Of a DNA stretch of 64,000 bases, positions 1 through 64,000 are shown piece by piece. The position numbers were made by a program, and so were the translations under genes. Where the stretch lies: NCBI GenBank assembly GCA_947462335.1, contig OX381714.1, positions 52,869,800 through 52,933,799 on the forward strand, read 5' to 3'. Numbering within the stretch: the first letter of the stretch is position 1; each line of letters starts with the position of its first letter. Source of the DNA: Harmothoe impar (taxonomy: Eukaryota; Annelida; Polychaeta; Phyllodocida; Polynoidae). The notes beneath the pieces are model-generated. The model did no database searches and had not been told where the DNA came from. It saw only the letters and a list, made by a program, of their open reading frames with translations.

Positions 1-120
1 GCAGAATGGAGATTGGCAAAATTGGGATCGGCAGAACGGACATCGGCAGAGCTGCTGCTGTCGGGAGATTCTAGTGGATTCTAATGATCAGAGCATAAGC
101 AGTGTCATTATTCTCAATTT

Positions 121-485
121 TTTTGGTACGAATAGAATTTCAATGCCAGTACCCATAAGTACCAATAGAATCCCATAGGTACCTATTGGATTCTATTGGT
201 AACAATAGAATTCTATCTATATCTATTAGATTCTATGATACATATTGGATTCTATTGGTAACTATTGGATTCTATTGGTACCAAAACTAGAATCACGAAT
301 ATTGTCACTGCTTATCCTCTGATCAATACAATCTATTAGAATCCACTAGCATCTCCCCACAGCAGCAGCTCTCTGTTCTGCCGATGTCCGCGCTGAATCC
401 AATAGTTACCAATAGAATCCAATATAATATAGATACAAATAGAATTCCATTGGCACCAATAGAATCTAAATGGGATTCTATTGAT
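121..485. repeat. AATAGAATCC-type short repeat block
   Basis: Irregular repetition of the words AATAGAATCC, GGATTCTATTGG and GGTACCAATAG in both orientations. The same words recur at about 640-830 and 1570-1735, so AT-rich spacers of one type alternate with the 15-bp arrays. Confidence 0.75.
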
Positions 486-2304
486 ATCTATGGGTACTGG
501 CATGGAGATTGGCAGAACTGAGATTGGTATAATGGAGCTTGGCAAAACAGAGATCGGAAGAACAGACATTGGCAGAACAGAGGTCTAGCACAGAAATCTG
601 CAGAACAGAGATCAGACAGTGGCAGAATGCAGAACCTACGGGATAATATCGGTACCTATTAGATTCTATTGGTACCCACCGGATTCTGTTGGATTCTATT
701 GATCAGAGCATAGAGAGAGACACTATTATAGCTTTGGTACCAATAGAATCCAATAGTTACAAATAGAATCCAATATGTATCAATAGAATCAAATATATAC
801 AAATAGAATCCCTAAGGGATTCTTTTGGTATCTATGGAGAGAACGGAGAGAATCGGCAGAACTGAGATATTCAGAACGGAGATATTCAGATTGGAAATTT
901 GCAGCACAGAGATTGGCAGAATGGGGATTGTCAGAACTGAGATTGGCAGAACAGAGATCAGCAGAATCGACAGCCGCAGAAAAGACAGTGCCAGAATGGA
1001 CTGTGGCAGAACAGAGATCGGCAGAAAGGAGATTGATGGAATGGAGATTGAATGCACAGTGGCAGAATGGAGAGCAGCAGAACCGACAGCGGCAGAACCG
1101 ACAGTGGCAGAAAGGACAGCCACAGAACTGAGATATTCAGAACGGAGATCAACTGAACATAAATTAGCAGAACAGAGATTGAAGGAACGGAGATCAGCAG
1201 AACAGACAGTGGCAGAACGGAGAGTGCCAGAACAGAAAGCGCCAGACTGGAGATCGGCAGAAGGGACAGCGGCAGAACGGACAATGGGAGAACGGAGATC
1301 GGCAGAATTGAGATATTCAGAATGGAGATCGGTCGAGCGGAGATTAGCAAAATGGAGAGGAGATTAGCAAAATGGAGATCAGCAGAACGGAGATCATCAG
1401 AGCGGAGATCGGCAGAATATCAATCGGCAGAACAGACATTGGCAGAACGGAGATCAGCAGAATGGACATCGGCAAAACGGACATTGGCAGAACAGAGAGC
1501 TGCTGCTGTGGGGAGATTCTAGCGGATTTTAATAGATTGTATTGATCAGAGGATAAGCAGTGACGATATTCATGATTCTGGTTTTGGTACCAATAGAATC
1601 CAATAGTTATCAATAGTATTCAGTATGTATCATAGAATCCAATAGAAACAAATATAATTTGATTGGTACAAATAGAATCCAATAAGTATCAATACCATCC
1701 AATAGGTACCTACAGGATTCTATTGGGTACTGGCATTGAGATCGGCAGAATGGAGATCTACAGAACGGAGATCAATAGAACAGAGATTGGCAGAAAGGAG
1801 ATCAACGGAACAGAGATTAGCAGAACAGACAGCAGCAGAACTTACAGCAACAGAACGGAGAGTGGCAGAAAGGAGAGTGGCAGAACAGAGAGTGGCAGAA
1901 CGGAGAGTAGCAGAACGGAGAGTGGCAGAACAGAGAGTGGCAGAACGGAGATCAACAGAACTGAGAACAAGTGAATGGAGATTGGCAGAACTGAGATCGG
2001 CGCAATGGAAATCAGCAGAATGGAGAACAGAGATTGGCAGAAAGGAGATCAACGGAACAGAGATTAGCAGAACAGACAGCAACAGAACTTACAGCAACAG
2101 AACGGAGAGTGGCAGAACGGAGAGTGGCAGAACAGAGATCAGCGCAAAGGAAATCAGCAGAATGGAGAACAGAGATTGACTGAACCGAGATTGGGAGAAT
2201 GGAGAGCCACAAAATGGAGAGTGGCATAACGGAGATCAGCAGAACGGAGATTGGCAGAACAGAGAGTGGCAGAACAGAGAGTGGCAGAATGGAGAGTGGC
2301 AAAA

Positions 2305-2470
2305 TCACAGCTGGAATTGCATAATATTACCAAAAATGTGGTATTTTTGACGGCCAGTGGAGGGGACTAGAAATGAACTCCCCAAAATGGTAAAATAGTA
2401 TGGCTTGCATTTTTCCATATTGTATCAATATAAATAGAGTTAAATCCACTACAATAGACTGAATAGAAAT
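2305..2470 (+). repeat. Interspersed unit, copy 1
   Basis: About 165 bp containing GACGGCCAGTGGAGGGGACT and the block AACTCCCCAAAATGGTAAAA. It is nearly identical to 2965-3130, so unit plus adjoining 15-bp array was duplicated with a period of about 660 bp. Part of it lies inverted at 34360-34446. Confidence 0.85.
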
Positions 2471-2964
2471 GGACATTGGCAGAACTGAGATCGGCGGAAT
2501 GGAGATTGGCAGAAAGGGGACTGGCAGAATGGAGAGCGGCAGAATGGAAAGCGGCAGAACGGAGAGTGGCAGAATGGAGAGTGGCAGAATGGAGAGTGGC
2601 AGAATGGAGAGTGGCAGAATGGAGATGGGCAGAATGGAGATGGCCAGAACAGAGGGTGGCAGAATGGAGAGTGGCAGAACGGAGAGTGGCAGAACAGAGA
2701 GTAACAGAATGGAGAGTGGCAGAACGGAGATCAATAAAACTGAGAGCAACTGAATGGAGATCGGCAGAACGGATATCGGTAGAACTGAGATCGGCCCAAT
2801 GGAGATCAGCAGAATGGAGGTCAACAGAACGGAGATTGACTGAACCGAGATTGGGAGAATGGAGAGCCGCAAAACGGAAAGTGGCATAATGGAGATCGGC
2901 AGAACGGAGATCGGCAGAACAGAGAGTGGCAGAACAGAGAGTGGCAGAATGGAGAGTGGCAAAA

Positions 2965-3130
2965 TCACAGTTTGAATTGCATAATATTACCAAAAATGTG
3001 GTATTTTTGACGGCCAGTGGAGGGGACTAAAAATGAACTCCCCAAAATGGTAAAATAGTATGGCTTGCATTCTTCCATATTGTATCAATATAAATAGAGT
3101 TAAATCCACTACAATAGACTGAATAGAAAT
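2965..3130 (+). repeat. Interspersed unit, copy 2
   Basis: Second copy of the 165-bp unit seen at 2305-2470, differing at only a few bases. Confidence 0.85.
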
Positions 3131-3420
3131 GGGCAGAAGGGATATGGGCAGAACTGAGATCGTCGGAATGGGGATCGGCAGAATGGAGATGGGCAGAACA
3201 GAGAGTGGCAGAACGTAGAGTGGCAGAATGGAGATCGGCAGAGCGGAGAGTGGCAGAATAAAAATCCACAGAATGGAAATTGGCGAAATGGACAGCAAAC
3301 AGATGGACAACGGTAGATTGGACAGCAGCAGAATGGATAGCAGCAGAACGGATATCGACAGAACGAAAATCGGCAGAACGGAGATCAGCTGAACGGCAAT
3401 CGGCAGATCCAATATATATC

Positions 3421-3955
3421 TAAAATGTTTTACTTTCACGTTGTAGTAAATTAGTACACCAGATACCCTACTGCCATAGCGTTCTAAAACGTTTCATTTT
3501 CAGGGTATAGTATAAGAGTACAATAGTTACCCTACTGCCATAGCGTTCTAAAACGTTTTATTTTCAGGTTATAGTATAAGAGTACAATAGTTACCCTACT
3601 GCCCTAGCGTTCTAAAACGTTTTATTTTCAGGTTATAGTATGAGAGTACAATAGATACCCTACTGCCATGGCGTTCTAAAACGTTTTATTTTCAGGTTAT
3701 AGTATAAGAGTACAATAGTTACCCTACTGCCATAGCGTTCTAAAACGTTTTATTTTCAGGTTATAGTATAAGAGTACAATAGTTACCCTACTGCCATAGC
3801 GTTCTAAAACGTTTTATTTTCAGGTTATAGTATAAGAGTACAATAGATACCCTACTGCCATGGCGTTCTAAAACGTTTTATTTTCAGGTTATAGTATAAG
3901 AGTACAATAGTTACCCTACTGCCATAGCGTTCTAAAACGTTCTAAAACGTTCTCA
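3421..3955 (+). repeat. 64-bp tandem satellite, about 8 copies
   Basis: The words TAGCGTTCTAAAACGTTTTA, TTTTCAGGTTATAGTAT and ACAATAGTTACCCTACTGCC recur every 64 bp (for example TAGCG at 3477, 3541, 3605). Neighbouring copies differ at a few positions only. The last copy decays into a short AACGTTCT duplication near 3940. Confidence 0.93.
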
Positions 3956-4433
3956 AGCTGTAGTATAAGAGTACATTAGATAAGATAAGAGTATAAAAAG
4001 GCGTATTTAAACGTTTTAATACTCTCCTATGCATATCACAGGCAGAAGTGCCAAGTCCTGCTAAAGCGTATTGGGAACAAATGCTAATTAGCCTGAAATT
4101 TATCATATCATATGGTAAAACTAATGAAATTCTGAGATGATACTCAACTAGAAGCATCTAAGCATAGTAAAAACTCAAAATAATTTGAATAGAGCTATTA
4201 TATCATTACAATATGTACAACTATATTTACCATGTATTTTCAAATATTGCAAAATTAGGATATAATCGATTTTCATGGTTAATTATTACTAATAAAACAT
4301 TAAGTTATGAAGTATGGGAAGGCAGTAGTCATAGTACCTTCTATCATGCATATACATCATAAAAGAAATAGTAACAATCTAGTGTAATATGGCCCTTATA
4401 TATTACATTGAAAACCTTGAAATATGTGAACAT

Positions 4434-4640
4434 CACTGGCGTTTGGGGCCATCATCCAGCCAGATACCTGGCATTTAGAGGGCCCTTTTTACACCCCACA
4501 TCAGTACGTTCTGGGGGGCCCCTGACATAAAGCACTGGCGTTTTGAGGGTCATTTTTACACCCCACATCAGTACGTTCTGGGGGGCCCCTGGCATAAAGC
4601 ACTGGCGTTTGTAGGGCCGTTTTTACACCCCACATCAGAA
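4434..4640 (+). repeat. About 67-bp tandem repeat, 3 copies
   Basis: CACTGGCGTTT, TTTTTACACCCCACATCAG and ACGTTCTGGGGGGCCCCTG repeat three times at a spacing of about 65-67 bp; the third copy is cut short. Confidence 0.85.
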
Positions 4641-4659
4641 CGCTATAGTGGTGCTAAGG

Positions 4660-4870
4660 ATATACCATAGTTCAGGGTCAAACACACTTAGAAACAAGAC
4701 ATATAGACTGTATTACAGTGTCAAACACACCCATAAACAACACACACACAACCGTAATAAGGGTCAAACACACCTAACTACAATGCATATAGACTGTAGT
4801 TAAGGATTGAACGCACCTATAAACAACACATATCTAGACCATAGTACAGGGTCAAACACACAGAGCGTAG
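4660..4870 (+). repeat. About 55-bp degenerate tandem repeat
   Basis: The words AGGGTCAAACACAC, AAACAACACATAT and AGACTGTA recur four to five times with irregular spacing. Confidence 0.7.
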
Positions 4871-5827
4871 TACGGATTTATGTGTGATGAGGTAGAATTT
4901 TTTTCTGGATTCTTTAGGAAGTGATCAATTTCAACAACATGGGTGGTTGAAAATAGGCGTGTGCACAGTAGTGGGGTTCCTTAGCAAAATGATCATTCAT
5001 TTTGTGATAGAAGCATATAATTTGGTCCAGATATGTTTTTTCATATTAAGATGGGAGGCACCTGGAACTTTGATTTCATCAGCCATTTTCGACTACATGT
5101 AGTAAGTTAACTAGAAAATCTGTAAATTTTCCATTGCTTTTTTAAGATAGACCATCCACTGTCAAATGATGCTAACTTCCTAATCAGAGGAAATCCCCAT
5201 ATAGACACTAAGTGCTCCACTTATTTAATTTAGATATCCTAACCTATTTCAACTTCATTTGCATAATTTGCGTATTTCAGCTCAAAATCTTTATTACATG
5301 TTCAAATTTTCTGAAAGGTACCAAAGCTAGTCAAAATATACCTTGATAAGTGCCTTTTCAGTAAAAAATGAGAGGTGCCTTGAATTTTGAATCATTAGGT
5401 CATTTTGGAACATCTAAAGCTCTATAATCTTTATTTCAGACTTCGGATCTTAGGCCCGTAATTCTAGGCTTTTATTCCTTTCCATCAGTCTTGGGCACCG
5501 CTCACGGGCTTCTTTACCTTTGTAGTAACTTCTTGTCCCTCATATGGACTTTTACCATTCTGGGGGTCCTAAGGCTTCTGGTGGTAATTTGCCTCTACTA
5601 TAGGCTTACCCAAGCTACCTAGGAGTATTTGGGGGTTTAGATGGTCCATGCAACCCCTCTGTGTTTCTTCAGCTCCTTGTATAGGCTTTCTAGGGCATCC
5701 TTCTAGGAATCCCTTGTCCCTCAAATCAAGAGGTATAAACCCTTAGTAAAAGCTTTTCAAGCCATTTTGCTGGTATATTACAGAGTAGCTGTAGGGGCTG
5801 TACATTATTACAGGAACATTCCCTGGG

Positions 5828-5938
5828 TTAAGCCTTTGCTGACCATAGTTAATGCTTAGTCAGCCATGGCATCAACTATAATTGATTCTCAGCCAGCCAT
5901 GGCATCAACTGTAGCTTATGCTCGGCCACAAAGGGTTA
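5828..5938 (+). mobile_element. Relic of a TTAA-flanked MITE with CATCAACTATA repeats
   Basis: Begins GGGTTAAGCCTTTGCTG, ends CACAAAGGGTTAATG, and contains GCCATGGCATCAACTATA tandem units. The layout matches the better preserved copy at 8519-8722. Confidence 0.6.
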
Positions 5939-6129
5939 ATGACAACATCAAGAATAAGAATAGAAGTAAGAATTCTGAGATAAAACCTTTTGGCTTAGTC
6001 ATGTAAATTGAGACAATGCTCATCCCTTGGGGTCTATCTCAAGATATGAACATTTGGATCAGAAATGTATACCAGAATGTGACTAGTCTATGGGACCTAT
6101 CTTGAGATAGTTCTTCTTGGCCTATAAAT

Positions 6130-6420
6130 ATATACTGGAAAATACATAGCCCACAGGACTTATCTTGAGATAGGACCTTTTGCCTCTATAAAATTTCTTC
6201 TTAAAAGCTAATACCTTAGTACCAAAACATCTTATAACAAGATAGGACCTTTTGCCTCAATGAAATTGGTTCTTAATACCTAATGTCATAGTACCAAAAC
6301 ATCTTATTGCAAAATAGGACCTTTTTGCCTCAATGAAATTGGTTCATCACGGATAGTGCCACAGTGCCAAAACATCTTATTACAAGATAGGACATACTGG
6401 CACATATTATAAGAAATTAA
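6130..6420 (+). repeat. About 80-bp tandem repeat, 3 copies
   Basis: GATAGGACCTTTTGCCTC, ATGAAATTGGTTC and ACCAAAACATCTTAT recur three times at about 80 bp. The block lies inside the 4968-6790 inverted-repeat element. Confidence 0.8.
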
Positions 6421-6954
6421 CTAACTTGTAAACATAAGACCAATAGGTCCCATCTGAAGATACATCATATTGGCTCTAACTAGAATGGAAGGCATTTGAG
6501 ATACTACCTTTTTTCTCACACTATACAGAAAACATGAGATGATGCGGAATTGAAAGGAGATTCTAGTCAATATGAAATATGAAAATCAGCAAAAATGCTA
6601 TATAAGACCTTTTGGTTATCGACCCTCGAAATGTTGATTACATTGAGTCTTCAACTTATAATTCAGAATTCCAGGTGCCTCCCATCCTGAAAGGAAAAAT
6701 ACCCTACAAAGCATATTGGGACCAAATTATATGCTTCTATCACAAAATGAACGATCATCCATATAGTGGGAGCTAAGGAACCCCACTACAGGCCATTTGA
6801 AGCAGAGTAATACTCAGAATTTTACAGTCAAATAAGTTTTTACACTTTCAAGAGGGAGACAAATCTTTTAGAAATAAATTTGCTGGAAAAGTAGATAATT
6901 CTAGATTATGAGAAGGTACCAGGGTGTTTCTTCAGGTGCAGAAATAGAAATCTG

Positions 6955-7490
6955 CCCAATGTATAAGCCTGTCCCATGTATTGGCCTGCCCCATGTATGA
7001 GCCTGCCCCATGTATGAGCCTGCCCCATGTATGAGCCTGCCCCATGTATGAGCCTGCCCCATGTATGAGCCTGCCCCATGTATGAGCCTGCCCCATGTAT
7101 GAGCCTGCCCCATGTATGAGCCTACCCCATGAATAAGCCTGACCTGTGTATAAGCCTGACCTGTGTATAAGCCTGACCTGTGTATAAGCCTGACCTGTGT
7201 ATAAGCCTGTCCCATGTATAAGCCTGCCCCATGTATGAGCCTGCCAATGTATAAGCCTGCCCCATGTACAAGCCTGCCCATGTATGAGCCTACCCCATGT
7301 AAAAGCCTGCCCCATGTATAAGCCTGCCCTATGTATAAGTTTGCCCTGTGTATAAGCCTGTCCAATATATAACTCTGCACTGTGTATGAGCCTGCCATAT
7401 GTATAAGCCTGCCCCAATGATAGACCTGCCCTGTGCATACACCTGCCCTATGTATGAGCCTGCGCCATGTATACCCGTGCTCTGTTTATA
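6955..7490 (-). repeat. 17-bp minisatellite, about 30 copies
   Basis: Units of GCCTGCCCCATGTATGA and variants (GCCTGACCTGTGTATAA) run without a break. The two 165-168-codon minus-strand ORFs over this block (translated AYTWGRLIHGAGSYMGQ-like) are products of the 17-bp period and are not treated as genes. Confidence 0.92.
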
Positions 7491-7699
7491 AGCCTGGCCA
7501 TGCAGTTTGCAGGTTGGTACTTATATACACATGGACCTATACACAGGGACATATGGCTTTGGTATGTACTATCATGATGAAGGGTACTCAGACGCTGAGC
7601 CATAACATTGTAAATAGGGAGATCAAATCAGACAGGCAGAAATGGTAATGGCCGCCAGTACAAATAAATCATTAGCTCCGGTACAGCGTCAATATAGTC

Positions 7700-8230
7700 A
7701 TGATAGTGTTACCAGGTGGAAGACTGCCTGGAGTAACAGTACAGCCTGTAGAACGCACCCAGCCCGTTATTACAGGTCACACAGCCTGGTATACAGGGTT
7801 GTATAGCTACAGCACTGTGTTTTTACCATAGCTTTCATGTAACCCTATTTGCGATTTTTATAGGATATTTGCGAAAAATAAAGCCCCCTTTAGTATATAA
7901 ATCAATATATTACCTACCAAATTATAGATGCAATTAGTGCATGGTCCATTGCATTCATGAGTAATTACAAGTTTAAATCTGTACATTGTCTGGTTTTGGG
8001 CACATAGAGCATGGTATAGCAGCTGTATATGTTGGGAGAAGGTGTGAAAGCCTGACCCCCAGCCTGCTATATCAGGTTAATGTGCTGGGAGAGTGTGAAC
8101 AACCTGACTTAACACCCTGCCTGTAAAGACTCCCGGCCTGCTAAACCAGGCTGGGCAGCCTGCATTAACAGGCTGCCTAGAAATACGGGCCAGGCTGTAT
8201 CTCTTGTCCAGTCCTCCACCTGGTTACCCT
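7700..8230 (+). repeat. Dispersed repeat, copy 1 (partner at 61345-61850)
   Basis: GGTGGAAGACTGCCTGGA, ACAGGGTTGTATAGCTACAG, AATAAAGCCCCCTTTAGTAT and GGAGAAGGTGTGAAAGCCTGA occur in the same order and orientation at 61345-61850. There are frequent CAGCCTG/GGCTG words. No coding signal. Confidence 0.85.
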
Positions 8231-8518
8231 GTGTATCCCTGGTAAGGGCAGAAAGTGCCAGCAGGTTATTAGTCCCTGGTACAGGGTCAATACAGTGTTA
8301 TTCTCTCCTGGGAAACCAGTGTGAGGTTGCCCCGGCGTTGGAGTGATCCAATACCATCCCATAAGTCTGGCCTGGGTACCCCCAATGCTTGCAGAAGCTC
8401 GCCCTAGTTTGCTGAGGTGTATCCCTGGTGAGGGCAGTTAGTACCAACAGGACGTTAGAGCTGCTATACCAGTTGACACACTCAAACCTACATTTTTATC
8501 TGTATATCAGATGATGGT

Positions 8519-8722
8519 TTAACCCTTTGAGGGCGGTCAAAAATTGATAAATGTAGCTGGGAGGGCGAGAGTTTTTGCAGGAATTTTGCCTAAGGACGAG
8601 GCCTTGCTGAATTCAATGATGATGACTATAGTCGATGCTCGCCCTGCCATGGCATCAACTATAGTCGATGCTTGCCCAGCCATGGCATCAACTATAGTCG
8701 ATGCTCGCCCAAAAAGGGTTAA
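8519..8722. mobile_element. piggyBac-like MITE with TTAA target site
   Basis: TTAA (8519-8522) is followed by CCCTTTGAGGGCGG, and the other end reads CGCCCAAAAAGGG followed by TTAA (8719-8722). TTAA duplication with CCC termini is the piggyBac-type pattern. The interior carries three copies of ATCAACTATAGTCGATGCT at about 36-bp spacing. Confidence 0.75.
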
Positions 8723-8879
8723 CGCATTCCCTCATACAATCTGCCATTTATTTTGGCAAGAGATTAATAATATATACAATACAAGACTTCAATTCCAGTT
8801 ATTATTTATATTCTGGTGGGGTTTGAGAATTTAATGTTGAAAGCGGACATCAGGTGGCAGCACTGAGTGGACTCCTACC

Positions 8880-9400
8880 TAAAAAGGTTCCATTGCTGAT
8901 CTTACCAACAGAGTCTACTATTACCTGGTGTAACTCTACAGATGGCACTACCTTCTTGATGTAATTAAGTGCTGGATAGAATGCTGGAAGCATTCTATTT
9001 TTTGTTTGAATTTAGCACTGTTAAAGGTCATAAAACAGATTGAGATCTTACCAGTACACTGTACTAAGAAGACCCTTCATAGATATGCAGAAAGTGAACT
9101 ACCTCTATATCCAAGGTGGTATGGCAGCTTATGGGGAGGTCTCAACAGCAATCCAGATAAACATATTTTCATGTATTATTTGTTACAGATGGGTTGGAAC
9201 TATATGTACGAAATATCAAGTTGACCATATTGAATGACTGTATAAAATTATTTCCATTTTATAAGCTTATAAATGCTGTGGAATCTCAATGGAATAAAAA
9301 AACTTTCTTTTTTAGCTGTTTTTCCCTAGAACTGTGCATGCATTATGGGTTAGAATTATGATATAGTTAAATGATCTAATAATTCTTGACTAATCGTGTG
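8880..9400. other. Unassigned non-coding stretch
   Basis: Two overlapping 65-72 codon ORFs at 9006-9237 show no recognisable motif, no splice context and no repeated structure. I see no gene here. Confidence 0.5.
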
Positions 9401-9418
9401 ATTTCCTGGAGCGTTTTT

Positions 9419-9579
9419 TTTCAATTTGCATTTTTAAGGGCTACATAGCTGTCGGAAGTTACATGGTTACCAAAAAATGGTAATTTTCACAATTATTTCT
9501 TAACAATTTTTGGTTGCCATGCAACTTTGAACAGCTCTGTAAACCTTAAAATGCAAATTTGAATAAAAGAAAAAAAAGG
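9419..9579. mobile_element. Foldback (palindromic) MITE
   Basis: TTCAATTTGCATTTTTAAGG on the left pairs with CCTTAAAATGCAAATTTGAA on the right. The inner sequence is also self-complementary (TTACATGGTTACC against GGTTGCCATGCAA). The element is essentially one hairpin. Confidence 0.75.
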
Positions 9580-9814
9580 TTCCTGGTACAGGGGTCATCA
9601 TAAGGTTACCCTGTGTATCCCTGGGGATGCATTCAACATTGTATGAACCCCACCAACAACACCAAGCATCACACCGTTTATAAAGTACTTATAATTAGTA
9701 AGCCCATATAATATATGTGAAATGTGTTAACCATGGAATAGCTTGACCTGTACTAATACTATCTGTGAAAGTTCATTACCAGAAACATAGACCCAATATA
9801 TATTTTATATTGAT

Positions 9815-10286
9815 CAGAGCAAGATGGCCGACCCAGAGTGAACGCTCCAAAATCGGGGGACCGGACATTCGAGTTTTTATAAGGGTAAAACCTGATTCCT
9901 CACGTTAGCCAAAAACACAAAGGGTGCCGATAAGCCGCGACACTACCCCCGCGCCGAAATTACGTGACGCTACCCTTGGAACTCCGCCTAAATCAACAAA
10001 ATGTCCGAGGTGAAGAGACCGCAACGCAAGAAGAAGGGCTTGACAGCAGCCTCGCTATTGCCCGAGGTGATTGACACTGTATTATCGCTCGAGAAACGCC
10101 TGGAGCAGGTTGAAAATGATGGCTTAAAGACTGCTAAGTTATTAACAGGGCTCGAGGACAGGATGTTAGAAACAAGGTTAGGAACGCTGGAGTATGACAC
10201 CTGAGAAACCACCAAACTACTGTCGGAACTTACCACCAAAGTCAACGATTTGGCAAACACGGTGGGTACGCTGAATGACAGTGGGG
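9815..10286 (+). mobile_element. LINE-A, 5' segment (5' UTR and start of ORF1)
   Basis: A G/C-richer leader is followed by an ORF1 start at 10001 whose protein begins with basic residues (MSEVKRPQRKKKG) and continues into a heptad-like region, as in LINE-B ORF1. The segment stops at 10286 where the DNA transposon begins and resumes at 26801. The 5' boundary is approximate. Confidence 0.75.
10001..10286 (+). pseudogene. LINE-A ORF1, N-terminal part, stop codon and interrupted
   Basis: This is the N-terminal, probably coiled-coil part of a LINE ORF1 RNA-binding protein. The frame runs from ATG 10001 to an in-frame TGA at 10202-10204, then stays open through residues KVNDLANTVGTLNDSG up to the transposon end. 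ORF1 of the neighbouring LINE-B has the same order: basic N-terminus, helical region, then the KVVIIEG-type domain. The matching C-terminal half lies at 26801 onward. If the transposon is removed at TGAGTCC/GGACTCA with one shared G, the two halves join in frame, which supports insertion into a once continuous ORF. The TGA must be a later mutation. Not functional. Confidence 0.75.
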
Positions 10287-10910
10287 TGAGTCCATCTATA
10301 ATTGACCAATGGCTCCCGGATGACCATCTCGGAATTCATCCTAATTGAGTGGGATGATGGCCCAATATCTTCTGAGTAACATCTGTAAATATGGACTCCG
10401 AATTCCAAGCAGTTTGGATGTGGCAACCATATTAGTGAAGGGTAGTGGGCTCATCAAAAGCAGATCTTAAAGCTGGTCAATTTTCACGAGTGTCCCATGT
10501 GAAAACTATGGCAACAGGGAACCCCCAACTATGGCAATGAAATATTCTATGTATGGACAGGGGACACAACATATAAGATTTAAGATATCTCTCAACTTGT
10601 AGGGGCAGGACGACTCCAAACTCAGTCAAAAATGAGGCAAACATTGGAAAAGTCCAACATTTGAAATGTCACCTAGATCAGATTACTGATCAAAACACAC
10701 CTATAGATTTAAAAATGGTGATAACATACACAGTTCTATTGGACATAGCAAGATATACTCTAGAAATACCATACAGGGGGCACTAGGGGTGATCAAAGTT
10801 GGGTCACTTATCAAAATGACCCAACTTTGATGGTCTTTTCCTATGTGTGCAATAACTTGAAACACTTGGCTTTATTTTTTTCTTGAAAAATTGCATCAGT
10901 GTCTTTCAAT
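10287..10910 (+). repeat. Left terminal inverted repeat of the 16.5-kb transposon
   Basis: Its reverse complement matches 26229-26800 over nearly the full length, for example CAAACATTGGAAAAGTCCAA here against TTGGACTTTTCCAATGTTTG on the right. The left copy has about 65 extra bases near 10745-10815. The inner border is TCTTTCAAT followed by GGCGCC. Confidence 0.92.
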
Positions 10911-11016
10911 GGGGCGCCACGTTAGTAGTTCGTCCGCATGTCACGAGATGGCGCCACTGTTTTAGGAGTGTGAGCGCGTCACGGTAGGCGGCGAGGGGAG
11001 CTGAGCAGACGACAAG
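10911..11016 (+). promoter_or_regulatory. Likely promoter / 5' leader of the YqaJ gene
   Basis: The 106 bp between the inner border of the left TIR and the SAP exon ATG are markedly more G/C- and CpG-rich than the TIR and contain GGCGCCAC twice (about 10912 and 10951). The position, right at the TIR border, suits a transposon-internal promoter. No TATA box is evident. Confidence 0.45.
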
Positions 11017-11129
11017 ATGGCGACAGGAGATGATTGTAAATATGATAAATGGAGTTGTCAAAAGCTGAAATCTGAACTAACCAGAAGAGGTGCGAAGAAC
11101 GGAGGCAAAAAGGCAGTACTACTGGAGAG
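11017..11129 (+). CDS. Exon 1 of the YqaJ gene: SAP motif
   Basis: ATG follows ACAAG in a G/C-rich leader. The exon encodes KLKSELTRRGAKNGGKKAVL, and with the first codons of exon 2 (RLLAYDR) forms the two helices of a SAP motif (L..L..RG....G.K..L..RL). It ends GAGAG/GTAGGT in phase 2. SAP motifs bind DNA, often AT-rich DNA. Confidence 0.85.
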
Positions 11130-11472
11130 GTAGGTGTTGTTTTAAGAAGGTGATAGTTAGTAGAATGCTTATTAGATTCAGCTAAATAGATCTATCACCC
11201 CATTATCGTCCATTATCACTGGTCTGCTGTTGACAGTGTTGTGGTCTGTTATTGTGATCTAGACACGTAGGCAGTGTTGGGGTCCTTGAGGGGGGGTCCC
11301 CCATGTCCCATGTCGATTTTAAGAAATGCCCATATCGCTATATTGATTTTAAGAAACCCACCATGTCCCATGTCACTGACGGACCTGAAGGTCCCATAGT
11401 GTCACCCCTCCCTGTCCCGGGTGCCACCCTTGTCCCTGTCACTCTGACCCCGACTCACTGTCCCACATTGAG

Positions 11473-11667
11473 TACTGTAAACGTATATATTTTCGCGGAT
11501 TTCGCGGATTTTAAAATCCGCGAAAATATGTACAGAGCGAAAATTAATACAGTGTAATCATACTACTACCATCTTCCAAAATTCGCGAATTTAAATAAAC
11601 GTGAAAACGTATTTTCAAGCAAATTCGCAGAAATTTATACACGCGAAAAAATATACGCTTACAGTAT
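11473..11667. mobile_element. Tc1/mariner-type MITE (TA, CTGTAAACG ends), copy 1
   Basis: TACTGTAAACGTATATATTT on the left pairs with ATATACGCTTACAGTA on the right, flanked by TA. The interior is self-complementary around CGCGGATTTTAAAATCCGCG. A related element is at 57481-57687. Confidence 0.75.
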
Positions 11668-11830
11668 ACGGTCCCCCACCCCACCAAGCCTGGCAAGGAG
11701 TGGGGTGGAGGAGGAGGTACCCCTTTCCGCCACCTCCCCGGCCCTCTCCCTCTCCCTCAACCACCCCCCCCCCCCCTCAACCACCCCCCCCCCAATATAA
11801 ACGTGATGTGTATCAACTGGTGGGAAGATG

Positions 11831-11972
11831 CAGTACTAGGCCTTGCACACCCAGGGTGGTGGGTGTGTGTGTGTGGTGGAGGGGGGGGGAGTAGACTACC
11901 GGTACATTGTACTGCTTCTTAACCTTAACCCTTTAAAGGCAGTGTAGTACTTAAATATTCTGAATGCTTGAT
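11831..11972 (+). repeat. Direct repeat upstream of LINE-2, copy 1
   Basis: CCTTGCACACCCAGGGTGGT, a GT-rich run, GACTACCGGTACATTGTACT and AACCTTAACCCTTTA recur in the same order at 16619-16745. The two copies bracket the segment containing LINE-2. Confidence 0.88.
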
Positions 11973-13169
11973 ACACATCACGGTTGTACACCCCCCCCCT
12001 CCACGGCCACACACACACACACCATCACACACCACCACCAACCTGCCCCCATCAAGCTGTCATGATGAGCCCGGGGATGAGCCGGGGGATGAGCCCCAAC
12101 GCTAGGTGAGCAGCTCACCAGGGGCAGCTTCCTATGTGTGAGTAGCACACACTAGAGCAAGCAGCACACAGTAGAGCGGGCAGCACACAGCAGGACACTG
12201 AGGTACATGTTTTTCCCTCCTCCCACGTTTTCTGATCTGATTATTAGTATGTAGTATGGTAAGGTAATCCAGACCTCATGAACATGGCGGGCTGACGTAT
12301 GCACATAGAGTGAAGGATTACTTATGTCCCCTGCACCTGAGGTATATATATGTATTTCTGCAGTATAACTGTAAATTAAAGGAACATGCAGAGACATTAA
12401 GCATTTAGCACAAGTAAAGTGCAGCATATGTTTACTATGCTTGAAACTTTTCCTATGAGTACAAGAGACTTACCGGTACTCTGATAATAAATGGTGGGAC
12501 TGCCTGCCTTCATTTCATACATATACCAAGACGAACTCTATTCTAGCGAGCCTACTATGGGCACAGAGCTTCTACTAAAATAAGATTTGTAAAATATAAT
12601 ACTGGATTTCAACCTAGTAGTAAATACATACCGTAACGACATGTCACTCTTTTTCCTTTATGGTTTTGTACCGGTACGCACGATGTGTATGTATGTATGT
12701 GTATGTGTATGTGTGTATGGATGCACTTGTGTATGTATGTACGTGTGTACGTTTGACGTTTGATAGTTGTATGTATGTATGAATGTATGTATACAGAATG
12801 CATCAAGTAAAGTAAAATATTATTGGCCAAACCTACTAACATCTAATCATTTTCATATAGACTCTGCTCTGGAGTTACACTGTATAAACATGTATACTAA
12901 AACTCGACTAACAGCGATATGTCCTCAACATATCTTATGATTTATGTACTTATATGCTTTGTCATCTATTAATTCCCGTATTCCCACGATGTTTTTTCAT
13001 GCTTATTCTGGAAAATATGGGAAAAATATTGCATCTTACAGGCAGCACTAGATGCACAAGCCTGATATATGAGGAAATATGTAACGATGGGGGGAGGTGT
13101 GAGTGCAGGGTGGGTCTACTGTTCAGTAGTGGGAGGGGGACCCTAGGTCCAAGCCTTTGTCGGTTCTAT
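11973..13169. other. Intron sequence with simple repeats, no gene seen
   Basis: C- and CA-rich runs (about 11985-12045), a degenerate GATGAGCC triplet near 12063 and a TGTATGTA/GTGTATG microsatellite at 12685-12790. Small ORFs here translate microsatellite or have no motif. Confidence 0.6.
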
Positions 13170-16100
13170 ACAACTTGACCTTAAGGGGGTTAAAGGCCAA
13201 CATTTTGTACATTTAAATGCCAGGAGCATTTACCATGACATTGGTACATTGAGAGATTATATAGTAGATTCAGACATTGATTGTGTCACTATTTCTGAAA
13301 CATGGCTGTCCGAGGAGGTGTCCAATAATCATGTGCTAATTGAGGGTTATTCCATGTCAAGGCTGGACAGACAGGTTGACAAGGATGCTGGGGGATTGCT
13401 AACTTATGTAAAATATGGTCTGACTTCAAGCTCTGAATTATCAATGCATAATGTAAGCAATCCAGACCTTGAAGTTATTTGGACAGTTATTTCTAAGGCT
13501 AATATGCGAAGGATTGTGATAGGAAATGTCTATAGACCCCCTAATGGTAATGTGGTGAATGCATTGGATAAGTTGAAAAAATCTTTTAATGATATTGACT
13601 CGGATAAATATCCAGAGATATTCATGCTGGGGGATTTTAATATTGATTTCCTTAATGCTAATCCTAACCAGGATAAATTAAGAAACATAATGGCAGGTTT
13701 GGGAGCAAGGCAACTAATTAAAGATATCACTCGATATAATCCAAACAGGGAAGGAAAGGACTCCATCTTGGATCTGGTTGTTACAAACTGTGAACATATT
13801 AGCTCCTCTGGAGCATGCTCTGTGGGTGGTATAAGTGATCACGAAATGATTTTTGTCACCAGAAAGCACATCCCTGTGCAAAAGGTGCCTTTGTCTTTTA
13901 TAGGACGCAGTTATAGGCTATATAACAAAGAGCAGTTCATAAATAGTCTTAAGAACCTAGACTGGAATAATTTCTGGATATCTACCTCTCCTGAAGTAGC
14001 ATGGGATATGTTTATTGCCGCAATAAACCATGTCTTAGACATAAACTGTAAAATGAAACAATTTAATTTTAAACAGCAGAAAAAACCCTGGTTAGATGCA
14101 AATTTAATGGCACTTATAAAGGATAAAAATGATGCAATAAAACGTTTTAAAAAATCAGGCACCCAAGATGATTACAATATTAAACAATACCTTCAGAATC
14201 TTTCGAAAAAACAAAACAAAATTGCGGAAGAAGAATACCACAATAAAGAAATAGATGATAATGTAAATAACCCAAAAGAATACTGGAAAGCCATAAACAA
14301 TATAGTAAACCCCAAGCCAAAAAACATTTCCTTCAGTCTATTACACCATGATACAAATCTGCCTGTAAATAATGAAGATACAGCCAATTATATAAATCAA
14401 TATTTTGCAAATATCGGCCCTAAATTAGCAGAAAACCTTTCAGAACCATGGACATATAAACCTGAACCCTACATAGAGCATTTCTCTTTTACCCCTGTCA
14501 CAGAACTAGAGTGTATAAAAATAATTAGGAAAATAAAAAATAAAAAACCCTCAGGCATATTGGGAGTGAAAACTAGTGTCCTAAAAGATGCAATGCTGGG
14601 TCTGTCGTCACATATCATGTTTATAATGAATCTTGCTATAGAAAGCTGTGTCTTCCCAGATAGCTGGAAGAAAGCAGTAGTTACTCCCCTCCCCAAGGGG
14701 GGGGACCCCTCAGACGTCAATAATCTCAGGCCAATATCAATATTACCCTTACCATCAAAAATCCTTGAAAAAATTTTACACAAACAAATTATGGAATATT
14801 TAACGGAATTCAAAATTCTCACTGAAAATCAAGATGGTTTTAGGCCTTTCAGATCTACAATTCACAGCCTCACCAAATTCACTAATAATATTTATAGAGA
14901 ATCAAATAATGATAATGGAACAACAGCAATATTTTTGGATTTCAGAAAAGCTTTTGATACAATAAATCACACCATACTAAAAAATAAATTATCCAAATTA
15001 GGCTTCAAAATTAACTCCATAAATTTAATAGTAAATTATCTCACAAATCGGATTCAAACTACCAAAGCAAATGGCACTATATCAGACCCACATCCTGTCT
15101 CCTGCGGAGTACCTCAGGGGTCAGTATTGGGACCACTACTCTTTATTGTTTATATTAACGACTTAGGCTCAGTCCTACAGGATATGCTGTGTCAACATTA
15201 TGCTGACGATACCGTTATCTATCTCCCAAATGGTGAGCATAGCATACAGGTAGAAGAAACTATTAATCAGGATTTAGCTAAGGTAGATACATGGTGTAAG
15301 GCAAATAAACTCTCATTAAATGCTAAAAAAACTAGAATTATGAATCTGGGGACTGACGCTTTGTTGAAACAGATGCCAAAAATAGCCATAAAATTAGATA
15401 ATACTCCACTAACCAAGGCATACACCTATAGGTATTTAGGCATCACTATAGACACTAATTTAAATTTTAAGGCACATGTTAAAGGGGTAAACAGAAATAT
15501 AAATCACAAAACACATATGTTCAGGAGGTATAGAAGAAAAATTAGCACAGCAGCTAGTGAAAAGGTTCTCAAGCACATGATACTCCCTAGCCTTGATTAT
15601 GGTGACACTCTCTATGATGTAGCTCCAAAAACCATTTTGGAAAACCTTCAAACAGCCTTTAACAGGGGTCTAAAGACCACATATAATAAGGAGGAATTCC
15701 ATGAAGCCCCTTTATTATCTAAGCTTAAGGTTAATACCCTTGCTGATAGAAGAGAGATGCATCTAAGTCAATCAGCTTTTAATCTTTCAAAGGATGACAG
15801 CTGGATTGATACCAGAGACATCAGGACAAGAGCCCATGATGGCAAACTATTAATCATAAAAAGGCCAAAAAACCCCTTCTATAGGAAAAGTCTAGAATTC
15901 AGATTACCATCGCTCTGGAACTCCTTTAAAGAGGATACAAGAAATATTATAGAAAATGTAAAATTCCAGAGCTGGAACAAGAAAAGGTTCAAGGACCGTT
16001 TGGGCCCCCCCCCCCATAAAACTGTAAAATTGGTATTTTTGTTTCTCTTCACTCACACCCCCTACCCCATCACTCAAGCTTAGGAAGAAATTTCTCATAA

Positions 16101-16498
16101 AAAGTTCATACTCAAAATTGGACAATACCATCAGTCCATGGGAAACAACATCATCCCATATCATTATTTCTGGAAATAACATCATCCATTAAAGGAAACA
16201 ACATCATCCTTTAGGCAAATAACATCAGCCTAACTAGATAATTATCTGTTTGTATTATAGAGAAATGATCTCTATTTTTTTCCCAAAAACATCATGGGAA
16301 AATGATGTTTTGGTGACCCAAATCCCACTAACGTGGGTGTGGGTTCTCAATATGTCATATTATATGCTATAATAAGAATTGTAAATGTATAACTAGCCTT
16401 TAAGGCAAATATATGTAACATATTACATATGCTACAACAAAAGCTGCCATTCGCCAACGGGGCCTGGCCCCACAGTTTGACAGGATAAATAAATGAAT

Positions 16499-16529
<31 letters not shown>
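13170..16529 (+). mobile_element. LINE-2: 5'-truncated CR1/L2-like non-LTR retrotransposon
   Basis: A single long ORF2 (endonuclease plus reverse transcriptase) is followed by a 3' UTR that ends in an (AATC)n tail at about 16497-16529, a typical 3' tail for CR1/L2-like LINEs. No ORF1 is found upstream, so it is 5'-truncated; the start is approximate. It lies in intron 1 of the YqaJ gene, same orientation. Confidence 0.88.
13249..16083 (+). CDS. LINE-2 ORF2: AP endonuclease and reverse transcriptase, 944 codons intact
   Basis: Encodes the replication protein of a non-LTR retrotransposon, nicking target DNA and copying RNA at the nick. The N-terminal apurinic-type endonuclease shows TISETWLS near residue 15, GDFNIDFLN near 125 and ISDHEMI near 195. 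The reverse transcriptase has FLDFRKAFDTINH (about 565), GVPQGSVLGPLLFIVYINDL (about 620) and an intact HYADDTVIY (DD at 15205-15210). The C-terminal region ends in a typical FRLPSLWNSF motif. The frame is already open upstream of the first ATG (VHLNARSIYHD from about 13207), which is the true start of the endonuclease, so the first ATG is not the natural start. No stops or shifts inside: probably the youngest LINE here. Confidence 0.93.
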   Translation: MRDYIVDSDIDCVTISETWLSEEVSNNHVLIEGYSMSRLDRQVDKDAGGLLTYVKYGLTSSSELSMHNVSNPDLEVIWTVISKANMRRIVIGNVYRPPNGNVVNALDKLKKSFNDIDSDKYPEIFMLGDFNIDFLNANPNQDKLRNIMAGLGARQLIKDITRYNPNREGKDSILDLVVTNCEHISSSGACSVGGISDHEMIFVTRKHIPVQKVPLSFIGRSYRLYNKEQFINSLKNLDWNNFWISTSPEVAWDMFIAAINHVLDINCKMKQFNFKQQKKPWLDANLMALIKDKNDAIKRFKKSGTQDDYNIKQYLQNLSKKQNKIAEEEYHNKEIDDNVNNPKEYWKAINNIVNPKPKNISFSLLHHDTNLPVNNEDTANYINQYFANIGPKLAENLSEPWTYKPEPYIEHFSFTPVTELECIKIIRKIKNKKPSGILGVKTSVLKDAMLGLSSHIMFIMNLAIESCVFPDSWKKAVVTPLPKGGDPSDVNNLRPISILPLPSKILEKILHKQIMEYLTEFKILTENQDGFRPFRSTIHSLTKFTNNIYRESNNDNGTTAIFLDFRKAFDTINHTILKNKLSKLGFKINSINLIVNYLTNRIQTTKANGTISDPHPVSCGVPQGSVLGPLLFIVYINDLGSVLQDMLCQHYADDTVIYLPNGEHSIQVEETINQDLAKVDTWCKANKLSLNAKKTRIMNLGTDALLKQMPKIAIKLDNTPLTKAYTYRYLGITIDTNLNFKAHVKGVNRNINHKTHMFRRYRRKISTAASEKVLKHMILPSLDYGDTLYDVAPKTILENLQTAFNRGLKTTYNKEEFHEAPLLSKLKVNTLADRREMHLSQSAFNLSKDDSWIDTRDIRTRAHDGKLLIIKRPKNPFYRKSLEFRLPSLWNSFKEDTRNIIENVKFQSWNKKRFKDRLGPPPHKTVKLVFLFLFTHTPYPITQA

Positions 16530-16611
16530 GTATAGGGTATAGGTTGGGAGTTGGCCATGGTATGATGGTGAGTGGGGTGGGGTGGGGTGGGGTGGGGTCG
16601 TGTGGTGGATG

Positions 16612-16745
16612 GCAGTAGACCTTGCACACCCAGGGTGGTGGGTGTGTGTGTGTGGTGGAGGGGGGGGGGTAGACTACCGGTACATTGTACTGCTTCTTAA
16701 CCTTAACCCTTTAGAGGCAGTGTAGTACTTTAATATTCTGAATGA
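16612..16745 (+). repeat. Direct repeat downstream of LINE-2, copy 2
   Basis: Matches 11831-11972 with few differences, starting near GGCAGTAGACCTTGCACACC. Confidence 0.88.
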
Positions 16746-16854
16746 TAGGTAACTCCCGTAAGTAGATTTTAAAACTATGCCAGTGGGCACAGATGCTGTT
16801 ACAGAATTTTCTGACCTGCGGATAGTATATGACATTTATTATGTTTTCTCTCAG

Positions 16855-17179
16855 ATTGCTGGCCTATGATCGTAATGATGACTTCCGTGGAGAAAAAGTC
16901 ATTCTGCCCCCGGACAAAATTCTCCCAGACTGGCCTTCAGCAGGATTCTGCCAGTTGGTTCCAGATGACAGAAGTAATGTTCCCAAAGTGTCAAAGAGTT
17001 TCATCCATGGCTACTTCATAAATCGGATGTGCATTGACAGAAGAAAGTCTGGTGACATTAAAGCCGTAGAGAAAGGGGAAAAGCTCATGAAGGCATTACG
17101 TGTTGAAGCCTGCAGTATGCTTCGGCAGGATGATGTAATGTACTTTAGTGGGATTGTACGAGCATCTATGAAGAGAAAG
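16855..17179 (+). CDS. Exon 2 of the YqaJ gene
   Basis: Acceptor TTTTCTCTCAG is followed by the end of the SAP motif, then a region with PPDKILPDWPSAGFCQLVPD, FIHGYFINRM and a C-terminal QDDVMYFSGIVRASMKRK before GTAAAA. The frame is open throughout and joins exon 1 in phase 2. No catalytic motif is visible; this part commonly precedes the SWIM finger in SAP/SWIM/YqaJ proteins (family knowledge). Confidence 0.8.
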
Positions 17180-17209
17180 GTAAAAGCTACTAATGCTTTG
17201 ATAGATTAA

Positions 17210-17480
17210 GGAGGTGATCACTTTGGCCCCCTTGACGGAGTGGGTGAAAAGAATTTGGACCCCTTGATTAAAGGGGGGGGGTCAAAAAGATTGGACATGT
17301 TTTGAGCCAAAAAGCCCGCGCGTTACTATACCCCAAAGGGCTCGCGCGTGCACTGATTTTTTTTGGGAGGGGGGGGGGAATTTCGACCCCTTGACCGGGG
17401 GGGGGGGGGAGTGAAAAAATGTGCGCGCTCCGCGCAAAAACCAACCACCCCCCCTGTTCTTAAAAAATGATCACTCCCTA
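17210..17480. mobile_element. G/C-run MITE with GGGAGTGATCA ends, copy 1
   Basis: GGAGGTGATCAC on the left pairs with TGATCACTCCCT on the right. The interior alternates G-runs, C-runs and the words CCCCTTGA and GCCCGCGCG. It lies 30 bp after the splice donor of exon 2 of the YqaJ gene. Confidence 0.75.
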
Positions 17481-17598
17481 ATGTCCCTGCACATGGGTAC
17501 CCGAAATTCTGAGTGTGTCATATTTTATTTTTCAAACCATTGTGTCCGTCACTTTTTAAAACTGCCTGTGTGGCCTGTGTTAATTTATAAGGGTCTAA

Positions 17599-17860
17599 GG
17601 GAGTGATCATTTTTTAACAACAGGGGGGGGTGGTGGGTCTCGAGCGTGCGAAATTTTTTACACCCCCCCCGGTCAAGGGGTCAAAATTTTTTACCCCCCC
17701 CCGAAAATCGGGCCCTTTGAAGCATAGTAACGCGCGGGCTTTTTGGCTCAAAACTGGTTAACTTTTTTTGCCCCCCCCCCCGGTCAAGGGGTCCACATTT
17801 TTTTGCCCCCCCCCCAAACCCACCACCCCCCCCCTGTTGATAATAAATGATCACTCCCTA
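17599..17860. mobile_element. G/C-run MITE with GGGAGTGATCA ends, copy 2
   Basis: GGGAGTGATCATTTTTTAAC on the left pairs with ATAATAAATGATCACTCCC on the right. The interior is related to copy 1. Confidence 0.82.
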
Positions 17861-17864
17861 AGAC

Positions 17865-18489
17865 CAGGGGTAAACACTAACGCTGGCCCGGGAGCCAATG
17901 GCCCGTAGTTTGAGGTGCGGGCCCGTAGTTTTCTGTAAATGTACACAGCTACGGGCCCGGGCGGCCCGTACCTGTGCCCACCCATACTTGCATGGGAATA
18001 TGGCTGCAAATATTGTCATAAACCCATGTCTATTCTGAAAAGTGCATCATGTTATATATCGTTGGAAAGGAAAAATTGTGACCAATCCAAATATCTTGCC
18101 AAATAAGGCATCCCGGCTGAGGGTACGGAATCCTATTAAACATTGAATCTACAAAAACAAGTTCCCCAGGAAACAAAAAACATTATACATGTACAGCATT
18201 AAATAACCTTATATAACGTTTCTCGGAGGCTCTTTACTATGGCATAACGTTATATTATAAGGTTTTAAAACTTACTCGCTGTTACTGACTAATGGACATG
18301 GATATTACAGTATCATGCAGTCCCACTTTTAGCATGTTTTTCCATTAAATTAGCACTTCTTTCTGAGTGGCCTTACGCACAACTTTTGAAGTTAGATTCC
18401 CGGGCCAACAGTTTTATCTTCAGGCCCACAACTTTCTGAGGCTGCAGGCCCAGGTGGCCCATGGTCTAAAATGTTAGTGTCTACCCCTG
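17865..18489. mobile_element. MITE with CAGGGGTAAACACTAAC ends, copy 1
   Basis: CAGGGGTAAACACTAAC and GTTAGTGTCTACCCCTG are inverted ends. GGGCCCGTAG and GGCCCAGGTGGCCC words lie just inside. CAGGGG termini resemble hAT elements, but no 8-bp target duplication is seen. Related copies: 43406-43770 and a fragment at 58308-58590. Confidence 0.78.
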
Positions 18490-18979
18490 GTCTATATTGC
18501 ACATGTCGAGTTTTAAAAGCTTTAAAAAGGCCTGTGCCACCCAGTTGATTTTTAACATGAATTAGTCGGTGTCTGTTGAATTTTAAAAGGGCTGTGTTCA
18601 CCATGTCGGATTTTAAAAGGGCCGCATCACTGTGTCGCATGTGTCACATTTTACCCATGTAGAGCCACATTAATGTTGGTATCCTGTATTTCATATAATT
18701 AGTGATAGTGTGATCGATACTAGAAATATCGGGATATTATATTATTTTGTGGTGGAAACCTCTGTGGAGCTTCAGTATCTAGTACAAAGCCTCCAACGTA
18801 TAGTGTAAAAGGTTTTAAGTTCAGCTCGGGATTGGAATCTTGTATGGGAATAGTTAGTTCATGGGTGAGGGGATTTAAAACTAGGTGTAGATACACTCTA
18901 TAAAAGTATGTTGTCCCCTGTGGCCTGGTTGCAATGTCAGCCATGTGTGTGATATGAGTTCAAATTACATTAAAGTGCT

Positions 18980-19230
18980 TTTGACCAGCATAACTACCGT
19001 AAAACCTTGCATACAAGCTGCGACTTGTACGCGAATCGGAACCAGCTTCCATTTGACACCAAACATCCCTATACAGGGTGTGGCTTATCTGAGGGTTTTT
19101 GGAAGTATACTACAATACTAAAGTCGCCATAAGCAGAACCTCTGTGCTGCTTATGTGATTTCTTATGATTATGGGTGTGGCTAATACGCGAGTTAGGCTT
19201 GTACGCACGGTTTTAAGGCACCGTAAATTC
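18980..19230 (+). repeat. Dispersed repeat with TTGTACGCG / GGCTTAT words
   Basis: GCATACAAGCTGCGACTTGT, GTGGCTTATCTGAGGGTTTT and GAGTTAGGCTTGTACGCAC resemble words at 30490-30630 (CTTGTACACAAGTAAGGCTT). Probably one interspersed family; no coding signal. Confidence 0.5.
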
Positions 19231-19539
19231 GCGTGTACTACCTCAATCCCACGCATAATGCGCACCCCCAACTCAGGAGGATCATATATCCCTTTCTTTT
19301 TTTATGAAAAAAATATTTTAATACTGTATTACAGTGTTAAAAAATCGTTGTATAACCCACACCCTATAAGGCATGATTGGTTTCAAATGAAAGCTGAGTT
19401 CTGTTTGCATAAAACCCACGGGCAGTACGCTGGAATTTATGGTACTGCAGTCAAACTTTGTAACTACAAACTCTGTTTACAACGAACATATTCACAAGGA
19501 CCTGATTGCCTCCTGTGTATTTCTGTAGTAAGAAATTTC

Positions 19540-19735
19540 CTTTGGGGGGGGTGGTGAGATTTTGCGTGGAGGGGCGAAATTTTTTTACGCCCCTCCCCTC
19601 GAGAGCGCGTGGAATGTTTCGCGCCCCCCCCCCCTCGCCAAAGGCGGCGAACAATTTTCGCCCCCCCCCCCCCCACTTTGAACTATAGTAACGCGGTTGT
19701 TACCACCCCCCCTGTAACTAATAAATGAACACTCC
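19540..19735. mobile_element. G/C-run MITE related to the GGGAGTGATCA family, diverged
   Basis: Opens with a G-run and GGTGGTGAGATTTTGCG, closes with CCCCCCTGTAACTAATAAATGAACACTCCC. The right end is like that of 17599-17860; the left end is not preserved. Confidence 0.55.
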
Positions 19736-20227
19736 CTTAAAACGAAATACTGCTGCTGAAACTTTGTTTGTCCCGAAGTAAAATCTGACTCTCCCCCCCC
19801 ATCATCACTCCCCTCACATCTCCTGCCAGCCCCACACCTCCCCCATCACGTCCCCTGCCTGTCCTACCAACCCCAGACAACCCACACCTCCGTCACCGGT
19901 CCCTTACATCTCCTGCATGCATACACCTTGGGGGGGTCCACATGCAGAATGTTGATTTTAAGAAATGCCCATGTCGCCATACCGATTTTAAGGAATGCCC
20001 CATGACGATGTCCCATGTCACTATCTACGTTTCCTCCTGTCCCATGTCACTAAGCCTGAAAATGGCCCATGTAGATGTGTGATATTTAGGGGTCTAGCTA
20101 GGGCATTTTAAGAAATGCCCATGTTAAATGGGACGAAATTAAATGTACAATGTGTTCAACACAACAAAGGAAAAGGCTAGGTTCTAAGGTTTATTGAAGA
20201 AATCTGTCCATTTCTTACTTTTTTCAG

Positions 20228-20443
20228 GTAACATACAATTACCGAATGGTGCTGTCACCAACAGGAGAAATTCAAACACAGATTGTGAGTGTGCAGCTGG
20301 GCGTGGTCCACATGGCACATGCAAACACCTTGCTGCCATACTACTGGTGTTAGTGAACTTCGAGTCCACGGGCGAGTTGCATATCAACAGCAGCTGCACA
20401 TCCGAGCTGCAAAACTTCCATCAGCCTGTGGTAGTACATGCTG
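20228..20443 (+). CDS. Exon 3 of the YqaJ gene: SWIM zinc finger, frame disrupted
   Basis: Acceptor TTTTTTCAG. The first 17 codons read VTYNYRMVLSPTGEIQT in the phase set by exon 2. The SWIM finger CECAAGRGPHGTCKH (CxC...CxH) is in the next frame, so one base is missing near 20285-20297. The exon ends GCTG/GTAAGT, in phase with exon 4 only from the SWIM frame. Its length of 216 where 217 is expected says the same. Confidence 0.85.
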
Positions 20444-20742
20444 GTAAGTTGTTGTTTATCAATTATTTGCTTCTGCTTTGGAAACTCTAAATGTTGTGGC
20501 CAATATATATATAGAGTTTTTATTTCATATCAGGGAGCGGTTAATCTCTAACAAAGGGGTTGGGGTTTCAGAGACACTTAGTACATGTATATCACCATAA
20601 ACAAACATAAATATCTTTAATGTGGGTTAGGTTATAGCCAGGGTTTATCTGTACTTCAAAATCTAAAGTCATCAATATGCTAATGTAAAATCCTGGGACA
20701 ATAGATATATATTCAAAATCATATATCTTATCCTTGTACCAG

Positions 20743-20987
20743 GTGCCCCAGTGGTACTAGATGTGTCAGCTGCTGAAGATGACGACCCCAGGCCAAAAGA
20801 GTTACGAAACAGGGATGGAAAACAAGACTTTATACGTAATTTGACAATCAATGCGATGGCAACAGGGCAGATACCAAAGGTAGCACTCGCTCACGGTTTT
20901 GAAAAGGAAAATGTTGCAGCTGCAGTACACGATCATTGCTATTGCCAGATGCTAATGACAGAACATTGGGTTGATATGGCAGTGAAG
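20743..20987 (+). CDS. Exon 4 of the YqaJ gene, linker region
   Basis: Acceptor TTGTACCAG, donor AAG/GTGATT, 245 bp. The protein has an acidic stretch (SAAEDDDPRPKEL) and then a helical part ending HWVDMAVK. It enters in phase 1 and leaves in phase 0, matching its neighbours. No known domain recognised. Confidence 0.75.
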
Positions 20988-21274
20988 GTGATTTTATCAA
21001 GCGACAAATTGAAAGTTTGGTTACGGTTTTAAAATTATCTAAGTTACACTTTTTGCTGTCGTTGCCAGAGTTTCAGATTTTGCCAGACCAAATAACAGCT
21101 GTGAGCAGATGTTGCACACATTTGTGAAAATCTTTCTTTCACGTGTACTTTGAAAATATTATGTGTCCACCCAATTCCAAACAATTGATTTTCTGTTCCT
21201 GAAAACGGGCAGTTACGGTATTCAATGTATGATTTTATAAGACTGTAGCAACAAGGATTACTGTATTTGCTTAG

Positions 21275-21909
21275 GTTGATGCTGCAGAAGCCAGCCGGAT
21301 TGAAAGAGCTACTCAGGGCCAGAGTCTTAGCACGAAATGGCATGACCACCGCCGCTGGCGACTCACAGCTTCAAAATTTGGGGATATATGTAGGGCTACA
21401 GAGCGACGTGACCGCCTTAAGTTATGCACTGATATACTGGATCCACCAGACCTGGACCACCTACCACAATCGCACATGGCAATATGTATGAAGGTGCTGC
21501 CAGAGATGCTTTCAGCAAAAAGTTTGGCAAACAAGTTAAACCCTGTGGCCTGTTCATTGATGTTACTAGACCATACCTAGGTGCTACACCAGATGGTCTT
21601 ATTGATGACGATTCAGTCATTGAGATCAAATGTTCATTTGTAGGGAAAGATGAAGAAATCATTGAACCTGGTGATACGTTCAAGTATCTGTACTGTAGTG
21701 CAGATGGTATATACATGCACCAGATACAGGGGCAGCTCCACATTGCCAAGAAGTCAAAGTGTTACTTTGTTGTTCATACACTGAAGACTCTGTTCATGCA
21801 GGAAATCGAGTATGACCAAGATTTTGTTGAAGTGAGTATGCTTCCCAAGCTAGATCTTTTTTATGAGCAGCACTTCCGGTCCCAACTGGCAGTCCATCAA
21901 TTCTATTAG
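21275..21909 (+). CDS. Exon 5 of the YqaJ gene: YqaJ nuclease domain, frame disrupted
   Basis: Acceptor TTGCTTAG. It starts VDAAEASRIERATQGQS, then RRWRLTASKFGDIC, the usual start of a YqaJ domain. Up to DPPDLDHLP the frame is that of exon 4. From IAHGNMYEGAARDAF on, the protein is in another frame, so one base is missing near 21463-21472. Catalytic-type residues are present: the Asp of YLGATPDGLI, the Glu and Lys of VIEIKC, and a Gln-rich HQIQGQLH. Stop TAG at 21907. A polyadenylation signal follows at 22752. Confidence 0.88.
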
Positions 21910-23323
21910 CAGTTTCTAAAGATAAATGTGTACAGGCCCACGACCTGCTCTAGTAATACCACCACTGCCTTATGAAATCCTTACAATTAAACAGTCACAA
22001 CGAAATGTCCATGACGAAGTCAATTGGTTTTAAACAGTCTGAAAAAAATTGGTATCAATGCAGAATATCCATCTCATTGTAATAGAATACATGCAAGTGT
22101 GATGTGAAAGTAAATTGCAGTTTAACACAGCGCTTAGGAATTTGATAAAAGTTCTTTGATGAAAATTGGGTGCATATTCAACAGTTCAATAATGATGCTG
22201 TTGAAAATATTGACATTAATGTGTAGTCTCTTACTCTGTCTTTGTGTTACAGCAACATAGAGTGTGGAGTATAGATGGTTTGAATACTGCAAAAGCTAAT
22301 ATATGTCTATTTAATTGTTTACTTACACGAAATGCCCAACTATTTATTAATTTATATGTTCATTCATTTATCAATTTACTGTACCGGTATTGATTATAAT
22401 GCATAGTTCTATGTGTGATTGTCCATTGTAATGGTTGAAGTTAATAAGATGTGCTTCTATAGTTGAAATTGGAGGCTGGACCATATTGCTGTTGATTTTG
22501 ATATTGAGCCTGAAGAATGTTGCGTAATGACCTCAGAGCCTAATGGAAATATTCTGTAATTAGATTGTGTGATAGTTGCTAGTCATTATAAATTAAAAAT
22601 AACCTTGCTATACACCATCATCACTCGTCCTCCCCCTCCACCCCAAGTAATATCATCAAAGAATTATTAAATTCTCTTGTTATACTAAAGCTAGAAGAGG
22701 ACATATATGTACCATAATATTGGTTTTGTAATAAGAATGTTTGTTCAGACTAATAAACTTTATGAATTGAATTAAAATTGCATTGGAAACTATGCCCATG
22801 CTTTGAAGTATGAAGCCAACACGTCTTGTTTAAAATGTGTATAATTTATTTATTTCAATTCTGGTAATTTTTTGATAACCCAAAATGTATTCCTCCGGTG
22901 TAAATATACAGGCATCATAAATAACCAATTTAATAGTGAATGATGATCAATGTTGAGAATGTGGACTCAATATTGATTTAGTGCCTGAACCATCATTGAT
23001 ATGATAAAAATGTATCAGCAGAGTATATTCCTAATATGTGGAATCGAGTCCTGTATCAAACTGTCCATTTAAATTTGTGAACATCTGTGATCATAAGACC
23101 CTTAGCAACTCCCTTGGAACTAGTTAACCAATAAATGCTTCTTGTCTACAGCCATTCGTTCTGTTCCTGTCTATCTGGATGGCTTTATGATTGCACATAC
23201 AAGTGTATTCTTGGGGCAATCTCTTGTAGACTTCCATACGGCAATGAATATGAGTATTGTCAAGGGGCCCAGCATCCCTTTTGCCATTATTAACACATCT
23301 ATGGTCTATTGACATCAATTGAT
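21910..23323. other. Space between the convergent YqaJ and transposase genes
   Basis: AT-rich, no ORF of note. It serves as the 3' region of both transposon genes. AATAAA words occur at 22752 (plus) and, on the minus strand, at about 22849. Confidence 0.6.
22752..22757 (+). promoter_or_regulatory. Polyadenylation signal AATAAA
   Basis: AATAAA about 840 bp after the YqaJ stop codon, in TTCAGACTAATAAACTTTAT. A plausible 3' end of that transcript. Confidence 0.4.
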
Positions 23324-24068
23324 TCATGCCATAGCACCAACAATTGGTTCACGAAGATTAGATAACATGAAGCAGATGTAAGTGATTCTTCCTGCCAACT
23401 GTCGCTTTGATGCTGGTAATTCCCTCTTCAGAATTTTGTAGGTTTTTGCCAGGCCGATCACCCTTTCGACATGGATGCGCTTAGATGCGATCCTTCTGTC
23501 GCGAACAACGTCAATGGCGTCAAGTTGAGACTTCCCCTTCAGCATGCGTGGGGTGTTAACATGCACATTTTTGTTGGCAAAGAGATCCTGAACCATGAGA
23601 CCCCTGTCTGCCATGATGCTGTCACCGCTCTCAAACATGTCCTCCATGCAAAGAGGTGAGCGTTCAACAATCTGGCGGTCTGTTGCGGCACCACCATACG
23701 TCTCACTTATAGAGGTTACCATACCGGCTGGACTTATTCCTACTAGTGTCTTTGCTGTATTCCGGTTTTTGTAGGATGAAAAGGTAGCACTTTGCAAAGC
23801 AACATCTGATGGCTTCATGATAGGTATCTCAGTTGCATCAAGAATAACGCGGGTGTTTGGAAATTGCTTTTTAAAGTTTCGGGGCATAGTGTCCACAATC
23901 GTCTGCTTTGATGGCCAGATGTCCATCTCCTTGAACTCATCGTACATGAAGTTAAGCCAGGTTTTGATTATTTTTCCTACTGTAGTTGTCCCGATCTGAG
24001 TATAGTGAAAATCTCTTTCCGGACGCGATTTCCATTGAAATCGCGTCATGAGCATAAGAGAATTGGCT
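23324..24068 (-). CDS. DDE transposase (DDE_Tnp_4 / IS5-related type), main exon
   Basis: Cuts and joins transposon ends. The C-terminal 243 codons from ATG 24055 are intact. A helix-turn-helix-like start (FHYTQIGTTTVGKIIKTWL) leads into the catalytic core with the three acidic positions in family context: Asp of VILDATEIPI, Asp of SIMADRGLMVQDL and Glu of HVERVIGLAKTY. It ends TYICFMLSNLREPI, usual for this family. Two possible starts: ATG at 24055, or a splice acceptor (minus strand, ...AAATAAG) giving an exon from about 24068 that adds NSL before the Met. Most relatives are longer at the N-terminus, so I expect a 5' exon that I could not identify; the internal inverted duplication (24000-24312 with 25908-26222) may have displaced it. 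Faces the YqaJ gene. Confidence 0.88.
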
Positions 24069-24312
24069 TATTTAAGAAAATCACCTAACTTTAGTGGCCA
24101 TTTTGGCTATGTCCAACAACATTTTTTACTTTGGAAAATATTTTCCTTGATCCAGACCATCATTCCTCTTTAAATAGATATAGCAACAAAATGTTTTTGC
24201 ATGTTCTTATAGCAAAAATAAATATTCAAATTAATTTAAAAAACACATTTCTGCAATGATTATGAACTTATGCACTGTGGGTTTGTACTCCTAATTTAGC
24301 TTTCATTAGCTC
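24000..24312 (+). repeat. Internal inverted duplication, arm 1 (contains the transposase 5' end)
   Basis: The reverse complement matches 25908-26222 over about 310 bp: CCAAAATGGCCAC..., TTTCAATGGAAAT and GTCCGGAAA words appear in order in both. This arm includes transposase codons around MTRFQWK and sequence upstream of them. Confidence 0.88.
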
Positions 24313-24651
24313 ACGGTCAAAGCTCAGTCTGGGCATTTGAAGGTAATACTGCTCTAATAGTCATGGACTTTGCTGAGAATTATTCCATCATAGTACAGGA
24401 CTCATATCAAGTATTGTATTGGGATAACTCCCAGGCAACGCTTCACCCTACAGTTATATACTATCGAGAAGGTGAAGAGCTTAAAGATAGTATCTCACCT
24501 TGAATGAACCAAATCTCCCTTTTCATATTTTGCATGTTCCAAAGGACATGGCTTAGCTATTTGTAAAGTCTCTGAGCCCTCACAGATTGTCTCTAATTAT
24601 GTTAAAATAAACAGAATTCATCCAGAATGAGTTACTGTCTACCAGTCTTAA

Positions 24652-25292
24652 CTCTTCCTTTACCGATCGCGCCTTTAGGCACAAAATCGGCCGTTTTTTA
24701 GCCGATTTTAGCCGAATTTTGGCCCTCTGTACTTTGCTCAAAAATTGGTAGAATCCCATGATTTTTTCTGACAGTGGTCTATGGCATATTGTCTCTGCAT
24801 ACATTAACTATTCTAAAAATGCTAGGCACCTCAACTTGCATGAGAATTATCTCATTTTCAATATAATTTGAGCAATATTTAAGGCAAAAATCATGAAAAA
24901 TGTCAAACAATATTGTTTTTTGGGTGAAAAATGATTTTGCCCAATTTTTCATGCTGAAAAAGATAGTACCAAAAGTTTAGGTCTATTTTGATGCATTATG
25001 GCCTAAATATAAGTTGCCATGGCAACATATACACTAAAATATAAGCTAAATTAAATTTCAAATAGGGCTTTATCTCCCTAATTTGAACACATAGAGCGAT
25101 TTAGGGTATCTTACTTTCTGGTCATTCGATACTGTTCATCATAGATGTACTTTTAATTAGAATATTTACAAAATTCTTTCAGTTTCTGAAAGGTTAGGCT
25201 ATCCCCTACATCTTAATATTCCATTTAAATTTCATCTGAAACAATCTGGTTTTGGGAGAGGTGTCTTTATTTGGGACGTGGTAAAGGAAGAG
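24652..25292. mobile_element. MITE, 641 bp, TTAA target duplication
   Basis: TTAA (24648-24651) then CTCTTCCTTTACC; at the other end GGTAAAGGAAGAG (25280-25292) then TTAA (25293-25296). Perfect 13-bp inverted ends and a TTAA duplication suggest a piggyBac- or Kolobok-type non-autonomous element. The interior is AT-rich with no ORF. It sits in the loop of the internal inverted duplication. Confidence 0.88.
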
Positions 25293-25683
25293 TTAAATGC
25301 CCCTTACCTTATTACACCACATAGGGCAGGAATAGCAGCCCTAGTGGCACTCATGAACCCTTGATAGCCTGTTCAGTCCACCCATGAGAGCATTGAAGGG
25401 GCAAATTTAAGACTCAATGTGTGTACATTTCAGCCTGGGTACCTGGGTATGCCCATGTGTTGAAATGGGCAGATTTGCCCCCTACCCACCATAGATAAGC
25501 TGAAAAGGCAGGTATTTACCCGCAATAAGGTATGTCCAGTGCAAAACAGGTAATGCAAGAGCATGTGAAGAGAGCATGATAGTGTTGTCTGCACTGTGTT
25601 AGGTACAATACTATTAAGGCACTATGTACTTGCTTTGTCAGTGACTGTCTCAAACATGACAAAGTGAGTGTCTATTCATTCTA

Positions 25684-25909
25684 GGAAATGTGTCTAGATA
25701 ATGAAGACTACAATGTTAAACAAATGTGGCCAAAGGGACCATTGAATACCTTCAGATGGCCTGCTAGAGAAGACATATGGGTCACACCCCAAATCATCAT
25801 TCTGTGTGCAACTGCAGCCCCAAAAACCACTGATAGAAGAACCTACAAAATTCAACAGAGGGCATGCAAAGACATCTGTGACAAGTTTACCAAGTATAAC
25901 CTTAGCTAA
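25684..25909 (+). CDS. Candidate last exon of a third transposon gene (small SH3/tudor-like C-terminal module?)
   Basis: After acceptor TCATTCTAG the frame EMCLDNEDYNVKQMWPKGP, TFRWPAREDIWVTP, then PKTTDRRTYKIQQ and KFTKYNLS runs to TAA at 25907-25909. The spacing of FRWP.RED, W/V.P, P.TT.RR.YK and a final KF resembles a C-terminal module I associate with cnidarian and mollusc transposon-linked proteins (recalled, not checked). I found no partner exon upstream; 24.3-25.6 kb is mostly MITE. It may instead be the displaced end of a rearranged gene. Confidence 0.45.
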
Positions 25910-26222
25910 TGACAGCAAAATTAGGGGTAAGAACCCACAGTGCAAAATAACAGGTAAATAATCATATTGCAGAAATGTATTTTTTTTAATCAATTTAAAT
26001 ATTTATTTTTTACTATGAGAACATGCAGAAACATTTTGTTTTTATATCTATTTGAAGAGGAATGATTTTTTGGATCAAGGAAAATATTTTCCAAAGTAAA
26101 AAATGTTGTTGGACATAGCCAAAATGGCCACCAAAGTTAGGTGATTTTCATAAATAAGCCAATTCTCTTATATTCATGACTAGATTTCAATGGAAATAAA
26201 GTCCGGAAAAAGATTTTCACTA
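25908..26222 (-). repeat. Internal inverted duplication, arm 2 (dead copy of the transposase 5' end)
   Basis: Inverted copy of 24000-24312. In plus-strand orientation it preserves MTRFQWK but the next codon region has a TAG/TAAAG change, so it is a non-functional fragment. It abuts the right TIR within about 6 bp and begins right at the stop codon of the exon at 25684-25909. Confidence 0.88.
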
Positions 26223-26228
26223 TTCTCA

Positions 26229-26800
26229 ATTGAAAGATACTGATGCGATTATTCGAGAGAGAAATATAGCCAGGTGTTTCAAGTTATTGCACACATAGGA
26301 AATGACCACAAAAGTTGGGTCATTTTGATAAGTGTCCAATAGAACTGTATAGGTTATCACCATTTTTAAATATATGGTTGTGTTTTGATCAGTAATCTGA
26401 TCCAGGTGACATTTCAAATGTTGGACTTTTCCAATGTTTGCCTCATTTCCGACTGAGTTTGTAGTCGTCCTGCCCCTACAGTTTAAGAGATATCTTAAAT
26501 GTTACATGTTGTGTCCCCTGTCCACATATAGAATATTTCATTGCTATAGTTGTGGGTTCCCTGTTGCAATAGTTTACACATGGGACACTCGTGAAAATGG
26601 ACCAGCTTTAAGATCTGCTTTTGATGAGCCCACTACCCTTCACTAATATGGTTGCCACATCCAAACCGCTTGGAATTTGGAGTCCATATTTACAGATGTT
26701 ACTAAAAAGATATTGGGCCATCATCCCACTCAATTAGGATGAATTATGAGATGGTCACCCGGGGAAATCCTCCATTTCTGGTCGATTATGAATGGACTCA
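26229..26800 (-). repeat. Right terminal inverted repeat of the 16.5-kb transposon
   Basis: Inverted partner of 10287-10910, ending in ATGGACTCA before LINE-A resumes with GCC at 26801. Short ORFs here (for example 26434-26646) are chance frames. Confidence 0.92.
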
Positions 26801-27667
26801 GCCAGTGTCAAGCTCAATGCCGAACATATAGCTGTCACAACCAGGATAGTAGGTCAACATGTCCTCTCTTTTGACAAGATGGAGGAGGCTGAAAAGGCTA
26901 AAACAGTGTTAATTGAGGGGGTGTCTGACCCTGTAGGTAGCGAAAATCTCAGGGCACTAATTGATGACCTGTTCGGTGAGCTCGAGTTAGGATATGGCAA
27001 CGAAAAGGTTGACACCATTTTTCGGCTCGGCAGGGTATCTAAAGACAGGCCAGACTTCAGACGACCGATCGTAGTGAAGCTCTCCCATAGAGGCACGAAG
27101 GGGGATATCTTCCGGAATGTCAGGAAACTGCAAGGCAAAAAAGACTGGGGTGGTATAAGTATCATGGACCAGCTGAACGAGATCGAATGCAGGCAATACA
27201 ACGACCTGAGATCCATCTTCTTTCTGGCCAAAAGGTCGGGTGTAAAGAGGCTCAAACTCAGACAGAGAGCTCTGATCATCGATGGATACACATCAGTACA
27301 AAACAGATGTCTCAAATATTGTCATAAAGTTCCTATTCTAACGTCAACTAACTTTATACACAAGAAAGCAATCCTACCCAAGCTGGTCGACCGCAGAATA
27401 TACCATGCACAATTGTACGGGTTCAAACTCTCAAAGAAGATTGACTCATTGAACATCAGGCCAAGACACACTCGCGAGGCTCAAGCGCCATTGCTGAAAT
27501 ACTCTAATATTATCCTGACTGCCTATGAAAAATCCATGGAAGTTTTCGTTGCTCAAACATGGAATGAACTTGACAAGAAATACCGCAATATTGTAAATAT
27601 CTCTGATTTTAAATTAGAAATGAAGAAATTGTTGAGTGACAAAATTGCTTCTTACATAGACCCTTAA
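26801..27667 (+). pseudogene. LINE-A: ORF1 C-terminal half fused in frame to the ORF2 C-terminus
   Basis: The first about 165 codons are the RNA-binding half of a LINE ORF1: KTVLIEGVSD, DTIFRLGRVS, FRRPIVVKL, NVRKLQGKKDWGGISI and RSIFFLAKRSGVKRLKLRQ align by eye with KVVIIEG, AVQFAERVG, AIRFVFKG, FLRGKPDWYRVSI and RSMFFLCKKKG of LINE-B ORF1. After RALIIDGY the reading switches to QNRCLKYCHKVPIL and RRIYHAQLYGFKLSKK, which match the C-terminal end of LINE ORF2 (QNRCLKTCFGLHML in LINE-B). So NADAR-equivalent sequence, the ORF1-ORF2 spacer, the endonuclease and the RT are deleted, yet the join keeps 289 codons open. No catalytic domain remains. Confidence 0.8.
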
Positions 27668-28120
27668 TCAAAATATTTTTATACCTCCTTTACCGGTAGT
27701 TTCTAATCTTATCAGTCTGTGATAATCGAACCTGTATGATACACACTTACATACTGAAGTATAAGTAAAGTCTGCTGCCTTGTTGTTAATCATAAGCGTG
27801 ATCTTTTATAAGCCAATCACTGTTATAAACTCGTTTATATAGAAAATGTTATGTCCTGTCTAGTCCATCTTGCTCTTTAAAGAACAAGTGTATCAACTAG
27901 ATGACGTGATAAAGTATAAAGGTTGGCACCAAAAATCAGCCCTGCTGAGTGTCATTTCCTAATCATTATTGACAAGTAGATTAATTGTTTATATTTCATC
28001 TGTGATTTAAATATCGTGAATATTTTCGGTAAAAGAATCTGTGATAATAACGACGATGGACAAGAACAAGACGTGTACTTTGATGTGGTCAATAAATGAT
28101 TAAAACCCTTCCAAAAAAAA
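26801..28120 (+). mobile_element. LINE-A, 3' segment, internally deleted
   Basis: LINE-A resumes right after the transposon TIR, passes through ORF1, jumps to the end of ORF2, and ends in a 3' UTR with AATAAATGATTAAAACCC and a terminal A-run (about 28110-28120). Confidence 0.82.
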
Positions 28121-28986
28121 AACACAATAGGAACATGTTCTCAATCCAGTGTTGGTTTTTCACCGGCTGTATATTTATGCTGTTGTATATCACACTAATA
28201 CAATACCGCTCTTTTTCACCCCCCCCCCACTAGCACTTCCACACACACCACCTCCCTGCCATTGTCTGTTTCATTTTGTATAGCTATGGGCTGACTATTG
28301 GCTTGTGTGTTGGAGTTCGAGTGTAGTGTGTAGAGAGGCCATTTTGATCTGGTGTGATGTATGAGCGCAGTCTCCTGTGTGCTTTACAAATTATGGTCGA
28401 TATCAGACTGAATCAAAATGCAGACTGTAAGCCTGTTGGTCTGTATAGCCTTATGACATGACAGTAGGCAGTCATAGAACCAGCCATCAGTTGCTGTCAT
28501 ATGGTTTTCAGATAGTTATAGTCCATTTCAATTGAATGCTGAATGATACCTCATGGTTAGGGATGAGCCATTTTTTTCCACATGATGGGAGCGGGGTGGC
28601 TCTATCAATATTGTGGGTGAGGGGGTGCTATTAATGCAAGAGAGAAAACATATTTCTTCAACACTTAATCGGTCTCGGCATGCATGGAGTCAAAGATGAA
28701 AAGGATTTGACTAAAATGTTTTACTTTCCCTCCTCCTCCCCGACATTAGATGATGTGTCTATTGGCAGTGCCTCCCACCTATCATAGCTGCTGTACCCAC
28801 AACTTTAACACATTAACTACCGCTGGTCTGCTATGCAGTCTGCAGGGCTAGTTGCGGGTCCACCGCTGACTCCCCCCAGTCCACACCCACCAGCCAGCAC
28901 GGCTAGTCCCTGGTCCACCACTGACTCTTGCCAGTCTGCTGCTAATTCCACACCAATCAGCCTGTACGGCTAGTCACGGGTCCACC
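28121..28986. other. Non-coding stretch before the candidate 5' exon
   Basis: No ORF of note. About 28830-28985 has an imperfect tandem repeat of CGGCTAGTC.CGGGTCCACC and CCAGTC words (roughly 70 bp, two to three copies) that ends in the Kozak-like start of the next entry. Confidence 0.5.
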
Positions 28987-29154
28987 ATGGAGGCTGCTGT
29001 AGGGGACACTAGCAAGAAAAAAGGATGGGAAGAAGAGGTTCATGCCCTGAAACTTGCCAATGCCAAAATGGCAGCAGATTTGAAGAAGCTGTTAAAGGCA
29101 AGCAAGAGCCAGGAATCGTTTGGAGACAGCAGGCAGGGCGCCCAGTCAAACAAG
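28987..29154 (+). CDS. Candidate 5' coding exon with short coiled coil (possibly exon 1 of the DEG/ENaC gene)
   Basis: ATG in the strong context CCACCATGG, 56 codons, ending AACAAG/GTAGGTGAG, a good donor in phase 0. The protein starts MEAAVGDTSKKKG, then has a heptad-like helix (WEEEVHALKLANAKMAADL) and a polar tail. The next plus-strand acceptor that fits is at 40735 (TTATTCAG), which enters a 21-bp stretch in frame with the channel ATG at 40757 in the same phase. Joining the two would give a cytoplasmic N-terminal extension across an 11.6-kb intron. This link is inference from phase alone; the exon could belong to another transcript or to none. Confidence 0.4.
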
Positions 29155-29209
29155 GTAGGTGAGGAAGTGGTCAGCACAGCAAGTTATACAACTTTGTAAT
29201 TACCTCTAC

Positions 29210-30690
29210 ATTAATGATCTGGTTACATACATGTCAGAGGTGAATCTGCTATATCTAGGAATAGGGACATACTCTAATGATATGAGTCTGGAAATAAAGC
29301 ACTAAAAACCTGGTGAGCAAAAAGCTATGAATGCCTCCTCATACAATGGTTTGTGAAAGTCAATCTCTAAGTTTAACTTTCCTCCATGCAGTCTGCTAGG
29401 GAGTTTCACCATACTGTAAAGTCACCATGGTGGTCTATGCATGAGATCCCAGCATAAATCACTTTACACCACCCTAACTGTGTTAGTCTTACTAGGTAGT
29501 ACACTCAGAGTAGACTCTTGGGACTGGTATACATACTTCTAGGACTGTCAGCACCTACTGTTGTCATCGCATCATGACAGTCTCCAGATAGATATATTAT
29601 GCTAGCGAGTTGCTACCAGCTTGCAATTGAAACCTTGCTTGCCCACTGTTGGATGTAGTGTATGAACAATCAGGGACCTGCAGGAGGATTACTGGCACTG
29701 TGCCAAATTGTGCATATAGATGACACATCATCCAACTGTGTCTGGGAGTCTGGGAGCACCCATCCACCCGGGAGAATTGTTATTTATTATTTAAGTGGAG
29801 TATTATTATTTTAGTCTGGGAGCCAGTATTGAAAAAGCCCCTTAAAATGGAAATTCGTTGCACCCCCTGTAACAAGCGTCACATAGTATCAAATGAAAGG
29901 TAAGACCACAGGCTTTCATTTTAGACCAATGGCCAGTCTGGGGAAGACCAGCATGTCAATTTTGACATGAGACTCATATATTAGTATATTAGGTCCTATA
30001 TAAATCAGCTTGGTCATCTGATTTGACCTTGAAAGTGAAAATTTGCTCCAAATATTATCTGTGAGTATGTTTTTACTCAAAACAAAGAAAATGGCAATCT
30101 AGTTGTAGCTGGCCATGTGAAATATGATATGTGACTCCCCATTTAATGGGGAAAAGTAATTTTACCTTGGTCAAGGTCAAGGTCAAGGTCACATCATATG
30201 ACCTTGAAAGTGAGAAAATCCTTAACTAACTTGCAATTTTTTTTATCTGTTTTGAATTATGTTTAGAACCGTAAGTACTAGATGCATGGAATCTCAGCAT
30301 ATTAAAGGCAGATACATTGGGCCCCATTGAATCGGAATAAATCATATGACCTCGGTGAAGGTGAAGGTCACATGATATGACCTTGAAGTCGAGAAAACAC
30401 TTTGCAGCACAGAAAAATGACAATCTTGGAAATTGGATACACAAATAGCAGGTATTTTGAGTCATTCTTTTGATACCAAATATGCCTAGGTAACATGTGG
30501 CTTATACAAGAGTTTTTATAAATATACTGCAGTACAATATAAGCAATGTTCAGACCCCATCTGTGACTTATATAATTTGTCAAAGCTAGAGGTGCGGCTT
30601 GTACACAAGTAAGGCTTATACATGGGTAAGGGCCTACGGCTTCATTTAGGCCAGGTGTTTCTCTTGGTCAAGTGTTACATATGTAGCTTC
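29210..30690. other. Presumed intron, AGGTCA-type repeats
   Basis: No gene seen. Between about 30010 and 30395 the words ATATGACCTTGAAAGTGA and CAAGGTCAAGGTCA recur three times, spaced by 170-200 bp, an interspersed tandem structure. Confidence 0.55.
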
Positions 30691-30737
30691 TGCCTGCACC
30701 TGCCTGCCTCCTGCCTACTGAAGAGCTGCCTAACTAC

Positions 30738-30803
30738 AAAGGATCAAATTCGAGCTTAGGTCCCCTGCATCATGAATTAACCATGCTAACCACTACTCTA
30801 TGA
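30738..30803 (-). repeat. tRNA-like SINE head
   Basis: On the minus strand TAGAGTAGTGGTTAGCATGG (A-box type) is followed about 30 bases later by AGCTCGAATTTG (B-box type). The anticodon arm does not fold cleanly, so it is a tRNA-derived repeat rather than a tRNA gene. Confidence 0.5.
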
Positions 30804-31507
30804 GGAACAGGTGACATAAGGAATGCCCAGGTACAACCCACTCACAATACCCACACCCTGTTTGTCCCCTTATCTCAGACATAAGATTTGGCTCAGCTGG
30901 TTGCTGGAGGTAAGAGGATACACACTGGTACCAATAAACATGGCGCTGTACACAGGTCATCTTGCTAATGCCCTTTAGTGACCGAATGTCTTTTTTCTGA
31001 TTCATATGGTAGCCATATATCTACATGCCCACCAAATTATATGGAAAAAGCCTGGGTCTTTTTTCCATAAATCAATGAAACCTGTCATTTCGGGTGGGGT
31101 CTATATGGACCCCAGCACTGTGTTAGACCTTATTCATGCAGCATCTAAACCACTTAGATGGCTCTGATGCTGTATTCAAACTTGGCAACTTGTACTTGAA
31201 TCAAAGTAGTTTCTATGTGAGGGACACATATTTAATCAGATTCGGTTCTTAGACTTAGATACAGGTTCTACACTTGAGGTACCTGAGACGACGTCTATCC
31301 CGCCATACTATACTGATATATATAGATATAGGTCTAGGCTCTAGACGGGGCCTGAGACTTTTAGATATGGGACTTTTCAGCAGATCATAGGGCAGCACTA
31401 GACGACAGATGTAGAGGATCTCATCTAGCCTTCTTTGTTCTGTACAGAATGTTCTTTGTGACATCAGTTTAATGCATGTAAGAACTTTCTCTAAAGACAA
31501 AGTCTAT

Positions 31508-31757
31508 GTTTAATCCCAGTTATCCCGACTATGCTTGTGTAGCCATGGCATCAACTATAGCATCAACTTTAGGCTGTGACCATTTTTAGATTTGATATCT
31601 TCATGGATAAAACATTAGTTAACAAACCAGTAGTTCATGTGATGTCCGTTACATAGGTCTGCCGCAATGACTTACCTGGTAGAACAGAGGACTGCAGGCT
31701 GGAGGGCCTTTATGGCAGAGCATCAACTTTAGTTGATGCTCTGCCATAAAGGGTTAA
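31508..31757. mobile_element. CATCAACTATA-family MITE relic interrupted by the foldback below
   Basis: TTAATCCC...GCCATGGCATCAACTATA on the left and GAGCATCAACTTTAGTTGATGCTC...AAAGGGTTAA on the right match the family at 5828 and 8519. About 150 unrelated bases (31570-31715) lie between. Confidence 0.55.
31565..31705 (+). repeat. Long inverted repeat, arm 1
   Basis: GTGACCATTTTTAGATTTGA, GATATCTTCATGGATAAAAC and CCTGGTAGAACAGAGGACTG occur here and, as complements in reverse order, at 32205-32335. Confidence 0.9.
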
Positions 31758-32159
31758 GCAATGCTGACTGGGTATTGACTAAATTGCGAGATCTAGTGGC
31801 ACCAACTCTGGTGTGTGTATGCTCAATGGTTGCATAATTATAGTCACATTCAGTTATGTTATCTTTGCATAGCAATCAAGATATATATTGCAGTAATATA
31901 ACACTAATGCATTTATATTACTAAAGTATATACTAATCACTACTGACTCCCCTTTTGTGTACAAACTCTGACAGGCATGTCCTACACTGATACTCACCAG
32001 AATGACTCATTCTTACTGTACAGCCTCTCAGAGACATGTGACAACTGCCCCCATTGCTGTACAACCTCAAAACGAGGTTATGTGTATAACCTCCTCAGGA
32101 GGTTATATGAACTAGGTCAAGTCAGACAGGAGGTTATGAGAACCATTTCTCTTTTAAAA

Positions 32160-32335
32160 CCATGCTTTTTATTGGGATTTGAACCCAGGAGCACAAACCC
32201 TCAGGCCTGCAGTCCTCTGTTCTACCAGGTAAGTCATCGCGGCAGACCTATGTAAGGGACATCACATGAACTACTGGTTTGTTGACTAATGTTTTATCCA
32301 TGAAGATATCAAATCTAAAAATGGTCACAGCCTTT
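32160..32335 (-). repeat. Inverted-repeat arm 2 containing a tRNA-like SINE head
   Basis: The minus strand reads CTTACCTGGTAGAACAGAGG (A-box region) then CTGGGTTCAAATCCC (B box) at about 32165-32180. Outside that, 32205-32335 mirrors 31565-31705, so the two arms could fold back over about 500 bp. Confidence 0.75.
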
Positions 32336-32336
32336 T

Positions 32337-32405
32337 GATGAATTGAACTCAGCCCCTTCTGACCCACAGGCGAAGGTAGAAACCACTAAACTAGCAAGGC
32401 CTGCC
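32337..32405 (-). repeat. tRNA-like SINE head
   Basis: Minus strand: CTTGCTAGTTTAGTGGTTTC followed by GAGTTCAATTC, matching A- and B-box spacing. Confidence 0.55.
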
Positions 32406-32589
32406 TGTCAGTTGCATGAGAAGACATTTATGTTCCAAAAAGCAGATTCCTGAAGGGAATATTTTAAGTGAACTATTCAATCTTTGTTGTTTGGGCATTG
32501 TAATATAACATTTTCTTGAATACTACAATGGAAAGAGGATGGAGTTGGTAAAATGTTTTGTTAAAAAAGGTAGCTCAGTAAAAGTGTGC

Positions 32590-32665
32590 CTGTGTTGGAA
32601 CCAGAACCCACCATGTTCAGATTACAAGCTGGCGGTGTTACGCACTGAGCTTGTCAGCCAGTCAA
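32590..32665 (-). repeat. tRNA-like SINE head
   Basis: Minus strand: AGCTCAGTGCGTAACACCG followed by GGTGGGTTCTGGTTCC. A truncated relative occurs at about 32870-32915 (AATGTAGCTCAGTAAAAGTGTGCCTCTGTTGGGACC), and a lone B box (GGTTCGAACCC) at about 32730. Confidence 0.55.
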
Positions 32666-33119
32666 TAATCTGTATAACTTATTATGCCTATGAATGAGAT
32701 CAGTGTTGAATGTGGATGTACGGGTGTGGGTTCGAACCCAACAATATCTCAGGGAATGGAATTTCGAAAATCATGTAAATTTCCCATTTAGAGATGGATA
32801 TGTAACATTTTCTTGCTCGACTATGGAGGGTGGAAGTGAGTAAAACGTTTTGTTTAAAAAATGTAGCTCAGTAAAAGTGTGCCTCTGTTGGGACCGGAAC
32901 CCACAATGTTCAGATTTATTATACAGAAAATAGAATGGTGCAAGTCCCAAAATCTGTCTAGAATATGGTACATAACAAACAGGTCGGCGGAGGTTTTCTA
33001 TCACATAACCTTGATGATTTATGCTGGAGTCTCTCAGTCTCACTTCCCACTAATATGTTCCATTAGATTTGCGCTTCGTAAAATGTGCTGCCTCAGATAT
33101 TTTTCAAACTTGAGCTAGT

Positions 33120-35380
33120 AAGACCTGGAGGAACATGCCCTACCTATTGCCTTTAGCCCCTTCTCTGTTTACAAAACCTCAGACACATATTTCCTACTCA
33201 AGTCTACTGCTGCATAACCTGCTAACGACATATTTTATCATTTTATTCACTCCCGTTGCCTCTCTCTCAGTCTAGAACCTCCTACTTCCATGTCCTAGCC
33301 TCCTACTGCCTCTCTCTCCATGTAGGTTGGAACCACGCTGTATTATTATGAGTGAGTCCACAATTCTAAGATACCCATAATGGTAGGGGGCATTCGCAAT
33401 GGATTTAGTGGGTATCCATTTATGTATCCCATCGAGTACTTCAGAGCTGACAAAAGAATACCGCTAGGTGGCCAAAGACTTTATCACCATTTGCAGTGCA
33501 ATGCAAAAATAACCTAATGATATGAGTACACATGTACCATTAGTTGACACCATTGGATTTTTTATGCATCTCTACTGATCTGATTTCTAGGTCAGATTAT
33601 GCATGAAATTTGCATTGCTAGGCAGATCTCTCTAACAGAAAATAGCTCTATACAGTGCAATCTGATAGATATTGCATAAATCTCTTAATAATTTATAGTG
33701 TGAACTACTATCATATTTTCTATGGTTGCTCTGCAAAAATCACCAAAATATGTTTGCCGCAAGGTGACTGTTTTGCAAAATGAAATGTTCCTTTCTGTGA
33801 ATGTATCAAAAATAGTTTTAGATAGCCACACCAAGTTAGGCATTTTAGTATCTAATCATATATATAGACCATTCAAAGCCAGATATCTGGATATTGTCCA
33901 ATATGGCAGAGGTTGCTAGGGAAAGAAATACATATATTTGTTGCTAGGTAGCTAGTACTGCTATATGAATGTGTCATCAACTAAAATTATCCTGGAATAG
34001 GGCAGCATGTTGCAGTTGACTTACATGACTGAGATATCTTTACATTGTCTTCTGTATTTACCTATCTGCCATGGCTGCTATGGAAAAATAGCAATAAGAG
34101 CCTGTTGTTAAGGGGGGTAGGTATCGTTAGAATTTGGATAGCTCAATTTCCTGTAGAGCTATAGCCCTATTAACTAGTTTCTATGGTAACTTTTTGTACT
34201 TGCCTAGAAACGGCCTAAAAAGTGAATTACAAATTGGAGCGGTCGTCCCATCTTTTTCAGCACCCTTCAAAGCATAGATTCCAGTTGAGAAACTAAAATG
34301 ATTTTGAAATTCCTACGGGACTTGGTTTTCCTATGATTGGCCCTCCACTAGATATTTGATGATATTTTACCATTTTGGGGAATTCAGCTCTAGTCCCCTC
34401 CACTGGCTGTCAAAAATAATAATGGTAATATTTAGTATGCAATTGCACGGCGGTGACACAAAGTAAGTACCGACAGCCACGCCATACATTAAAAATAGTA
34501 TGCAATTTGAGCTGTTTTTCTGATGATTTGCCAACTACATTGAAATGAGGTGAAAGCAATAAATGAGGAAACATTTGCAATAGTGTGATATTGGTCAAGG
34601 AACACAGTTAGCCTTAACTAAAATTGGTTCTGACATCACTCAACAGAAAATTATCCCTTTCCTTGCATTTAGTAACAACATATACATTCTGGTTCAAAGT
34701 GGCTGATGGTATGGTGTGGCTGACTCAAAGTACCGCTCGTTGACTCATGGTACTAATACAACAGGGTTCCTAGAATGATGGACAGGTTGAAACAGAGGTC
34801 CATGTGGTTGACTCATGGGCACTTAATCCTATCGGATGCAATCAAAGCAGTAAATATGTACATGAGCGATTCAATAGTAGACAGGTGGAGGACTGAATTG
34901 GCCCTTCTCACATTATGTCCGAATGTTTTGCATGATGACAGCACCCACTAATCGCTATGACTACACCATGAATCAATACAGGCCGACCTGATGCTCTGTC
35001 TCGATAGCAGAATGTACCTGGGCTTTCTTGGAATAGCCATTCAATGGCAGCATGGAACCATAGTGTACCTCTTTTTTTTGGGACGCATATGAATGCAGCC
35101 TGGTTAGTAACTTGCCAGGGCTCCATTCATGCATCATGCTGACCCTTTGGGTGTTTGCCTGTTATTTTCTTTTTATTTATATAGAAACTGCGGAGGGTAA
35201 AATCCTTTAATTGTTGTATCTACTGAATTATTTAATGCCAATGCCATTAGTGCTACTCTGGTCTCTGACAGGTTATATAATAGAGATAGATAAATAGATG
35301 GATGGATCTGATTCAGCAATCAGAGAGACAGGAAACATGTGACATCAATAGTTTTTGCTACAGACTTTCAGCAAGTGGCA
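33120..35380. other. Presumed intron, no gene seen
   Basis: AT-rich with only short frames lacking motifs. It contains the inverted third copy of the 165-bp unit at 34360-34446. The 35280-35310 stretch has a short ATAGATAG/GATGGATG microsatellite. Confidence 0.55.
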
Positions 35381-35382
35381 TT

Positions 35383-36385
35383 TCACAAATGGAGCGCTGT
35401 GAGGCCCCTATCCCTCAAAAGGCCCCTATCCCTCAAAATTAGTCTGTTTGAGATATAGGGACCAGGTGAAGTCTCTATGTGCTAAACGGCCCCTATCTCT
35501 CAAAACAGTTTGAGACATAGGGCCTATGTGAAGTCACAAATGTTTTTAGCATGCCCCTATCCCTCAAAATCCACTATCCCTTAAAATTGTCCCCCTTGGT
35601 TAAATATGTGCAATAGATAGATCAATTATAGAATTTTGGATAATATTCCCGGACCACCCCACCCTTAGTAAAATCCCCTCCCGCCTCAGGAGGGGTAAAG
35701 ACTCTTATCGCTTCTGAAATATAAGAGGGAGTGATCATAATAATATATTAGTTACAGGGTGTTTGGTGGGTTCAGGAGGGGTGTAAAAACTGTCGACCCC
35801 TCCTTAGGGAGAGGTCATTTTTTATCAACAGGGGGGTTGGTTTGAGTGGGGGGAAACCAAAAAAAAATAGACCCCTTCATGGGGGGAACCAACAAAATTT
35901 GGACCCCTCTTGAGGAGGGGGGGGGGTGGACCAACAAAATTGCACCCCTTTTTAGAGAGAGGAAGCCTACACCTATAGCACAAAGGGGTCAGTCACACTC
36001 AATTTCAACCTGTCTGAGGGGGGGACTAAGAGATTTGGACTTTTACCTTTTTGGCCAAACCTTGAATGATTGTGTTCTTTTGAGGCATGCTTTCTTACTG
36101 CAGTCGTAAGAAATAGTCCTCAAAATTGATTACAAGTGCAAGATAGGGGTTTTGATACTTAGGGATCTTTTATAAGATAGGGTCCTGACATGTCTCCAAT
36201 GCATCCTATCAAATTTTTGTGAGTTAGGGGTTATCTGATTGTGGTACCTATGTCTCAAATTTTTCTGGGATAGGGGCTTTTTGACATTCAGGGACCCCTT
36301 TCCACTAAGGCTCCTATCCCACAAATATTTGAGGGATAGGGGCTTTTTGAGACTTAGGGGCCTCACAAGCGCCACTGAAATTTTG
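35383..36385. mobile_element. About 1-kb inverted-repeat element with CCCCTATCCCTCAAA repeats
   Basis: TTTCACAAATGGAGCGCTGTGAGGCCCCTA on the left reappears inverted on the right (TAGGGGCCTCACAAGCGCCA...TTGTGAAA). Both flanks carry several copies of CCCCTATCCCTCAAA or its complement. About 35725-35850 inside is a G/C-run MITE of the GGGAGTGATCA family (GGGAGTGATCATAATAATAT). Confidence 0.72.
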
Positions 36386-37116
36386 TGAAAGAAATTGCCG
36401 TAAAAAATCTTGAATATTTGAGGTGACACATATACCTATTAGACTGAGCTGTTTGGGATGGGTTGTAATAGTCTTAGTGGCTTTGGGGGGCTTTCGAAAA
36501 ATTAGGGGGGAACACTGATTTTGGAGTATTTTTCCACTCAGAGGGTCCGACAATTATATTATATTTTTTCCCTGAAAGCCTAGAGTGTTTCCTTTTTTAA
36601 TTTAATTTAATTTGATTTGTTAAACTGGTACAGACAGCCTCTGGGTAAAGAAACACTGGTTTCCGTCGTTCCCAGTGGTTAATATTGCAACATCAGATGT
36701 GTGATACATGCTACAAGTGGCCTTCGAGGATCTAACTTTACAGGATTTCTTGGAATAACAACTAATACTATATAGATAAGATAACTCTAGGCTATAGAAT
36801 GATATGAGATGAGATGGAATGGTTCAGAACATATAGAGAAGACATGTACATGCGTAAGAATATAGATATCTATATCTGGAATATAAAATTGTCTACTCTA
36901 CAGTACAAATACATGGCTTTTTATGACTTAGCCTAACCTTTGTCTGCAGCTTATCTACTATCTATCTTAAGTTTATACAGTTTGCTATTTTTAAAGTATA
37001 TATCTATAGTCTATCCTAAGTTCACACAGTGTGCCTACCTTTAAAGTATAGATACATGGTGGCTCATAACTATGATAAACAATGATATAGAACAGCATGT
37101 GTATGAAACAACAAAA

Positions 37117-40078
37117 GGATCAAGTGTTTGGTAGGCTGAGCTGCTCCTTAGTAAGCACCAAGTGAGCACTCCAGTCCTGTAGGATGAGAGGTAATTGACC
37201 ATTTAGGTAACCTTTTTGTCTGGCTTTAAAACAGTTCTTTTCTTCTGTATTCCTAAGGTGAGGGGGGAGTGCATTCCATGTGTCTATAGATTTGTAGGAA
37301 GGATTTTTTGGAATGTCTTGTCAGCCTTGGATTTAGCTGCTTTATCAGTGGGCCATCAGCAGCTCTAGTGTTCCTGTTTAGGATTAGGTCAATTCCATCT
37401 TGTTTGACTAATATATAACATAAATTGCTTTGCAAGTATTTTAGCCGTACATCAATCTTGGTAATTCTAACTCTTCAGTGAATTGATATTTTCCCTTTAC
37501 TGTTGGTATATATGCAGGGATTTTTTGGAAAAATCCCTGCAGCTATACCAACAGTAAAGGGAAAATATCAATTTAAGATTGATCCAACCTCTAACCTAAA
37601 ACTATATTAATAGTTTTGACCAGAAAATCAATTCTCCTACCCAGTAGGTTGCACCTAGACAGCGCTAGCTCTCTCCCTCTGAACTGACAAGTCTAACAGC
37701 CAGACAGGTTAAAATTGGGTCAGTGCAGTGAAAGACACATTTTATTTCTCTAATAAATAAAAAGTCAGATTTACCCTGTGGATCTCAAAAATTCACTCTA
37801 GGCTAACAATAATGTCTACCTGATGAATCTTTGAATAAGATGAAACATCCTGATGTCAACCACTCACATATTCTATGCTGAAGTATATTGGCCTGAATTA
37901 TTATTTATTCAAAAAAGAACAAAATATCTTTTCTCTAATTTTTAGAAATAGATGTCTCTATCTTGAGATAGTCCAAATCCCCCAAAATCCATAATTATGT
38001 GTATTATAAACCATTCATAAATTGAGTATGTATGGTAATTTATTTTGACACATTGAGGCACTTTGATGGAGTATAGACAGACAATGTTCAACCCCTTGAA
38101 ACCCACCATTATTTAGTTTAGACATGGCTATGATTTCCCACATGTACATTTCAGCTGACCCAAGTAAGGCCCTTAGTAGCATGAACAACCACTCATGTCA
38201 TATCTTAATCTGGTGCAGAAATCTATAGACTAGAATCAACTTGTGGGAGGATCAATGATTTCAGTACTGTGATAGAGGCATTCTGGGTGAACAGTGGTCG
38301 TAATTGTCTCAGGATCTAGATTTTAGAGTTCATTGCTTTATTGCTCTCCACTAGTTGCTCTTGGAAAGTGAGTGTCTTGTGGAGAATTATGCGAAGATAT
38401 TTATATGATTGAACATTATCTAGGGTGGTACGTTCTAACATTATTTCAGGAAAGTGATAGTTGGTCCTTTCAGAAAAGTAAAGTGTCTTGGTTTTGCCTA
38501 CATTTATGGTGAGGCATTAGAAGTCATACCATGTTTTTATCAGTGACATATCAGATTCCAGTGTTTGGCCAACAAAGCCTGGGTCCTGGTGACTAAATGT
38601 TATGACTGTATCATCAGCATACAGTGTGACTTTAGATTGGGTTCGAAGATAGCGTATGTCATTTACAAACAAGATGAAGAGCAGTGGACCCAGTATAGAT
38701 CCCTGTGGTACACCAAACCTAGTGTCCTGCCAATCAGAGAATTTATCATTGACGAAGGTTCTTAGTTGTCTGTTTCCTAAATAATTCTCAAACCAGTGTA
38801 TTACAGAGTCGTGGAGGCCAACGTTTGCAAACTTACGTCCTAATTTACGGTGGTTGATGGTATCAAAGGCTTTTTTGAAGTCTATAACTATAGCACCGAG
38901 TGTGTGGCTAGCAATTTGGTTGTGTACTAGCCGTTCTATTTTCCCTGGTGTGGGTAGGAGTGAGATAGGCCTCAAGTTACCGATTGATTTAGGTTTTACT
39001 GATTTAGGGATAGGCACTACTAGAGATTTTTTTCCAGGCAGTGGGGAAGACCCAAGTAGCCAATTGCAATGAGAGGTTCAAAAGATGTACATTTAAAAGA
39101 AAACATCACCCTAATTTGACGTCATAGGCTACAGAAGATAAGCCTGCTGTGCTGCCTTCTAATACATCATCCTTCACTAAATGAGGCAGAATATTATAGT
39201 ACCAAGACCATAGATTGAAGCCATCATAAAAGAAGGGTGGTGTTTTCTTTTAAGGCCAGCAACCCATCCTTAAGCACCCGGGAGGAGAGAGCAGCAAGCC
39301 TTGATGATTTGTATATGTTAATTTTGTGAATTTCCTTATCTAGTCTGTCTTGCCTAATGTTAGAGAATCGTATTTACTCCCCCGGGTGAATGGAAGAATC
39401 AGGGGGGGGGGGGGGGGGAGGGTATGTAGTTTGGATCAACTATGATTTTCTGAGCCAGGTTGGCTCCCACATTGCCGAAAAAGAAATTTATTTTGTTGGG
39501 AAGTTCATTATCAAGTATGGTGACACCATTGTCATTTTGCAACCTCAATTTTACATTCTTGTCTTCTTGAGTGCTAGACTGTCAATTAATTTCCAGAATT
39601 TGGTAGGATCATTCTTACTCTCCTCAATTTTGTTCAAGTAATATTTTCCCTTAGCCTTTAGATTCTCTCTGTTTGAGATATTTCTAAGCGAATTACCTGC
39701 GGCTTTGTCCCTAGGTTTCTTTGTTTTCTTGGCCAGTTTGAGGGCTTCATCGCTTTCATGGAAGACTTCTAGAAGTTCACGGTTAATCAAAGGATATTTT
39801 TCTTTAGTGAATTTGAATGTACACTCTGGACAGTGACCATAACCAATAGTTTCTAATTTATCATACATTATATTGCATGCCTTTGAAGCATCTAGGGTCC
39901 TATAAAACTCATCCCATTTTTCTCGGATGCACTCTCTCTGGTATGCAACTTTTGAATTGTTCTTATATACTCTACCAGTGAATTCTACATTAACCTTTTC
40001 AGGTTTGGGTTTTTTGCTATCTACATAGATTGGAACATGATCAGAGATATTTATGTCAAGAACCCCAGAAGCCATGAT
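37117..40078 (-). pseudogene. LINE-C: decayed minus-strand CR1/L2-like LINE
   Basis: Three ORF2 parts lie in order on the minus strand. 40075-39551: end of the endonuclease (INISDHVPIYVDSKK) and the linker to RT (NDPTKFWKLIDSL). 39017-38517: RT with NLRPISLLPTPGKIERLVH, VIDFKKAFDTINH, FGVPQGSILGPLLFILFVND and an intact VTLYADDTVI, but with the fingers region between SH and LGAIVID deleted. 37435-37117: C-terminal end (NRNTRAADGPL...), with a frameshift before SIDTWNALPPHLRN. Further codons lie at about 38280-38470 (LERTTLDNVQSYKYL). Stops and shifts separate the parts, so it is dead. The 5' end, including most of the endonuclease and any ORF1, is missing. Confidence 0.85.
37451..37583. repeat. 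Near-perfect hairpin inside LINE-C
   Basis: TTGATATTTTCCCTTTACTG / TTGGTATA on the left pairs with TATACCAA / CAGTAAAGGGAAAATATCAA on the right, with TGCAGGGATTTTT against AAAAATCCCTGCA at the tip, giving arms of about 43 bp with a tiny loop. ATCAATCTT (37451) and AAGATTGAT (37575) extend the symmetry outward. Confidence 0.9.
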
Positions 40079-40735
40079 GGTTTTTTAATTTGTGAAGATG
40101 AGAGGTTAGTAAAAATAGACAATTAAAGATAATATGGTGGGAAGGTTGACATGGCCGAGTATAAAGGAACCTATATTTATCCACCATGGCAATACACAAG
40201 TAACTACTAACTACTGGTGTGCATGCTTGGGTGACCTTGGTTAAGGTGGTGTGTCAGCACTGTAGGGATAGACTGTGTGTATACTGGGTCTAGCCCACAG
40301 ACCAGAGGATCACCCTCAGTGTGGGTTTGGGCAGAGGAAGCTATAGGCACAAGGCTTGCCCAGTCTAGCACATAGGGTGAGCTTCTTCACACAGGGCTCA
40401 CCCTACCTTGCTCTATCGGCATGCTCGCACTAGTCTCACCCTTCCTCACTCCAGTTTGCTGGGTTGGGGTTCTGACTCATATAATGGTATTTCATTTCTT
40501 ATTATTATTTGAATATGACCATCTTTATATCATTGTACATATCATCTTTATATTGTGTATGTGTTATCAAAAGAAAGAACCAAGGAAATTAGGCATCATC
40601 ATTTAATGCCATAGATTTCCACATGTCTATATCACCTGTGACTTTGATAATAAACACATTTTCAAAACCTAAAATAGATCATTAAGATGTTTATATAGCA
40701 CAGTAACGGTTCTACTAATCAGTCTGATTATTCAG
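40079..40735. other. Intron sequence before the channel exon
   Basis: No ORF with a motif. Ends with the acceptor AGTCTGATTATTCAG at 40735. Confidence 0.6.
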
Positions 40736-40756
40736 AATAAGGTTGAGACAACTAAG

Positions 40757-40863
40757 ATGTCCAAGGGCAGAGAGCGACTCGCCAAGCTGTATACGTTCCT
40801 AGATGGCACAACCTTCCATGGGATGAGGTACCTGTCTGATGAGACAGGGCTCTTCGTTCGCAA
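40757..40863 (+). CDS. Channel exon: cytoplasmic N-terminus with HG gating motif
   Basis: MSKGRERLAKLYTFLD is followed by GTTFHGMRYLSDE, the His-Gly motif that all DEG/ENaC subunits carry before TM1. The donor is CGCAA/GTAAGG in phase 2. The frame is open back to an acceptor at 40735. Confidence 0.88.
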
Positions 40864-43800
40864 GTAAGGCTGATTTTTACCGGCTCTAGCACTAGTCATT
40901 GATGGGTTTTTTAAAGTGACATGGTCAGATTTCCCCCCATATTTCAAATCGCATAGCTACTTAAATTCTTTCCACATTTTCATATTTTGAGGATAGGGCA
41001 CAATAAAATATCCTCTCTGGACAATAAGAACCCAAATAGCCCAGGTATAGTCTTTCACAGTGCATTTTCAATGGGGGATTTATGGTGTGCACTCCAAAAG
41101 TGGTAAACAGGGGCTTAATCTGATAATTAGTTGAAATCCAAGCTGAATTCTAGGGAATAAGATTAGATAAAGCACATAACACATTCTGGTTCATTTTTAA
41201 GAAAGTTTATCATCGGGCCATGTCACTTCAAATGCTAAACTACTGGAGGGAATTTCAGAAATTAATAAATATAAGATATTGTGTGGAAATTGAGTGGTGG
41301 TCTTGAGGAAGGTTATTACCAATCATCTCAAACATAAAGTGTAATTCCGGGGAAGCTAGTGTTAAACGTAGTGTTCCAGAAATAATCATTTGCATTCATA
41401 AATGTAATGGTATATGTATATTGTGTGTATATGAATATATACATATCCTTGTGCGCTGCAGGTTGCTGTGGCTGCTGGTAGTGGCTACTGGCTCTGTCGT
41501 GTTCCTGTGGCTGGTGGCAGACCGCATCAGTTACTACGCCACTTATCCTACAAATGTTAACATTGACATCATCCACCAAGACAGTATCTCCTTCCCTGCT
41601 GTCACTCTGTGCAACCAGAACCTAATCAGGTATATAGTGCATGATGTATAAATTCAGTACTGGTGAGTGTCCTACTAATAAATGATGGCAAATGGACATG
41701 ACACCTTGAGGAAGATATATCAGTGGATATATCAATGGAACTACCCTTTTTTATGTAGTTGTATTGTACACTTAGGACATACTATGAACATATCTCTAGC
41801 TATCAAGTGTTTAATTGGGCTAAAGGATGGAGGCACTCTGAGTTGTTTATTGTCTAAAATTACACAGTAAAAGAGTGCATGTACTTATTTGGTGCACATT
41901 ATTCCATTGACATGGCATTACTGTGACAGAGCTTCTTTGGCTCTGGCAGTGATGCTTATTGGGGGTGCAGCGTCTGTGGTGTTTATTGGGTGCTCAGCTT
42001 CTGTGGTGTTTGTTGGGGGTGCAGCTTCTGTGGTGCTTATTGGGATGCAGCTTATGTGGTGCTTGTTGGGGTGCAGTTTCTGTGGTGCTTATTGGGTGTA
42101 TACAACCTCTGTGGCGCTTATTGGGGGTGCAGCTTTTGTGGTGCTTATTGGGGTGCAGCTTCTGTGGTGCTTATTGGGGGGGTACATAAATTTCTCTGGC
42201 CTTACACTCACTGACACTGAACATGGTAATTCTTTGACAGAGCCTCTGTGGCCGTGGAGAGCGGGTTATATGAGAGTCTGGACAGAGACTTTAAGCGATT
42301 AAAGGCAATGATAGGGGCTCAACCTGCGAGTAGAGGTAAGACTACACATGCTTACCCATTTTATTATCATAGAGTATTGTGCTTATCAATTTCAAAATTA
42401 AATAAGAATTTGCTTTTCTGCCAGAGGAAAAGCAGTCTTATTATTACCCGTGGCAACCATAATCAACAAAATGAATGTGTCAGTTGAGTTTGAAACATTC
42501 TATAACAGACATTGATTCACAGCATTTGCATGTGGGCTGACATTACCCTGGAGGGCTGTGGCCACTGAGTATGACAATAGGTGTGACTAACCGTCCCACC
42601 TATATATAACACTATATAAGATACTGATGCACTTCATACAACACTTTTATAACAATATTATCCAACCTGAGTGATATATGATGTAACCAATGTTAATCTA
42701 AACATTAATGACTTAATAGTAAAGAAATAAATTGCAGTTACATGATCCCTAGTCCTACATTCAAACCTGGCGTTTTTGTTTTATGGTTATGGTTATGTTT
42801 TATGGGATAATCAACCTCTATCAACCTAGGCATATAATAATATAATACAGGAGTGTGCTGGTTGTATACACATACAGCACACCCTAAATTCCCATGATCC
42901 AATTACTACCGGTACTTAACTGAGCAAGCATTTAAATACAAAATATTAAATACACAGTATAAAATGTAAACTACCCATATCAAATATAAAACCCCTTCTG
43001 ACATTCACTAATTCGCCTTTTAACACTTTAATGAGAGTTTTGAAAAACAAAATTATTAATAGTTCATATACTTAAACTGAGGAGCACCAAGGCACATACA
43101 GACACCAGTGAACTAGCGTGTCGGCACAACATACATTTTTGGCTAGAATATGGTAACAGTGACAAAATGTCTTGTCTCCTTCTTTTCCTTAATAGAAATC
43201 GTTTCAAGATGCAAGTTCACATGACTTTTATGATATTTTTTTCTTTTACTTATTCTGCTAAAACTATTCTGGGTCATAGATGCTCAACATATTTATTGTT
43301 TCTTAATGTTAGCATGAGTAGGACTGATCTTGTCATCTCAATATTGAAATTGCATTTGTCTATAGTTGTTTCTGGCCATTTCTGCAATGCCACATTTATT
43401 CATAACAGGGGTAGACACTAACTTCCTCAGCCATGGGCCACCCGGACTCGTAGCTTTAGAAGTCTATGGGTCTATACAAAAATATGAGGGCCCAGAATAA
43501 AACTTTTACTTTTTTAAAGGAAAAGGTATCTCTGGTTAATTGATATCAGGGCCCAACCAGAATTTGCCTGTTACCAAGTGATTTTCACTTTCTAACGACA
43601 TACAACATGACTATATTGGTTTAGATAAATTCTCTTATGAGTATGAAATGTATTCATCCACTCATGTGGACCACCTGGGCCCGCAGGAAGGTAATTCTAG
43701 AGGAAAGTGTGGGCCCAAACTCAAAACTACGGGCCATTGGCTCCTGGGCCTGCATTAGTGTCTACCCCTGCATAACCTCAAAATGTTGCATTCTGGTATA

Positions 43801-46800
43801 CAAATGTAAATTATTTGAAAGGTAATTGTCTTGTGAATTTGCTGATATGAGATGTTTACATATGTATCTATTAGAGAGTTATGACCAATCTACAAAATCC
43901 AATGTAAACAAAGCTTTATTATGAAAATTCACCTCACCACATGTGTCTATAGTTATGACGGCGACCGGAGAAATGTGAGTGTGTCTCCCTTTTCTACCAG
44001 GCTGTGAGGACACTTTCTATGGCTATTCCAACACCACTCTGCAGAGGTCCAAGGCAGCCGAGGGGCACAGCTCAGACGAGGTTGTCTATGGTGTGACATC
44101 AGATGTCTGTAAAACACTGTGCATCAACCGACATGAGGCTCAGTGTAACGGTATTCTGTATGATGCCAGACAGCTGGTCTGTACCCTGACCAACTCCCTT
44201 ATTACATCCTGGGATGTAGACTTGGTGCGCCAGAACGGCACTGACTACCTCCGACGTGGCCGATGTCCAAGTATGTAGTTTCATCTTAACCATCACCTAC
44301 CCTTAAACCTAAGTTAATGCAGATGTAGGTTGGTTGTGTGGTCGTTGTATGGTGGACATGAACGGATAAGGGTAATTTACAGCTGTTTGATGGCCCATAC
44401 CAAATATAGAACATGCCCAGCTAACAATTTTTGTTATTCTATATCAAAATAGCATTTTTAATGTTATATGATGTTTTACCACATTAAGGAGCCATAGAGA
44501 ACATTTATATAACTTTGTACAATGTTGTGCCCAGCAAACAAAACAAGTTATATGACATTTCAGAACATTTCGCCATGGCTTCTTAGTATGGCCAAATATG
44601 TAATGTTAAAAAAGCTATTTTCAGGCAAAATAATTCATTTTTGTTAGCTGGGTGACAGGTACTGCATTAAATATTCCTATGTTCATACGCTGGTATCTAG
44701 GTGGATGACGCCAGCATGTGATGGTCAAAGTGCCACCTGGAGGGGGGGTTTAGCATTCCTTGCATAAAACATGTATCAATGGGTCAATATGACTCAACAG
44801 CGATTAATATAATTGGTTGTTTGCAGATTATGTTGACATGCGTTGTTCCTTTGAGCTTGACATGTGTGACCTGAGGCAATTATACGATGGATGGAGTCGT
44901 GTAGCTGCATCAGTTCATTTTGGATCTACTCAAAAAGGTATGCAATCCCCCCCCCCCCCCGCCTGCTCCACCTATTTGGTGTACATAATTTTTTTAACAA
45001 TTTATAATAAGTTGGTTGACGAGGCTCAAGGGAACTGATCTAAACTATATTAATGTGACCAATAAGATCAATGGCCAATGATATCCACCGAATATTGTGG
45101 TCCATTGTCACTCCTTAGCTTCAATGGTATCCCATGTGATGATAATTGGTGTTTCAGAGTCTTTATTGTTGCGTTTGACGATGCATCTTTCAGCTTGTCA
45201 ACCTCAATGAACTTTGAGAAGTAATTGACAGTTAGAAGCGTTTCCCCTTGAACTCAAATAGATTAGTTCCAATTTCTTCCCATGGTAAATTCTGTGTTGG
45301 TGTCGGCTTTAGCCTCTCTTTTGGTTGCTTGTTCTGATGCTCATTGCATGGCACAAAATCTGACACAAGATCTTCAATTTGTGACGTTATCCCTGGCCAA
45401 TAGAGTCCCTCTCGCTCTCTCTTTGCATTTCACGATTCCCTGATGACTCTCATGGACTTGCTCCATCATGCCTCTTCTCATACTGGGTGGTACTACTATC
45501 ATCGTCTACTGTTTTACGCTGAAATTCCTTATATCTTTTGGGCGAGACTGCTACAAAATCAATCATGTTGATTGGTATCATCTCTATGTCTTCCTGCGTT
45601 GTTGACAAATTTTCTCTGCTCGGAATATGCTTTCCCAGCACAAGTATCACTTTAAGGTGATAGTGTTGCAGTTTGAGCATCATACTCTGTAATCTCATTG
45701 GTGCTGACAACAATGGTTTGGAGAATATGGCTTGCAATGGTCTGTGGTCACTTTCTATAACCACTTCCTTTCCGAATGCATAATGATGGAATTTCTTGCA
45801 TGCATGTACAATTGCTAGCGTCTCCTTCTCTATTTGTGCAGATCTTCGTTCCGTGTCTGTTAGACCTCTTGAAGTGTATGCTGTAGGCTTCTTGACATGG
45901 TAAAAAGCTAACACTTGTTGTTTCGGTGGCCCATGCTGAACTGGTCTTATAGTAGGACCTATTTTAAGACTCACAATACCTGGTAGTGCGCTTGTTGACA
46001 ATTCCACCTCTGGGTAGTCTTCTTGTATACTACTGAATCATTCCCAGCTCTTCACAATATTGCCCTGACAACAGAGTGCACTGTTCTATGTCAATGACAT
46101 AGAATTCCCCATCAACTCTCATGGATTTAAAATCCACCGGCACTGTCACCATTCTTTTGACTGCTATTTTGTGCTTCATGTATGATCGAAACCTCTGCTT
46201 TTTAGCTATCAGCTTTGGTTTGGGTTCTAAGGAGTTGTATAGGTGTACTGGCATCAAAGATCGTTTCTCTCCTGTGTCAAGCTGGATCTTGATTTTCTTT
46301 CCGTCAATTTTCACTGACTCCAACCACTTGTCTTCACATGTTATTGTATTAATCTGGACTTCATTTTATTACACTTTATGCAAGTTCTACTTTGTGCTGG
46401 GCAATATCTATGATCCTTGTTGTAGCCACATTTTACACTGATCCTCCTCCCCTTTCTTGTCTTTTCGCTCTCTGTAGCTCGACTTTTTGGACACTCTGTG
46501 GGATCTCTTCTCAGTTTTCCAGTCTCGTCTTGAATTCTTGTCTGATTTCCAGTCTCGTCCGGAATTCTTGTCTGATTTCCCATATTTTTGATATCCCGCA
46601 GCATGAATCTTTGAGTCTTCTTCTTCTCCTCCTATCACTGACAGGGACTCTCTGGAGGCCTCATCATCTTAGCCGACCTTAATTGCCATAGCTAAATCTA
46701 GGTCATCTCCTTTTTCCAAACACTTCACTTGAACATCATGGTGTCTTGACCTCAGGACTATACCAACTCTTACCATACGGTCTTCCATGTTTCCATGGAC

Positions 46801-49800
46801 CAGAATCTTCAATTCGGTGACAAAATCATCAAACTGCTCGATTTGTGTCTGTTTCCTATTGTTAAATTTCACGGTGACGTGTATCATTTCTCGCCGCTGT
46901 TTTATGTACGCTTCATACTTTTTGTACACCCCCGCTAGCATTTCATTTTTGGCCAGTTGGTTGTTCGCTGCTGGTGCGAAAGTGAATATTGTAAACAATT
47001 CCCTTCCTTTATCGCTAATATATGTCATCAAATAGTTTACTTTCTCTACTTGTGTCTTTGTTGATAGTGGGCCTCCAAAAGTGAAATTACAATGGGCCTT
47101 AAACCTTGCAAATTCTCTATCTAAATCTGCTGCTTTCCAATCCATCTTAGGCACATTTTGTGCTCCGTCAGCCATTTCTCTTTTTTTACAATGTCACTGT
47201 ATTACTGTAGTGGAATCACTATAAATGTCACCTTTAAGGATGGCATGTCACTAAACGGTGACATTTGTCGGCATGTACCACCCATGCAGCCTCAGTGAGT
47301 AACTCACCGGTGCTGCACGTGTGCATTATGCTGACCTTTCAGGAGTGTCTCAACCCCATGGGGTTGGTGTGATGCTTGAATGCAGCGCTGTCATGGGTCA
47401 CTTTCATGCACCATGACAACCAAGGGCATTATGCATTAAGCGTCATGCAATGTCACCAGAGTTGGTAGTATAGTGGTTATCATGGCTGCATTCTTATCAG
47501 AGGCTTGGGGTTCTATACCAGCAGGTGCTATGAGATTTTCTTTGAATTTTTTTAATTTCTTGCAGAAAAGAGAGGGGAGGGGGGAGGAGGGATTGTATCA
47601 CTTGCTGATAGGGTTTACCACTAAAACCCTACCAAATGTTGAATGAGGTTTTTGCACTAAATGTTTGATTCCAAACGTTTTCAAAATGATCTCTTCCAAA
47701 CGTTTTTTCCATCCCATATGCAATTGTTTAAAACATTCTAAAAACATTCTTTGTTACCTAGGTATATACAGACAATTCCCTGGTTTACAATGCGAAGATT
47801 TTGTTCTTTCTGGAATGAACTTAATATTATTCTTTGCACTTGGAAACTGCAGTTGTGACTTGTCCATTAATCAGAGCATACGAACCACCACACTTGTAAG
47901 AGTCTGATGCTGTTTCAGAGTTTAAGGTTTAAGGTTTACCATGCATGTACTCTTTCTCTCTCTGTACAAAATACTAAACTTAGTTACCCATGAAGGTTAG
48001 GATTCATGCGTTAGCTATTTCTAATTGCAGGTTATGTCGCAAGAGCCCATAATAAAGGCGGCATGTACACATCACTCATGTCTACACTGACTGAGCGCTA
48101 CTGTGTGGAGTTCTTCTATAACATCCGTTTGGGGGGACAACTGAAAGTCAACATCATCTATGTAGACGGGAGTAAACAGAATGTGTGGGAGGATGGTGTA
48201 CAAACCTCCAGAGTCCACTGGAAGAGAGGTGAGTGGGGATGTGTAATTAATGCACCTTTGTGCACCTAAAGTTAACCCTTTAAGGACGCCTGTTGCTAAT
48301 AGATGATATTTGCCGTCATGATGCACCGATGCACACCCAGCCAGCGCTGCATTGGTGCATCTTGCTGACACTTCGGGACTATATCAACCCCGTAGAGTCG
48401 GCACGATTCTTGAATGCAGTACTGGCAAGCTACTCGACAGGGCTGGTTTCATGCATCATGACGACCAAGGCATGATGCATTAAGGCATTATGTCATCCTT
48501 AAAGGGTTAATGATACTACAGGCTCATAAATACAGGGTTCATGCCACAGAGGTGAACCATGGTCAAATTAATTTATTTTAATTCATTAGAACCCTAATAG
48601 GCCCAAATGAATGAAACTATTACTTTAATATCAGATATTTATTTTAAAACAATTTTACCATGTACTCACACCAATGTGACCAGCTTTGGATCTGTGGTTC
48701 ATTAAGGTATCAAGGGAATGGCCACATTAGAGGGAGAGAATCTCTTTACATCCCAGTATACATGGAACTATATAAGGGAGGGTTCATTTTTTATGGCAGG
48801 GGGGGTGAGCGTTTGGCAAATCGAATACGTCAAAAATAATTGCCCCCCCCCTCGGAATAGGTTGAAAAAAAAAGGCCCCCCCCTCGGAATAGGTTGAAAA
48901 AAAAGCGCCCCCCCCCCTCACCCTGGATCGTTTTCAACATTATTACAAAAACGATGTTGGTGTTTAATCCTGGGCACTTTTTTACCTACAATTTACTACC
49001 TTGCAACAAATACATCCATTCGTAAGGTGTTTTAGTGTAAACATCTCATGATACTCGCTGGTGAGTGATAATAGTCAAACCTCAGACACTTGACTTACAT
49101 ACCATTGAGTTTAAGGGCCCCAGTGCTTATAAATTGGAAGCTCCCTTACCCTCAGTGCTTACATGAGGCCGGCACTTTTTTGAAGACTGACAAAACGGTG
49201 GGCTATTCTGAGTGTCAAAAGTGATGCAGTGAGAAATTTGCTAGGAGTTTGAGGAAAATTTTAGAAAATTTTGAAAATATTGACATAGTTTGGTAAAATA
49301 TAACACAGGCTGTTACCAAAATTCGCGACATTTCAAGGTACTAAATTCGCGACATTTTTAGTAATACCCCTAACAAAAAAGGCCCCCCCTAAGAATAGGG
49401 TAAAAAAAAAGGCCCCCCCCTTTGAATACCCCTAAAAAAAATTGCCCCCCCCCCTCAAATGCTCACCCCCCCCTGCCATAAATAATGAACCCTCCCAAAG
49501 TGCCTATCATGAACGGGTGGTTGCATTAGGGAACTCACTGTATGCATCTCTTTAGGATTCTTGCAAGTGGATGCAGACCTGTTCTTCTTGGAGTTTGAGA
49601 GAACTGGGTGGGGCATGAGATTCCTGGACAACATCCGTATAGCTCTTTGTAATAGGTTTGGTAAGTAAAGTGCTTTCACATCTTATACTCAAACCATAGA
49701 TACCTTCCCAGCTAACAAAAATATGTTATTTTACATCAAAATAATGTGTTTAACATTAACGTTATGCTGTAAAGTACAAGCATGTCATGATGAATCCTAG

Positions 49801-52800
49801 ACAAAACATACCACTGTCACAATGTACCAGTCGAAATGTATTAGGGTGGTTGGAATGTACCCCTATATTGGTCGTAATGTAACATTTTGTTGGTCAAAAT
49901 GTACCAGACATTTACAAGCCATGCATGAAATGCAAACAGTGTGTAGTCTTACAAATAGCTTGCCTGTAGATGTAGATTATATCATTGCATGCATGATGGA
50001 CAATGGCTTGCTTTCTAAAATATATACATCTTTATTTTTTGTGAAAGACTTTAGACAAAAAATACATGACGGACATTGACACTGCATTGAGTGAGTCTCG
50101 TGCATTAGGCGTGATCATGAGACTCACACAGTATTCCCTGAGAGTCCCTGAGGAAATCTTTTTGAATTCCATGTCTGCATTTGCTCTGCATTTGATTTCT
50201 GCATGTGATGTATATTGACACATTACTCCACCTGCTTGGCATCTGTTGTGGTGTTGTCAAAAGATACCTATATTCCTCACTGTTAGATTGCAGTCAGGTG
50301 CTGCAAATCCGACTACATAATCTGGCCACTGTATAGGAATGGTGGGCAAAGCTGTACCCAAAAATAGGGGGCCGGGGGGGGGGGATCATGGACCTGAATG
50401 TCACAATCCCTTATCCTACATGTGATCGTCCACCACTCCCCTCGCCCCCCCCCCCCCCCCACCCGACTGACGAAAAGCCATCCACTGGTTGGGGTTAGGT
50501 GAGAGAATGCGCACTCACACATCCCACTCTCTCACCAAGCCATCTGCCACCAGCTATGTGTACAGGGTAGGGATCGATGGGGGGGGGGGGGGAAGTTAAC
50601 ACATTTCTGTTTTTCCCCTCAATTTGTCAGAGAAGCCCTGCGCAATTCCAGAACTGTTATGCCATGTGGGCATGGAATACCGTGATAGATGAGCCTTCAA
50701 AAACTGACACCAGGTTAAAGTGATATTTGTGGTTTATTCCATCTTATTACATGGATAGTGACCACCTGCGGTCCTCTGTTGCAGCACCTTATATAGTGGT
50801 CCCGCAAGTGGGGTGGCTAGTGACGTCACAGGTGTGGTATATGGTACATGGATCTTGATTGGATAATCATCTTAATACTAATATGTCAGATGTTACATGA
50901 TTGGTTGATACGGTACGATGGCGGCAACTGGTTGAGACGTGTCAGACCGAGCTCCCACCAAATATAGGATTACCTGTAGTCAAACTAACTTAGGACAGAC
51001 AAATTCAACGTGAAAGAGACCATAAAGGTTGTGTGTATCACAGTTGCACACTTACAACAGGAATTATGTCTCGAAGGCCTAAGAAAAACAAGGACGATCT
51101 TCTGCCAGAAAATGCCTCCCCGGCTGAAGTCATTTTGGCTGTCAACTCGCTCGGACACCGAGTGACTGCAAATGAGACTGCGACAGCGGGCATATTGTCA
51201 ACCCTAGAGGCAATCAACAAGGCGTTGGACACTATAAATAATACTGCCACCATTAATGCGGCTACTTTCATTTCAATCCACGATAAATTCAACGAAACCA
51301 AGTCTTCGCTGAAAACGACGGAGGAAACCATCCGCCAACATGGATTGATGGCCATTGCCCAAACCCGGGTATTGAACGAGCACCAGAGCCGCTTTGAACT
51401 GGCCGACAAGGAAGAGCGAAAAAAGGTGGTAATTATCGAGGGCTACAAAGAAAAACGAGATGAGGATTTAAAAGCTATTGTTGGTAAGCTTTTTAATGAT
51501 ACTGGAGTAAACTTCAACACTGACGCCGTTCAATTTGCCGAGCGGGTGGGAAACTACCAGCCGGCTGCTACACCAAACCAAGATGGCGCCGCCCGTGATG
51601 TAAACAAAAGAGAGAGGCACCGAGCGATACGGTTTGTCTTCAAGGGTCCTGACCATAAGCAACTTCTTATGAAAGCACTCAAATTCTTGAGAGGGAAACC
51701 CGACTGGTACAGGGTATCCATAGGGGATGAACTTGATGCCAGAGAGCGACGACAATTCATAGACCTTAGATCTATGTTCTTCTTGTGTAAAAAAAAAGGG
51801 ATACGAAGCTCGCCTACGCCAGCGTTCAGTCATCATAAACAACAGGCCTTTCTCTCATGCCCAGCTATACAGACTACCCTTTGCTGACCTCAACATGGAA
51901 ATGGCCACTGAAGCCGAGACACCGGATGGACTCATGTTCAGATCCCCCCACCACAGACTATCAAACCTCTACCCATGCCGCATACAAGAGGGTGACCTGG
52001 TCTTCAACTCAGTCGAACAAGCGTTCCAACACAAAAAAGCAGCTGAATGTGGCACTCCCCTGCAGCAGAAGATGATACTGGATCTCTCAGACCCATATGA
52101 CATAATGGAGGCAGGCAAGAAAATTCGGGACACAAAAGAATGGGCCAAGGAAGCTGAAAATGAACTATATAAGTACAATCTGATTAAATTCACTGATCCG
52201 GAGATGAAGGACTACCTGCTTAGCACCGAAGATCTGTACCTATATGAGGCCTCCTTCAGCAAAATATGGGGAGTCTGCATGCACCTTGGACAGGCGGAAG
52301 ACTGTACTAGTGACACAACCCAGGGGGCAAACCTGCATGGCAGAAACTTAGAACGGATCAGACACGAGCTCAGCGCCGACGATGACCCTCCTGAAGAGGA
52401 AGGGGAGGGGGAACAAGAACAAGAACCTGCAAATGGCGATGGGGATGCAGGAGAACGCCAAAGATAATTCTGAACTCTGGTCATAAGACAGTAACATATT
52501 ATACATGTACCGGTATTTTATATATCCTATAGTCTATGACATATTATATGAAAATGTGTGTACTATTCTTTATCCTCAGTGTGATCTCACCATAAATTAA
52601 TTAATTTCTGGCATAAATTTAATTTTTTGTTACATGAACTGTTTGAGAACACGGACACACGTGATGTGGTGTTTATGGTTGTAAACTTGAGGTCTTCATA
52701 TCAGACTGTGTATAAATGTATACGGTATATACTACTGTGATTAACTATTGTGATAAATTTAATTTGATGCTGCACACACTGATCATGACTAGGTGTACAC

Positions 52801-55800
52801 GCGATGAAATGTTTATGAATTTATGTGAAGTTCATGAAATGCACGGATGTAAAATTGAAGTCCCAAAGATGAGATTATGCTTTACTTGTATAAACAACTG
52901 GGCTGAGGTGTCTACATCAGGCTTTGTCATTTACGTATGAATCAACAATAATTGTCTCGATTCTAATTTGATGTAACATAAACTGATTGTGCCAATATGT
53001 ACATGTATTGCAAAGTTTATGAAATTTACGGTATGAAAATTAAACACTGTTTAATCTAGAGATTACGTCAATGTCCTTATTACTGTTAATTTTGGTGGTG
53101 AGCATGGGCTAATCTTCTTAGCCACATGTTAGTAGTAGTATGGGTGGCCACAAGAGCCGAGGCCTGTACTGGGGGGAAGGGGGTATTTTTGGGTTATTGT
53201 TTGTATACCTTCATAAAAATCATATTCTCATGATCACATGTATTACTCTTAGCGGTAACAGCTGCGCCTGACTTTAAAAGGGGGTTCTCTATAGTGCACT
53301 TAAACGCCAGATCGATAAGAAATAAAATAAGCAATCTAAAGGTAGAATTGAGTAACATTGATATAGATATAATATTATTTTCTGAAACCTGGCTAAACGA
53401 TGAGGACGATGATTCATTATACACCTTTCCAAGATATAGTTTGTTCAGGCATGACCGAGTGAGTGTGTATAGAGGAGGAGGCTTATGTGCTCATGTAGAC
53501 GAGAGCATTTCTTGTTCTGCTCAGAAATTTAGTCATTTAAATAGAATGAATGAAAACATCGAAGTTCAGTGGTTATTATCTGTCAAGGGCAGCTTCAAAA
53601 AATCATTAATATGTAATGTTTACAGACCTCCCAGTGGATCTTTACTTGAATTTTGTAACACTATGAAGGCGTTGCTACTCCAAATAGACATGCTGAATAC
53701 ATGTGACCTGTTTATTATTGGTGATTTTAATGTCCATGCACTCAGCGACTCTAGAGAGAAAGACATGTTATATTCTACACTGTACGATTTTCATATGAAA
53801 CAGCTTATTAATGAAATTACCACAACTTCAGGAACCAACAAATGCATAGATTTAATATTCACAAATTGTTATGAAGTTTCGTCCAGTGGGCTATTAAATA
53901 TACACCTATCAGACCATCTACCTGTTTTTGCAGTTAAAGAAAAAGTTCATGTAAAACTTTCCTATAGAAAATTTACCGGTAGGTCTTATAAAAACTTTGA
54001 CATGAAAAAATATCTGGCGAGCGTTGAGGCATGTGACTGGTCACTTTTTAATGAAAGCGACGACCCCGAATTATGTTGGGATATTTTTGAGAACATGCTA
54101 AAACGCATGCTTGACGTCTGTTGTCCTGTTAGAGAATTTAAAGTGGTCGACAAATCTGATCCCTGGATGACTAATTATCTTATTGAGCGCATCACTGATA
54201 AAAATAATGTTTTACGAGAGGCTCGCCATAGCACTTCTATATTGTCTTGGAGAATTGCAAGAGACCTTAGAAATACTGTTAATAGTGAAATTGATGTAGC
54301 CAAAAAGTCTTATTACAAAGATCTCTGTGACGCTAATGCTAAGGACTCAAAGAAATTTTGGGCCTTATTGAAGGAGGTTTTACCCTCAAGGTGTGGGGGT
54401 GGTAGTTCTATTAATCTGATGGAAAATGGTGAACCTGTTAACACAGATCATGTCTGTTCACATATTAACGAATTCTTTGCCAATATTGGCTCCACACTGG
54501 CGGAAGCACATCAGCTGGAATGGGAATTTAGAGGAGACAGATGCGACGTAGAACTAGATGAATTTGAATTTTCGGACGACCAAATTATTAAATGTGTTAG
54601 CAATTTAGATACTTCAAAATCTTCTGCCATTGATTACTTACCAACTAATATTTTCAAACAAGCTGTGTTAAATAATCCCTCCAGGTTTATTAAAATAATA
54701 AATTTGATCGTATCCACAAATATTATACCCCTGTCGTGGAAGATAGCTACTGTGACTCCGCTCCCTAAAAGTGGTGATCTAACTGACGTCAGCAATTATA
54801 GACCTATAAGTGTACTCCCAGTCCCGGGGAAGGTGCTTGAACGTCTGATACACGATTCTCTGTCCGAACACCTTGATGTAAATAATATCTTGTCTGACCG
54901 TCAGGGTGGATACCAGAAAGGAAAGTCTACGATGGACTCTATCTCTAATTTTCTTGATGACATATTGTTACAAAGAAATAATGGATGTATTACCTTAGCA
55001 GCCTTTATAGATATCAAAAAGGCCTTTGATAGTGTTAATTATGTAATTCTTCTAAAAAAACTGGAAATGTACGGTATCCGCAACCGACCTTTAACGCTGA
55101 TAGAAAATTATCTGTCAAGGAGGCAGCAGTGCACGGTGGCAAACAACAAACGTTCTGTCAACCTCCCCCTCACCTGTGGTGTACCCCAAGGTTCAATTTT
55201 AGGTCCTTTATTCTTTTTAATTTACATTAATGACTGCATTTCGGCCCTTGACACACATAAAACAATGCTTTATGCTTACGACTCAGTACTTTATGTCTCA
55301 GGGAAAAATTTCCAAGTACTTCAAGATAGTTTAACTCTAGCTTTAGCATCGTTTTACGACTGGTCCTCTATAAATAAATTGACTATGAATGAAAATAAGA
55401 CAAAAATAATGACATTTGCTTCTTCAAAAACCCTGGCTAAATTGCCGAAACCCAAAATTTCACTAAACAATAAAACTTTAAAATCCGTCATTTCATACAA
55501 ATACCTTGGGGTCACCGTTGACGAAGAGCTGAATTTTTGCCAACACACCAGACTGCTAATAAAGAGTGTTAACTTTAAGTCTCTATTAATGTACATGGTA
55601 AAAGACTACATGTCTGCAAAGATTTTAAGGAAAGTTTATGTTACATATTTATTACCTATCATTGATTATGCCGACATTTTGTATACTAATACTAACTCAG
55701 ATCTGTTGGCTGAGTTGCAGAGATGCCAAAACAGATGTCTGAAAACATGCTTCGGCCTGCATATGTTAACTCCGACCATTGAGGTTCATAGAGCTGCCCA

Positions 55801-58800
55801 GCTACCCACCCTGTCAGAGCGTAGAGATTACCATGTAAAATTATATGCTTTTAAAAGGTCAAAGCAGGAAAAATATGTGAAGAAACCACTAAGAGCTACA
55901 AGACTCAATATAAATACTTTATTATACTACCCTATTATCCATTGTGCTGCATTTGAAAAGTCTCCTATGGTAGTTTGTGCACAAAGATGGAACTCCCTCA
56001 CAGCACCTATTAGAGGTACTGATGATTTCTCATCCTTCAAAAGCTCAGCCCGTCAGGCTTTAAATGACACCATTCCGGCCAAGCTAGGTGATTGAGAATG
56101 CATTGATGTTGACAGTCAGCAATATTGGGTTTATAAATATATGTATTTAAATGTACAGCACTCAACTTAAAGTACAACGTATACACCGTCCATCTTGCCA
56201 AACATACCTTTATGTCAAATACCAAATTTATGCCTGTAAATATCCGTGGTATGGCTCATACAACAGTTCTACTGACGAGCCTATCACTACTTTGTTGCTT
56301 GACGCATCCTTTTATGTATCATATCACCAGATATTTTGTACAATTTTCCTAAGTATACAATATTCATGATACATATCCACATACTGGTATCATCAAACTC
56401 GTCAAACTCTTGTAAACTTTCAAGCAATAAAGTTTAAATTTGTTCAAAAAATAGTGGTCAGTGATGGTCAGTGGGAGCGTGCACCACCTGGTGGCAGCTT
56501 TCCCAGCCGTCCTCCAGGGGTACAGGCGCCAGCTGCTGTTATGTTTCTATAATCTGACGCCGGTGCGTTAACACCTGTTTTCTACCTGGGGTATTATCTG
56601 AATAGAGGCTCTACAAATGACTCATGAATGATAATCAAAAAAAATAAATTATTATTATTATCAATTCATAATCATACAATATACAGTTGGGGTAAAAGGA
56701 AAGAGGGGGTTTGCAGTGTGACAGCCATTTAGGAATTCCGGAACTGTGCAAAAGTAAGGATGCGCAGTTCCGCAATTGTGCCAGTTCTGATTTTGCGCCT
56801 GACATATACATGTAATAAATACAATATGGTCATTATACTCAAATTATGGATCTAATTGACAGAGGTGAACTGCAAGCAGCATCTTGGAGGCTTAGACTAC
56901 ATGGGTAACGTCTCTACTACCAAGAGTGGACGGCAGTGTCGGAGCTGGGTGGATGCTGTTCACTCTGTACCAGCTCTTAACGGGCTCTTCAATAAAGAGA
57001 CGCTATCCCACTCACAGAATTTCTGCCGGAACCCTGGTCCCCACCCTAATGACCACGTAGCCTCAGAACCCTGGTGCTTCTGGGGCTTGGAAGTGAATCA
57101 ATATGAGGAGTGTGACATCCCCTTTTGTGGTAGGTTTTTAATTAGACTAAAGACTGATGAATAGGGAAAGTGTTTCATTTTTGCAATTATAGACAAGTGC
57201 AGAAAATGGGGTCTTCAAGCTGTGGTTCTATTTAATGATGAAGGTTGGAAGTAAAGGTCTTATCATTTATAAAGCAAAACAAGTAATGCCTTCTCAATTG
57301 TGTTTTAATTTACAATGCCACTTCATGTGTGACTGATAACCTTAGCCCTGTTTTATAATCCCAGAATGTGCTCCTCATGAGTTCACATGTGACAATCAAA
57401 GGTGTATGTCCAAGGACCGTTTGTGTGATGGAGGAGATGATTTTGGAGACATGTCAGATGAGGTGGCGCCCTGCAGTGAGTACTGTAAACATAGACATTT
57501 TTGCTTGTGTATATTTTTGTGAATTTGCTATGAAGGACAATTTCATGTGTATCTTAATTTGCGAGTTTTGCAAAATGGTAGTTGTATGGCTACACAGGAT
57601 AAATTTTCGCTCTGCACATATTTTCGCGAAGGATCAGCGAAACCCACAAACATATGTACAGCAAGAAAATATCCCTGTTTACAGTATGCATAACTATTGC
57701 TGCTTTTAGAGAAGGTTCCTCCAATACTAATCATAGAGAACACAGTTCTAAGTGAGTGATTCAATTGCATTCCTATACTAAGGCAGCCTGAATGTCTGCG
57801 AAAATAAGTGTCTTTAAGGAACACTTTAAGTGGCATTAAGTTCAGAGAGCCATGGAAATGTGAGGGACTTTAAGTGACATTTACTCATATTAAATATGCT
57901 TAAAGTATAACTTAAGTATGTTTAATTTACTTAAATGCAAACGTTAATGAAGTGTAACGTTAAAGTAACTGAGTAAGAAAAGTGATATATATTGCTAAAC
58001 TTGTACAGGAGAGGCACTTATGCAAATGAGCATGTCTGAAGCAATAAAAAAAATGTTGTCACATTGTACATGAGGCTGACCATGAAACTATTCAACAGTA
58101 GCCGAGCGCTCCCTCCGCTGTGACTTTGAGTCACAGTTCATGTGTGGCTACTACACAGATGGATCGTCAATACGCTGGCGTTTCGAGAACGCATCTACCA
58201 ACACTGGGCCTATCTTCACAAAGATATCCCCTCATGGTATGTGAAATATAACACTTATAATGCCTCGAGTTGTACAGAGGCTTTGCAGATATCGATGTCA
58301 TACTATAACAGGGGTAGCCATAATCATCACCTGGGAGCCAATGGCCTATAGTTTGGGCTCCGGGCCTGCAGTTTTTATCCAGAATCACCCTCCTAATATA
58401 TAATATGCCATTGGAAAGAGAAAACCGTGGTGTAGCTAGGCAGTTCGGTTATATTCTGATATATTCTCATGACAAATATTCATGTTTTTTTTCCAAAGAG
58501 AAAGTAAAATTGTCATTCTGGCCAGTAGATTTAGGTCCAGGCCCACAGATTTCTGAGGCTACGGGGCTGGGTGGCCCGTAATCCCATGACTGCCTTTAAC
58601 AGTGTTTAATGCCTGCTGTATACATAAAGATATAAGCCACAACCACACTTCCACCCTTTTCTCAATCTATCTCCCCATGTGACATCATTATGTAGCGTCA
58701 TTCCCAGTATTCCCTAAGAGTCCCTGAGGAAATCTTTTTGAATTCCATGTCTGCATTTGCTCTGCATTTGATTTCTGCATGTGATGTATATTGACACATT

Positions 58801-61800
58801 ACTCCACCTGCTTGGCATCTGTTGTGGTGTTGTCAAAAGATACCTATATTCCTCACTGTTAGATTGTCCCATTCTCCATGCAACCATGCTGCCTCTTCCA
58901 CTCTGCCCTTTCCTACCTTACTACTCATGTTACATTGGTGCCAAAACAAAACAGACAAGTTAGCCAAACTTCATTCAATGTTATGTTACAATTTGGAGGA
59001 ATGAAGATTATGGTTGGGGGGATTAATGCTGACATGTCTCGTTTTAGCCATGTAGGGCTCACATACATGCAGTTTGATATGGTAAGCAGTCATTGAATTG
59101 GCCATAATACAGTAATGCTAAAATATGTATTGTAAATTCCCGTATAACCCGGCCGCACCCTGTCTTTGAGGGAATCATATAACCTGCACTGGAGTCTGAG
59201 TGGCCCCAGAGAAAAAACGTTGAATAACCCATACCTAATGTTTGGGGAAATGCCAATCACGCCATCTCACCCTCTCAAAGCACCCTAAAGTAAGTAGGTG
59301 TGAGGGCCAAATGCCATCTACCTGGTAAGTAGGGGGAAGGGGCAGGTGTGACTTTCCTAACTGGGGGAGGGGACGGCTGGAGTATGGGGGGGCAGGTATG
59401 AGCACCAAATATGTGCTAACAGGGGTAAAGGGGCAGGTGTACTGCATTACTAGACCATTTTTTGAGTCATCTCTGAAATAAAAAATGTCAAAATCCCTCG
59501 TATAAGTCCTCAGGTCCTCAGACATATTGCCAATCAAACATGAATGGTCCAGTTTAGTGCCCCAAAATGGTACTGATGAGCCATTTATCATCCCTGGGCT
59601 CATGACTTCAATCCTTCTTGTTCCTGCCACTGGGGCCACAGGAGGCTATGTGTATGTGGACCTGGACGGTTATTATCATGAACGCCGGGAGGTTGGGTTC
59701 ATCTCCCCTGTTTTCACAAACAGTACACAAGGCTGCTTCAGCTTCATTTACCACATCAACAATGACAAATATGGAGTCTTGTCCCTCGGTGTCAAAACAC
59801 AACTGGGCATAACTCAGCTGTGGCAGTCTGGGTCTGAATCAGCGTCAGACGACTGGAGAGAGGTGAGTGTGAGACTGGACCAGCCTCAACTAGACATGGA
59901 GGGAGGCTTCCACTTTGTGTTTATTGCAACACGTAACTACCCTACGAATGTACGCATTGCTGTAGACAGGACGAGGTTCATACCAGGCTTCTCTGCAGAC
60001 TGTGCGAAAGGTAACTGTGTTCTACTTTGGGTAATTTGTTAATATCCACATTCAATCAAGCTCTGCATACGTCAATGTGATCTGGCTTAAAGTTGATTAA
60101 ATCTAATGGTTTATGCAGTTAAGAACAATTTCTATTTTAGATTAGATAGATCTATAGTGCACAGATCAGAGATATCGCAAAATGCTCAAATATGCATTGA
60201 TGTAATTTTTTCTCCGCCATAACTAAAGATGACTACATGTAGGTAACCTAATTATGTCCCATATCTTGAATTTTAAAGCTCAATGCTCCTTATTAGTGGA
60301 GATATATGGAGTATTTTTTTTCGCCCATCCTTCAAGCTTGCGAGTGATAAAAGGGGGTCCCGTAAAAAATATTTTCTTGTGCCTTCTCATGACCTACTTA
60401 ACTACCGTATTGAATTGAAGCACTGAATTTCAGTTGTGTCAAATGTTTGTGTATCTGCAGATCTTCAGGAGAAACACTCACCCTTTACCCCCCACCAAAA
60501 AGACACACCATCGTGGAAAAGTGACAACACGGTCTATCCGACTCCAGATCTATATGGTAAGGAGTGATACATAGCCATATCCAAGTGCATGATTTCCCTG
60601 GCAATCGAATACTTATTTCTAACCTCAGACGCTTCCTTATATAGCTAAACATTCTACAGTCTTTCATTCATTATGTTTGAAATCAATTATCCAGTAATTC
60701 AGTTTAAAAAAGTATATATTTACAGCTCTCATGGACAAGCAAACAAACAAACAAATTCCTGCCCAAAAAGACCCACCAGCCCAGAAGAGTGACTATAAGG
60801 ACTATCCTACTTTGGATTTAGATGGTGAGGAATGATACTGTAATCGTGTTTTATTTTGCACTGTACATATTTTTGCAGATTATGCAGATTTTAAAATCTG
60901 TGAATCCCTGTCCTTCATTAATATTTATACAGTATCAATGTAAAGTTAATTTTTGGAAATCACAAAATTGTATACCTGCATGAACATGTTCTTCAATGCA
61001 ATCAAATTAGAATTCTGTTTTCGAATTTAAAAAAATATAGTAATGCATTCTGGTGCATACTTAAAGCACTGAATAACAATTGTGTACTGGGAAGAAGACT
61101 AATTTTGGGTTTTATTAATAAAAACTGATTCTAAATTTCAAGTAGTATAACAGGCATCTCCTAAATTGTAACCATCAGGGGAGAGTATGCTCAGGTTCTT
61201 CAAGACAGCTGCCCATCAGAAGAAGGACTTCATTCATAGGTTAGTTTCAAATTGGTAAATAGCAACACTGCCTATATAAACTAAAAGAAAGAGAACCTCC
61301 GTGCTCCAGGCTGGTCGATCTGGAATGGGACCCGTGATACTGTCATCAGGTGGAAGACTGCCTGGACTTACAGTAAGTCTGGATAACACACCCAGCCTGT
61401 TATTCCAGGTCACTCAGCCTGGTACACAGGGTTGTATAGCTACAGCACTGTATTCTTTACCACAGCTTTTATATAATCATATTTGTGATTTTTATATGAT
61501 ATTTGCAGTAAATAAAGCCCCCTTTAGTATATAGATCAATAAATTATCTACCAATTTATAGATGCATTTAGTGCATAGTCCGTTGCATTTATGAGTAATT
61601 ACAAGTTTAAATCTGTATATTTTCTGGTTTGGGGCACATAGAGCATTGTATCTGCTTGGAGAAGGTGTGAAAGCCTGATGCCCCGCCTGCTACACCAGGC
61701 TCCCAGCCTAGTATACCAGCCTGCTGTGCTGGGAGAGTGTATAGGGGCGGCCTGAAAGCACAGGCTGGGTGGCCTGAAAGTACAGACTGCCTGTTCATGA

Positions 61801-63043
61801 AGGCCGTCCTGTTCTGCTATACTAGTCCTCCACCCGGTCATGCCCACCCTCCAAGGGATCATGTACAAGGTGGAGACACCTGATGGCCATAGTCCTAACA
61901 AACCCAGGTGAGGATAGGAGTCACAGTAACTCGAATATATATTTTTATAATAACAAGTGATTATAACTCCCATATATATATATATATATTTGTTGTTCTT
62001 TTTATTCGCTTAAAGTTGCACCTACAACAATGTTCCTTGTGCTGAGTCTGACATCACCCAACTGATCACCGATGTTGGCGTGTGTTATACATTTAACATG
62101 AACAACACCCGTGACATCAGGAACAGAGGTGAGAACTGTCTGCTTGTACTGGATCCGTGGTGACACTTCTCCTGGGCTTCACCAGCCCATCTTAAAAAGG
62201 CCTATATTTTCTCCTTTCTGTCCCCTCTTTTGTTTGTCTGGTGCCCATATGCACGGACACAGAAACAAATGTACCATCTATAAAATTGATGTCTAATGTA
62301 GCTTTCTCCCCATGAATATGACCTTGGCTGTCGGAATGGCGTTTAACAAGCATAGCTCACTCACCCACTGAGTAAAAGGCTAACAGAAGTAGAACATCAT
62401 CACCATTTTTTTAAATCGACAAAAGCTCCTATACATTTAGATGATATATAATAGACAGAATGTATTAAAATTCACAGGAGCCAATTATGGGTTAAAGTTG
62501 ACTCTGAATGTTGAATCCTATGAGGCTATGGAAGGCATCCATCCTGCCAAAGGTGTAAAGGTAGGATGTCTACAACTACTATAGTATATCATTCACAGTT
62601 ATACAATTAGGATTAGCCCAGTAAACAAATAACGTTATACACCATTTTATAACGTTATATAACATTATATGTCAACGTTTTTCTAAGGCTCTTTAGTATG
62701 ACATAACGTTATGCAAAGTCTAAAACGTTATTTTGACGTAAATAACGCTTTTTTGTTAGCTGGGTAGGTGATTCGTAATGTGTTGATGTGAATTCCGCTG
62801 ATTGAGTATTTGTATGGTTCCAGACACTACATTTATAACTTTCATGATATAAAATAGACAACTGACAAACATCTACAGTGAAGACTGTCATAAGAAAATA
62901 TAGGGCTTCTGACGCTTCTAATGAGCTGTTTTTCCTTGCTGCAGGCGCACCTACACCAGCCAGGTTCCCTCCCAACTGTGTCTGAACTGGGCTTTAACCT
63001 AGCCACGGGACTTAGCTACACCATCAACGTGGGGGTTAGCAAT
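40757..63043 (+). CDS. DEG/ENaC-family cation channel with a PAN-MAM-kringle-LDLa-MAM extracellular insert (partial, 17 exons)
   Basis: Exons: 40757-40863 (or from 40736), 41462-41629, 42241-42335, 44001-44270, 44827-44937, 48031-48228, 49556-49660, 56863-57129, 57365-57475, 58099-58236, 59642-60010, 60461-60556, 60726-60824, 61179-61239, 62016-62128, 62478-62560, 62945-63043. All borders are GT-AG and all phases agree, giving 830 codons before the window ends. The product should be a trimeric, amiloride-sensitive-type Na+ channel subunit in the plasma membrane: N-terminal HG motif, TM1, start of the palm (FPAVTLCNQN), then about 490 residues of adhesion-type modules, then the DEG/ENaC knuckle/palm (GVCYTFN). 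The second transmembrane segment and pore lie beyond 64000. Modules replace or interrupt the finger region. A fusion of two genes by misassembly is unlikely because core and modules are joined by matching phases on both sides. Confidence 0.9.
41462..41629 (+). CDS. Channel exon: transmembrane segment 1 and start of the extracellular palm
   Basis: LLWLLVVATGSVVFLWLVAD is a clear membrane span. SYYATYPTNVNIDIIHQ and SISFPAVTLCNQN follow, the family signature after TM1 (FPAVT.CN.N). Donor ATCAG/GTATAT in phase 2. Confidence 0.93.
41945..42185 (+). repeat. About 25-bp minisatellite in a channel intron
   Basis: GGGGTGCAGCTTCTGTGGTG and CTTATT units repeat about ten times between channel exons 2 and 3. 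The three overlapping plus-strand ORFs here (CSFCGAYWG, AASVVLIG) are repeat products. Confidence 0.9.
42241..42335 (+). CDS. Channel exon: post-TM1 linker
   Basis: Acceptor TTCTTTGACAG. Encodes ASVAVESGLYESLDRDFKRL and KAMIGAQPASR and leaves in phase 1, which sets the phase of all following modules. No domain of its own. Confidence 0.8.
43406..43770. mobile_element. MITE with CAGGGGTAGACACTAA ends, copy 2
   Basis: CAGGGGTAGACACTAA and TTAGTGTCTACCCCTG are perfect inverted ends, flanked on both sides by CATAA (43401-43405 and 43771-43775), a likely 5-bp target duplication. Same family as 17865-18489. Confidence 0.85.
44001..44270 (+). CDS. Channel exon: PAN/apple-like module
   Basis: One 90-codon exon with phase-1 borders. 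GCEDTFYGYSNTTLQ, SDVCKTLCINRHEAQCNGI, YDARQLVCTLT and YLRRGRC give six to seven cysteines in the order expected of PAN/apple domains (C...C..LC......C....Y......C.L......C). PAN domains bind proteins or sugars outside the cell. Assignment by pattern only. Confidence 0.72.
44416..44652. mobile_element. MITE with CCCAGCTAACAA ends, copy 1
   Basis: CCCAGCTAACAATTTTTGTT on the left pairs with TTTTTGTTAGCTGGG on the right. Related copies: 62617-62764 and a left-end fragment at about 49707. Confidence 0.78.
44827..49660 (+). CDS. Channel exons: first MAM domain (44827-44937, 48031-48228, 49556-49660)
   Basis: Three exons, all phase 1 to phase 1. MRCSFELDMCDLRQLYDGWS is a MAM start (C.FE...C...Q....W). 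GMYTSLMSTLTERYCVEFFY and LGGQLKVNIIYVDG cover the core. FFLEFERTGWGMRFLDNIRI and ALC are the MAM end (..G..G.IA.DNI.....C). MAM domains mediate adhesion and oligomerisation outside the cell. The intron between the first two exons holds a Gypsy relic, the next one two MITEs. Confidence 0.85.
45060..47175 (-). pseudogene. Ty3/Gypsy-type LTR retrotransposon relic, RT deleted
   Basis: On the minus strand, in order: gag (47175-46669; capsid-like FARFKAHCNFTFGGPLS), a zinc-knuckle part (46604-46341; CGYNKDHRYCPAQSRTC), a retropepsin (46323-46030; active-site-like QLDTGEKRSLMP), the first RT residues (LPGIVSLKIGPTIRPV) joined directly to RNase H (AYTSRGLTDTERRSAQ, then ESDHRPLQAIF; 46007-45450), and an integrase N-terminal part (45449-45060; LYWPG..., LPWEEIGTNLFEF) with stops. 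The catalytic RT core is missing by what looks like an in-frame deletion; no LTRs were recognised. Antisense in a channel intron. Inactive. Confidence 0.85.
46669..47175 (-). CDS. Gypsy relic: gag fragment
   Basis: A 168-codon open frame starting MADGAQNVPKMDWKAADLD. It contains FGGPLSTKTQVEKVNYLM and QIEQFDDFVTELKILV, usual for Ty3/Gypsy gag. Part of a dead element, so not expected to act. Confidence 0.78.
   Translation of the reverse strand: MADGAQNVPKMDWKAADLDREFARFKAHCNFTFGGPLSTKTQVEKVNYLMTYISDKGRELFTIFTFAPAANNQLAKNEMLAGVYKKYEAYIKQRREMIHVTVKFNNRKQTQIEQFDDFVTELKILVHGNMEDRMVRVGIVLRSRHHDVQVKCLEKGDDLDLAMAIKVG
47230..47455. mobile_element. TTAA/CCCTTTAAGGA-family MITE, diverged copy
   Basis: CACCTTTAAGGATGGCATGTC, ATTATGCTGACCTTTC and CATGACAACCAAGGGCATTA match words of 48271-48510 in order. 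The ends are eroded. Confidence 0.6.
47457..47531 (+). repeat. tRNA-like sequence (SINE head or tRNA pseudogene)
   Basis: GTTGGTAGTATAGTGGTTATC resembles the A box/D arm of Asp/Glu/Gly tRNAs, and GGGGTTCTATACC the T arm 35 bases later. The anticodon arm is poor and the B box has a mismatch, so not a functional tRNA. Confidence 0.45.
48271..48510. mobile_element. piggyBac-like MITE, TTAA target site
   Basis: TTAACCCTTTAAGGA at one end and TCCTTAAAGGGTTAA at the other: TTAA duplications with perfect 11-bp CCCTTTAAGGA inverted ends. It lies about 40 bp after the splice donor at 48229. Confidence 0.88.
48776..49497. mobile_element. G/C-run MITE, about 720 bp, with GGGAGGGTTCATT ends
   Basis: GGGAGGGTTCATTTTTTATG and GCAGGGGGGGTGAGC on the left pair with GCTCACCCCCCCCTGCCAT and AATGAACCCTCCC on the right. 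A related but distinct ending from the GGGAGTGATCA elements. Direct AGAATAGG/GGAATAGG C-run words repeat inside both flanks. Confidence 0.85.
50124..50290 (+). repeat. 165-bp duplicated block, copy 1
   Basis: Nearly identical (about one difference) to 58703-58868, from AGTATTCCCT through CCTCACTGTTAGATTG. Both copies sit in channel introns 8.6 kb apart. Confidence 0.92.
51066..51887 (+). CDS. LINE-B ORF1, RNA-binding part (frame broken at an A9 run)
   Basis: ORF1 proteins coat LINE RNA. I take ATG 51066 (MSRRPKKNKDDLLPEN), which lines up with the LINE-A start, rather than the upstream ATG at 51033. A helical region (residues about 40-120, likely coiled coil) precedes a domain with KVVIIEGYKEKRDEDLKA, FAERVG, RAIRFVFKGPD and FLRGKPDWYRVSIGDEL, as in LINE RRM-type ORF1. 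At SMFFLCKKKG the frame meets nine A residues (51789-51797) and then reads out of frame to a stop at 51887. With eight A residues it would continue as YEARLRQRSVIINN into the NADAR part, so I read ORF1 as originally about 465 codons. Confidence 0.85.
   Translation: MSRRPKKNKDDLLPENASPAEVILAVNSLGHRVTANETATAGILSTLEAINKALDTINNTATINAATFISIHDKFNETKSSLKTTEETIRQHGLMAIAQTRVLNEHQSRFELADKEERKKVVIIEGYKEKRDEDLKAIVGKLFNDTGVNFNTDAVQFAERVGNYQPAATPNQDGAARDVNKRERHRAIRFVFKGPDHKQLLMKALKFLRGKPDWYRVSIGDELDARERRQFIDLRSMFFLCKKKGIRSSPTPAFSHHKQQAFLSCPAIQTTLC
51895..52467 (+). CDS. LINE-B ORF1, C-terminal NADAR domain
   Basis: NADAR enzymes (YbiA-like) cleave N-glycosidic bonds of NAD/ADP-ribose-type substrates; some bacterial members remove ADP-ribose from guanine bases. 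Seen here: PHHRLSNLYPC (residues about 20-30), VFNSVEQAFQHKKAAECG, IMEAGKKIRDTKEWAKEA, IKFTDPEMKDYLLSTED, LYLYEASFSKIWGVC and a final GANLHGRNLERIRHEL. These follow the family order: SN-F/YPC, S-EQAFQ--KA, G--I-----W, KF-----L---LL-T, L-EAS----WG, G-N--G--L--IR. An acidic tail (DDDPPEEEGEGEQEQ) ends the protein at TAA 52465. The frame is open upstream to the A9 run, so it is the C-terminus of ORF1; its own ATG at 51895 could also allow separate initiation. Function in a retroelement is unknown; countering host ADP-ribosylation of nucleic acid is a guess. Confidence 0.88.
   Translation: MEMATEAETPDGLMFRSPHHRLSNLYPCRIQEGDLVFNSVEQAFQHKKAAECGTPLQQKMILDLSDPYDIMEAGKKIRDTKEWAKEAENELYKYNLIKFTDPEMKDYLLSTEDLYLYEASFSKIWGVCMHLGQAEDCTSDTTQGANLHGRNLERIRHELSADDDPPEEEGEGEQEQEPANGDGDAGERQR
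52468..53270 (+). other. LINE-B spacer between ORF1 and ORF2
   Basis: AT-rich, no motif-bearing ORF. It contains the words TGTATAAATGTATACGGTAT and repeated GTGTGAT/ACATGAACTG phrases. Unusually long for a LINE inter-ORF spacer. Confidence 0.6.
53294..56095 (+). CDS. LINE-B ORF2: endonuclease and reverse transcriptase, 933 codons, catalytic YADD changed to YAYD
   Basis: Same order as LINE-2 ORF2. The endonuclease shows VHLNARSIRNK at the start (first codon listed is GTG; the frame is open further upstream, so the true start lies before 53294), LFSETWLND, GDFNVHAL and LSDHLPVF. The RT shows NYRPISVLPVPGKVLERLIH, AAFIDIKKAFDSVNY and GVPQGSILGPLFFLIYINDC. The catalytic box reads MLYAYDSVLY: the first Asp of YADD is Tyr (TAC at 55277-55279, one base from GAC). 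That change should abolish polymerisation. The C-terminal region (QNRCLKTCFGLHML, FEKSPMVVCAQRWNSL) is complete. Everything else is open, so the element is young or recently mutated. Confidence 0.92.
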   Translation: MHLNARSIRNKISNLKVELSNIDIDIILFSETWLNDEDDDSLYTFPRYSLFRHDRVSVYRGGGLCAHVDESISCSAQKFSHLNRMNENIEVQWLLSVKGSFKKSLICNVYRPPSGSLLEFCNTMKALLLQIDMLNTCDLFIIGDFNVHALSDSREKDMLYSTLYDFHMKQLINEITTTSGTNKCIDLIFTNCYEVSSSGLLNIHLSDHLPVFAVKEKVHVKLSYRKFTGRSYKNFDMKKYLASVEACDWSLFNESDDPELCWDIFENMLKRMLDVCCPVREFKVVDKSDPWMTNYLIERITDKNNVLREARHSTSILSWRIARDLRNTVNSEIDVAKKSYYKDLCDANAKDSKKFWALLKEVLPSRCGGGSSINLMENGEPVNTDHVCSHINEFFANIGSTLAEAHQLEWEFRGDRCDVELDEFEFSDDQIIKCVSNLDTSKSSAIDYLPTNIFKQAVLNNPSRFIKIINLIVSTNIIPLSWKIATVTPLPKSGDLTDVSNYRPISVLPVPGKVLERLIHDSLSEHLDVNNILSDRQGGYQKGKSTMDSISNFLDDILLQRNNGCITLAAFIDIKKAFDSVNYVILLKKLEMYGIRNRPLTLIENYLSRRQQCTVANNKRSVNLPLTCGVPQGSILGPLFFLIYINDCISALDTHKTMLYAYDSVLYVSGKNFQVLQDSLTLALASFYDWSSINKLTMNENKTKIMTFASSKTLAKLPKPKISLNNKTLKSVISYKYLGVTVDEELNFCQHTRLLIKSVNFKSLLMYMVKDYMSAKILRKVYVTYLLPIIDYADILYTNTNSDLLAELQRCQNRCLKTCFGLHMLTPTIEVHRAAQLPTLSERRDYHVKLYAFKRSKQEKYVKKPLRATRLNINTLLYYPIIHCAAFEKSPMVVCAQRWNSLTAPIRGTDDFSSFKSSARQALNDTIPAKLGD
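56863..57129 (+). CDS. Channel exon: kringle domain
   Basis: A whole kringle in one phase 1-1 exon: VNCKQHLGGLDYMGNVSTT, KSGRQCRSWVDAVHS, SHSQNFCRNPG, EPWCFWG and YEECDIPFC give the six cysteines and the YxG, SG--CQ-W, NFCRNP, PWCF and CDIPFC signatures. Kringles bind lysines and proteins outside the cell. Confidence 0.93.
57365..57475 (+). CDS. Channel exon: LDL-receptor class A module
   Basis: ECAPHEFTCDNQRCMSKDRL and CDGGDDFGDMSDEVAPC contain six cysteines and the calcium-cage acidic series (CDGGDDFGDMSDE). Phase 1-1 exon. A mariner-type MITE begins 5 bp after its donor. Confidence 0.93.
57481..57687. mobile_element. Tc1/mariner-type MITE (TA, CTGTAAAC ends), copy 2
   Basis: TACTGTAAACATAGACATTT on the left and CCTGTTTACAGTA on the right with TA at both borders; inside it resembles 11473-11667. 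Its left TA overlaps position +6/+7 of the intron after the LDLa exon. Confidence 0.78.
58099..60010 (+). CDS. Channel exons: second MAM domain (58099-58236, 59642-60010)
   Basis: LRCDFESQFMCGYYTDGSS and IRWRFENASTNTGP start the domain. The 369-bp second exon has GYVYVDLDGYYHERREVGF, CFSFIYHINNDKYGVLSL, DDWREVSVRLD, FHFVFIATRNYPTNVRIAVD and ADC. Both exons are phase 1-1. Length and order fit a full MAM domain. The frame stays open upstream of 59642 to 59527, but that stretch is intron. Confidence 0.9.
58308..58590. repeat. Fragment of the CAGGGGTAAACACTAA MITE family
   Basis: CAGGGGTAGCCATAATCATC, GGGAGCCAATGGCC and GGCTGGGTGGCCCGTAAT match parts of 17865-18489; the right terminus is lost. 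Confidence 0.6.
58703..58868 (+). repeat. 165-bp duplicated block, copy 2
   Basis: Partner of 50124-50290. In the intron between the two exons of the second MAM domain. Confidence 0.92.
60461..60824 (+). CDS. Channel exons: two repeated linker exons (60461-60556, 60726-60824)
   Basis: Two short phase 1-1 exons encode related peptides: HQKDTPSWKSDNTVYPTPDL and AQKDPPAQKSDYKDYPTLDL, both ending D-L-[YD] before the donor. They look like a duplicated exon. Polar, proline-rich and probably a flexible stalk between the second MAM domain and the channel core. Confidence 0.8.
60860..61000. repeat. Possible mariner-MITE relative
   Basis: CACTGTACATATTTTTGCAG and ATTTTAAAATCTGTGAATCC resemble the self-complementary core of 11473-11667; the ends are not clear. 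Confidence 0.4.
61179..63043 (+). CDS. Channel exons: DEG/ENaC core after the insert (61179-61239, 62016-62128, 62478-62560, 62945-63043)
   Basis: ESMLRFFKTAAHQKKDFIH followed by SCTYNNVPCAE and TDVGVCYTFNMNNTRD is the family pattern DFI..C...G..C......G.CYTFN. GANYGLKLTLNVESYEAMEG and GIHPAKGVK match NGL.L.L......Y.......G....IH....P, and LSYTINVGVSN continues the palm. Phases run 1/2, 2/1, 1/0, 0/0. The remaining palm, TM2 and C-terminus are outside the window. Confidence 0.9.
61345..61850 (+). repeat. Dispersed repeat, copy 2 (partner at 7700-8230)
   Basis: Same order of words as 7700-8230. Lies in the intron between channel exons 61179-61239 and 62016-62128. The exon-like stretch at its end (61830-61910, followed by GTGAGG) is not needed, because the flanking exons join in phase and in motif without it. 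Confidence 0.85.
62617..62764. mobile_element. MITE with CCCAG...TTAGCTGGG ends and AACGTTATA core, copy 2
   Basis: CCCAGTAAACAAATAACGTT on the left pairs with TTTTTTGTTAGCTGGG on the right. The AACGTTATA words also occur at 18205-18270. Confidence 0.7.
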
Positions 63044-63089
63044 GTAAGTACATGAACTGGGCTTTAACCACAGCTACACCATAAATAAC

Positions 63090-63170
63090 ATCAGTTTTCA
63101 ATGTACATGACATAACAACAATGATACAAACAATCATAGAAGATCTAGGCCTATTCTTCCCCCCCTTGAT
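63090..63170 (+). repeat. Duplicated intron block, copy 1
   Basis: TCAGTTTTCAATGTACATGA, CATAACAACAATG and GATCTAGGCCTA...TTCCCCCC recur at 63903-63985, about 813 bp later, so the region after exon 62945-63043 has been tandemly duplicated. Confidence 0.88.
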
Positions 63171-63509
63171 ATGTAGACCTGCTACTAACTAGCCTTCTTG
63201 AATGTTCTATTATGGTAGAATTTTCCAGGGTCACTACCAATTTTAATTATAAATGGAACAAATATACATTTTTTAAGGAATTGGATATTCCAAGCTCTAG
63301 ATTACAAGTTTCCTGAAAGGGAACAGGTGGAATTTAAAATAAAAAGGAGAAGATCCAGAGACCTGTGATCTCCTCTAAGCCAATTAGAGAAGGGTATAGG
63401 CATCACATGACCTGACAAAACCCAAGGGTGACAAACACAAACCTACCTGTGTCAGAGGAATGTAGTGCTGGGACAAACACCTTGTACCTCATCGTGCACT
63501 ATATTTAAC

Positions 63510-63745
63510 CACAGCTACTCCATGAACTTGGAGGTTGGCATTGTAAGTACATGAACTGTTCTTTAACCACAGCTACACCATCAATGTGGAGGTTAGCAAT
63601 GTAAGTACATGAACTGGGCTTTAACCTTAGCTACACCATCAATGTGGAGGTTAGCAATGTAAGTACATGAACTGGGCTTTAACCTTAGCTACTCCATCAA
63701 TGTGGAGGTTAGCAATGTAAGCACATGAACTGGGTTTTAAACATC
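63510..63745 (+). repeat. 58-bp tandem repeat made from an exon end and its splice donor
   Basis: Four to five copies of AGCTACACCATCAATGTGG, AGGTTAGCAATGTAAGTACA and TGAACTGGGCTTTAACC. The first part equals the end of the channel exon at 63008-63043 (SYTINVGVSN) with its GTAAGT donor, so each unit carries a mini-exon copy with acceptor-like AG and donor. Confidence 0.9.
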
Positions 63746-63902
63746 GAGGTCAGTAAAGTAAGTAGATATCCTCTGGGTACATTGTCTTTCATGTGCCTAA
63801 AAGGGCCAAGGTCAGTACACTCCTGATGACTTGTTTCTATTCTGAAGTCACAGACAAGGATTTTTGAATTGTAAACGTGTATTTATTTCATCAAATGATT
63901 TT

Positions 63903-63985
63903 CTAAATAGCGTCAGTTTTCAATGTACATGACATAACAACAATGCTACAAACAATCATAAAAGATCTAGGCCTACTCTTCCCCC
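63903..63985 (+). repeat. Duplicated intron block, copy 2
   Basis: Partner of 63090-63170; runs into the window edge. Confidence 0.88.
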
Positions 63986-64000
63986 CCCCCTTGAGATGTA

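Follow-up and report, generated by a model that had tools for sequence, protein, structure and literature searches.

A LINE family of Harmothoe impar with a NADAR domain at the end of its ORF1 protein

The genome of the polychaete Harmothoe impar (assembly GCA_947462335.1, 1.51 Gb) houses a LINE family in which, across many copies, a NADAR domain forms the end of the ORF1 protein, and sequence comparison of these copies supports strong purifying selection on the domain, with its catalytic positions kept. Here, we describe the element from one stretch of 64,000 nucleotides, hereafter the window (contig OX381714.1, positions 52,869,800 to 52,933,799, forward strand), together with its relatives, and weigh what a NADAR may do in an ORF1 protein.

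A NADAR in a LINE ORF1 protein is already in print, as a single sentence based on the authors' Repbase search states that, in the oyster Crassostrea gigas, several families of Tx1 LINEs seem to have one in ORF1 as well (PMC12477816, Genome Biol 2025 26:320); this was the sole report on NADAR in LINEs or retrotransposons among the matches listed from the open-licence literature. Like the oyster elements, which were compared by their description only, the family described here has a YbiA-family NADAR within a LINE ORF1 protein; unlike them, its ORF2 is not L1/Tx1-like. An earlier sequence-only reading of the window, which knew of no described LINE clade with this domain, is in part superseded by the oyster sentence. 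The same paper also places a NADAR in one Ectocarpus Gypsy lineage, likewise a retrotransposon with a YbiA-family NADAR, but an LTR element with the domain in Pol, whereas the window element is a LINE with the domain ending ORF1.

The element in the window and its copies

Between 51066 and 56095, the + strand of the window contains a two-ORF LINE. Its parts and the neighbouring features are as follows.

51066..51791, + strand: ORF1 first frame, N-terminal part with predicted coiled coil and L1-type RRM, and start of the C-terminal domain (CTD)
51790..51921, + strand: remainder of the ORF1 CTD, read in the NADAR frame
51922..52374, + strand: NADAR domain, YbiA type (Pfam)
52375..52467, + strand: acidic C-terminal tail and stop; relatives also have acidic tails
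52468..53233, + strand: spacer of 766 nt between the stop codon after NADAR and the point where the ORF2 frame opens
53234..56095, + strand: ORF2 frame, 953 aa, endonuclease and reverse transcriptase (Pfam)
55271..55282, + strand: reverse transcriptase catalytic motif, here YAYD
26792..27667, + strand: LINE relative that has lost its middle part, the RRM/CTD of ORF1 being joined directly to the ORF2 C-terminal end
13147-16083, + strand: second ORF2 frame, 978 aa, YADD, 32% identical to the NADAR-LINE ORF2
23324-24067, - strand: DDE transposase frame (PF13359)
38517-39077, - strand: reverse transcriptase fragment
45450-46037, - strand: RNase H frame of another retroelement
56856-57164, + strand: Kringle domain frame, just downstream of the LINE
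59506-60042, + strand: MAM domain frame, downstream of the LINE

As in a LINE, an ORF2 with both an endonuclease (PF14529, 8.8e-8) and a reverse transcriptase (PF00078, 4.7e-33, residues 511-762) lies behind ORF1 on the same strand. The first ORF1 frame (50994-51887, ATG at 51066) and the second (51763-52467), which runs from the end of the CTD through the NADAR into the acidic tail, are offset by one base, the shift falling near 51,790; what the sequence-only reading took for one frame (51066..52467) is thus two in this copy. The NADAR domain proper occupies 51922-52374, and the 826-bp spacer of that reading gives way to the 766 nt listed above, 826 being a count that fits the distance to the endonuclease start. 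Because of the frame shift, and because YAYD replaces the YADD or FADD retained in the 15 related frames examined (FADD in locus L186), the window copy is a dead fossil.

No in-frame ATG was found ahead of the endonuclease domain in the window ORF2 frames at 53234 and 13147, and no clear target-site duplication among the best 20 of 24 repeat families between 50400 and 56900. The deleted LINE at 26792-27667 is 31% identical to the NADAR-LINE over the ORF1 RRM/CTD and 41% over the ORF2 C-terminal end, and is devoid of NADAR, which the deletion could possibly have removed. Upstream of the second ORF2 frame, tblastn with the ORF1 of the NADAR-LINE gave no ORF1 match. The Kringle and MAM frames downstream of the LINE suggest an animal gene.

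Six protein relatives (P0001-P0006) were obtained from ENA contigs, three of which (P0001-P0003) hold the ORF1 CTD and the NADAR in a single frame, P0004-P0006 being shorter pieces; P0001 is 46% identical to the window ORF1-NADAR over 382 residues. The frame shift belongs to the window copy alone: residues 1-466 are uninterrupted in a 99% copy on the same contig (C12:8366258-8367655), while the genome scan finds the window itself as two pieces. For the passage from ORF1 to NADAR, a programmed frame shift was considered and rejected, as the 99% copy and P0001-P0003 are single-frame. IMG/VR scans with P0001 and with ORF2 gave no match and one with A1 two distant NADARs; a first scan of genome contigs gave no match.

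Within the same genome, a first look returned 3484 candidate places for NADAR, of which 150 were scored and 150 lay above the Pfam cut-off, and 3561 for a read-through ORF1-NADAR query, of which 91 were scored, the two larger figures being first-look candidate places, unlike the scored matches. Of the 91, 82 cover both ORF1 and NADAR, their match beginning no later than query residue 41 and extending at least to residue 430, and 69 of these 82 are without a stop. The sequence-only reading had held that its proposal would fall if the domain were present in this copy only, and had pointed to fused copies in the same genome as the place to look; there they are. The idea that a host NADAR exon merely adjoins, or was swept into, one LINE copy is rejected by these copies and is extremely improbable: stand-alone NADAR frames in the genome (L166-L169) speak for it, but most scored places span both parts, a branch with support 100/99 splits stand-alone from LINE-counted NADARs, and dN/dS is about 0.05.

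Ahead of the NADAR, ORF1 is tentatively predicted to have the type II, L1-type layout of coiled coil, RRM and CTD seen in human LINE-1 ORF1p, which is not known to have a NADAR. In a P0001-led ORF1 model, folded with 3 alignment rows to a mean pLDDT of 43.3, the ten best Foldseek matches are all human LINE-1 ORF1p, with large rmsd, and those from rank 11 include unrelated proteins, e.g. an aspartate kinase at 5e-4. No Pfam family but NADAR reaches its cut-off in this ORF1; PF02994 gave no match at E up to 5.

The NADAR domain and the selection acting on it

The sequence-only reading had called a LINE ORF1 with a C-terminal NADAR from motif pattern, and the Pfam search that it proposed confirms the call, with PF08719 matching residues 62-203 of frame 51763-52467 at E 6.6e-20 and 72.4 bits (cut-off 35.1). 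The predicted structure of the window NADAR has a YbiA-like fold; a PDB search with the frame as a single sequence found no NADAR match, while a profile search did.

In the structural work on NADARs, ADP-ribose is contacted by E43, K50 and E125, and changing the E. coli counterparts of these residues abolishes rescue from DarT1; E88A, at the E. coli counterpart of E43, nevertheless has only a minor effect in vitro (PMC11543638). The window NADAR aligns E (52015-52017), K (52036-52038) and E (52246-52248) with E43, K50 and E125 of Phytophthora nicotianae. Among the 28 NADARs counted as LINE, E43 is kept in 28 and E125 in 27 (P0003 has A there), the K50 position is K in 26 and R in 2, and W89 is W in all 28. 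Elsewhere the same rows vary: R or K occupies the R79 position in 10 only, with D in 11, W is present at the W133 position in 21 rows and G at the G78 position in 24, and the K75 position is M in the window and in P0001-P0004. Substrate binding of the LINE NADARs may differ from that of known enzymes because of this variation at R79, W133 and G78 and the change of K75 to M. Compared with the P. nicotianae NADAR (PDB 8bau) and E. coli YbiA (2b3w), which, unlike that of the window, stand outside any LINE ORF1, the window has M for K75 and K for R79. A K75 counterpart is required in E. coli for rescue from DarT1 (PMC11543638), and its loss in the window speaks against the hydrolase role proposed below.

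The E125 position is Asp in BC4488, His in the phage type and glutamate in the YbiA subfamily (PMC11543638, PMC11125620). By its glutamate the window NADAR falls in the YbiA subfamily; DarT1-associated NADAR antitoxins would have aspartate at E125 and lysine at K75, where the window has E and M. Of 43 positions that hardly vary among 45 bacterial/viral NADARs, the window NADAR differs at 20, a count inflated by the choice of those 45 by conserved motifs. Where non-LINE NADARs are conserved, window and P0001 share the residue at 33 of 41 positions, versus 44 of 110 elsewhere (Fisher 6.9e-6).

The comparison of dN/dS over NADAR codons that the sequence-only reading had suggested gave, for 10 copies of the window family (45 pairs), a pooled value of 0.049 for the NADAR and 0.065 for the rest of ORF1, at a pooled dS above 1.9, near saturation, with pairs of saturated dS given no ratio; all 19 pairs with usable dS have ratios below 1, the largest being 0.08 (NADAR) and 0.17 (rest). 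For the window NADAR, comparison with three 87% copies yields 0.049-0.057; the window against its 99% copy gives 0.78, a value resting on almost no changes. In another family, of 431 aa, 7 copies (21 pairs) give 0.116 for the NADAR and 0.108 for the rest, and L189-L191 gives 0.35. The copies compared come from best-scoring lists, 12 of them from stop-free entries, a choice that biases towards intact frames. Taken together, low dN/dS and kept catalytic positions argue that the NADAR is not neutral baggage.

A selected domain could still be a non- or weakly catalytic one, an accessory of ORF1p that binds nucleotide or RNA in chaperoning or packaging. The variation at several ligand-contact positions (R79, W133) would suit this, as would the place of the NADAR directly behind the CTD and the acidic tail after it in relatives; ORF1 domains are modular and reticulate in their history, and RRM, esterase and zinc-knuckle domains have been proposed to serve transcript binding (PMC4120745). 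Binding alone would not require E43 and E125 to be kept as they are, in 28 and 27 of 28 rows, and we consider such an accessory role unlikely.

Spread of NADAR among LINEs of the genome

Twenty of the 150 scored NADAR matches were taken as 9.9-kb loci, chosen non-randomly to spread frame lengths. Two are stand-alone NADAR frames (L174, L175), while in 18 the NADAR lies within a longer frame of 427-1268 aa, ending at most 70 residues from the frame end in 16 of the 18 (exceptions L188, L193). Sixteen of the 18 have an ORF2-like frame further along the same strand; within the 9.9-kb loci of L181 and L184 none was found. The ORF1 profile (window and P0001) matches 6 of the 18 longer frames, weakly (11-24 bits), the pre-NADAR part of the other 12 being called ORF1 solely from its position before ORF2. 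Profile comparison of this part with A1 is weak for the L176 type (probability 4, E 0.01) and moderate for the L1-like type (probability 44, E 2.4e-4), the alignment in each case staying in register as far as the border of the NADAR. A PDB search with A12 gave no match. Both frames are long and open in 8 of the 20 loci (L176, L177, L179, L182, L185, L186, L187, L193).

The window ORF2 matches human L1 ORF2 at 56.9 bits over residues 445-672 only, that is, in the reverse transcriptase alone, and L1/Tx1 membership of the window element was rejected on this ground, against 343.8 bits over 6-1170 for the ORF2 of L186, which belongs to the L1 superfamily. On the strength of the latter score L186 may be a Tx1-type element like the oyster ones. 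The ORF2 of L176 has an R2 protein as best match (51.6 bits), and none of its matches at 1e-5 or better is a chain named LINE-1. Identity of the window ORF2 is 28-32% to L176, L177, L179, L182, L185, L187, L190 and L193; it falls to 21% for the frame of L188 and to 18% for L186. By its ORF2, the window element probably belongs to the Jockey superfamily (CR1/L2/Jockey), a placement that we take its motif style to support; PF14529 outscores PF03372 in the window ORF2, but not in L176. With an L1-type ORF2 in L186 and non-L1 ORF2s in the window and L176, a NADAR in the frame before ORF2 is thus found in this single genome in two LINE groups that, as judged from ORF2 comparison, are distant from each other.

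Several loci have further frames:

L183:3123-4331, L192:5836-6978: between the NADAR frame and ORF2
L189:3999-4757, L190:3405-4199, L191:3981-4739: between the NADAR frame and ORF2
L181:6311-7875, L184:6538-7921: behind the NADAR frame, twice in tandem

Many of these extra frames match one another by BLASTP, and some, by eye, presumably resemble an SGNH-type esterase; Pfam found no family in the four of L181 and L184. The NADAR frames of L185, L187 and L193 reach 1057-1268 aa, with long pre-NADAR regions below every Pfam cut-off. L188 has a third arrangement, in which (L188:4192-8219) a NADAR in a 554-aa frame is followed by one in-frame stop, then the endonuclease, then a reverse transcriptase frame.

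In a tree of NADARs all 28 LINE-counted domains, for 13 of which ORF2 was unseen (L181, L184, L205-L207, L209-L213, P0001-P0003), lie on one side of the 100/99 branch. It includes 15 bacterial/viral rows thinned from the 45 picked by motif patterns and leaves out 15 near-copies, the too short P0004-P0006 and other eukaryotic NADARs. Three stand-alone NADAR frames within 27 kb (G000:C21:30057793-30084570) and one on C19 are the best four Pfam matches among those listed; in the tree they group with bacterial/viral NADARs, apart from the LINE ones.

A proposed role on LINE RNA

LINE ORF1 proteins bind the RNA of their own element, as is established for L1. Guanosine-base ADP-ribosylation of RNA is, among the hydrolase families tested, reversed only by NADARs (PMC11833690), the macrodomain and ARH enzymes tested showing no such reversal and NADARs no action on phosphate ends (PMC11833690; PMC11543638); the authors add that the edge of the most active NADAR may stem from nucleic-acid binding (PMC11833690). 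Guanine transferases known from animals include CARP-1 of clams and the pierisins (PMC11543638).

Because it joins a predicted RNA-binding protein to a domain type with guanosine-base activity, ORF1-NADAR is best read as an eraser on LINE RNA/cDNA. ORF1p would coat the LINE RNA via its predicted L1-type RRM, and the fused NADAR would thereby reach that RNA inside the ribonucleoprotein and act there as a guanosine-ADP-ribosyl hydrolase. This would reverse damage from host or foreign guanine ADP-ribosyltransferases which, left in place, would block translation or reverse transcription. We put the chances that the ORF1-NADAR of this LINE family, with its selected catalytic residues, strips ADP-ribose from guanines of its own RNA/cDNA, as predicted, at about even.

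The NADAR could instead counter other NAD-derived host immunity, acting on small ADP-ribose signals or on ADP-ribose attached to ORF proteins or insertion-site chromatin. The wide spread of NADAR in phages has been interpreted as a response to ADP-ribose derivatives of low molecular weight, and its presence in metazoan RNA viruses as one to host macromolecule ADP-ribosylation (PMC9503650); among the viral matches of the NADAR model are proteins of giant viruses and nidovirus-like ones. That the domain is fused to a predicted RNA-binding protein nevertheless suggests a nucleic-acid substrate, as do NADAR activities on guanosine bases and not phosphate ends (PMC11543638, PMC11833690), and we hold this alternative to be fairly unlikely.

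On the eraser reading, the NADAR would be an enzyme joining the known ORF1 add-on domains, PHD and esterase (PMC4120745). More broadly, and as a tentative proposal that we rather doubt than believe, LINEs would carry a nucleic-acid de-ADP-ribosylase as a counter-defence or RNA-repair module common to two superfamilies of LINEs and with candidate places in the thousands, which would imply that guanine ADP-ribosylation of RNA/cDNA is an anti-retrotransposon defence in animals. ORF1-NADAR LINEs hint that hosts may use ADP-ribose marks against jumping genes; a large selected set of LINEs with NADAR on ORF1 provides the LINE RNP as a natural substrate, together with a claim open to test, namely that hosts ADP-ribosylate transposon RNA/cDNA and that the element erases the mark.
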